Source of the DNA: a virus
Strand: one strand, 5' to 3'
IMG/VR virus record: IMGVR_UViG_3300023179_000295
Location: 1 to 34,487 of that record
DNA: 34,487 nucleotides
Under the pieces are notes generated by a model that worked only from the letters and a program-made list of their open reading frames with translations, had not been told where the DNA came from and ran no database searches. The position numbers were made by a program, and so were the translations under genes. Each line of letters opens with the position of its first letter. Position 1 is the stretch's first letter. Below, one piece after another: positions 1 through 34,487 of the stretch.

Positions 1-26
1 ATGTTGTAAGGTAATGGCTTAGAGGT
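1..26. other. left window end, part of putative packaging (cos) region
   Basis: Non-coding DNA between the HNH stop codon and the window edge. If the molecule is closed, this joins 34435-34487 to give a gap of about 80 bp between HNH and the small terminase gene on the minus strand. HK97-type cos phages keep the cohesive-end site in this position. The right end is GC-rich and purine/pyrimidine mixed, while the left end is not, and I see no direct terminal repeat. The ends may therefore be physical cos ends or an arbitrary cut of a circle. Confidence 0.4.
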
Positions 27-347
27 TTACACCCCCCTACCCAGGTGGGCCTCCTTGCCGCTCTTGCGAGCATGACAAGGAACACATAAGGGTTGAAGGT
101 TATCAAGATCATACACGGCACCACCTTGACTGATAGGCGTGATGTGATCTACCTCTTTGGCTTGTGTTACCAAGCCGTTTGCCAAGCAACTCACGCATAA
201 GCCTTGACTATCAGCAAGTGCAAGCAGCCGAACTTTACGCCAGCGCTGTCCATTATAGACCTCACTATTGTCTGTTCGCCTGCGCTCTTGTACCTTGCGC
301 TCTTGTCCAGGTTTGTACCTGGCTGACCCTCGTTTGAGTGTTGGCAT
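27..347 (-). CDS. HNH endonuclease, packaging-associated
   Basis: A 106-residue HNH protein. Visible are the zinc knuckle C51-x2-C54 and C88-x2-C91, the core D67-H68, N83 and H92 (His-Asn-His metal finger), and a strongly basic N-terminus (residues 1-42) suited to DNA binding. Small HNH proteins beside the terminase are known in HK97-like cos phages to work with large terminase in cutting the packaging site. Its position fits that role: on the minus strand it would be the first gene upstream of small terminase once the ends are joined. It is also the first gene after the minus promoter at 395-425. A free-standing homing endonuclease is the alternative, but size and position favour packaging. 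Confidence 0.85.
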   Translation of the reverse strand: MPTLKRGSARYKPGQERKVQERRRTDNSEVYNGQRWRKVRLLALADSQGLCVSCLANGLVTQAKEVDHITPISQGGAVYDLDNLQPLCVPCHARKSGKEAHLGRGV

Positions 348-361
348 AGTGTGTGAGTGTA

Positions 362-393
362 CTCAATGTTTACTCAAATGAACAAACATTGAG
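362..393. promoter_or_regulatory. perfect inverted repeat, putative operator of late promoter
   Basis: CTCAATGTTT (362-371) and AAACATTGAG (384-393) form a perfect 10-bp inverted repeat with a 12-nt spacer. It covers the expected start point and leader of the minus promoter whose -7 box ends at 395. TACTCAA also occurs twice (360-366, 371-377). The half-site TCAATG is shared with the operator at 3289-3312. A repressor or late-activator binding site is the likeliest reading; an mRNA hairpin in the HNH leader is possible. Confidence 0.5.
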
Positions 394-394
394 C

Positions 395-425
395 CAAATG
401 TACGGTGGGAAGTATTGGTTTACAA
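395..425 (-). promoter_or_regulatory. Bacteroidota-type promoter for HNH/late operon
   Basis: On the minus strand TACATTTG (402-395) matches the Bacteroidota -7 consensus TAnnTTTG exactly, with TTG at 425-423 as the -33 element and a 20-nt spacer. The predicted start lies near 388, about 40 nt before the HNH start codon. In a circularised genome this would drive HNH, terminases and the whole virion operon. Confidence 0.6.
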
Positions 426-471
426 CAACTTAATACAATAACGTGCAAAGGTTCGCGCTTTTTTTGTTTTT

Positions 472-501
472 AAAACGTTTTGTAGTTTATTCAAACGTTT
501 T
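472..501. repeat. two AAACGTTT palindromes upstream of integrase
   Basis: AAAACGTTTT (472-481) and AAACGTTTT (493-501) are two palindromic sites 20 bp apart, about two helical turns. They are in the 200-bp intergenic region that serves the minus late operon and the plus integrase gene. That spacing suits binding of a regulator or integrase arm-domain on one face of the helix. Function is inferred from arrangement only. Confidence 0.35.
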
Positions 502-557
502 GCCATAATGTCGCACATTTCCCCCATTTTTGCAGCAATCCTTGTAATAAGTAAGGA

Positions 558-1889
558 TTGAATAATAGCGCCGTACTCAACGTGCGCTCAAACATAACCT
601 ATATGGCCATAGGATTGAGTTTCTTTTTGGTGTATACCAAAGCAAAAATGGAGGAGTATAACCTCCATAACACGCCGGTGTCTATCCGGTGCCAACTTAG
701 ATTTACACTTAGCGACCTGCCTTGGGGCCTGGCAAAGCGCATGGGCCACGAAATACAGCGCATACAATTCATGCTGGATGTGAAGGCCATCCCAAAGTAT
801 TGGGCCAATGGCAAGGTGTCACACAGACACCCGAATGCGGCAGTAATCAATGGCCGTATAGATGAGATCAATAGCCGAGCAATACAATTACACGATGCAT
901 ACTGTAAGGCTGGCCGCTTTCCAGATAATGAAGCGTACATGCTTGCCATTATGGATGGTAATGAAGCAAAGCGCGAAAGCGCATTCTTTGAAGATTATGC
1001 CAGGTATATAGAATATCTGGATAATAGAAAGGTATCACCAGATTTTGTTCAGCGCCAAAGGCATGTATGTGAATTGCTGCGGGTATTTCAGAAAAAGACT
1101 GGATACCAAGTTGAGTACGCTACAGTTGGGCGCACATTTGCCGAAAAGTTTTCGGCATGGGTTATAAAAACCCAGCCTCAAAGGCAGCACAATCAGGACC
1201 TAGCAAAGACCGCTATGCGATACCTGGAAACATTGAAAATCTTTTGCTCTCATGCATTTCTGGAACAATGGACCAATGAGCGTTTATTTCAGCAGATAAG
1301 CGTTCAGTTCAAACCAAACCCATTCCCTACTACATTAACCCTGGCTGAGATACAAAAACTACTCGCATTGCAGGCCGGTGATATCAAGGGTATACCGCAG
1401 ATACAACGCAATGCGATCATGACAAGGGATTGGTTTATATTCGCAACACAGTCGGGTATACGTTATTCCGATTGGAGGCAAAAACGATTTGAATTAATAG
1501 ATCTTATGCCAGCAGGAATGAACATACGTTTTGTACAGGAAAAGACGGACAACCCTTTGGAGGTACCGCTTTCAAGGATTGGCATTGAAATCCTACAACG
1601 CAATGATTTTCAAATGCCGATTGCATTCGGAGCCACCAGTACAGAAAAGCACCTACGCTTACTGGCTGAGGCGGCGGGCATCAAAAAGCATATCACCACC
1701 CATACTGCACGGCGTACTTTTTGCACATTGCAAGAAAAGTCCGGTGTGCCTCGATCTGTGATTATGCGGATATCTGGCCACAAGACCGAAAAGGAGTATT
1801 TGAAATATATCGGTGTATCGTTTGAGTACAATGCCGATATGATGAGAAAGGCGAATCCGGGTTGGTTTGATTTGAAGATATCAGGATAA
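558..1889 (+). CDS. int: tyrosine site-specific recombinase (phage integrase)
   Basis: Integrates and excises the phage genome. All catalytic residues of the tyrosine recombinase family are visible (numbered from the TTG at 558): R302 in GIRYSD, K329 in QEKTDN, H382-x2-R385 in HTARR, H408 in SGHK and nucleophile Y417 in LKYIG. Residues about 130-240 look like the SAM-like core-binding domain, and the N-terminus an arm-binding domain, as usual in Bacteroidota phage and transposon integrases. The start is uncertain. TTG 558 gives 443 residues, ATG 603 gives 428 and ATG 648 (MEEYNL, A-rich upstream) gives 413; I favour 648. The gene is alone on the plus strand and faces minus-strand terminators beyond its stop. 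Confidence 0.93.
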   Translation: MNNSAVLNVRSNITYMAIGLSFFLVYTKAKMEEYNLHNTPVSIRCQLRFTLSDLPWGLAKRMGHEIQRIQFMLDVKAIPKYWANGKVSHRHPNAAVINGRIDEINSRAIQLHDAYCKAGRFPDNEAYMLAIMDGNEAKRESAFFEDYARYIEYLDNRKVSPDFVQRQRHVCELLRVFQKKTGYQVEYATVGRTFAEKFSAWVIKTQPQRQHNQDLAKTAMRYLETLKIFCSHAFLEQWTNERLFQQISVQFKPNPFPTTLTLAEIQKLLALQAGDIKGIPQIQRNAIMTRDWFIFATQSGIRYSDWRQKRFELIDLMPAGMNIRFVQEKTDNPLEVPLSRIGIEILQRNDFQMPIAFGATSTEKHLRLLAEAAGIKKHITTHTARRTFCTLQEKSGVPRSVIMRISGHKTEKEYLKYIGVSFEYNADMMRKANPGWFDLKISG

Positions 1890-1921
1890 AAAAAGCCCAA
1901 CACCATTACAGCATCGGGCTT
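1888..1921 (-). terminator. minus-strand intrinsic terminator (distal copy)
   Basis: Read on the minus strand, AAGCCC and GGGCTT pair across a 17-nt loop and are followed by a seven-T run (1894-1888) that overlaps the integrase stop codon. It would stop minus transcription from 2071-3278 before it runs antisense into integrase. Its core resembles the hairpin at 1975-2010, so the two look like diverged copies. Confidence 0.55.
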
Positions 1922-1974
1922 CCATATTAGCACAGTTGAATCTCCACTTACAACCCATCCATTCCCATGCCAAT

Positions 1975-2010
1975 AAAAAATGCCCAGCTACCATGTCAGC
2001 AGCCGGGCAT
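1975..2010 (-). terminator. minus-strand intrinsic terminator of the lysogeny operon
   Basis: On the minus strand a 10-bp stem (ATGCCCGGCT with AGCTGGGCAT, one G-T pair) with an 11-nt loop is followed by six T (1980-1975). It lies about 60 nt beyond the stop of the 2071-2712 gene and is the natural end of the repressor transcript. Confidence 0.65.
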
Positions 2011-2070
2011 CAAATAAACCCCAAAAAACCGTTACAAAGATATACCTTGTTTTGGGTAGTTCAAAATTTA

Positions 2071-2712
2071 TTACTCCGAATCTTGCGGGCTATCAATCGT
2101 ATAATACGTGTATTTGTCATCCATTGAGTACCATTTGAAGTCAGCCCGCTTAAACCGCAGCTGGTTCAATACATCGTAAAGCGTGGTGTAATATTCTTTT
2201 ATGTTTTTATTTGAGGCGAATATTGCGCCCACAAAAACGATCTCCGCACTTCTTTTGCCAACAACCTCGCATTCAATATCGTGCTCCCATAATAGTTTGG
2301 AAGTTTGCTCAGCATACCTTTTCCTAAGCATAGGGTACACCTTTTGTTTTAGCGCCTTCAATTTCACCAAAGCCTTATCGGCAGACTTATTGCCATTTGC
2401 TTGTTCTGCAACAATCGTACTTTGTACCTCATCAATTGAGGCGATCACATTAACAGGCAACCTTGAATCATCATAACTGATCGATTCTACCAACTCAATC
2501 AAATTTGCCTTTTTGGCTGCGGTGATAGAGTCCTTTATCCTTTGAAGGATCAACAAACCGGAATCCCTTTTTTGCTCGAATGTATTGGTACTGCTTTCAA
2601 CCAAAGCAACATCTTTATTTATGCCGGATATTGTTCGATATATCATTACTACTGCAAAAACTACCGATCCAATGACAATAATGCCGCCAGGTGTTTTGTA
2701 AAAGGGTTTCAT
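2071..2712 (-). CDS. one-pass membrane protein of the lysogeny block, unknown function
   Basis: No family recognised. The 213-residue product has one N-terminal membrane segment (about residues 9-27, GIIVIGSVVFAVVMIY) after a short basic start. A mostly helical, charged region follows (30-150), then a mixed tail rich in Tyr and Trp. It lacks a cleavable signal site, so an N-terminal anchor is likely. It overlaps the preceding small gene by ATGA and is the last gene of the repressor transcript, so it should be expressed in the lysogen. That position suits superinfection exclusion or another lysogen trait. This is inference from context, with no sequence motif behind it. Confidence 0.65.
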   Translation of the reverse strand: MKPFYKTPGGIIVIGSVVFAVVMIYRTISGINKDVALVESSTNTFEQKRDSGLLILQRIKDSITAAKKANLIELVESISYDDSRLPVNVIASIDEVQSTIVAEQANGNKSADKALVKLKALKQKVYPMLRKRYAEQTSKLLWEHDIECEVVGKRSAEIVFVGAIFASNKNIKEYYTTLYDVLNQLRFKRADFKWYSMDDKYTYYTIDSPQDSE

Positions 2713-2891
2713 ATTAAACTATTTTTTAGTATTTTTAAAATCACTCCAAGCACTTGCCTTTGGATGCGCAAAAGCCGGAGCAGTTTCCGTTGGTCATTAC
2801 ATTTTTCAATTGCGCCTTGCACTTTGTCATTCCTATACAAATATAGCGCTACACGCACCCTGGCGGTGCTGCTCGGATTTGGGTTTGTCAT
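2709..2891 (-). CDS. small basic protein, unknown function
   Basis: A 60-residue basic protein, mostly predicted helix, rich in Arg, Lys and Leu in its second half (RKLLRLLRIQRQ). It has no recognisable family. Its stop overlaps the start of the membrane-protein gene by ATGA, which argues for translation coupling and a real gene. It lies 51 nt after the repressor stop in the same direction. Possible roles include a Cro-like or membrane-associated regulator, but nothing in the sequence decides this. Confidence 0.5.
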   Translation of the reverse strand: MTNPNPSSTARVRVALYLYRNDKVQGAIEKCNDQRKLLRLLRIQRQVLGVILKILKNSLI

Positions 2892-2942
2892 GCTTTGATT
2901 ATTATAGTGTTTACCTTATACAGTAAGGCGGCGGATTATGGA

Positions 2943-3278
2943 TTACAGATTAAAGCCACCCGCTTTTTTCAGCAGGTCATATATTTCGGCTTTTAGTTGC
3001 TGGTTTTCAGCCTTTAAGCGCTCAATTTCCTCATTTATTAACTCATTATACTGCGAATCGCTTTCGTTAACTTCGGAATCACCTGTGATATCACTTATTG
3101 GCACCGCTAAAACCTCTGCGGCTCTTTTTATCAAATTATCGGGCAATACCTCATCGTTAAAAATTCGCGAAAGCGATTCTCTAGCATTGTAACCCAATAA
3201 AGGAGCAATATCCTTCACCAAAAAGCCCTTGCTTTTTATAATTTGCTTTAGCCGTTGTCCTTGACCCTGCTTAATCAT
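2943..3278 (-). CDS. phage repressor, XRE-type HTH with leucine zipper
   Basis: A 111-residue regulator. Residues about 6-62 form a helix-turn-helix of the XRE/Cro-CI class (KDIAPLLGY then ARESLSRIF as the helix pair). Residues about 80-106 form a coiled coil (ELINEEIERLKAENQQLKAEI) for dimerisation. It has no LexA-like or ImmA-linked peptidase domain, so RecA-stimulated self-cleavage is not expected; induction must work differently. The gene diverges from the early operon. A perfect 10-bp inverted repeat starts 11 bp upstream of its start codon, which fits autoregulation and repression of the early promoter. Confidence 0.85.
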   Translation of the reverse strand: MIKQGQGQRLKQIIKSKGFLVKDIAPLLGYNARESLSRIFNDEVLPDNLIKRAAEVLAVPISDITGDSEVNESDSQYNELINEEIERLKAENQQLKAEIYDLLKKAGGFNL

Positions 3279-3288
3279 TTCGTTTTTA

Positions 3289-3312
3289 TCAATGAATCAG
3301 CCGATTCATTGA
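3289..3312. promoter_or_regulatory. perfect inverted repeat, putative repressor operator
   Basis: TCAATGAATC (3289-3298) and GATTCATTGA (3303-3312) form a perfect 10-bp inverted repeat with a 4-nt spacer, directly upstream of the repressor gene. The imperfect motif GATTCA..TGATT at about 3325-3337 may be a second site. The outer TCAATG/CATTGA half-sites recur at the late promoter (362-393) with wider spacing. The repressor is the obvious ligand. Confidence 0.65.
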
Positions 3313-3379
3313 ATAGTTTTTAAAGATTCAAATGATTTGTTGAGCAAACTGTAAATCGTGTTACTTTTATCACTTTTTA

Positions 3380-3412
3380 TTTGCTAATCCGTCACAAAGT
3401 AACTTATCTTTG
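3380..3412 (+). promoter_or_regulatory. early promoter, Bacteroidota type
   Basis: TTTG (3380-3383), a 21-nt spacer and TATCTTTG (3405-3412) match the -33/-7 consensus TTTG/TAnnTTTG without mismatch. Transcription would start near 3419 and read the early operon. The putative operator is about 70 bp upstream, so repression by direct overlap would need a further site or looping. Confidence 0.7.
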
Positions 3413-3503
3413 TCACATCGAACCACACAAGAGGATGTTTTGCCACAAATGTAACACATCTTTTGATCCTTGCAAATGCGTGATGGTTTTTTTGGTGAAT
3501 ATT

Positions 3504-3533
3504 CCCGGCGTGTTTTTACGCACGCCGGGTTTT
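3504..3533 (+). terminator. terminator-like hairpin in early leader (attenuator candidate)
   Basis: CCCGGCGTG and CACGCCGGG form a perfect 9-bp stem (3504-3529) with an 8-nt loop, followed by TTTT. It sits about 85 nt after the predicted early start and ends 16 nt before the ATG at 3549. Placement between promoter and first gene suggests attenuation or antitermination control of the early operon rather than an operon end. Confidence 0.6.
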
Positions 3534-3548
3534 AAAAAAGCGAACAAA

Positions 3549-3809
3549 ATGATTGAATATACAAAGCGTGAAAAATTACGGCAAATGGTGCAGGTGGGTG
3601 ATATGCCTATTGCATACAAGCGCTACCTCGAATTGGGTGGAACGCAGCATATAAGCGCCTTGCGAAAGTTTTTGATTGGCTTTAGGCCATTCCACAAAGA
3701 TGGCTGGATGATGTACCAGGCAATCATGGAAGTAGTAGAATCCCGGTTAACCAAACACCCGGTACCACAGCAAGTGCTGCGCGAATTGGAGCAACGATTG
3801 GCATTATGA
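3549..3809 (+). CDS. early protein, unknown function
   Basis: An 86-residue protein and the first gene of the early operon. I start it at ATG 3549 (MIEYTKREKL). The open frame continues upstream, but that stretch would run through the leader hairpin and has atypical Cys-rich composition. The protein is basic and mostly helical, with no recognised family; the GFRPFHKDGWMMYQ segment is its most distinctive. The first-gene position after the repressor-controlled promoter suits a Cro-like, excisionase or antirepressor function, but no HTH is evident. Confidence 0.6.
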   Translation: MIEYTKREKLRQMVQVGDMPIAYKRYLELGGTQHISALRKFLIGFRPFHKDGWMMYQAIMEVVESRLTKHPVPQQVLRELEQRLAL

Positions 3810-3858
3810 GTAACAGGATGATAATGTTAACTTTTCATGTTAATGAATTAGCCTGCAA

Positions 3859-3960
3859 ATGAGCAGGCAAAACAGAAGCGTGTTTTACAAAGATCCCGGC
3901 TGGCGCAAGGCTGGCCGGGTTTTAAAAACTCAAATCAGCGATGGGAAACTTAACATTTGA
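3859..3960 (+). CDS. possible 33-residue peptide spanning the second hairpin
   Basis: A short frame opening with MSRQNRSVFYKD and ending in a TGA that overlaps the start region of the 3941 gene. It reads through the 10-bp hairpin at 3895-3919 and its ATG lies in a small GCCTGC/GCAGGC hairpin (3851-3868). It may be a leader peptide or chance; length and hairpin overlap keep confidence low. Confidence 0.2.
   Translation: MSRQNRSVFYKDPGWRKAGRVLKTQISDGKLNI
3895..3923 (+). terminator. second terminator-like hairpin, between early genes
   Basis: CCCGGCTGGC and GCTGGCCGGG form a 10-bp stem (two G-T pairs) around GCAAG, followed by TTTT. Its CCCGGC..GCCGGGTTTTAAAAA outline repeats that of the hairpin at 3504-3533, and it again ends 18 nt before a start codon (3941). 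Confidence 0.6.
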
Positions 3961-4138
3961 CGAGATTTTGACCCTAAGGGAACTTTTGAATGATTTCTTG
4001 CTGCAATCGAAAATAAGCGAACATTCAACCGAATTTATTGGTGGCAATGTTCAAATAATGATAGCGAACATGCCTAACATTAGGTCTATCCTTCAAAAAG
4101 TTGAAACCCGAATAAATACGCCAAGCATGGTATTGTAG
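3941..4138 (+). CDS. small early protein, C-terminus encoded by tRNA-like DNA
   Basis: A 65-residue acidic helical protein without a recognised family (MGNLTFDEIL at the start). Its last codons (PSMVL and the TAG stop) lie inside the tRNA 3'-half-like segment at 4120-4161. If that segment is the attachment core, integration would alter or remove the end of this gene and split it from the genes downstream. Confidence 0.5.
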   Translation: MGNLTFDEILTLRELLNDFLLQSKISEHSTEFIGGNVQIMIANMPNIRSILQKVETRINTPSMVL

Positions 4139-4161
4139 GTTCGATTCCTACAGTTGGCACA
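4120..4161 (+). other. tRNA 3'-half-like segment, candidate attP core
   Basis: GTAGG (4135-4139), the 7-nt loop TTCGATT and CCTAC (4147-4151) form a perfect T-arm. AGTTGGC (4152-4158) is placed exactly as an acceptor 3' strand, followed by discriminator A. GCCAA at 4120-4124 sits where an anticodon loop would end, with GCATG as the 3' anticodon stem. No matching 5' half is present, so this is not a complete tRNA gene. Phage integrases often use a tRNA 3' end as attB and carry the copy in attP. It is unusually far (2.2 kb) from integrase. The isotype is uncertain: Gly(GCC) by the putative anticodon, but discriminator A fits Leu better. Confidence 0.55.
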
Positions 4162-4211
4162 CGATCTTCGGCGCTAGGCCATTTTTGATCTTATGAAGTA
4201 AGTCGCGTGTG

Positions 4212-4238
4212 GCCCCGAGCAAGGTCGGGGCAGTTTTT
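4212..4238 (+). terminator. intrinsic terminator after the tRNA-like segment
   Basis: GCCCCGA and TCGGGGC form a perfect 7-bp stem with a 6-nt loop, followed within 2 nt by TTTTT. It lies between the tRNA-like segment and the next gene. If the tRNA-like segment is attP, this terminator is on the piece that would follow the restored host tRNA. Confidence 0.6.
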
Positions 4239-4296
4239 CAAAACCATTTTCAAACATAAATACCAGGCTATATCCATTCATAGCCCAGCCAATACC

Positions 4297-4545
4297 ATGT
4301 CAATTCAAACAAAAACGGGCCGCGTAGCCAAAGTGAACAGCCACCTTGTAAACAACAAATTAAGGGAAATGAATCTTCCTGAAACCCAACGCTGGGCTAT
4401 TTATAACCTAGTCGAATCGGCGGCAAAGCAAGCCTTTGCGGATGGTTATACCGCCGCCGCAAAGGAGCTGGACGAATGCACAAAAATTTTGGGCCGAAGT
4501 AATCAACAAGTACTTAGCATCCTCACTCACAAATTCAATTTTTAA
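4297..4545 (+). CDS. early protein, unknown function
   Basis: An 82-residue basic, helical protein. I start it at ATG 4297 (MSIQTKTGRV) because the longer upstream frame would read through the terminator at 4212-4238. No family recognised. It stops 2 nt before the next gene, so the two are probably co-translated. Confidence 0.6.
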   Translation: MSIQTKTGRVAKVNSHLVNNKLREMNLPETQRWAIYNLVESAAKQAFADGYTAAAKELDECTKILGRSNQQVLSILTHKFNF

Positions 4546-4547
4546 TC

Positions 4548-4877
4548 ATGCAAACAGACTTCTACAAAAGCATTGTATACCTGCGCCAAAAGCAAAAAGA
4601 GCACATGCTTGCCGCTAAAAACCCGATCAGGCGCGATGCCTTACGCATAGAGATCAAGCAGTGTGCAATGGTCGCCGATGACCACGCAGCCGCTTTAGCA
4701 GAGCAATTTGTCGATGGCGTACCCGACAAGCATACCCTACTTCTTTACTCCACTTATGATCGAATGCGTGAGGCATTTCATCAATTTATGCGCACAAAAT
4801 CTTTACCGGATCGTGATGCATTACGTGCCGCCGAAAAGGCAATGGATGCAGTGTTGAAGGAACTTAAAGAAGCCTAA
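4548..4877 (+). CDS. early protein, helical, unknown function
   Basis: A 109-residue protein that looks all-helical, with heptad-like Leu/Ala spacing (YLRQKQKEHMLA; AAEKAMDAVLKELKEA). No family recognised. It directly precedes the replication initiator, two bases apart, so a replication-linked role such as loader or accessory is possible by context only. Confidence 0.6.
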   Translation: MQTDFYKSIVYLRQKQKEHMLAAKNPIRRDALRIEIKQCAMVADDHAAALAEQFVDGVPDKHTLLLYSTYDRMREAFHQFMRTKSLPDRDALRAAEKAMDAVLKELKEA

Positions 4878-4879
4878 TT

Positions 4880-5983
4880 ATGGCAAGGATTAGAACAATC
4901 AAACCATCATTCTGGACCTCAGAACAAATCGTCGAGTGCTCGACGAATGCTCGATTACTGTTCATTGGGATCTGGAACTTCGCCGATGACGGCGGAGTGA
5001 TCCCTGCAAGCGTAAAATCGCTGAAAATGCAGATTTTCCCAGGCGACGATTTTAGCGCCTCGGACATTCAGCAATGGGTAAATGAGTTAATTGAAACAGA
5101 ATTACTCATTGAGTATCAAGTAGATGGAAAATTGTATTGGGCTGTGTCGGGATGGCACCACCAAAAAATTGACCGTCCATCCAAACTTTATCCTGCCCCG
5201 AATTTAACTAAATTCGTCGATCGCTCGATGAATGATCCGCGAACACTCGACGGACGCCACCCCCCGGAAGGGAGGGGAAAGGAAGGGAAAGGAAAGGAAA
5301 GGAAGGGAGAGGAAAAGAGCGCGCTCGCCGAATTTGAAATTTCAACTTCTGAAAAAAATCAAAAACCCGTACTGCCCTCCCCTGATGACCAGCGGGCAAC
5401 GGCCCCGGCTGATGACCAGTCCGGTGATTTTGAAAAAGTGGTTTCAGCAATTCGGCAATGGTGCCGCGACGATCAGTTTCGGCAGCTCGGCGCATGGCGC
5501 GACCAGTGCCGGTACGATCCAGCCACCCACGGCGCGGTCAACGACGAGGTTACCAAGTTCGCGGCTTACTGGCTGGCTTGCAACGACGAGGCCAAGGCAC
5601 GGCGACTTGCCAAAACCCCGGTTGAGTTTTTCCGCAAGCATTTTCCCAAGTGGCTTGCCGATGCAAAAACCTACAACAAGCCCAGTAAGTCCACCCGCCC
5701 CGCTTTTTCCGGCAGCAGCCAGCCTAATCGGCAATTGCCCGCAGTAGTTGGCTTCGAAGCCGCCCGAAATCACGTACTGGTAGCCCACAGCGGCTTTGCC
5801 AAAGAGTTTTCCGACAAAGACCTGGCGTGGATCGCCCAGGCAAAGGATGAAAGTGAAATGCGCGAACGTGCAGCCGAAAAAGCCAAGCAGAAAACCGCGC
5901 AAATGAAATTCAAAGTACCTCCTAACGGGGAAACTAGCCTTGCAGCAAGCATGGCAGGAATTCCAATCAAGCCAGAAGCATGA
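4880..5983 (+). CDS. phage replication initiator (replisome organiser type)
   Basis: A 367-residue protein. Its N-terminus (MARIRTIKPSFWTSEQ, then ARLLFIGIWNFADDGG and SGWHHQKIDRPS) is the hallmark of phage replication proteins with a winged-helix DNA-binding domain, residues about 1-115. A low-complexity linker follows (about 128-180). The C-terminal half (about 185-370) is basic and may contact helicase or loader. The linker is encoded by a 54-nt all-purine stretch. An inverted repeat TCGTCGAG/CTCGACGA (4929-4946) and further CTCGA motifs near 5223 and 5246 fall inside the gene. As in lambda O, the origin could lie within this gene. No helicase gene is seen, so host helicase recruitment is likely. 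Confidence 0.8.
   Translation: MARIRTIKPSFWTSEQIVECSTNARLLFIGIWNFADDGGVIPASVKSLKMQIFPGDDFSASDIQQWVNELIETELLIEYQVDGKLYWAVSGWHHQKIDRPSKLYPAPNLTKFVDRSMNDPRTLDGRHPPEGRGKEGKGKERKGEEKSALAEFEISTSEKNQKPVLPSPDDQRATAPADDQSGDFEKVVSAIRQWCRDDQFRQLGAWRDQCRYDPATHGAVNDEVTKFAAYWLACNDEAKARRLAKTPVEFFRKHFPKWLADAKTYNKPSKSTRPAFSGSSQPNRQLPAVVGFEAARNHVLVAHSGFAKEFSDKDLAWIAQAKDESEMRERAAEKAKQKTAQMKFKVPPNGETSLAASMAGIPIKPEA
5266..5319 (+). repeat. 54-nt homopurine tract inside replication initiator gene
   Basis: Uninterrupted purines built from GGAAA/GGGAA units, coding for a Gly/Lys/Glu linker (EGRGKEGKGKERKGEEK). Such tracts can form triplex DNA or melt asymmetrically. Location in the linker of the initiator gene makes it a candidate origin element; a simple low-complexity linker is the alternative. 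Confidence 0.6.
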
Positions 5984-6288
5984 AAGTCAAACTCACGATC
6001 GACACGGCACAAATGTCAAGCCTGCTCAACAGCATTCTTGAAACCTTGCGCAGCCAGCCTTGCATCGAAGGGCTTGAAGTCGAAACCCTGGTGCTCATGG
6101 ATTGGCACCAGCGCAACTTCATAAAAGTTCGCTTTGCTCCCCTACCCTGCAAAATATCCCTCAAACCGCACGAGGCGCTAAGCCTGCGCAGATTGCTTTT
6201 TGGGATTGATCTGAACGAACCGGTATTGGATATTTTCCGCAATGAGATTTGCGGAGAAATTCAAAAACAAATTCCAAACCTCATCTAA
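5980..6288 (+). CDS. early protein, unknown function
   Basis: A 102-residue protein whose start overlaps the initiator stop by ATGA. Mixed alpha/beta composition (MKVKLTIDTAQM at the start; LVLMDWHQRNFIKVRF in the middle). No family recognised. It lies between the initiator and a VRR-NUC nuclease, so it belongs to the DNA-metabolism group by position. Confidence 0.6.
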   Translation: MKVKLTIDTAQMSSLLNSILETLRSQPCIEGLEVETLVLMDWHQRNFIKVRFAPLPCKISLKPHEALSLRRLLFGIDLNEPVLDIFRNEICGEIQKQIPNLI

Positions 6289-6364
6289 AAACCGCCGCAG
6301 GGCTGCACAGAAGCCACACAGGCTCAATTTTGCCACCCTTTCGGCTATACTCGGACATCACGAC

Positions 6365-6751
6365 ATGAGAAAGTTCATTAGAAACGATTTGAGAGCGTTT
6401 TTTCCGCCCGAATCAGAAAGCGATCTCCAAGCCCGCTGTGTAGCTTGGTTCGACAAAAAGTATCCCGGATGTACCCAATTGCTCTTTGCCATCCCCAACG
6501 GTGGCCACCGCAACAAATCTACTGCCGGGATCTTGAAAAGCGAAGGCGTTCGTCGCGGCGTGGCTGATCTGTTTTTGGCCATTCCGATCATGGGAACGCA
6601 TGGGGTTTTTATTGAGATGAAGTTCAAGAAAGGCAAGCAATCGCCTGAGCAAATTGAATTTCAAACGCAAGTGGAAGCAATGGGATTTAAGTACATCGTA
6701 ACGAGGAGTGAGGACGATTTTAAAACCGCTATAACTGATTACTTATCATGA
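6365..6751 (+). CDS. VRR-NUC family nuclease (PD-(D/E)xK fold)
   Basis: A 128-residue nuclease from ATG 6365. Family marks are all present: an SESDLQ acidic start, AIPNGGHRNK, the GVRRGVADLF motif carrying the metal-binding Asp, and IEMKFKKG with the Glu-x-Lys pair, then SPEQIEF. Stand-alone phage VRR-NUC proteins are thought to cut branched DNA or resolve junctions before packaging, so Holliday-junction-type processing is the likely role. The frame is open back to ATG 6242, but that would overlap the preceding gene by 47 nt and add a basic tail not typical of the family. Its stop overlaps the next start by ATGA. Confidence 0.85.
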   Translation: MRKFIRNDLRAFFPPESESDLQARCVAWFDKKYPGCTQLLFAIPNGGHRNKSTAGILKSEGVRRGVADLFLAIPIMGTHGVFIEMKFKKGKQSPEQIEFQTQVEAMGFKYIVTRSEDDFKTAITDYLS

Positions 6752-7095
6752 GTTTACAAGCAAAAGCAGTGTTTCAGTTGAGCGAAACTGAAACCTTGAA
6801 ACAACTCGCCGCATTCATGGTGGATGAGTTAGAACACAGAGGGCTTGTCCTCAAATCTCGGGCAGAAGATGCACTGATTGAGGTGGCCGATATTCGCGCC
6901 AAACTTGGTCGCCGCCCAGGTCAAAGCATGGCCCCCAAAACCTTCGAGAAGTTGTTTCTCGAAACCGGACTACTAACAATCGTGGATCCAGCAAAAACAC
7001 CAAATCGCGCAAAACGCTACTGCTTACGATCCGAAGTTGATCGGGTTTTGAAGCAAGCCGAACGTGGCGGTTTGCCGGTGGTGGCTTACGAATAA
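6748..7095 (+). CDS. putative DNA-binding protein (winged-helix/excisionase-like)
   Basis: A 115-residue protein. Residues about 40-110 (VADIRAKLGRRPG...PKTFEKLFLETGL...NRAKRYCLRSEVDRVL) look like a MerR/excisionase-type winged helix: a short helix pair, a basic wing and a final helix ending in SEVDRVLK. This is a resemblance judged by eye. It is translationally coupled to the nuclease gene by ATGA. Excisionase or early regulator are the main options. Confidence 0.5.
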   Translation: MSLQAKAVFQLSETETLKQLAAFMVDELEHRGLVLKSRAEDALIEVADIRAKLGRRPGQSMAPKTFEKLFLETGLLTIVDPAKTPNRAKRYCLRSEVDRVLKQAERGGLPVVAYE

Positions 7096-7245
7096 TCCTC
7101 CCCTATTCACCCGCAATTCATCCTGCAATTTTTCCGGTTATGGCCCAATGAAAACCCGGAACAAGCGCAGCAATTTTCAAACGCGATTTTCTTGTAAAAT
7201 CCCCATTAATGGAAGATTTACGGAAAATCTAAGGAAAGTAAAAGA
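7096..7245 (+). other. 150-bp early intergenic stretch
   Basis: It holds a weak TTCCGG/CCGGAA hairpin (about 7133-7160). A 33-codon frame from ATG 7148 has a stop overlapping the next start (ATGA at 7246). Neither is convincing alone; no promoter of the TAnnTTTG type is seen. Confidence 0.3.
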
Positions 7246-8208
7246 ATGAAAAATCAAGTTATTAATCCACAAAAAAACAGCCGCAGTATTGATCGGCACG
7301 TGCTATTTGCCGAGCGGCTTATGCTCGGCGTGGCCGTGGTGATCACTTCGGCTGGCTTCTTGGTCTGGGGCTACAATGCCGCAGGCCAATACACCGAATC
7401 ATTTACTGTTAAGGCAGCATTTGGCATTTTAGCCGCTTTTATGTCGGCCATGGTTACCGACTTTGCATTTAGAAATTTTTTGGAGGAGGTAATCTTCCAA
7501 ATGTTGGTTGTTTTTTACCCAAAGGCCGAATCACACATCGAAAAACCAGGCTATATCAAAGCCATGGCATTTTTTCGCTGGGTAATTTTGGCTGCTATCG
7601 TGAGTTTACTGTTTTATGCCGATTTCATTTCGGTATACACGGTAAAAGATCCCATTGCAGCAGCAAGCAAACAAAAGCCTGTTGTTGATCCAGCCAAAGT
7701 AAGTGCCGAGGCGGCAAGTACTATGAACGAGCAGATCAAGCCACTAAAACAGCAGATCAGTGCCCTCAAAGCGGAAATTAAACAGGAGGAGAGTAGGGTA
7801 GAACGCCAAAATGCCAGCCTGGTGAAGTTGGTAAGCCAAGGGAACAATTGGGCACCCTCGCAACTGGCTGCAAAAAAAGCCAATGCGACCAAAGTGAAAC
7901 GTGCCAACCTCACCAAATTGGAGGATGCGTATACATCTGCCTTAAGTGGTAACAGCACAGCCCTGGCCACAATCAACAATCAGGCAATCACTACAAGCCT
8001 GGTAACAATTAAGGAAAACAACGATCAAAAAGCCGCTATGTCCAATTTATTCCAACTTTTTGGCGTAGGCAGCAAAATTATGACGGTCCTTTTTAGGATG
8101 TTCCTAGTGGTATCGTTCCTAAGTAAAAACCCCAACCTCGATGCCAATGGCGATGGCACTGTTGATGGCGAAGATGTTACCGCCGCTGCGTCCGGGGCTT
8201 TCAGGTAA
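7246..8208 (+). CDS. multi-pass membrane protein with coiled coil and EF-hand-like loop
   Basis: A 320-residue protein as written. Hydrophobic segments lie at about 23-43, 55-73, 109-128 and 270-292, with an Ala/Lys/Glu-rich coiled coil at about 150-230. After the last segment comes a textbook calcium-binding loop (D299, N301, D303, T305, D307, D310; DANGDGTVDGED), as in EF-hands and dockerins. The frame then ends abruptly beside a GGGG run. Shifting -1 gives a further 63 codons that end in a stop overlapping the next gene, so the intended product is probably about 383 residues. No family recognised. A membrane-bound phage factor (replication anchoring, exclusion) is conceivable but unproven. 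Confidence 0.65.
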   Translation: MKNQVINPQKNSRSIDRHVLFAERLMLGVAVVITSAGFLVWGYNAAGQYTESFTVKAAFGILAAFMSAMVTDFAFRNFLEEVIFQMLVVFYPKAESHIEKPGYIKAMAFFRWVILAAIVSLLFYADFISVYTVKDPIAAASKQKPVVDPAKVSAEAASTMNEQIKPLKQQISALKAEIKQEESRVERQNASLVKLVSQGNNWAPSQLAAKKANATKVKRANLTKLEDAYTSALSGNSTALATINNQAITTSLVTIKENNDQKAAMSNLFQLFGVGSKIMTVLFRMFLVVSFLSKNPNLDANGDGTVDGEDVTAAASGAFR

Positions 8209-8396
8209 GCCCTACACCAACGGACGCAGCACCGCAAGCCGATGGGGTAGGGCAGGCTCCAACTATCAATATCAATCAAGTACAGGCAGAAATTGACGCG
8301 CTATTGATTGCATTCAACTATGCCGATGATCCAACACAAAAAACGCAAATAAGCGCCGAATTAAAAGCGCTACAAATATCACTGGAATATGCATAA
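8205..8396 (+). pseudogene. out-of-frame C-terminal extension of the membrane protein
   Basis: An open stretch without a start codon, -1 to the 7246 gene. It encodes a Pro/Ala-rich spacer (VSPTPTDAAPQADG) and a helical hairpin (QVQAEIDALLIAF...AELKALQISLEY). Its stop at 8394-8396 overlaps the start of the 8389 gene by 8 nt, as expected for a genuine operon gene end. Adding one G to GGGG (8194-8197) joins it to the upstream frame. It is either the victim of a one-base loss or the product of -1 recoding near TTC-AGG-TAA. The hairpin resembles the N-terminus of the next gene product. Confidence 0.6.
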
Positions 8397-9024
8397 GAGC
8401 ACAGCAGAACTGCAAGCAGAAATAGAAGTACTGGAAAACGGAATGGCGCAATCAAGCGCAACACCGGACCGTATCAGGATCTACCAAAATACCATTGCCA
8501 AAATTAAAGCGATCATCCAGCAGCGCCAGGCAGCCGCACAATCAACAGCCGCAAGCAAACCGGCAGATGTGCCGGTTTATCGGCAAACCGGGCCAACCAA
8601 TATCAAGATAGATGTAACGCCAGGGCCAAAGCCCGGAATGACAATCGACTTGCACGAGCAACGTGCTCAGCACATGCCAAAGGTTGAGTTTGAGGTATCC
8701 GCTAATTTATCTGCCACTCGCCCAACCGTAACAATCAATTGGAGCGACGGCACCCAAAGCACGCATACCGAAGGCGATGCCCGCTCTAAATTCACCTCTA
8801 TTTTGCGTGATTTGAACAATAGCAACCTGGCAGAACAAGGACGTTTTGACCAAATTCCCACCTATCGCACCTACGACCGCGCAAAAGCCTATTACAAAGC
8901 ACTTGCAGCGTTTTGGGGCCATAGTCCAACAGCCCGAGAATTAGAGATAATCCCCCTTTCAATGCGAAAAGCGACAATCTTCAATATGATTGTTGCTGAC
9001 TGCACTAATCCGCCCGACATATAA
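8389..9024 (+). CDS. early protein with N-terminal helical hairpin, unknown function
   Basis: A 211-residue protein. Residues 1-50 form a helical hairpin (ELQAEIEVLENGM...TIAKIKAIIQQ) much like the out-of-frame extension just upstream. A Pro/Gln linker follows, then a domain at about 95-205 with WSDGTQSTHTEGD and a helix-rich end. No family recognised. The upstream extension's stop overlaps its start, so coupling with the membrane protein is likely and the two may form a complex through their related hairpins. Confidence 0.55.
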   Translation: MHKSTAELQAEIEVLENGMAQSSATPDRIRIYQNTIAKIKAIIQQRQAAAQSTAASKPADVPVYRQTGPTNIKIDVTPGPKPGMTIDLHEQRAQHMPKVEFEVSANLSATRPTVTINWSDGTQSTHTEGDARSKFTSILRDLNNSNLAEQGRFDQIPTYRTYDRAKAYYKALAAFWGHSPTARELEIIPLSMRKATIFNMIVADCTNPPDI

Positions 9025-9058
9025 TAATCTCACACACATAAAATCTCCCCCCTCCTTC

Positions 9059-9280
9059 ATGACAACAATTGTTGAGCAAAAAACAAGCACTTCCATTACC
9101 GATGTAAACAGCGGTAAAACCCAAAAAGCCAAACTTATTTTCGGCGATTACCCAGGTGAACCACCCAAACACAGATTTAAATTCATAATCCAAGCAAAGG
9201 GTATTTGGCAGGAAATCAGCCTTACACCTGAACAGGTAAGAACACTTTTTCAAGCCTGGAGCGAAGCATTGAGCATCTAA
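9059..9280 (+). CDS. small early protein, unknown function
   Basis: A 73-residue protein started at ATG 9059 (MTTIVEQKTS), beyond a 34-nt gap after the previous stop. The longer frame upstream would overlap that gene. It alternates beta-like stretches (HRFKFIIQAKGIWQEISLTPEQ) and ends in a helix. No family recognised. Confidence 0.5.
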   Translation: MTTIVEQKTSTSITDVNSGKTQKAKLIFGDYPGEPPKHRFKFIIQAKGIWQEISLTPEQVRTLFQAWSEALSI

Positions 9281-9293
9281 GCAACATTCACCA

Positions 9294-9323
9294 GGGCCGG
9301 TGCAATATCCGGCCCACATTTTC
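9294..9323 (+). terminator. terminator-like hairpin before lipoprotein gene
   Basis: GGGCCGG and CCGGCCC form a perfect 7-bp stem with an 8-nt loop (9294-9315), followed by ACATTTTC. It again ends 16 nt before a start codon (9332), as with the hairpins at 3504 and 3895. Confidence 0.5.
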
Positions 9324-9331
9324 AAATCATC

Positions 9332-9538
9332 ATGAAAAAAGAATACACCTACAAGTTTGCATTTTACTGTTTTTTGTTGGCCGGATTGCTCATTTTATTC
9401 GCAGTAGTTACATCCTGCACACGCAAGGTCGCAACAGTAACAACAGCGACGCCAGCAATGGTGCCCGCTCATCCAAAAGAGCCAGAATGGTTCAATAAAC
9501 TATCTAAAACTGCACCCAGTGAGAAAGAAAATCATTAA
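9332..9538 (+). CDS. small lipoprotein (possible outer spanin or exclusion protein)
   Basis: A 68-residue protein with a typical lipoprotein signal: basic start, hydrophobic core (about 9-26) and lipobox VTSC, giving lipidated Cys29. The mature part is only about 40 residues, Thr/Pro/Ala-rich (TTATPAMVPAHPKEP), then polar. Such short proline-bearing lipoproteins include Rz1-type outer spanins and Cor-like exclusion proteins. The early-operon position is less typical of a spanin. The i-spanin-like gene at 10237-10548 converges on it from the other strand. Confidence 0.6.
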   Translation: MKKEYTYKFAFYCFLLAGLLILFAVVTSCTRKVATVTTATPAMVPAHPKEPEWFNKLSKTAPSEKENH

Positions 9539-9746
9539 AGAATTTGATACCGAACTCAAAATGCGGCGTAAGGTTTGGCCAAAAATTTACGGCGAAGTTG
9601 ACCGCTTTGTAAAAATTGAGCACCAAGAGCGATACGATATTCTGCAAATTGCAAAGCGAGTTTTTGAGCAAATGACCGATGCTGATTTTGCCAAGTTTTC
9701 AATCAATCGGCAGGCACCGCCGAATAGCGAACCTACACTTTTTTAA
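9519..9746 (+). CDS. small early protein, unknown function
   Basis: A 75-residue charged helical protein. The GTG at 9519 (overlapping the lipoprotein gene by 20 nt) gives MRKKIIKEFDTELKMRR; an ATG at 9561 would remove 14 residues. No family recognised. The overlap with the lipoprotein gene supports co-translation. Confidence 0.45.
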   Translation: MRKKIIKEFDTELKMRRKVWPKIYGEVDRFVKIEHQERYDILQIAKRVFEQMTDADFAKFSINRQAPPNSEPTLF

Positions 9747-9749
9747 AAC

Positions 9750-10027
9750 ATGAAATCAAGACCAATGCTATTCAGCGGCCCAATGGTTCGCGCCATTTTG
9801 GAAGGCCTGATGAAGATTTTGACCTGATTACAGGTGAATTAATTGTTAGGTTCCTTGAAAAAACGGAGATTCTTAAGCAGATCCGTACTCTTGATATCAG
9901 GCATAAAATAGAAACCGGATCGTTCTTTTTGCCACAAGAAATGCGTGTTAAAATTGCTAATATTCTGTTGGGTGCAAATGATACGCAGGACAACACAGAG
10001 CAAAGACCAAATCACATAACTGGTTAA
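9750..10027 (+). pseudogene. broken KTQTRR/ASCH-like small phage gene
   Basis: From ATG 9750 the frame opens MKSRPMLFSGPMVRAILEG, the familiar start of small phage ASCH-like proteins that normally continue with KTQTRR. Instead it stops after 25 codons. From about 9806 a good coding stretch continues in the -1 frame (DEDFDLITGELIVRFLEKT...), open to the TAA at 10027, with no start codon of its own. Either one base was lost in GGAAGG (9800-9805) or a deletion fused the head of one gene to the tail of another. The absence of KTQTRR favours a deletion. Confidence 0.55.
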
Positions 10028-10171
10028 AAATGAAAACATGAATGTAAAATAGTATAGCAAAACCTGCCACTCTCAAGGGTGATACTGCGCAACGCACTTC
10101 ATAATGAACCAAGTGCCAGAAACTGAGTGGGGGCTACTACCCAGATATTTGCGTCTTTCATGTTTTCTTAT
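10028..10171 (+). other. intergenic stretch at convergence of early and late operons
   Basis: About 140 bp without a convincing frame on either strand. It is AT-rich at first, then mixed; I see no promoter consensus. It leads into the bidirectional terminator. Confidence 0.4.
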
Positions 10172-10212
10172 AAAAAGCGCCGCGCCAGTACCATCGTACA
10201 GCGCGGCGTTTG
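10172..10212. terminator. bidirectional intrinsic terminator between operons
   Basis: CGCCGCGC (10178-10185) and GCGCGGCG (10201-10208) form a perfect 8-bp stem with a 15-nt loop, preceded by AAAAA and followed by TTT. It can end both the plus early and minus late transcripts, which converge here. Confidence 0.75.
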
Positions 10213-10236
10213 CATTTACCCGCCTTAGGTATTTCT

Positions 10237-10548
10237 TTAGTTGCGCCGCTTAGGCGCACTGCTCAAATACGTATTCACCCGCTCACGTAGCGTAGCAAGT
10301 TCCACGCTAAGGATTTCTTTTTGAGTAATACACTCTTTCACCTCATTATTTACCTGGGCAATTTTTCCTTCCAGTGCGGCTTTTGTGTTCAAGGCCTCCT
10401 GCTTTACGTCTTGCATCATACTATACAATACAAAACAGGCCGCCAGCAGCAGCATAACCTGAAAGGGCTGTTTACGCAGCGATTCTAGTATAACTTTGAA
10501 AAATTCAGTCATCACATCAAATTGTTGTGGTGGCGTAGTTCCAGGCAT
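10237..10548 (-). CDS. one-pass membrane protein with coiled coil (i-spanin- or holin-like)
   Basis: A 103-residue protein, last gene of the late operon. One hydrophobic segment (about 28-46, VMLLLAACFVLYSMM) follows a short N-terminus. A long coiled coil (about 48-92, VKQEALNTKAALEGKIAQVNNEV) and a basic tail end it. This N-in, C-out layout is that of inner-membrane spanins (Rz type); a holin or virion-assembly factor is also possible. ATG at codon 13 is an alternative start. End-of-operon position after the tail genes suits lysis. Confidence 0.5.
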   Translation of the reverse strand: MPGTTPPQQFDVMTEFFKVILESLRKQPFQVMLLLAACFVLYSMMQDVKQEALNTKAALEGKIAQVNNEVKECITQKEILSVELATLRERVNTYLSSAPKRRN

Positions 10549-10627
10549 GACGTAGTTTTTATGCCATTAACGCAAAATTCACGCCATTTATCCCGGTTTT
10601 ATCGCCACTATGTTGACAAATAATTAG

Positions 10628-10936
10628 TTACACAATCGTAAAGGTAACACCCGAATTGAGCGCTACTAGATTATCCTTTACCACCTGTTCCACGGCATTT
10701 TGCCATTTGGCAGTATCACCGGTACCGGTACCGGTTTTGGCATCTACCTGGCTTTTTGTTATGCGCATTATAAAGTTTGCGCTGGTAATGGTTGTACTAC
10801 CCGTGGGTACCACTCGCAGATTTACAACAATGTCGCCAGTTCGCTGAAAATACTGCGGATCACAGTAAGTGTCAGGCGTTGTGAATTTTTCAATTGATCC
10901 ACTTTCGTAGATTACGTCCCCGCTTGAAGTTATCAT
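10628..10936 (-). CDS. small tail-associated protein, unknown function
   Basis: A 102-residue beta-rich, Thr/Val-rich protein (MITSSGDVIY start; VVNLRVVPTGSTTITSANFIMRITKSQ). It starts directly after the stop of the tail-tip/fibre frame (10938). No family recognised. Composition and place suggest a tail or fibre accessory. Confidence 0.5.
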   Translation of the reverse strand: MITSSGDVIYESGSIEKFTTPDTYCDPQYFQRTGDIVVNLRVVPTGSTTITSANFIMRITKSQVDAKTGTGTGDTAKWQNAVEQVVKDNLVALNSGVTFTIV

Positions 10937-10937
10937 G

Positions 10938-11799
10938 TTAATAGCCTCCTATGTTTAGATACAGGTTGAAATAGGTGTTCTGCGGTAGTGCCGTACCCCT
11001 ATTTTTAATTTTGAATGATCCTGCCGCCAGTGAGGTGCAGTAAAATGATGCCATATTGGCCCGATATGTATCATTGCCATCCAGCACAGGAATACAAGTT
11101 GCTGTAAAGGCGGTACCAAGCGTAACCGTAAGAATATCGCCATTTAAGGCGGGTGCAGTTCCGGTCGTAAGTCCAATAATGATAAAGTTACTATGGCCAC
11201 TTGATGATAGAGTAGGGGAAGTTCCCGCGCCCGTGCCTGCAACAAGTGTGACGCCAGTGCTTTGATTTTGAAAAACATTACTCATGGTGCGACCGCTCAC
11301 ATCCAGCGCATGTAAGGGGGCATCTTTATTAATACCGACCCGCGCCGCAGAGTCGTTAGTAATGATAAGACCTTGATTTACCGTTCCACCTGGCAGCGAT
11401 GCACCAGGCGTAATCTTAAACTTGTCACTGTCCGAATTATCAAGACCCATCGCCGTGGTGACGACCGTACTTATGGTAAACTGAATAGTCGGATCACCCG
11501 CATTGGATGTGGCGCCAGATCCGCCCACCGAAATCGCTTCAATAGCATTTGCCGCCGATGTATTACTGACATTGATTAACGAGTTAATCATGTTATTGCT
11601 CACATTGGCGCTGCAACGAATAAACTCCGTAGCATTCGATAAAGCCCCTGCAAATACATTGATATAAGCCGCAGAGGTTCCTGTACCGATCACCAGCCGT
11701 TTATTGGTATTGTCCCAAGTAAATGCGCTGTCGTCATTAAGCGCCGAAACGTCCGATGCAAAAGGGATGCGTGTAGCGGTAAGTGAGCCAGTAAGCCCG
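10938..11799 (-). pseudogene. C-terminal fibre part of the tail-tip protein, -1 frame
   Basis: Open, fibre-like coding DNA in the -1 frame relative to the 14938 gene. Its upstream part, before any start, is plainly coding (GSLTATRIPFASDVSALN, then TWDNTNKRLVIGTG). It continues with Ser/Thr/Asn-rich beta repeats and a GINKDAPLHALDVSG motif typical of phage fibres. A GTG at 11693 could open a 251-residue product, but it lies inside the obvious continuation. One extra G in GGG (11797-11799) would fuse both parts into 1333 residues. One-base loss or frameshifting are the options. Confidence 0.7.
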
Positions 11800-14700
11800 A
11801 AAATGTGAAGTATTCCAGCGCATTGGCCGCTGCATTGGTGCGCAATAATTGCAATGAAGTACCCAACGCAGTAAGGCCTGTGCCGCCTTTTGCAACCCCA
11901 AGTGTACCGCCAATATTATTCAGCGTTAAGTTTGCCTCATTTACATCTACGCTGAATGCTTGCAAGGCAGCGCCCGTTGGAGTACCTCCAAGCGTTACCT
12001 TAGTTGATCCAGCCGTTACGTTTGATGGAGTTCCTGTAATACCCGTAAATGTAAAATACTCTAGTGCTGTACCTGCTGCATTGGTACGCAGTAATTGCAG
12101 TGAAGTACCTAACGCAGTAAGGCCTGTGCCGCCTTTTGCAACCCCAAGTGTACCGCCAATATTATTCAGCGTTAAGTTTGCCTCATTCACATCAATAGTG
12201 AATGCTTGTAATGCAGCGCCCGTTGGAGTACCACCCAGCGTTACCTTAGTGGATCCTGCCGTTACGTTTGATGGAGTTCCGGTAATACCCGTAAATGTAA
12301 AATACTCTAGTGCTGTACCTGCTGCATTGGTACGCAGTAATTGCAGTGAAGTACCTAACGCAGTAAGGCCTGTGCCGCCTTTTGCAACCCCAAGTGTACC
12401 GCCAATATTATTCAGGGTTAAGTTTGCCTCATTCACATCAATAGTGAATGCTTGTAATGCAGCGCCCGTTGGAGTACCACCCAGCGTTACCTTAGTGGAT
12501 CCTGCCGTTACGTTTGCTGGTGTAACAGTAGTTGGCGCAGAAGCCTTCCAGTCATTTGTACTAGCATCCCAGGTAAGTACGTGGCCATTTGTAACCCCAT
12601 CATAAGCCTCCCACTTTACGCTAGTCCTGTTAAATCGAAGCACGCTTCCCTTAGTCGTAGTAGGCAAAGAGAACGCATACGCAATCGGCTTTTTGATCAA
12701 ATACGACCCTTGCGGATAATTAGCCGTAAGCGTACCACTCACCGCAATTGCTGTAGCGCCAGCCGTAGGTCCGGCCGTAATGGTCAGGCTATCAAATTGG
12801 CCGGTTACCGGGTTCACAATGGTAATGATATCATTGATCGCGTAATCATTACCCGTAAGCGCTGTCACTACTGGCAGACTGGTAATACTTCCCGTGGCCA
12901 CCGGTGCGCTCAGTGCGTTGTTACTCACAGGATACAGTACCGCAGGTGGGGGAGAGCTGCCAAATCCGGGATTTCCACTGGTCACCGGTGGAGTGTTGCC
13001 CGTAGTAGGGTTTCCGTTCCCGGCAAATATTGGGATGTTATTATTCCCCAATTGTATCACTTTCACCGGCGTACTATTCACGCCACCGGTGCCGTAATTG
13101 ATCTCATAGAAATCACCGGCTAATTCATCATCACTTGCCCGCCAGGTGCCGCCCTGGAAAAGCCAACTCACACCGTCTGTAACGAATTTTCGATACAGCA
13201 CAATGCTACCATAGGCCACCGTGCTCATTTTCCGAATTGGCGTATATTGACCGCGCAAAATAGTGATGGCTAGTAGATCGCTCAGTTTTTTGTTCTTCGC
13301 TTCTGATCCTATGCCCCAATTCCCCGTTACCACCCAGTTGCTACCCACTTTGCGCCGCACCCGGCCCACGCTGTTGGTGCTGGTTCCCGTGCCAATGCGG
13401 GTATCATACGTTTCTATGATGTTATTACCTGCATCACCGGTGGCGGTGTATTGCGTAATATCCTCCTTTGCATCCGGCGTACCCTGGTCGTACAACTCCA
13501 GCCAAATGTTGGGGATTTGGTGCCACACATTGATCACACTTGTAGCGATGGTGCCAGCCTCCCAGGCCTTTTCAATCGCATGTAATTCAAGGGTGAATAA
13601 GTTATCCCCGCCATCCTGCACAAGCGGCTGCGTAAGTATGTTAATGCTGGTGCTCAGGCCTACGTTACTATTGGGAATCGGATTGATAATTACATGCAAG
13701 TAAAAATACCCCGCCGTTGCACTCCACTGGCCAGCAGTATAGTTTATCTTGTTCCCTGGAATATCTTTCGTATAGGTATTCACCCAATACCGCAGCCCAA
13801 TGCGTATTTGCACCCGAAACACAGCATACACCATGTTGTTCTGGTTTCCGGAGTAGGATGCATTGATTACCTGAATGCTCAAATCGCCCGTGGCTTTGAT
13901 TACACTATTCCCGCCACTGCTATCAATCTCCTGCGTAAATGATCCGCCAGGGAACGATCCACCGTAAGGATTGCTCACAATCGTACCCAACTGGTACATA
14001 TTGCGCCGGTTGAACACATTGTAATTGACAATCACCTTTTTCAGGGCTGGGTAATAATCCCAGGTACCACCCTGGCCACTATTTCTGGCGCCGCTTTCCG
14101 TGCGGTTCAATGTATTTTGTGATCCGTAAGCGGAAAAAGTCAGGTACGATCCAGTCTTTGCGTATTTCCTGCCCACATAGTTGCTCGTGCGGTAACTTGG
14201 CTGCTCTATCCAGTACACACCATCCACCATCATAATACGGGCATCAAATGCCGTAAGTATGTTATCCAGCACATCATAGCAACTCAGCACGTCTTTTTCA
14301 GTACCGCCACTCGTGTGAAAATCATAAAAAGCAATATGGTCCACGCCGTACACATTCAGCGGATCGGTAGCATTGGCCGGTGTTACATTTTCATCCCACC
14401 AATCTACCGACGTTCTGAAAAACTCATCACCACTGGCATACAGCGCCGAAGATGGTATTTTCGTAAGGCAGTTTTTAATATGTTCTACGAAAGTTTTCGT
14501 ACCAGTGTACAAAGTGCCCGCATCGTAATACGGCACGTTTTTGAGCGCACCAAGGCCGCATATTGCTTTTATGGTGAATTGATATGGGTAGTTCGCATCC
14601 TCTTGTTCGGTATTATCGGCAATAATCACCCCGGTCCAGAATAGGGTAGGGGAGGATGCGCCCGTAGTAACTTTCAGCGTAAATTGATCCTCTTTACTCG

Positions 14701-14938
14701 TACGTAGATCGGCAATGATCTGTGCATGCGTAGAGTTTTCAATCAGCATGTCAAAAGTTAACTCACCGCCCATAATCCGAGTAGTCTTTTTCTCAGCCTG
14801 GCCCGATATGCGCTGCTCAAAAAGCCTGCTGCTTACATTGAAAGTCGTAGCAGTTCCCGAAAATGTAGAATCCCATATTTCCAGCGTGTATACTACGCCT
14901 TTGAGGCTTGGTGCCGTGCATGTAAATCGTTTTGCCAT
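11690..14938 (-). CDS. tail tip / baseplate protein with C-terminal repeat fibre
   Basis: A 1082-residue protein as written. The first half (about 1-600) resembles the large tail-tip proteins that follow the tape measure in Bacteroidota siphophages. The middle (about 640-790) is Pro/Gly-rich and carries fibre-like segments. From about residue 800 come three copies of an 82-residue repeat (TLNNIGGTLGVAKGGTGLTA core), the GGTG pattern typical of trimeric fibres. The frame derails after FTFSG in the last copy and ends in about 35 out-of-frame residues; the real C-terminus is the -1 frame down to 10938. Likely role: tail tip and receptor contact. It follows the tape measure by 1 nt. Confidence 0.75.
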   Translation of the reverse strand: MAKRFTCTAPSLKGVVYTLEIWDSTFSGTATTFNVSSRLFEQRISGQAEKKTTRIMGGELTFDMLIENSTHAQIIADLRTSKEDQFTLKVTTGASSPTLFWTGVIIADNTEQEDANYPYQFTIKAICGLGALKNVPYYDAGTLYTGTKTFVEHIKNCLTKIPSSALYASGDEFFRTSVDWWDENVTPANATDPLNVYGVDHIAFYDFHTSGGTEKDVLSCYDVLDNILTAFDARIMMVDGVYWIEQPSYRTSNYVGRKYAKTGSYLTFSAYGSQNTLNRTESGARNSGQGGTWDYYPALKKVIVNYNVFNRRNMYQLGTIVSNPYGGSFPGGSFTQEIDSSGGNSVIKATGDLSIQVINASYSGNQNNMVYAVFRVQIRIGLRYWVNTYTKDIPGNKINYTAGQWSATAGYFYLHVIINPIPNSNVGLSTSINILTQPLVQDGGDNLFTLELHAIEKAWEAGTIATSVINVWHQIPNIWLELYDQGTPDAKEDITQYTATGDAGNNIIETYDTRIGTGTSTNSVGRVRRKVGSNWVVTGNWGIGSEAKNKKLSDLLAITILRGQYTPIRKMSTVAYGSIVLYRKFVTDGVSWLFQGGTWRASDDELAGDFYEINYGTGGVNSTPVKVIQLGNNNIPIFAGNGNPTTGNTPPVTSGNPGFGSSPPPAVLYPVSNNALSAPVATGSITSLPVVTALTGNDYAINDIITIVNPVTGQFDSLTITAGPTAGATAIAVSGTLTANYPQGSYLIKKPIAYAFSLPTTTKGSVLRFNRTSVKWEAYDGVTNGHVLTWDASTNDWKASAPTTVTPANVTAGSTKVTLGGTPTGAALQAFTIDVNEANLTLNNIGGTLGVAKGGTGLTALGTSLQLLRTNAAGTALEYFTFTGITGTPSNVTAGSTKVTLGGTPTGAALQAFTIDVNEANLTLNNIGGTLGVAKGGTGLTALGTSLQLLRTNAAGTALEYFTFTGITGTPSNVTAGSTKVTLGGTPTGAALQAFSVDVNEANLTLNNIGGTLGVAKGGTGLTALGTSLQLLRTNAAANALEYFTFSGLLAHLPLHASLLHRTFRRLMTTAHLLGTIPINGW
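11800..12540. repeat. three 246-bp tandem repeats in tail-tip gene
   Basis: The marker GTAAGGCCTG recurs at 11871, 12117 and 12363, exactly 246 bp apart (82 codons). The second and third copies are almost identical; the first has more substitutions. In-frame repeats of this kind allow fibre length to change by unequal recombination. Confidence 0.9.
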
Positions 14939-14939
14939 C

Positions 14940-17537
14940 CTACCTTCCTGTTACACGGTTTTTGCGCTTTTGCGCATTTTCAATCAATATAAGCAGATCA
15001 TTACCACTTATGCGTATTTCGTGGCTCAGTTCCACCGATCCGCCACCCATCATTTCCTGCAATTTATTGAGCGGTGCAATAACCTCCGGATTGTTGCTGG
15101 CTCCGGCATATTCGCCTACCATTGCGATGGTAGGCCCGCTTACCAAACCACCTTTGGCCATGGCCGGAATTTTCAAGGCCCCTAACAACTTGTTGAATAG
15201 GGTGCCCGCCGCAGCGCCCGCAATACCGCCCGCAATCACATTAAAAGGAAATGGCACCGTAGTAAGCGCTTTGCTTACAGCTGCAGCAACACCTTGCATG
15301 ATATAACTACGCACCACTTTTGCACCGCCCGCCAAAGCGGCTTTACCCAACTCCTTAAAACTGCTGCCGCCTTTTTCTGCATAATCCTGCGCACTCATAG
15401 TTGCAGCCAGCGCGGCCTTTGTCATTACATCACCGCTGGCCTGTATTTCAGCGCTGGCAAGTTTCCATGCTTCTGAAAAGTTGATACTTCCTTTTTGAAA
15501 AAGCGCGTCCAATTGCTCCATGGGTTCCTTTACCCCATTGATTGCCAATTGAATATCAAACATTGCGCTTTTTACCTTATCAGCATAGCCCTTTACCGTG
15601 CTATCGCTCATCTTCACCGATGGCAATGCCTTATACTGGTCGTTGCTAGTACGCAATTGTGAGCCAAATGGTATCACTGGTGTTGCATTGCGCTGCTTTG
15701 CCTCCTCCTCTAACTGATTGATCAGCAACAACTGCTCAATATCTGCCTCCAGGCTTTTATTTACCTCTTTTTCGAGTTTCAGCCGCTCGCGCTTTGCTTT
15801 TGCCAGTTCCTTTTCTGAAAGTACGTGCTTATCCGTTTTTGCCGTCAGGTCCACTAGGCTATCTTTCCCGGCCTCGTAGGCATCGCGGGCATCATATTCG
15901 GCTTTCAGTGTGAGGTCTATTGCCCGCGCCTGGGTGCCAAAAGCCTTATCGAATTGTGCTGCGGTGGTATTTGCTTCCTGCCCAAGTTGCTCTATCTGCT
16001 TTTGCAATTTTGCCATCACGGCAGCCCGCACACCACCGGCCTTAATCATTTCACCCGTATTCACCTGGGTACTTTCGCCCACCGTCACCGATCCACCACC
16101 TTGCAACTGTTGCACACGCAAAATCATTTGCGCCTGCTTTTCGTATATAGCAGTCACCGCCGCCACTTTTTGCCGCTCAGCCACACCACGCAGTATACTG
16201 GCATTCAGTCCATTCTGAATCTCGGTAAGTTGCGCTACGGTCGCCTTTTCCAAGTCAATGCCGCGCAAATAAGTAGGGTAGTTATTCTGGAGCAATTTCA
16301 TCGCATCCAGTTTCTGCATCCTAGTACTGGTATCGCTTTTCAGCACGGCAAAAGAGGCCGCTACCTCGCCGCGCTCCTTGGCGGTATCTTCAATGATGTT
16401 TTTTTGCGCTTTGTTAAATTCGCTAGAGGCAAATTCCGCCGCATCAAACTGATTGGCCATGGCATATATACCAATGCCCAGTACCGCCACCACACCCGTT
16501 ACCGCAATTGCTGCCGCGCTGAAAGCCGCAATAGTGCGCAATACGCCACCAAAATAGGTAGCCGATTGAATTACGCTACCTGATAATGCTCCAAATGCAC
16601 TTACCATACCTTGCATGCCGCCTACTACCTCAGAGGCCAGCAACTTGATGGCACCCATGCCCTTAAACAGCGGGCCAATGGCCACCGCTGCTAAACCTGT
16701 ATATACAATAAATTGCTTGGTACCATCGCTCAGGCTTGCAAATCCCTCGGACATAGTACCCACCGCCGCACTGAATTTTTCGGAAAGCCCCACCAGGTCA
16801 ATTGCCTTGGCAATATCCATCCCGATTTTGCCCATACTTTCCTTAATGCTACTGGCCATGTTCACCAGGGCATTATTAATGCCACCGGTGGCGCGCGGTA
16901 TTTTAGAAAGTTCCTCTGTGAGTTTTGATACAAATTCCTTTCCACTTAGCCCTAGTTTCCGGATTCCTTCTGCATCAGCAGTGCCAAACGCTTTTACCAT
17001 GGCCGCGCTTACGCTGGGCATGTTTTCTTTGAGAATCATCAGATCCTCATTCAGTACCTTGCCCTTACCTGTAATTTGCGCAAGTTGCACCGTAACACGA
17101 TCCAGGCTAGTAGGATCGCCACCCGATACCGATACGGCATTTCCAAACTCCTGCAAAGTTTTCCGAGCCTGCTCAGCCGAAAAACCCACGCCCTGCAACC
17201 GAAGCGAGCCCTTTACTGCCTGATCAAAGTCCAGTCCTGGCGCAAGGGCTATTTTGCGCAGCGCATCTAGTTCCGTTTTAGCATCGCCTACGCTGCGCCC
17301 AGCCGCGCCCATGGTAGTTTGCAAACTAAGCGACATTTGCTCTATATCGCCCCCAGCCTTTACTGCCCCTAAACCAAAAGCACCAATCGAAAGGCTAAGC
17401 GTTTGGCTCAGTTCATTACCCGCACGAGCAAGTTTGGCCCCGCTACTGCGAAACTCGCGCTCCGCTTGCCGGAGGCCTTTTTGCAAATCGGCTATCGACG
17501 TTCCGATTGCAACATTTAAACTTGCTATTGTTGCCAT
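14940..17537 (-). CDS. tail tape measure protein
   Basis: An 865-residue protein that sets tail length and helps DNA entry. Evidence: position after the tail chaperones, size, a helical coiled N-terminus (GTSIADLQKGLRQAEREFRSSGAKL), a tape-measure-like segment (about 70-220, GLDFDQAVKGSLRLQGVGFSAEQ...), hydrophobic stretches at about 270-370 (AAVAIGPLFKG; AAIAVTGVVAVLGIGI), a coiled coil at about 570-610 and a Gly/Ala-rich C-terminus (VIAGGIAGAAAGTLFNKLL). Roughly 3 residues per nm would give a tail of about 130 nm by the usual rule. It overlaps the chaperone frame by 13 nt. Confidence 0.9.
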   Translation of the reverse strand: MATIASLNVAIGTSIADLQKGLRQAEREFRSSGAKLARAGNELSQTLSLSIGAFGLGAVKAGGDIEQMSLSLQTTMGAAGRSVGDAKTELDALRKIALAPGLDFDQAVKGSLRLQGVGFSAEQARKTLQEFGNAVSVSGGDPTSLDRVTVQLAQITGKGKVLNEDLMILKENMPSVSAAMVKAFGTADAEGIRKLGLSGKEFVSKLTEELSKIPRATGGINNALVNMASSIKESMGKIGMDIAKAIDLVGLSEKFSAAVGTMSEGFASLSDGTKQFIVYTGLAAVAIGPLFKGMGAIKLLASEVVGGMQGMVSAFGALSGSVIQSATYFGGVLRTIAAFSAAAIAVTGVVAVLGIGIYAMANQFDAAEFASSEFNKAQKNIIEDTAKERGEVAASFAVLKSDTSTRMQKLDAMKLLQNNYPTYLRGIDLEKATVAQLTEIQNGLNASILRGVAERQKVAAVTAIYEKQAQMILRVQQLQGGGSVTVGESTQVNTGEMIKAGGVRAAVMAKLQKQIEQLGQEANTTAAQFDKAFGTQARAIDLTLKAEYDARDAYEAGKDSLVDLTAKTDKHVLSEKELAKAKRERLKLEKEVNKSLEADIEQLLLINQLEEEAKQRNATPVIPFGSQLRTSNDQYKALPSVKMSDSTVKGYADKVKSAMFDIQLAINGVKEPMEQLDALFQKGSINFSEAWKLASAEIQASGDVMTKAALAATMSAQDYAEKGGSSFKELGKAALAGGAKVVRSYIMQGVAAAVSKALTTVPFPFNVIAGGIAGAAAGTLFNKLLGALKIPAMAKGGLVSGPTIAMVGEYAGASNNPEVIAPLNKLQEMMGGGSVELSHEIRISGNDLLILIENAQKRKNRVTGR

Positions 17538-17842
17538 TCGCTTTGCATTTTTTGAAAGATCAAATCTGCCTCCTCCCCAAACTTTTCGTACTCCTCTTTG
17601 GTTATTTCCGGGAAATCAACAAGCTTTTTTACATCATCTATCCATGGGAGTGGTACAATATCCTCCGGTGTCACTTTAGCGCCTTTTCCTGCTGCTGTGA
17701 TATATGCTATAAGCCGCGTTTGCTCCCAACTGCGACGGTATTCGTTTTGTCGTATATCTGCCCATCCTTTATAGGCATTGAAAAAGAAGCGTGGCGTTGA
17801 GCAGTAAAAGCGATGATCATCCCATCCCATTGCGCCGGCCAT
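17525..17842 (-). CDS. tail assembly chaperone, frameshift part (gpT-like)
   Basis: The T part of the G/GT chaperone pair that coats the tape measure before tail assembly. The open frame carries family-like sequence upstream of the ATG at 17842 (VKWQRWVAMAGAMGWDD), so it is not translated alone but as a -1 extension of the 17863-18252 gene. The slip site is probably the G5 run at 17884-17880, giving a fusion of about 242 residues from 18252 to 17525. Location between tail tube and tape measure is diagnostic. Confidence 0.8.
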   Translation of the reverse strand: MAGAMGWDDHRFYCSTPRFFFNAYKGWADIRQNEYRRSWEQTRLIAYITAAGKGAKVTPEDIVPLPWIDDVKKLVDFPEITKEEYEKFGEEADLIFQKMQSEWQQ

Positions 17843-17862
17843 GGCTACCCATCGCTGCCATT

Positions 17863-18252
17863 TTACGCCTGCGGTTTCACCCCCTGCCGCCCCTTCTTTG
17901 CTGTATCTGCTTTTTCATCGCTACCCGATTCCAATCGGGCTGTTGTAAAATCATTCAGCGCTTGCGCTACCAGCGCCTCAGCGCGTTTCATTGCGCCTGG
18001 ATCTTTATCGAATGCAATTTTGATTTCTTGCAGTGTTAAATCTGTATCCTTCCCAGTTGCGTACTGGCCATTTTTGATGCCGCTGAGCGTGAATGCTGGC
18101 AGCACACGCAGCATATCCAAGGGTTCCGGATTACCATCGAGTATTTTATCAATGTTTACTCCGAGTTCTTCCTCGGCGTACAGCATTGCGTAGAATCCAA
18201 ATAAAAACGGGTATTTTACCCCGTCAATCGTCAATGTTTTCAACATGGCCAT
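17863..18252 (-). CDS. tail assembly chaperone, zero-frame product (gpG-like)
   Basis: A 129-residue protein (MAMLKTLTIDGVKYPF start). The N-terminal tail-chaperone fold is followed by a charged Lys/Gly-rich tail (ADTAKKGRQGVKPQ). It holds the place of gpG, just after the tail tube and before the tape measure. A fraction of ribosomes would slip -1 near its end to make the GT fusion. A terminator-like hairpin precedes it, so less mRNA reaches it than the tube gene. Confidence 0.8.
   Translation of the reverse strand: MAMLKTLTIDGVKYPFLFGFYAMLYAEEELGVNIDKILDGNPEPLDMLRVLPAFTLSGIKNGQYATGKDTDLTLQEIKIAFDKDPGAMKRAEALVAQALNDFTTARLESGSDEKADTAKKGRQGVKPQA
17880..17884 (-). promoter_or_regulatory. probable -1 ribosomal frameshift site, G run
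   Basis: On the mRNA, CAG GGG GTG contains five G. A Gly tRNA on GGG can re-pair one base back, leading into the T frame (GGT GAA ACC GCA GGC). Canonical XXXYYYZ is not met, so single-tRNA slippage is implied. The family precedent is strong; the exact slip point is inferred. Confidence 0.6.
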
Positions 18253-18266
18253 AAATTTTGTATTTG

Positions 18267-18298
18267 GTAAAAAGGCGCAGGACAGATCCCGCGCCTTT
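18267..18298 (-). terminator. terminator-like hairpin after tail tube gene
   Basis: AAAGGCGC (minus 18298-18291) pairs with GCGCCTTT (18278-18271), 8 bp, then further T. It lies between tube and chaperone genes and should let some polymerase through, raising tube over chaperone mRNA. Confidence 0.65.
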
Positions 18299-18327
18299 CT
18301 TAAACCGGTTTTTGCAATGGATTAAAT

Positions 18328-18744
18328 CTAAGTTGTTGCTTTGGTCAATGCACCGTTTCCTTTCAGTTCAAAGGAGAACGTAACGTTCTCCTGACTGCCG
18401 GAGCTGTCGGCGCTCAAAGAGGTCACATAAGCACTTCCGGAGTACTTTTCATCACCGGTCACACCGGTTTGAAATACACAGGCTAAGGCCGTTCCAGCAT
18501 CCCATGCCGTGTACAATTGTTTCCAGCCATTGGTAGCATCGAGGGCTAGATTTCCGGTACCACTCAGTGTCCAGCTTTTACGTGCTGGTAGCGCATCCTC
18601 CCAATCACCCGAATCTTTACAGGTGATATCACGGGTGTCGCGTTTCAAGTTTAGACTTGCGTTTACCTGGCAGGTAATTTTTGCAGGTGTAGCGCCAGTA
18701 TAGATGGCCATAAGGCCTGAAATGACTGTTCCTGTAGTTGCCAT
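18328..18744 (-). CDS. major tail tube protein
   Basis: A 138-residue protein that builds the tail tube. Sequence pattern ITCQVNASLNLKRDTRDITCKDSGDWED followed by SWTLSGTGNLALD and a beta-rich C-terminus is that of TP901-1/phi13-type tube proteins. It lies directly before the chaperones and tape measure, with its own downstream hairpin, as expected for a highly expressed virion gene. Confidence 0.88.
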   Translation of the reverse strand: MATTGTVISGLMAIYTGATPAKITCQVNASLNLKRDTRDITCKDSGDWEDALPARKSWTLSGTGNLALDATNGWKQLYTAWDAGTALACVFQTGVTGDEKYSGSAYVTSLSADSSGSQENVTFSFELKGNGALTKATT

Positions 18745-18801
18745 TTTAAAGCGTTTATATTGTTTACAGTATAGTATCAGGCCATTGACACCCTTTATTT
18801 T

Positions 18802-19041
18802 TTACTTTTCCTTTTCAGGCACAATCGGCGTTTTGCTTGCTGCCGATGCTTGCAGTTGTTGTGGAGGCACACATCCCATATATCCAGTAGGATCTATACG
18901 GGCTGGCGTTTCATCCGGTACCCGCTTTGCGGTTCCGGCATCAATCAATGCCTGACCATCGCTATCCGTTACCTGGATCACTGATCCGATTGGGAAAATG
19001 GCAGGCTCATTATCGATTTCTTTGAGCAATTGAACTTTCAT
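18802..19041 (-). CDS. small neck/tail protein, unknown function
   Basis: A 79-residue protein started at ATG 19041 (MKVQLLKEID), 1 nt after the gp10-like stop; an upstream ATG at 19068 would overlap that gene. N-terminus is a small beta barrel-like region (PAIFPIGSVIQVTDSDGQALIDAGTAKRV); the C-terminus is Pro/Ala/Gln-rich. Its layout resembles the small 73-residue protein at 27564-27785. Function unknown. Confidence 0.55.
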   Translation of the reverse strand: MKVQLLKEIDNEPAIFPIGSVIQVTDSDGQALIDAGTAKRVPDETPARIDPTGYMGCVPPQQLQASAASKTPIVPEKEK

Positions 19042-19042
19042 G

Positions 19043-19558
19043 CTATACGATTTTATTTTCGTTTTCAAACTTTTGTGAAATGCGCCTCCATTCGCGCTCC
19101 ATCAACTTGTATACTCGATCTTTGGACCTTTCTACCGTAGCGCGGTAAAATGGCCTTGATCCGCTTTTTGCCGTGCCATTTTCCACCATGTTCAAGTAGT
19201 AACCATCCGTGCGCTTGCCTTGTCCGAACGATCCAGTGGCCCTGCGTGCCAGTTTTGCACCTACGAACACCTTTGTATTGGCCCTATTGAACGGCAGTAC
19301 TTGCAAACTCATTCCCAGGTTACCTGGGTAATAAGTCGCTACCACTCGGCCCGATCCTTTAGGCGCGCGCATCCGCTTGGCTACTTTTGCCGTACTGTAG
19401 CGCTTATGCACCTTTTTACCGCGTGGCGCGGCGGCTTCCAGGCTGCTTGCCATATAGGCACCGCCCAGTGAGGCAACACGTTTGCGCTCCCCCGCTACTA
19501 GGTTGCCATACTTACGCAGTTTGGCAACGATGATTTCAATTTCTTGCTCCGGTGTCAT
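19043..19558 (-). CDS. HK97 gp10-like tail completion protein
   Basis: A 171-residue basic protein with the HK97 gp10-type layout: a helical N-terminus (IIVAKLRKYGNLV), AAPRGKKVHKRYS in the middle, and the end motif MVENGTAKSGSRPFYRATVER with the final basic helix. It joins tail to head or caps the tail tube. It overlaps the preceding gene by 4 nt. Confidence 0.85.
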   Translation of the reverse strand: MTPEQEIEIIVAKLRKYGNLVAGERKRVASLGGAYMASSLEAAAPRGKKVHKRYSTAKVAKRMRAPKGSGRVVATYYPGNLGMSLQVLPFNRANTKVFVGAKLARRATGSFGQGKRTDGYYLNMVENGTAKSGSRPFYRATVERSKDRVYKLMEREWRRISQKFENENKIV

Positions 19559-19941
19559 CGTACTACGCTTACTCTATATCGTGCCTCGCGGCAAATGAAC
19601 TCTCCTTTTTCATCCGTAGTATCACTACCGCCATGGTATTCAATTTGCTTCACGGTTATGCCTTCAGTCGTTCCTCGGGTAAAATCCAATTCATTCCTGA
19701 TCGCCGTATCAATCGCATCCAACTGGTCGTAATCCTCACCCCATATATTGAGGGTCACATCATAATTGTCGTAGGTCGCTCTATCTATTTTTGTCGCATC
19801 GCCCGGCGTTATAGTGCAGGAAAATGCGACCGCAGGTTTATCGCTCAGTTGCGGTATCCAAATAGGATGAAACCGCCCATTAATCAAGGCATTCACCGTG
19901 GCATTGTTTATCAGTCGATTACGCAAATATTTACCAACCAT
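19555..19941 (-). CDS. tail terminator/completion protein (DUF3168-like)
   Basis: A 128-residue protein from ATG 19941 (MVGKYLRNRL). The earlier ATG at 20028 gives a Cys-rich N-terminus unlike the family, so I reject it. Features of DUF3168/gp17-like completion proteins are present: an INGRFHPIWIPQLSDKPAVAFSC strand pattern and DVTLNIWGEDYDQLDAIDTAIR. Here it precedes gp10; many HK97-type phages have the reverse order. Confidence 0.75.
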   Translation of the reverse strand: MVGKYLRNRLINNATVNALINGRFHPIWIPQLSDKPAVAFSCTITPGDATKIDRATYDNYDVTLNIWGEDYDQLDAIDTAIRNELDFTRGTTEGITVKQIEYHGGSDTTDEKGEFICREARYRVSVVR

Positions 19942-20024
19942 GTTTTTTACCTCAAAAAGCCCACACCAACTGCACCCGAACGTATGGCCACGCGCGGGGC
20001 AGCGGGCGCAGAGAATGAAAAAAA

Positions 20025-20363
20025 TCAAATTCTACTTTCACACTGGAGTTGCAGGTATTGCCTGCGGCCAATTTCCCCAATGTTGCGTATATCATAATCA
20101 ACACCCTTATAGGTGACTTTATGCTTGGCAGTGATGCCGGCGCGGTACCTGATCGTGTAATCCACCCGGGTAATGCTCGTTTGTTGATCGGCAATATATG
20201 TTTCACTATTGCCGGTACTCGGAAACTCTACCTTAGCCATACAGGTATGCACGCAAGTCCAGGTAATTATTTCGGCACCACTCAGACTGAGCGTTGTCGA
20301 TGCCTCATATATTTCAATGCGGCGATTCAGGTCCCCAATCAATACTTTTGCCTTTGCCATCAC
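20025..20363 (-). CDS. head closure / head-tail adaptor protein
   Basis: A 112-residue beta-barrel adaptor of the SPP1 gp16/HK97 gp7 kind: IGDLNRRIEIYEAS at the start, WTCVHTCMAKVEF in the middle, TRVDYTIRYRAGITAKHKV and a C-terminal GVDYDIRNIGEIGRRQYLQL. These are common marks of phage head-tail joining proteins. It closes the portal after packaging. Start overlaps the connector stop by 4 nt. Confidence 0.85.
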   Translation of the reverse strand: MMAKAKVLIGDLNRRIEIYEASTTLSLSGAEIITWTCVHTCMAKVEFPSTGNSETYIADQQTSITRVDYTIRYRAGITAKHKVTYKGVDYDIRNIGEIGRRQYLQLQCESRI

Positions 20364-20947
20364 GCACTAAATTTAAACCAGCCAGCCAACAGCATTTCGC
20401 TGGCGCGTGGTAGCCTTACAACGTTATCCTCTCGATTCTGATCCATATCACCCACCATCAGCAGGATCGCCTGCTTGATTGGTTGTGGTATGAATGCCGG
20501 GCCATCGCCGAAGCCTGCCTGGTATTCAATCACTACGCTGTTGGGTAGCGATTGCGACTTGGGCCATGACTGATTGTGTTTAGGTATCACAAAGGCTGTT
20601 TGCCGTACAATACCCGTGGTGTACAGCGTATTACTCCAAGTTTGCTCCGCTCCGTTATCATCAATGTACTTCACGCTGGTAATACTTATTACTGGCGATA
20701 TGCGCAGATTGATACCTATATTGTCATCGGCTGGAAAGCCAGCGTGGTATTCCTTGATTGTTTGCGTAAGTAGTGCTACGCCGTACATTTTTTCAATATA
20801 GGATGCAGCAGCCTGCACATAGGATTGGATAACAAGATCCTCGCTGGTAATATCATCCAGCCGCAAATGCGTGCGTACCATCTCCATTGTGATGGGTAGG
20901 TCGGCATTTGCAGTAGTTACCTGGTATCCTTGATATGTATCAGCCAT
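20360..20947 (-). CDS. gp6-like head-tail connector protein
   Basis: A 195-residue connector. An N-terminal helical part (ITMEMVRTHLRLDD...DLVIQSYVQAAASYIEKMYG) and the strand/loop segment NSVVIEYQAGFGDGPAFIPQPIKQAILLMVGDMDQNRED are characteristic of the gp6 connector family. It docks under the portal. In typical HK97 gene order it follows the capsid gene directly; here about 6.7 kb of other genes lie between. Confidence 0.9.
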   Translation of the reverse strand: MADTYQGYQVTTANADLPITMEMVRTHLRLDDITSEDLVIQSYVQAAASYIEKMYGVALLTQTIKEYHAGFPADDNIGINLRISPVISITSVKYIDDNGAEQTWSNTLYTTGIVRQTAFVIPKHNQSWPKSQSLPNSVVIEYQAGFGDGPAFIPQPIKQAILLMVGDMDQNREDNVVRLPRASEMLLAGWFKFSA

Positions 20948-20952
20948 TGTTT

Positions 20953-21201
20953 TTATTTGGGGGCATTGCTGCCGGGTGCGTCATCTTCTTGTTCGGGCAG
21001 TTCTACTTGCCGGGCATTGGGCTTACTGGCCACCTCCACAATCATCAATACCTGACCGGGTGCAATGGCATTATGTACCTGCGTTACATTAGTCACAGCA
21101 TCAGCCACCGTGGCCATCGCCTCAAATCCGATTTTGCCAGTGCTGCGTGCCAAATCTGCCAGTTCAAGCAGCGTGCGCAGGTTTTCTTTCGTGATAACCA
21201 T
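20953..21201 (-). CDS. small protein, unknown function
   Basis: An 82-residue protein, helical at first (LRTLLELADLARSTGKIGFEAMATVAD), then beta-like, ending in an acidic Pro-rich tail. Its ATG overlaps the TAA of the protease gene (TAATG), so it is probably translated with it. No family recognised. It is the last gene before the connector. Confidence 0.5.
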   Translation of the reverse strand: MVITKENLRTLLELADLARSTGKIGFEAMATVADAVTNVTQVHNAIAPGQVLMIVEVASKPNARQVELPEQEDDAPGSNAPK

Positions 21202-22475
21202 TACAGATTGAAGGCCTTTTTGGTGACATTTATGGCGCTATCGGCATATAAGCGCGACCTTGATTGAAGTCGCACAATATTGGCCGCTTGCGCTTTTGTG
21301 ATGCTCACTTTTTCTACCACCGGTGGCGTAGTCGTGCCAGAGGGGTACCGCGCTGCAATAAAGGCTTTATCGGCTGGGCTGATTACTTGCCCGCCCGGTA
21401 TTGCCACCTTATCACAGGTCCAACTGGAGGGAATAGGGTAGTGCATAATGCTGAATGCATCATGCTCGGTTGTAATCACCTGGCCCACCGTGTAAGGTGT
21501 CAACACGTTGAATTGGATTGTTTCGAGATTCCAATTGTTTGGCGGCCCGCTCAAGTCTTTCACAACTTGCGCCTGGTTCCAGCAAATAGCCTTGGTGGGA
21601 TTTTGATGCTCGTGTAGCAATCCGAGTGCGTGGCCAGCCTCATGATCATTGGCGGCTTGCTCTACCCATCCAATATTCATGGTGGGTTCGTTTTGTGGAA
21701 TACTCTGGCAATCAATACCGACATAACTCCAGGAGCCATCCGATTCATCAAATTTCACACGGATATTATAGGGACCTGCCGATGGATAGGAAAAGGTAAG
21801 ATTCACCGGTACAGATTTCCAGTGCTCAAATGCGAGTTTTACCATTTGTTTTTGGCTATTCGTACCGCCCCATGGAAAGCCAATTTTCAGTTCTGCGCTT
21901 TGTGGCCACCATTTATTGATATAGCCCATTGCCCGATCATTCACGCCACCCGATACTGCGGGTAATGTGCTGATCGTTTTGCAAAAATGTGCAGTGGTAT
22001 CGTTTTGAGTGGGCGCGGTATTGGTACATGCGGTAACACCAAGGCTTGCGCCTACAATAAGCACAATTATGCCAGTAGCGCCGGGCAATTTTACCTGGTT
22101 ATTTTTTATGAAAAGGAAATAGACCAAGGATAGCAGCGACAACCCGGCTGTAATGATAGAAGCCCAGTTACCACTGGCAAATGCTTTAGCCAAATCGCCA
22201 ATTGCAGGCACCAGTGGCGCTGCCGCAGGTATGGCTGCGCCAATTACAGCACTTAGCAATGATAGCGTATTAGGGCTTGTAGCCCATGCTTTTACGCCAA
22301 CAAATTTGGCCGATACCAAAAAGTTGCGCACGGTAAAAAAGGCACCCACGATGCCGAAAATTGCTACGACAATTGAAGTTGCGCTAGGCTCTTGCAATCC
22401 CCATAAAGAGCCTACGAGCAAAAGTAAATTTACCCAAAAATTGGTGCCTAAAAGGCTTTCTTTTAAATTTTTCAT
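21201..22475 (-). CDS. multi-pass membrane protein fused to astacin/matrixin-like zinc protease
   Basis: A 424-residue two-part protein. Residues 1-150 hold about five hydrophobic segments (near 13-29, 34-54, 70-92, 103-121, 132-148) that look holin-like. The last ends in GVTAC, a lipobox-like site at about 147-151. Residues about 180-395 are a metzincin: zinc site H278-E279-x2-H282-x5-H288 in HEAGHALGLLHEHQNP and Met-turn SIMHYP with M344, as in bacterial astacin/matrixin-like enzymes. The intervening GPPNNW segment also recurs in that group from memory. The protease domain should face the periplasm or the cell surface. A fusion of this kind in a phage late operon is unusual. Possible roles: lysis aid, digestion of surface proteins, virion-release factor. 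The substrate is unknown. Confidence 0.8.
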   Translation of the reverse strand: MKNLKESLLGTNFWVNLLLLVGSLWGLQEPSATSIVVAIFGIVGAFFTVRNFLVSAKFVGVKAWATSPNTLSLLSAVIGAAIPAAAPLVPAIGDLAKAFASGNWASIITAGLSLLSLVYFLFIKNNQVKLPGATGIIVLIVGASLGVTACTNTAPTQNDTTAHFCKTISTLPAVSGGVNDRAMGYINKWWPQSAELKIGFPWGGTNSQKQMVKLAFEHWKSVPVNLTFSYPSAGPYNIRVKFDESDGSWSYVGIDCQSIPQNEPTMNIGWVEQAANDHEAGHALGLLHEHQNPTKAICWNQAQVVKDLSGPPNNWNLETIQFNVLTPYTVGQVITTEHDAFSIMHYPIPSSWTCDKVAIPGGQVISPADKAFIAARYPSGTTTPPVVEKVSITKAQAANIVRLQSRSRLYADSAINVTKKAFNL

Positions 22476-22513
22476 TTCCTTTTCAGTTTATCGCCCAGGA
22501 GGGCAGTTTTGAG

Positions 22514-23038
22514 TTATTGCTTAAAAAGTTGATCGAAAGTTAGCCAGTTCCCAAGGGTATAGCCAGCACTTATGGCCGCCGATTGAATGAGTATTCTACC
22601 AGGTATATCCCACCATTTCCGGCCCGATTTTGGGCGCACAATGGGAATGGTGCAGTATATAGTTGCCGCGCTGATTGCGCTGGATAATGCGATGTTGTTG
22701 AGCGCGAATGTCAGGTGCTTGGCGTCCGTTAATTGCACGGGCACACCTGGGCGCATGTACTTATTTTCCCAGCTGATGGATGGGTCAAAATATTGACGGT
22801 TAGCGCCTGGAAACCGCTTGAAAAATACATCCTTGCGGTATTGGAGCGCTTCGTGCAGGCCCCATGCGGTGCCTGCGATGAAAGAAAGCGAAAAGGCTGG
22901 AATGGCTTTTTTCAGTTCCGGCTTTATCCAGTTAAGTTTTGGCGGATGTTCATTTTCTACCAAGGCGCTAGTAGTGTACTGGGAAAATGCAGATAGGCTG
23001 CATAAGAGAAACGCAAATATGTATATTGCTTTCATCAT
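22514..23038 (-). CDS. signal-peptide-bearing membrane-associated protein
   Basis: A 174-residue protein. Residues 1-20 are a Sec signal (IYIFAFLLCSLSAFSQ, cut before or after Q). Then comes a polar stretch, AIPAFSLSFIAGTAWGLHEAL as a first hydrophobic segment, DPSISWENKYMRPG, and two more hydrophobic segments (about 108-130, 146-165). The FDPSISWENKY pattern resembles Bacteroidota membrane proteins found on mobile elements; this is recall, not a search. Its signal-peptide DNA is nearly identical to that of the next gene (23035-23649). Confidence 0.65.
   Translation of the reverse strand: MMKAIYIFAFLLCSLSAFSQYTTSALVENEHPPKLNWIKPELKKAIPAFSLSFIAGTAWGLHEALQYRKDVFFKRFPGANRQYFDPSISWENKYMRPGVPVQLTDAKHLTFALNNIALSSAISAATIYCTIPIVRPKSGRKWWDIPGRILIQSAAISAGYTLGNWLTFDQLFKQ
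22985..23036 (-). repeat. duplicated signal-peptide DNA, copy 1
   Basis: About 52 bp covering the start of the 22514-23038 gene matches 23599-23650 at all but about four positions. The flanking mature domains are unrelated, so the segment has been copied between genes as a secretion cassette. Confidence 0.85.
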
Positions 23039-23649
23039 AATGAAGTTGTGCGCGTAAGCGTGGTGTTTCCGGCAAAATCGCTGAAAACCTTGTTATCCAG
23101 GTTATATAAATACAACACGCTCGACCCTGATGGATAACCGGAAATCCTTACCGCACCTTCCCCCCATAACTGAAAAACCCGCGCCGCATCCGTACCAATC
23201 ACAATTTGCAATGTGCCATTCCCCGCTTTGGTAACGGTTGCTGTTTTTGTGACGCCCGAATCTTTGAATGATAGCGTTTCCCCGACCCATTTACTTTGTA
23301 ACTTTTCTTGTGTTCGCGCAAATACCCCGCGCCCGGTGGATGCTGCGCAGGTATTGTCATATCTGCGAATATTGGCGGTTGTGGTATTGCGGTTTACAAC
23401 TAGAGCGACGGCTGCTGCAAGTTGGCGGCCTTCAGTGTTGGCTGCGTTCAGGTATATGTTGGCTACTGCCAACGTGTCACCAATGAGCGTTTTTACCGTT
23501 GAGGTTTCACCGTTGCTGTAAGTGATTGCACGGGTTTCGAAATAAGTTCCAGACGTATTACTGATAAACGAGGTATCAGTCACAACTGTGCGCTGTGCAA
23601 ATGCAGATAGGCTGCATAAAAGAAATGCAAATATGTATATCGTTTTCAT
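23035..23649 (-). CDS. secreted protein, paralogue A
   Basis: A 204-residue protein with a clear signal peptide (MKTIYIFAFLLCSLSAFAQ, cut about residue 18-19). The mature part starts RTVVTDTSFISN and has ITYSNGETSTVKTLIGDT, matching DYSDGTYSESRALLGDT of the upstream 23646-24251 gene; the two are diverged tandem paralogues. The rest is beta-rich with an Ala-rich helix after the shared motif. No known family; secretion to periplasm or surface is the only firm inference. Confidence 0.65.
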   Translation of the reverse strand: MKTIYIFAFLLCSLSAFAQRTVVTDTSFISNTSGTYFETRAITYSNGETSTVKTLIGDTLAVANIYLNAANTEGRQLAAAVALVVNRNTTTANIRRYDNTCAASTGRGVFARTQEKLQSKWVGETLSFKDSGVTKTATVTKAGNGTLQIVIGTDAARVFQLWGEGAVRISGYPSGSSVLYLYNLDNKVFSDFAGNTTLTRTTSL

Positions 23650-23650
23650 C
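23599..23650 (-). repeat. duplicated signal-peptide DNA, copy 2
   Basis: Partner of 22985-23036; covers the signal peptide and start codon of the 23035-23649 gene. The high identity at silent positions as well points to a recent copy event rather than selection on the peptide alone. Confidence 0.85.
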
Positions 23651-24251
23651 GTTGTAAAATGATTGATTTATCAATGCTTGCCCAATACCCCTCCTTTACA
23701 CGGTATAGAATATTATTGCCCGTTACTGGATAATTGACCAAGCGCATCATATTTCCGAATACAATCATTGTTCGGGCTGTGCCGCCTTGTGGTAGTAGCC
23801 TTCGCCGCTTATTTGTAGATAGCACGGGAAAAGTTACGGCTGTGGTTGCGCCATTGTAAGTCAATGCCCAACTCCCAGAGGTAAATTCCTGCGTATAGGT
23901 ATCCATAAGAAAAGTAATCGGCGAGCGCCCCAATAGCGCTGTAATCAGCGTATCCTTTTTTACTGACTCGTTTGTGAATTGCCGGGCGTTCATGGCAATG
24001 ATTGCGGCGGCGGAAATTTCATTTGCCCGCTTTTCGATGGCGGATACCACACTATTGAACGTGGCAGTTGTATCGCCCAATAGGGCGCGGCTTTCGCTGT
24101 AAGTGCCGTCGCTGTAATCAATTCGGCTGACGGTATAGCCGATACTGCCAGAAACTACTTGGTATGTAGTATCCTTTACGATTGTGGGCGTTTGCGCTTG
24201 CGCTTGTAGTGCTGAAAAAATCAGCATGAAAGCAAAAAGTAGTTTTTTCAT
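23646..24251 (-). CDS. secreted protein, paralogue B
   Basis: A 201-residue protein started at ATG 24251 (MKKLLFAFML); the longer frame upstream runs Cys-rich into the fibre gene and is rejected. The signal peptide ends SALQAQAQ. The mature part opens TPTIVKDTTYQ and shares a YSxGxxSxxRxLxGDT motif with the following paralogue. The C-terminus is beta-rich. It starts 12 nt after the fibre stop, so it may act with the fibre (chaperone, attachment factor) or be an independent secreted trait. Unknown family. Confidence 0.65.
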   Translation of the reverse strand: MKKLLFAFMLIFSALQAQAQTPTIVKDTTYQVVSGSIGYTVSRIDYSDGTYSESRALLGDTTATFNSVVSAIEKRANEISAAAIIAMNARQFTNESVKKDTLITALLGRSPITFLMDTYTQEFTSGSWALTYNGATTAVTFPVLSTNKRRRLLPQGGTARTMIVFGNMMRLVNYPVTGNNILYRVKEGYWASIDKSIILQR

Positions 24252-24262
24252 GTTTGTTTGGT

Positions 24263-26989
24263 TTACCATGTAGTTAATGCACTGCGTTTCCAGCCCGCAG
24301 CAGTTTTGACATAGATATAGTTTGCATCCCATGCTATGTCGCCTGTGTTACCATTTGTATCACTGCTTGATGTGGGAGTGTATGTGGAGCGTAGGCGTAG
24401 TTGGGTGTAGCCGTTTGTGCCATTAACATCCAAAAGATCTGTAGGCGCGTTTGTTCTGATCCCAATAAAGCCATCATCACGTATCACAAATGCATTATTT
24501 GTACCGCTAGAATTGTGAAACTGCGCTGTCCATGTAGATGATGTTGCGCCAGAGCCTTGAGTATAAAAACGGCTTGGCAGTGCGCTTCCCGTTGCCATAC
24601 CTATGCCCACGTTCCCATTTGTTGAACCAAAGCGAACATCACCCACCAATGTCTCGATGGCTCGGTGATCTGTACCAGTGAGCGAAGTTGTGTTAGGATT
24701 GTAATAAATACCTGTATATTTCCCTGAATATGTCCCGGTATTGTTAATAAGTGGGCGTATGTTTAATGCTATGCCGTTAGTTGTACCAGATGATGCCGTT
24801 GAACCTACAAGCCCATTATTATTTGATCCTCCTACTTGTAGTATCCCTTCAGAAGCAACGCCGACCCCATCATTAAATCGCGCAACATTGCTACCGTTGA
24901 TATTAAAAGTTGTATTTGACCTAGTATTGACAGTTATATCTGCACCTGTCCCGAATTGAATACTTCCTGCGTATCCACCATCAACAGTTCGACTACCGAA
25001 TAAAGCGTCCTCCGTAAGGCGGACGCTACGATTCAATGTGGAATTTTCAACCTGCAAAAAATCCTTAACGAAAGTTCTGCCAACTGTTAAGTTTGATCCG
25101 GCGCTGTTGTCTGCCAAGCGAGCTGCAACGCTGACCTGCCTAACCGCCGTATATGTGCCACCTGCTGTGATCGCTCCGGCAGTGATGGAAGCCATAAATG
25201 GTCCACGAGCCAATTGAATATTTGTGCTTGAAAGATTCGTGCTTTGCACAAAGTAGTCCGTCAACGTATAAAAGTTGACGGGTAAAGGTTGGCCGCTTTG
25301 CGTCAAACGAACTATGTCTCCCGCCTTGAAAGTATTGGCAGTGGTTGCAATATCGGCTGAACCATTGGTGAAAGTCAATGTTACAGTTTGTGCTGACGAG
25401 AATTGCAACGCGGGGAAACTAGATGTAGTACCGCCTGCTTGGAATCGCTCAAAATCAGTACTTGCATTATTTTGTAACAACCAACGGCCATCGCTAGGAG
25501 AAGAAAATTTAAGTTGCCCAGATAAGCCAATTTTTGCCCCATCCCAAGTAAAATTTGAACTTCCCGCAATTGTGCCAGATGCCCAATAAGATATTTGCCC
25601 ATCAACACCTGAGCCAGAAAGCCCGCCATCAATAGCCGGTGCCCAAATATAACCATCCCATTTCAAAACCTGCCCGCTACTTGCTCCCATTCGAGCAAGA
25701 TGCCGCGCCCACACAGATTGATTATCAATATTTGATTGTTCAATCACATTAGTCCCCATCTTGGTACTATCCGAAACGGCACCTGATGCCAACTTTGCGC
25801 TCGTTACTGCGCTATTGGCAATTTTAGCGGCTGTCACGGCGTTTGCTGCAATATCTACCGCCCATATAGCGCCGTCTGCAATTCGTGTAGTTGTGATTGC
25901 TGCTGCGGCAACTTTGCTTGAATCCCCTACTGCGCCTGTTGCTAATTTCGCTGCCGTCACTACCCCCGCCGCAATCGTAGACGCCGCGCTACCCGGCCCT
26001 GTGGCTGTTACGTCACCCGTGAGGGCTGATATTCCATTCCCCGTCACCGTAAACGATGGATAAGTACCGGACACGGCAACGCTGCCAGCGCCCGTAATTG
26101 CCACCGTTTGATCGGGTGCGCTATTTGTAATAGTTTTTGTAATTGTTCCCGATATGCTTATGCCCGTGCCATTTGCAAGTGCCTGAATAGGCGCAATGCT
26201 TGACACTGCCAGCGTTTTAGCGGGCTGTAAATCGCTACTTAGGGATAGTTCCAAGTTTGCGCCATTTACGCGCAGCGTGTCAATGGCTTGAATTTCGTTC
26301 GTTACCGATTGGTCAGGCGCAATGGTTGTAACTGGAACGGTGCGCGTTGCCCCCGGATCAATTATGCGAAGGTTGCCGCCGCTTACGTCGAAACCTGTGT
26401 TTAATTCATTGCTTGTGCTGCCGTCTCCTTCATTACCCGTGACGGTTATAGTTGTGCCGGACGTACTTACACTATTTATTCCGCCACCCGCAATAGTTAC
26501 CGATCCGCCCGAATTGGAAAGCGTTGCCGTATTTGTGGCGACTGAAAGCGTTTGTAGTTCGTTTGTAGTGGATAGGTCGCCCGTATTACTAATAACATTG
26601 CTGCCGGAAATGGCAATGCCGGTGCCAGCCGAATAAGTAACCCCACCAGCCTTCAGCCAAGCCGATCCACTCCAAACATATATTTCTGGCGGATTTGCAT
26701 TATTCACAGCAACATATGAATCTGTTTGGCTAGGCGTATAAGCCGGTGCCGTAGAACCGGATGTTTGATCTACGCCGCGACCTTGCAAATCCCAAATGCG
26801 GGCTTTTCGATTCCAAAAATATACCCGTTTCGACACGGTATCAATAGCAATCTCACTGGCTGTATTTACAGCAGGCGTCCAATTGGGTGCACCAGCGCTA
26901 TACGATACGCCGGGTGTTTTTACCTGGTTACTTTGCGCCAGGCAAAAAGTGGTGAGTGCCATAAAAACAATTATAAGTATATTTTTCAT
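24263..26989 (-). CDS. large fibre-like protein with Sec signal peptide
   Basis: A 908-residue Thr/Ser/Asn/Gly-rich fibre. Residues 1-18 (MKNILIIVFMALTTFCLA) are a typical cleavable signal peptide, odd for a virion protein. After it come a PNWTPAVNTASEIAIDT/YFWNRKARIWD segment, GTGIAISG repeats, a string of AAKIANSAVTSAKLASGAV-like pseudo-repeats (about 330-420) common in phage fibres, then GNVGIGMATGSALPSR, LLDVNGTNGYTQLRLRS and DANYIYVKTAAGWKRSAL at the C-terminus, as in Bacteroidota tail fibres. Either a fibre assembled after export, a surface adhesin, or a false signal. The start is well placed 4 nt inside the preceding gene. Confidence 0.75.
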   Translation of the reverse strand: MKNILIIVFMALTTFCLAQSNQVKTPGVSYSAGAPNWTPAVNTASEIAIDTVSKRVYFWNRKARIWDLQGRGVDQTSGSTAPAYTPSQTDSYVAVNNANPPEIYVWSGSAWLKAGGVTYSAGTGIAISGSNVISNTGDLSTTNELQTLSVATNTATLSNSGGSVTIAGGGINSVSTSGTTITVTGNEGDGSTSNELNTGFDVSGGNLRIIDPGATRTVPVTTIAPDQSVTNEIQAIDTLRVNGANLELSLSSDLQPAKTLAVSSIAPIQALANGTGISISGTITKTITNSAPDQTVAITGAGSVAVSGTYPSFTVTGNGISALTGDVTATGPGSAASTIAAGVVTAAKLATGAVGDSSKVAAAAITTTRIADGAIWAVDIAANAVTAAKIANSAVTSAKLASGAVSDSTKMGTNVIEQSNIDNQSVWARHLARMGASSGQVLKWDGYIWAPAIDGGLSGSGVDGQISYWASGTIAGSSNFTWDGAKIGLSGQLKFSSPSDGRWLLQNNASTDFERFQAGGTTSSFPALQFSSAQTVTLTFTNGSADIATTANTFKAGDIVRLTQSGQPLPVNFYTLTDYFVQSTNLSSTNIQLARGPFMASITAGAITAGGTYTAVRQVSVAARLADNSAGSNLTVGRTFVKDFLQVENSTLNRSVRLTEDALFGSRTVDGGYAGSIQFGTGADITVNTRSNTTFNINGSNVARFNDGVGVASEGILQVGGSNNNGLVGSTASSGTTNGIALNIRPLINNTGTYSGKYTGIYYNPNTTSLTGTDHRAIETLVGDVRFGSTNGNVGIGMATGSALPSRFYTQGSGATSSTWTAQFHNSSGTNNAFVIRDDGFIGIRTNAPTDLLDVNGTNGYTQLRLRSTYTPTSSSDTNGNTGDIAWDANYIYVKTAAGWKRSALTTW

Positions 26990-27183
26990 CCATCTATAAT
27001 TTTCACCATACCCTTGGGAAGGGTATAGTTATTGTTTTCTGCCAATTTGTAGGCCTGTGTTGCAATCAAGCCATTTGCCTTTGCATCGTCATCATCGAGG
27101 TAGTAATCATTGATGATAATGCCCGCAATACTCACCGTTACTGCAATTGTTGTAGACTGCACTACTACCGTTACGTCTGCCAT
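26986..27183 (-). CDS. small protein, unknown function
   Basis: A 65-residue beta-rich acidic protein (VTVVVQSTTIAVTVSIAGIII, DDDDAKANGLIATQAYKLAENN). Stop overlaps the fibre start; start overlaps the previous stop. Such small proteins next to fibres often act as fibre accessories. No family recognised. Confidence 0.5.
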   Translation of the reverse strand: MADVTVVVQSTTIAVTVSIAGIIINDYYLDDDDAKANGLIATQAYKLAENNNYTLPKGMVKIIDG

Positions 27184-27563
27184 TACGATGTAATTTGAGG
27201 GGTAACAGTGATAGTCCCGCGCACCAGTGTATTGATAATAGTACCGCTACTTTGCTCCAATTGCAGATCATACGCCAGCGCCTTTTCGGTAGGCAGTGCT
27301 GCCGATTGCGTAGCGGTAATTGTCACGCTCATAATTCCACCAGCCGCATTGGTGTAAGTAATGCCGGAGCCTACGGTAAGCGAAATCACTTCGGTGCCAC
27401 TCAGGCGCTTTATTTTCATAGTGCTATTGCTGCCTGTAAGCGGGTATGCCGATCCATTGCTATTTTTCACGGTGACAGTGAAAGTAAGCGTATCGCCCTG
27501 GTACAAGGCAAAATTGACCACATTGGGTACCAGGCTTATTTGTTGCGGATCGGTTACGGACAT
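27183..27563 (-). CDS. Ig-like / BppU-like virion accessory protein
   Basis: A 126-residue all-beta protein: FALYQGDTLTFTVTVKNSNGSAYPLTG, then MKIKRLSGTEVISLTV and YDLQLEQSSGTIINTLVRGTITV. This is the pattern of the BppU N-terminal or Ig-like domains that attach receptor-binding parts in phages. It sits just before the fibre group and after the capsid genes, so either a capsid decoration or a fibre attachment role is possible. Confidence 0.6.
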   Translation of the reverse strand: MSVTDPQQISLVPNVVNFALYQGDTLTFTVTVKNSNGSAYPLTGSNSTMKIKRLSGTEVISLTVGSGITYTNAAGGIMSVTITATQSAALPTEKALAYDLQLEQSSGTIINTLVRGTITVTPQITS

Positions 27564-27785
27564 TTATCGTTTTTGCTTACCTAGGTGTTTGGCCTCAGCC
27601 GTTTGCTTTACCTGGTTGTCGCCTGGATCAGTACCAGCGTGGCCATGCGTATCCAATGGCACTGCTACACCTTGCGCAATTAATTCCAGGCCAACTGGCG
27701 TTTCAATCATAGTCTCATCGCCTTCGAAGTAGGCAAGAAAGTAAGGATCGCACGAAGGGCTTTTTATGAACTTGATTCTGATCAT
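27564..27785 (-). CDS. small virion-region protein, unknown function
   Basis: A 73-residue protein. The first half (IKFIKSPSCDPYFLAYFEGDETMIETPVGLELIAQGVAVPL) resembles the small barrel-like proteins often found between capsid and connector genes, and also the 18802-19041 product. The second half is polar and basic. It lies just past the capsid terminator. Confidence 0.55.
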   Translation of the reverse strand: MIRIKFIKSPSCDPYFLAYFEGDETMIETPVGLELIAQGVAVPLDTHGHAGTDPGDNQVKQTAEAKHLGKQKR

Positions 27786-27794
27786 TTTCTATCC

Positions 27795-27828
27795 AAAAAA
27801 ATGCGGGCTGCCACGATGGGCAGCCCGC
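27795..27828 (-). terminator. strong terminator after major capsid gene
   Basis: On the minus strand a perfect 10-bp stem (GCGGGCTGCC with GGCAGCCCGC, 6-nt loop) is followed by a T run at 27801-27795. It ends the capsid transcript and should reduce expression of the fibre/secreted block behind it. Confidence 0.8.
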
Positions 27829-27872
27829 CCAATAAACCTTAACAATTCAAAAAACAAACAATGAAAAACCGA

Positions 27873-29228
27873 CTAGGACAACTTGGCGTCTTTGATCGCC
27901 GCAAAACTGGCAGGTTGACGTACAGCCACGTCCCACCATGAGTTGATAATCAATTTGATCTGTGCTTTTCCCGCCAAAGTGATATTATCCAGGGTAAGAT
28001 CGAGGCCCGCCCATTGGCCAATGAGCAAGTCTTCAAAATTACCAAACAAGATCGCGTGGCAAATAGCGGAGGCTGTACCTTTGGTCAAGGTGCTTGGCAC
28101 CAAAGAGCTGGTGAAGGCATTAAGGCCGTTCAACTCGCCCTGGCGACCAGTTGGCCCCATGGTATCGGTCCAAATGAACTGTGCCGTACTGGTGCTGGTT
28201 TTTTCGGTTTGCTTTAACTTACCGCGAATACCGCTGGTAGTGAGGTAAGCGAGGCGGCCCATATCGGCATTGGCAACAGCAACAGCCGTTTCCAAATCCA
28301 CAATATTTGCAAAAGTAGGGACGCCACCATTCGCACCAATCGCCACCGAACCAATACCCGAAGTATTCAAAATACCTGTCGGCTGGTTGGATGAGCCAGA
28401 GCCATTGATTGCCGCAGTATCGACCGCTTTGGCGATGGAAAAATTCATGCGCGAGCGCACGAGGTTTTCAATGGAAACGGATGATTGCGCAATCAACTGC
28501 TTGCCGATAATCACAAATGAACCCAAGCGCTTAGGGCTAAGCGTTACGGTGTCAAAAGTTACATCCGATGCATCATTATCGGTATTTTCACCCTCCCACA
28601 CGGAAGACACATCTCCGTTGTTACGAGGAAACTGAATGTTGCCTTGCAGGCCAGTGAGATAAGTAGCGCCCAATTTGCGCGTAACCAACTGTGGCTCCAA
28701 AATATTGATCAGTTGACCAATTTCAGTAGCAACGGTGAATCCGCCAGCAGAATTGGTACCAACGGCCAAATCGGCACGTTGTTCGGGCTGCATAATATTT
28801 GGGATGCGAATAGTGCCATTCAGGGAAATACCTGCTGCGCGCGCTTCGCGGTCAGCCTCCTGAAACATTTCAGCCTCCAGGCCTTCCAGTTGCTTGCCCT
28901 GGCTGGCCATACGCATGGCGCGCACCATGCTGTACTGCTGCCGGATCTTATTGAGGTCCCGAAGTTCACCACCGGCAGGGCCAGGCTGGACAACTGAGCG
29001 CTGGGTGCGAGCGTGCTCACCAGCAGCAGCCGTTTGAGCGGCTTCCATGCTTTCAGCGTCGCGCAATTCCACTTGGATTTGGTCGTAAGCCGCTTTTGCG
29101 GTTTCGACTTCAATATTTTTTGCTTTGCGCTGTTCGACATCAGTTGTGCCATCGCGCAATTCCATGGCTTTTTGCCAGGCATTCAGAAGTTCACCAGCCT
29201 TTTGGCGCAGTTGAAGTGCTTTTGACAT
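27873..29228 (-). CDS. major capsid protein, HK97 fold
   Basis: A 451-residue capsid protein. Residues about 1-110 are the charged coiled delta/scaffold domain (LRQKAGELLNAWQKAMELRDG...), normally removed by the prohead protease. The rest has HK97-family marks: GGFTVATEIGQLI, LGATYLTGLQGNIQFPR, SPKRLGSFVIIGKQLIAQSS, NGSGSSNQPTGILN and a C-terminal WDVAVRQPASFAAI. It lies directly after the prohead protease. Confidence 0.95.
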   Translation of the reverse strand: MSKALQLRQKAGELLNAWQKAMELRDGTTDVEQRKAKNIEVETAKAAYDQIQVELRDAESMEAAQTAAAGEHARTQRSVVQPGPAGGELRDLNKIRQQYSMVRAMRMASQGKQLEGLEAEMFQEADREARAAGISLNGTIRIPNIMQPEQRADLAVGTNSAGGFTVATEIGQLINILEPQLVTRKLGATYLTGLQGNIQFPRNNGDVSSVWEGENTDNDASDVTFDTVTLSPKRLGSFVIIGKQLIAQSSVSIENLVRSRMNFSIAKAVDTAAINGSGSSNQPTGILNTSGIGSVAIGANGGVPTFANIVDLETAVAVANADMGRLAYLTTSGIRGKLKQTEKTSTSTAQFIWTDTMGPTGRQGELNGLNAFTSSLVPSTLTKGTASAICHAILFGNFEDLLIGQWAGLDLTLDNITLAGKAQIKLIINSWWDVAVRQPASFAAIKDAKLS

Positions 29229-29240
29229 TTAGTGTTATTT

Positions 29241-29957
29241 TTAGTTTGAATAAAGGGCTTGTGCTGCGTCAGCAAACTGCGCCCAGGTGATTTCATTTGG
29301 TTGGTCGGCTTTGGGTTCGGCCTGTATTTGCGTGATCATACTGCGCATGGATACCTCCGTATCTTCGTAAGCCGGATAAGTCACCGGACTCACGTCATAT
29401 AATTGGCCCATTTTCTTTATGGTGATGGTCACTACCTCTTTCCCATCGGCTTTTTCTTCGCGCAAAATGGTGCGCTCGGAAATATCAAAGGCAAAAGAGG
29501 CCTGTGAGATATCGCCACGCTGGATCGATACCAGCAAATCATTACCCATGCTAGTTTCCGGAGCCTCAAATTCAAAATACAGCCCCTTCTCATCCTCCTG
29601 CACTATGAGCGTATTACTCGAAGTACGCGCAAGGATATAGTTAGGGTTATGATTGAATAAAGCTCGGATATCGCTGGTTTTCAAGGCTTCCGTTGCGGCT
29701 CCGCGCTCAATTACTTCAATGTATTGACAATCATCCCACTCGAATAAAACCGTGGGTGTATCATAAAGCATGGCATAGCCAAATACCATACGGCTATTAC
29801 TTTCAGCAGCGCCGGGCAAATTAGCATCCTCACCCGCATCGCGGCGCTGGATGTTGCATACGCGCATTTGGCGCATCTCCTGATACTTCTTGTCAATATC
29901 ACTGTCCTTGTGGCGCATTCGCTGTATTGTTGTCGGTGCTGGCATTGCCTGCTGCAT
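29241..29957 (-). CDS. HK97-type prohead protease
   Basis: A serine protease that matures the capsid. Catalytic residues seen: H103 in LFNHN and S154 in SQASFAF, with the typical GYAMLYD strand and MGQLYDVSPVTYPAYEDTEVSMRS end. The frame opens at 29957, overlapping portal by 59 nt. Later starts at 29918 (MRHKDSD) or 29876 (MRQMRVC) are more usual for the family, giving 225 or 211 residues. The portal stop is at 29899, so 29876 would remove the overlap. Confidence 0.92.
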   Translation of the reverse strand: MQQAMPAPTTIQRMRHKDSDIDKKYQEMRQMRVCNIQRRDAGEDANLPGAAESNSRMVFGYAMLYDTPTVLFEWDDCQYIEVIERGAATEALKTSDIRALFNHNPNYILARTSSNTLIVQEDEKGLYFEFEAPETSMGNDLLVSIQRGDISQASFAFDISERTILREEKADGKEVVTITIKKMGQLYDVSPVTYPAYEDTEVSMRSMITQIQAEPKADQPNEITWAQFADAAQALYSN

Positions 29958-31170
29958 CCGGGTTATTACTATCTACCATATTGAGCGGCGTGAGATAGGT
30001 GTCACCGCCATCGATGAAGGGCATACCTTCTTTGCGCCGGATTTCATTCACACTCATCCAGCCCCATTGGCGCGCACGCATGTAGTAAGCAGTACGAGTA
30101 GCCGTATCGCCGCGCAGTATTCCATCCAAATCAAAATTGAAAAAGTATTCTCCGCGCATGGAGTAAGGCAGCACAGTACGATTGAGTTCCTGCTCGTAAC
30201 ATTCAGCCCAGGGAGCAATGGTGTACTGCATAAACTCCAGGCTTTGCTGCTCAATGTTGGAGAAAGTTGCTTTCTCCAAGTCGCCGGTCATGTGCGCAGG
30301 CACACGGTAAGCTCCACAAATGTCGGTGCGCGTAAGTTTTGCGGTGTTGATGAACTCTGCATCGGCAGGTTTCAGCGTAATGGCTTGAAACTCCATGCCG
30401 TTTTGCAAAATAGGAAAATCACCGCTCAACATTGGCTTTTTGAAGCTTTCGCGGTTATCGGCTACCTGATCCGTTGTAAGTTTACCAGGGTGTTTCAGGA
30501 TACCGCGCAAAATGCCCTGGTTTTTCATGATACCAGCAGCGTAATCGCGCCCGCTCAGGCCCATACCAATCGTGTCGCGCAAAACGGCGATGGGTGAACG
30601 GCCTAAAATACCATCGGTGCTCAGTGAGCGGATATGCAACACATCATCGGGCCGAACTATTTCATTTTTTGAATAGCCGCCATTAGGATTGGCCGTTATT
30701 TCGTAGAAAAGTTCATCTTCGAAAAAAAACGGACGCACATAATTGGGGTGTAAAAGCCTCAATTCTCGCACTCTACCCGTAAGCGGATCGCGCAATTGCC
30801 TAGCATACGCATTGCCACGCAGGCCCAAATGGAACTGCATGGTACTGCGTAATGTGTAAGGAGTATATAGGGTGGAGGGATTGGTGGCAATGATCTGGTG
30901 TTCGATTTTTTTCGGAGCCAGACGGGTATCACCATTGGGCAGGTTTTGGTATAAGCCTATTTTCAAACTCCCAATCGTTTGGGAAAGAATTAAGTTACAT
31001 GTGTATACGCTTGCTAAGGTTATGGCGCTTTCATCAGAAACCAATGCGCCGGACTTGGATGAACCCGCCAATAAATCAAGCAGCCAGTTGGCCGGATTGC
31101 CAACGCTGGAAGTTACACCGCCGCGTTTTTGCGACTTTTGAAACCATGATAACGGGTTGAAAACACTCAT
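29899..31170 (-). CDS. portal protein, HK97 family
   Basis: A 423-residue portal, the ring through which DNA is packaged. Family segments: ASVYTCNLILSQTIGSLKI, LRSTMQFHLGLRGNAYARQL, VLHIRSLSTDGILGRSPI, AYRVPAHMTGDLEKATFSNIEQQSLEF and TRTAYYMRARQWGWMSVNEIRRKEGM. It has a polar Asn-rich C-terminus. The start codon lies in one arm of a perfect inverted repeat (31169-31198). Confidence 0.95.
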   Translation of the reverse strand: MSVFNPLSWFQKSQKRGGVTSSVGNPANWLLDLLAGSSKSGALVSDESAITLASVYTCNLILSQTIGSLKIGLYQNLPNGDTRLAPKKIEHQIIATNPSTLYTPYTLRSTMQFHLGLRGNAYARQLRDPLTGRVRELRLLHPNYVRPFFFEDELFYEITANPNGGYSKNEIVRPDDVLHIRSLSTDGILGRSPIAVLRDTIGMGLSGRDYAAGIMKNQGILRGILKHPGKLTTDQVADNRESFKKPMLSGDFPILQNGMEFQAITLKPADAEFINTAKLTRTDICGAYRVPAHMTGDLEKATFSNIEQQSLEFMQYTIAPWAECYEQELNRTVLPYSMRGEYFFNFDLDGILRGDTATRTAYYMRARQWGWMSVNEIRRKEGMPFIDGGDTYLTPLNMVDSNNPDAAGNASTDNNTANAPQGQ

Positions 31171-31198
31171 GGTGCAAAGATTTGGTCATTTGCACCAT
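31169..31198 (-). promoter_or_regulatory. inverted repeat enclosing the portal start codon
   Basis: On the minus strand ATGGTGCAAA (31198-31189) and TTTGCACCAT (31178-31169) pair over 10 bp with a 10-nt loop. The portal ATG is at the 3' edge of the stem, so the mRNA hairpin could hide it; it could alternatively be an operator. Confidence 0.55.
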
Positions 31199-31210
31199 AA
31201 GCCCGCCGAT

Positions 31211-31246
31211 CGGTGTTAACAAAGTGTTGGTAACGGTGTTAACAAA
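31211..31246. repeat. 13-bp direct repeats with GTTAAC cores
   Basis: CGGTGTTAACAAA occurs at 31211-31223 and 31234-31246, 23 bp apart, in the gap between the 22-residue peptide and portal. GTTAAC is palindromic. The spacing of about two turns suits protein binding; no promoter of TAnnTTTG type is seen. Confidence 0.5.
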
Positions 31247-31252
31247 ATTTGG

Positions 31253-31321
31253 CTATCGTTTTCTCCACATAAGCGAAAGCGCCATACACAGCCCAATTAA
31301 AATCACTCCTGCAAGGATCAT
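31253..31321 (-). CDS. 22-residue membrane peptide overlapping lysin gene
   Basis: A tiny frame (MILAGVILIGLCMALSLM then WRKR) whose ATG overlaps the lysin stop by ATGA. It is one hydrophobic segment with a basic end, the layout of membrane toxins and minimal holin-like peptides. Direct coupling to a lysin gene makes a lysis role reasonable. It is too short for confident gene calling. Confidence 0.4.
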   Translation of the reverse strand: MILAGVILIGLCMALSLMWRKR

Positions 31322-32037
31322 TGGCCAAAAAATTTTACAAAATCATCACCCGCGATGATGGCCGTGGTGAATACAAATTTCTTGTTTGAAAGATAACGGG
31401 GATCGGTTGCCATTAACTGGATAAAACTCATGTGCTCTGGCCACCATTGGCCAACCAAGCATCCCGCCGACCAGTTACCTACATTTCCACCAATATATCC
31501 AGGCCTGGTACCATGCTGATTGATACCATAGCCTTGCGTTACGGCATCACCGGTGCGTAAGCCATCTTTATTGAAATCACGATGTACCGGAATTGGCCCA
31601 AACTGTACCAGGGCGGGATGCGGCGTAAGACTGCGGGCTTTTTTGTGAAATCCCATGCGCCAGGATGTGTATTGGCCAAATTTAATACGGGCAACACCAA
31701 ATGCTTTGCGTGCTGCCGGTGAAATAGTTGCCTGGTATCCAGGCTCTGTAGTACATACGGCTACAAATGCCATGTACGGTATGCCGCTTGGATTGAATGC
31801 AAAAACGCAGCGTAGATCATTCCACTCATCCTTTTTATCTGAATTTAGTGTAAAATTGAGGTTCATACCCTCAATGTATACAATGTTTAAATGGCCTTGA
31901 TCCTTTGAGTATGTATAGCCTTTATTGTCAAAATATGCTACAATTTTGGCAGCAATCTCCATATTTTGATCAAAAACTGGCAAAATTGGTTTAGTATTAA
32001 ACTCAATTTGTTGCACTCGAGGCAATATTTGATTCAT
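31318..32037 (-). CDS. putative endolysin, L,D-transpeptidase-like fold
   Basis: A 239-residue protein. The C-terminal half carries GINQHGT (H175) and NWSAGC (S190, C193), in the order and spacing of the HGT/SxGC active site of L,D-transpeptidase (YkuD)-type enzymes; in phages such domains are thought to act on peptidoglycan cross-bridges. An EF-like run (VHRDFNKDG, about 151-159) precedes it. The N-terminal about 100 residues may be a separate domain (IYIEGMNLNFTLNSD). No signal peptide, so a holin or the coupled 22-residue peptide would be needed. It lies between large terminase and portal, an uncommon place for a lysin; a virion-associated role in DNA entry is an alternative. Confidence 0.65.
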   Translation of the reverse strand: MNQILPRVQQIEFNTKPILPVFDQNMEIAAKIVAYFDNKGYTYSKDQGHLNIVYIEGMNLNFTLNSDKKDEWNDLRCVFAFNPSGIPYMAFVAVCTTEPGYQATISPAARKAFGVARIKFGQYTSWRMGFHKKARSLTPHPALVQFGPIPVHRDFNKDGLRTGDAVTQGYGINQHGTRPGYIGGNVGNWSAGCLVGQWWPEHMSFIQLMATDPRYLSNKKFVFTTAIIAGDDFVKFFGQ

Positions 32038-32239
32038 TTTGTGCTTGTTTTTGTTTTCGATTGCGGTAATGGCGGCTCATTACGCTACGCCAGGTTTTTG
32101 AATTTGCATACCTACGCTCTCCATATTTGACAATTACATCAGCCTCCGCGCGGCAATAGGCAACAAAGCAGGTAGGCTGGTCGGGCGCCGCAAGATGCGA
32201 GAGGTACAAGGACAGGAATTCGTCAAAAGTCATCATCAT
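32003..32239 (-). CDS. small protein between terminase and lysin, unknown function
   Basis: A 78-residue protein that overlaps large terminase by 4 nt at its start and the lysin start by about 35 nt at its end. N-terminus acidic helical (FDEFLSLYLSHLAAPDQPT), C-terminus basic (RYANSKTWRSVMSRHYRNRKQKQ). No family recognised. The overlap on both sides supports a real co-translated gene. Confidence 0.5.
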   Translation of the reverse strand: MMMTFDEFLSLYLSHLAAPDQPTCFVAYCRAEADVIVKYGERRYANSKTWRSVMSRHYRNRKQKQAQNESNIASSATN

Positions 32240-33939
32240 AATACTACAATATCGCTTGTACCATCCGGGATGGTGTGTTTGTATTTGATGTGCTGGGCAA
32301 CGGCCATTGCTAGGGCTACCATACCGTCAATTTTCTCCTTTGACTTAGCCTTATCAAACTTGATGTTCCCATTATGGTCCGAAACTATTACCACATTGCG
32401 GTTCATCCATTCGATGATGGGGTTGCGCCCGTGGTTGAGTTTCTTCTTAACAATCATATTTTCAAGTTCGGTGCATGGTCCCGAAAAATTGCCTACTGTT
32501 TGGGCAAACCCTTCCAGTATTTGCTCCGTTTCGGTTTGTACCGGACCTATTTCACTGACAATATCCGGTATCAACTCGCTCTCTCGCCACCTATCGTATG
32601 CGCATGAATGCAGTTCGTAACGCTTGAAGCATTCCAGGAACTCCAATTTGATGTAATCATAGTCGATTATGTCGCCGGGAGTAAGTGTAAGCCATTCATC
32701 CTTCGCCCACTGCATGTATGGTACTGCATCTAAGCGGGTGCGTTCCTTCGCCATATCCTCTGGACACCAGAAAAAGAACAGTGCTTTATGGGCCTCTTTT
32801 GGCTCCATTGCCGGGAAAAACAGCGCTAAGCAGGTTATGTCTCGGCTTTTCGATAAATCAAGCCCGCCAAAGCAAAGCCGCCCGTTTAACTCAGCCTTAT
32901 CAAACTTTTTGCCTGCGGCTCGGAAAATCTCATCTTTGATCCAGGCATGTGAGCTGGATACCCAGATATTGAGATTTTTGGTTTTAAAGTTATTTTCCTT
33001 GGCAATGCCTTCGGTAAGCGCCTTTTGAAACTCACCGCGCATACTATCAAGGTCCACCGATATCCCAAGCCCCGGATTGGCTTTTGGCCAGTTGCTTTCA
33101 TCCTCCCAATTATCGCCTTCATCGAGGTCAAAAATGAAGGCCAACAGCGTATCCATTTCCACATCGCCATTCAGCATCTTAATGGCTCGATCTTCAAACT
33201 GCTTACATGGGCAAACCGGATTGTTCCCCGCCGTTGTGATGATCCAGGTGAACGGGCTTTCGCTCTTAATCATGCCCGATTCGATAACGTGTATCATGTC
33301 ATCGTTGGGATGCGCATGATACTCATCAATCAGGCCATACAGCGGGCTGAATCCATCCTCGCTTTTCGAATCTTTGCCCAGGTACGTCACGTATCCCACA
33401 CCGCCCGTTTCATATATCCGGCTCACTGAAGTATCACTTATTTGGGCAATCTCTTTGAAATCGCGCCGCAGCCTTTCGGCCATGGTTTTTTGGCGCTTGA
33501 ATCCAATTTTGGCCTGTTCTTTTTTGGTGGCCACCCAGTATATCTGCGGATCTCGCGCATTTTCAAAATAAAACCCGATGTTGCCAACACCCGCAAGGAA
33601 TTCCGTTTTTGCATTTCCGCGCGCTACTTTAATGTAGCACTTGATGAACCTGCGCCTATTGTTATCTTTTCTGCGCCACCCGTAAGCCATCCACAATATT
33701 GCCGCCTGCCAGGCCATCAGCACAAAGGGCTGGTCGGTTTTTTCGCCAATGGCCAGGCGCTGCAATTCAAAAGCCTGAATGACCCTTTCCGCTATTTCTG
33801 GATCAAAATAAAATTTGAAATCCTTCTTTCGGGATTTTTTAAGGTCCGATTCGTGGCGCTTACATGCCTGGATTATTTTTTTACCAGCAAGCAACTTACC
33901 CGCAAGTACGTCACTTATGTAGCGCTCGGCTTTATTCAC
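32236..33939 (-). CDS. terL: terminase large subunit, HK97 type
   Basis: A 567-residue packaging motor and nuclease. ATPase: Walker A variant ARGNAKT (106-112, K111), Walker B YGLIDEYH (D205, E206) and coupling motif TTAGN (235-239). Nuclease: first Asp in FGGLDLSKSRD (D361, D367) and the late acidic DGMVALAM segment. It begins 3 nt after the small subunit. It belongs with the HK97/phage terminase-like (Terminase_1) group, which usually makes cohesive ends, in keeping with the HNH gene. Confidence 0.95.
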   Translation of the reverse strand: MNKAERYISDVLAGKLLAGKKIIQACKRHESDLKKSRKKDFKFYFDPEIAERVIQAFELQRLAIGEKTDQPFVLMAWQAAILWMAYGWRRKDNNRRRFIKCYIKVARGNAKTEFLAGVGNIGFYFENARDPQIYWVATKKEQAKIGFKRQKTMAERLRRDFKEIAQISDTSVSRIYETGGVGYVTYLGKDSKSEDGFSPLYGLIDEYHAHPNDDMIHVIESGMIKSESPFTWIITTAGNNPVCPCKQFEDRAIKMLNGDVEMDTLLAFIFDLDEGDNWEDESNWPKANPGLGISVDLDSMRGEFQKALTEGIAKENNFKTKNLNIWVSSSHAWIKDEIFRAAGKKFDKAELNGRLCFGGLDLSKSRDITCLALFFPAMEPKEAHKALFFFWCPEDMAKERTRLDAVPYMQWAKDEWLTLTPGDIIDYDYIKLEFLECFKRYELHSCAYDRWRESELIPDIVSEIGPVQTETEQILEGFAQTVGNFSGPCTELENMIVKKKLNHGRNPIIEWMNRNVVIVSDHNGNIKFDKAKSKEKIDGMVALAMAVAQHIKYKHTIPDGTSDIVVL

Positions 33940-33942
33940 ATC

Positions 33943-34434
33943 TTAAATCCCTTTTAACAATTTTGATATTTTACTTTCCTCCTGCTCTTGCTTTGGTATT
34001 GATATTTTCGAGCGGCTGGCAGGAGAAAAACCAAACTCAGCGCCGATTTTTTGTACTTGCTCCAGCGCATCTTTGGCGATTTTCACCCATGGCATAGAGG
34101 CTGCATACTTTATTTTGCGGCCATCCTTCACCACATATATCCTGCCATTTGGGCCTGCTCGCATTTCTTTGTCGGCCATGATGTATATGGACCACTCATT
34201 GCAATATGCTGCCAATAATGTCAGGTCTGCTCGTTCAAGAATACCCATCTTATGGAGCACTCGAGTTTTTTCAATCCACTCATCCTGTCCAACTTCATCC
34301 AGCCAATCCGGCGCTAGCGGTATCATATCTAACACCGTTGCCGGTATCGGATTTGCATTGACTCGACTCGGTCGCAGCGTTCCTTGTTTTTCTTTTACCG
34401 CGTCTGGTTTGCGCGGACGTCCACGGCGTTCCAT
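33943..34434 (-). CDS. terS: terminase small subunit, P27 family
   Basis: A 163-residue protein that recognises the packaging site. Marks of the P27 family: RRGRPRKP start, LAPDWLDEVGQDEWIEKTRVLHKMGILERADLTLLAAYCNEW, and a C-terminal helical part with EFGFSPASRSKI. It starts 53 nt from the right end. Confidence 0.92.
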   Translation of the reverse strand: MERRGRPRKPDAVKEKQGTLRPSRVNANPIPATVLDMIPLAPDWLDEVGQDEWIEKTRVLHKMGILERADLTLLAAYCNEWSIYIMADKEMRAGPNGRIYVVKDGRKIKYAASMPWVKIAKDALEQVQKIGAEFGFSPASRSKISIPKQEQEESKISKLLKGI

Positions 34435-34487
34435 AGGCTAATTTCTTAACCCCCTATACCCGAATTTTGGACACGCGCACGAACGGG
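34435..34487. other. right window end, part of putative cos region
   Basis: Non-coding leader of small terminase. It ends in a GC-rich stretch (GGACACGCGCACGAACGGG). No match to the left end of the window. Taken with 1-26 it would be the HNH-terS interval where HK97-type phages keep cos. Confidence 0.4.

Follow-up and report, generated by a model that had tools for sequence, protein, structure and literature searches.

A holin-like module and a metzincin protease in one phage gene

The stretch of DNA analysed here (the window; 34,487 bp) is a whole virus record. Its minus strand carries genes for a terminase, a portal protein, a prohead protease, a capsid protein and connectors, and the phage looks temperate, with an integrase-like gene read from the sequence at 558-1889. 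In the late operon, behind four consecutive signal-peptide genes (22514-26989, minus strand; in one of these the signal peptide starts from an internal Met), lies a gene which, as judged from its sequence, joins a holin-type protein to a zinc protease in this phage of Bacteroidota (Table 1). The fusion of a holin-like domain to a metzincin had been proposed in a first-pass annotation, and both halves were recovered in our analysis: homologues of residues 1-129 exist as separate proteins in the lysis regions of phages, and residues 186-380 form an M12A metzincin domain.

Table 1. Location of the fusion gene, of the segments of its product and of selected genes in the window.
Feature	Position	Strand	Basis or remark
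Holin-like/metzincin fusion, whole gene	21201..22475	-	single ATG-initiated frame without stops, 424 aa
Four-helix holin-like module, residues 1-129	22089..22475	-	stand-alone homologues in other phages
Signal-peptide-like stretch, residues 124-150	22026..22106	-	positive n-region KNNQVK, fifth hydrophobic segment, lipobox VTA-C150
Linker and pro-segment, residues 151-185	21921..22025	-	AHFC165K, candidate cysteine switch
M12A (myroilysin-type) metzincin catalytic domain, residues 186-380	21336..21920	-	profile, sequence and fold matches
Zinc site HEAGHALGLLHEH, residues 278-290	21606..21644	-	zinc-site residues unchanged across the 55 relatives aligned
SIMHY, Met-turn and Tyr ligand, residues 342-346	21438..21452	-	motif and alignment
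C-terminal helical tail, residues 381-424	21204..21335	-	conserved in L002
Upstream neighbour, signal peptide, phage family with SWENKY motif	22514..23038	-	homologues in 15/396 genomes, one order
Head-tail connector, next but one downstream of the fusion	20360..20947	-	PF05135, phrog_442
Candidate endolysin	31318..32037	-	phrog_33083 'endolysin' 8e-12, phrog_3000 5e-25
Candidate inner-membrane spanin-like protein, one TM and coiled coil	10237..10548	-	homology 8e-4 (weak), L098/L115

The protease half is a myroilysin-type metzincin

The catalytic domain matches the Pfam Astacin family (PF01400) at E 3.6e-8, with 33.7 bits against a gathering score of 22.5, so that the absence of any metzincin hit in profile searches, which the first-pass annotation had allowed for, is excluded. 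Among the solved structures searched, the sole strong match is myroilysin (E 6.6e-37 over residues 179-379), with 38% identity in the aligned catalytic domain. The AlphaFold model superposes on mature myroilysin (5zjk) with a TM-score of 0.90 and an RMSD of 1.7 Å, and its pLDDT is above 85 across most of the catalytic domain; the linker and residues 1-70 are modelled with low confidence, and we make no structural claim for them, and a helix at residues 394-421 of the C-terminal tail is modelled with low to medium confidence. No comparable phage match to the protease fold was found in a library of viral structures.

The HEXXHXXGXXH signature followed by Glu is present as HEAGHALGLLHE (residues 278-289), with H278, H282 and H288 as zinc ligands, E279 as the catalytic Glu and E289 as the family Glu; these residues and M344 are invariant across 55 aligned relatives, and Y346 is nearly so. 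The complete astacin/matrixin-type site that had been proposed from HEAGHALGLLHEH and SIMHYP (residues 342-347) is no chance motif, since the Pfam, myroilysin and AlphaFold superposition results agree. Two features set the protein apart: A280 stands at a position usually occupied by Phe and, compared to myroilysin, the phage proteins are eight residues shorter immediately ahead of HExxH. We considered whether this gap denotes a broken enzyme and rejected this explanation, given the equally short spacing in the natural relatives L008, L010 and L014 and the strong selection on the gene. The EXXRXDRD sequence that follows the zinc motif in animal-type astacins (PMC9848320) is also absent, the fusion protein reading EHQNPTKA and myroilysin EHQHPLTN at this place; because myroilysin lacks it as well, this feature marks animal astacins and not the bacterial branch.

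Ahead of the catalytic domain, Cys165 lies within AHFCK and is a candidate cysteine switch of the myroilysin type. At least one upstream Cys is present in 76 of the 88 relatives (a count that includes the lipobox Cys), and in most relatives a Cys precedes the first conserved Trp at a comparable distance. Myroilysin itself (Myroides; MEROPS M12A; PDB 5GWD, 5CZW, 5ZJK) shares with the phage protein the HExxHxxGxxHE and SIMHY motifs and the Cys before the catalytic domain. In contrast with the fusion, it is encoded by the host as a separate enzyme, carries a signal at its own N-terminus and has no holin module, and the phage copy, with its eight fewer residues before the zinc helix, clusters with signal-peptide-less relatives.

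The AbsR1 profile (cd04327; NF050131) also matches the protease at 2e-36, far below the 650-bit cut-off of the model, and places Streptomyces SCO6992/AbsR1, for which no membrane part is reported, in the same metzincin branch as the phage domain, which is unlike it in being fused to one. SCO6992, a distant relative, showed no caseinolytic activity when assayed in vitro, and beta-glucuronidase activity was reported for it instead (PMC9705864). NCBIfam NF050131, named 'beta-glucuronidase AbsR1', is a metzincin-family profile, and its glycosidase name stems from one paper, which used an MBP fusion made in E. coli.

The membrane half belongs to a family of stand-alone holin-like proteins

Lysis by phages of Gram-negative bacteria is described with a holin, an endolysin and a spanin. 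Residues 1-150 of the fusion were left unnamed by the family libraries searched, and no PHROG holin matched the window protein. Searches with residues 1-129, and with profiles built from the sequences recovered, identified stand-alone relatives in phages of the Chitinophagales type. One is a 142-aa protein on the viral contig L116 (33% identity over 120 aa, pairwise E 3e-15), which stands after exported fibre-type genes. The relative in L098 (130 aa) is followed by a GH19-like endolysin (phrog_181, 3e-4), and its match to the holin family phrog_1356 is weak (0.031); just upstream of the holin gene, both L098 and L115 encode a membrane protein with a coiled coil, to which the product of 10237-10548 in the window shows weak homology. 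The remaining relatives are a 150-aa protein in L114, a prophage with an integrase and a GH108 endolysin, and a 199-aa frame in L182 (E 4.5e-8), where RecT and a CHAP-like endolysin are also encoded. Profile scans for this holin family gave no matches class-wide, and two known members and one new one order-wide.

The stand-alone proteins of L116, L114, L098 and L182 present the same helix pattern as residues 1-129 and share with them invariant NF, W, N, P and N positions, but they have neither the fifth segment nor the protease, measure 130-150 aa apart from the frame in L182, and stop at the point that corresponds to the onset of the fifth hydrophobic segment in the fusion. The four transmembrane segments within residues 1-129 fit a holin, a small protein with two to four such segments, and the assignment as holin is founded on this helix count and on the lysis-gene neighbours of the relatives. 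Whereas those in L098, L114 and L182 have an endolysin gene adjacent or within the cassette, the candidate endolysin of the window lies apart, between the terminase and portal genes. The latter protein has no Pfam match, and an SAGC sequence after HG is reminiscent of YkuD-type active sites.

The fifth hydrophobic segment is predicted to export the protease

Five 19-residue hydrophobic peaks were located in the fusion protein (residues 9-27, 31-49, 71-89, 105-123 and 132-150), with mean hydropathies of 1.4-2.2. The earlier description of about five membrane segments and a lipobox-like GVTAC is therefore accurate, as all five peaks lie within residues 1-150 and GVTAC spans residues 146-150. Lys and Arg residues number 2/0/3/1/2 in successive loops, followed by a near-neutral tail, and the positive-inside rule predicts from this pattern a cytoplasmic N-terminus, five transmembrane segments and a protease located in the periplasm. 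For the stand-alone relatives, whose four segments are followed by a basic C-terminus, both termini would lie inside. Since five segments put the protease outside and four leave the C-terminus inside, the fifth segment would be what exports the protease.

This segment agrees with the lipobox pattern [LVI][ASTVI][GAS]C, a positive stretch (KNNQVK) preceding a hydrophobic one that ends in VTAC150. It differs from the signal peptide of a lipoprotein in not being N-terminal: the signal is internal, following four transmembrane helices, and the segment lies 130 residues into the chain. We infer that Lgt/LspA may process the protein at Cys150.

A second copy of the protease indicates a maintained phage gene

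An independently assembled contig (L002; IMGVR 3300016471_000199) encodes residues 253-424 at 88% identity, followed downstream by the same genes as in the window: an ORF of 80-82 aa, the connector and more tail genes. Comparison of the two copies over these residues yielded a dN/dS of 0.062, alongside values of 0.051 for the capsid, 0.039 for the portal and 0.051 for the connector (capsid and portal were compared with L092, a contig from the same metagenome as L002). Purifying selection like that on the capsid and portal genes, together with recurrence in L002, thus identifies the protease as a maintained phage gene.

Because L002 begins downstream of the junction near residue 150, the fusion point rests on one assembly. 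No second contig spanning residues 130-253 was found among the viral contigs searched, none of which holds the exact junction DNA, and the same fusion was not detected in viral contigs, in 84,980 species genomes (peptide-pattern scans) or in 50,697 phage records, in scans sensitive to close to moderate relatives only; nor was a fusion of a holin module to a metzincin found in the literature searched. An assembly join, raised in the first-pass annotation, is largely excluded by the recurrence of the protease half and downstream genes in L002, and not fully so, given that this contig starts at residue 253. That a separate holin gene and a separate metzincin gene were wrongly joined, as the lack of a second contig over residues 130-253 would permit, is nonetheless highly improbable: the join is in frame, with a signal-like segment exactly between the two domains, GC content is even along the whole gene, the flanks on either side match L002 and L092 (two contigs from one metagenome), and the holin relative in L116 comes after exported genes similar to those in the window.

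The protease is probably a captured signal-peptide-less enzyme

In a tree of catalytic domains, the window protein and L002 group with bacterial proteases that have no signal peptide (Nocardiaceae, Burkholderiales, Variovorax, Ruegeria and Thauera) with support of 96/96, and many of these relatives start a few residues before the HFC-type motif. The tree led us to reject an origin from a Bacteroidota lipoprotein myroilysin with a signal peptide. The affinity with signal-peptide-less enzymes makes the fifth segment and lipobox look like an added export device, and in the likely history a protease of this kind was captured downstream of a holin and joined to it through a new membrane segment. 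Of two syntenic prophages, L152 has the neighbour gene abutting the connector directly, and neither L152 nor L144 has a holin or a protease at the corresponding place, which indicates that the fusion is an insertion in the window lineage. In the 12 kb of L116 that were read, the holin is present without a protease at that place.

Myroilysin-type catalytic domains occur elsewhere on phage DNA, namely in L008, a Maribacter phage-like element that also encodes an integrase, MazG and SSB-like and methylase-like proteins, and beside terminase and portal genes in the viral contigs L003 and L004; unlike the window protein, these have no evident signal peptide, membrane segments or holin. Searching 50,697 annotated phage records with each of four queries gave no M12A relative. 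The genes in L004 (821-1687, plus strand) and L003 (485-1351, plus strand) lie on GC-rich contigs, and their zinc motif is altered to HEFGHMLDFGH, with the Gly shifted. The bacterial myroilysin-type proteases L009, L011, L015, L013, L026 and L012 (the last of 749 aa) are signal-peptide-less, with a pro-Cys near the N-terminus (HFC/WCF).

Exported proteases occur near holin-family genes in related phages

Two of the phages with holin-family genes encode another exported protease a few kb away from them: an S8 subtilase with a signal peptide in L114 (1e-32) and a reprolysin-like metzincin with a T9SS-type tail in L182 (1.7e-12). The former (11364-12893, minus strand) lies between exported fibre-type genes and the GH108 endolysin of this Chitinophagales-order prophage; the latter (6210-8015, plus strand; 601 aa, with the T9SS-type sorting tail) lies in the lysis region of a prophage, between the CHAP-like endolysin and holin-type genes. 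This recurrence, in a small sample viewed after the fact, is suggestive.

The statement in the first-pass annotation that membrane-anchored metzincins are not a known part of phage lysis or tail cassettes needs amending, as the metzincin locus mtz-tim has been published for a Listeria prophage (PMC8235301). There, mtz-tim lies downstream of holin-lysin and raises virion release about 5-fold, the metzincin and its lipoprotein partner sensitise cells to phage lysis in a manner that requires the active site, and the metzincin cleaves the partner (PMC8235301). As in the window, a phage-associated metzincin is tied to lysis genes and a lipoprotein, a predicted one in the window, is involved, with phage lysis enhanced in Listeria; in contrast to the fusion, Mtz-Tim consists of a separate secreted metzincin and a separate TIMP-like lipoprotein, in a Gram-positive host and with no holin fusion.

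A putative role in lysis and its alternatives

The fusion is best read as a complete holin-type module and a whole pro-protease combined in a late envelope protein of a temperate phage. We tentatively favour, at somewhat short of an even chance, an accessory lysis protease that would be exported by the holin, kept latent by Cys165, possibly freed at Cys150, and would cut envelope proteins at lysis. The four holin helices would leave the chain on the cytoplasmic side, and segment 124-150 would then act as an internal signal sequence that takes the protease through the inner membrane. On the far side, Cys150 may be lipidated and the chain cut there by Lgt/LspA, so that a lipid-anchored pro-protease separates from the holin; Cys165 would keep its zinc site inactive up to a cleavage event at the time of lysis. 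Once active, the protease would cut envelope proteins, whether outer-membrane/peptidoglycan tethers or surface proteins, which would ease endolysin action and virion release, and coupling to the holin would set protease timing to that of lysis.

Several lines of evidence point to this role: the holin homology, the endolysin or spanin-like neighbours of the relatives and the late-operon location; the metzincin fold, purifying selection, charge pattern and lipobox after the fifth segment; and the S8 subtilase of L114, the reprolysin-like metzincin of L182 and the Listeria precedent (PMC8235301). Against it stand the few genomic matches of the holin family and the weak PHROG match of a relative (0.031), the single assembly behind the fusion point and the lack of a protease at the corresponding place in L116, L152 and L144, as well as the absence of caseinolysis in SCO6992 (PMC9705864), the A280 replacement and the eight-residue gap.

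It is unlikely that the protease instead matures or sheds the phage's own exported proteins (22514-26989), with the holin module as a mere anchor. Their four genes, a fibre-like one included, do lie directly upstream, exported fibre-like genes accompany the exported proteases of L114 and L182, and the Listeria enzyme cleaves its partner lipoprotein (PMC8235301). However, L144, which carries the closest homologues (1e-62 for 23646-24332), keeps these exported genes although a protease is lacking at the matching position, which shows that they can do without one, and a complete holin-type module exceeds what an anchor requires. We regard as somewhat less likely still a surface accessory gene whose protease would destroy phage receptors or host surface proteins, for superinfection exclusion or nutrients for the lysogen. 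Such a role would suit a temperate phage and a relative of myroilysin, itself a secreted degradative enzyme, but the gene is part of the late structural operon, where it lies between exported genes and the head-tail connector, and not of a lysogenic region, models of defence proteins and defence systems gave no match, and the holin half would be left without a role. A holin whose non-catalytic protease domain only anchors or times it appears quite improbable: the eight missing residues, A280 and the negative caseinolysis result for SCO6992 (PMC9705864) would agree with it, yet the zinc ligands, Glu279, Met344 and Tyr346 are all kept in both phage copies, dN/dS is low, and the short segment is shared with L008, L010 and L014.

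A broader version of the lysis role, in which signal peptidase II would split a holin-protease polyprotein into two lysis proteins and exported proteases of unrelated clans (M12A, S8 and reprolysin) would generally serve Bacteroidota phages, which have a protein-rich envelope to break, as a lysis factor overlooked so far, is doubtful as a whole. If the first part were true, the product would be a latent lipoprotein metzincin with export and activation tied to the holin. What seems new is the domain fusion, apparently undescribed, the protease family and the role of a phage metzincin in lysis being already known. Together with the exported proteases beside the holin family in two prophages, the fusion suggests cleavage of envelope proteins as a further step in the exit of some Bacteroidota phages, much as mtz-tim of Listeria does for a Gram-positive host; this, if true, would add an enzyme class to phage lysis. 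With one catalytic Glu, one lipobox Cys and one switch Cys, the protein would make a clean test case, and it would illustrate how a signal-peptide-less protease could gain export by joining a membrane protein.

Further observations concern the fibre genes of the window. A 908-aa fibre-like protein is encoded among the four Sec signal-peptide genes at 22514-26989 (minus strand), and exported fibre-like genes of a similar kind are present in L114, L116, L144 and L182. A separate fibre frame (10938-14938, minus strand) breaks near 11790, through a frameshift that is real, programmed or a sequencing error, and goes on as ORF 10938-11693 in another frame; the break falls just after three repeats of 246 nt at 11796-12533.
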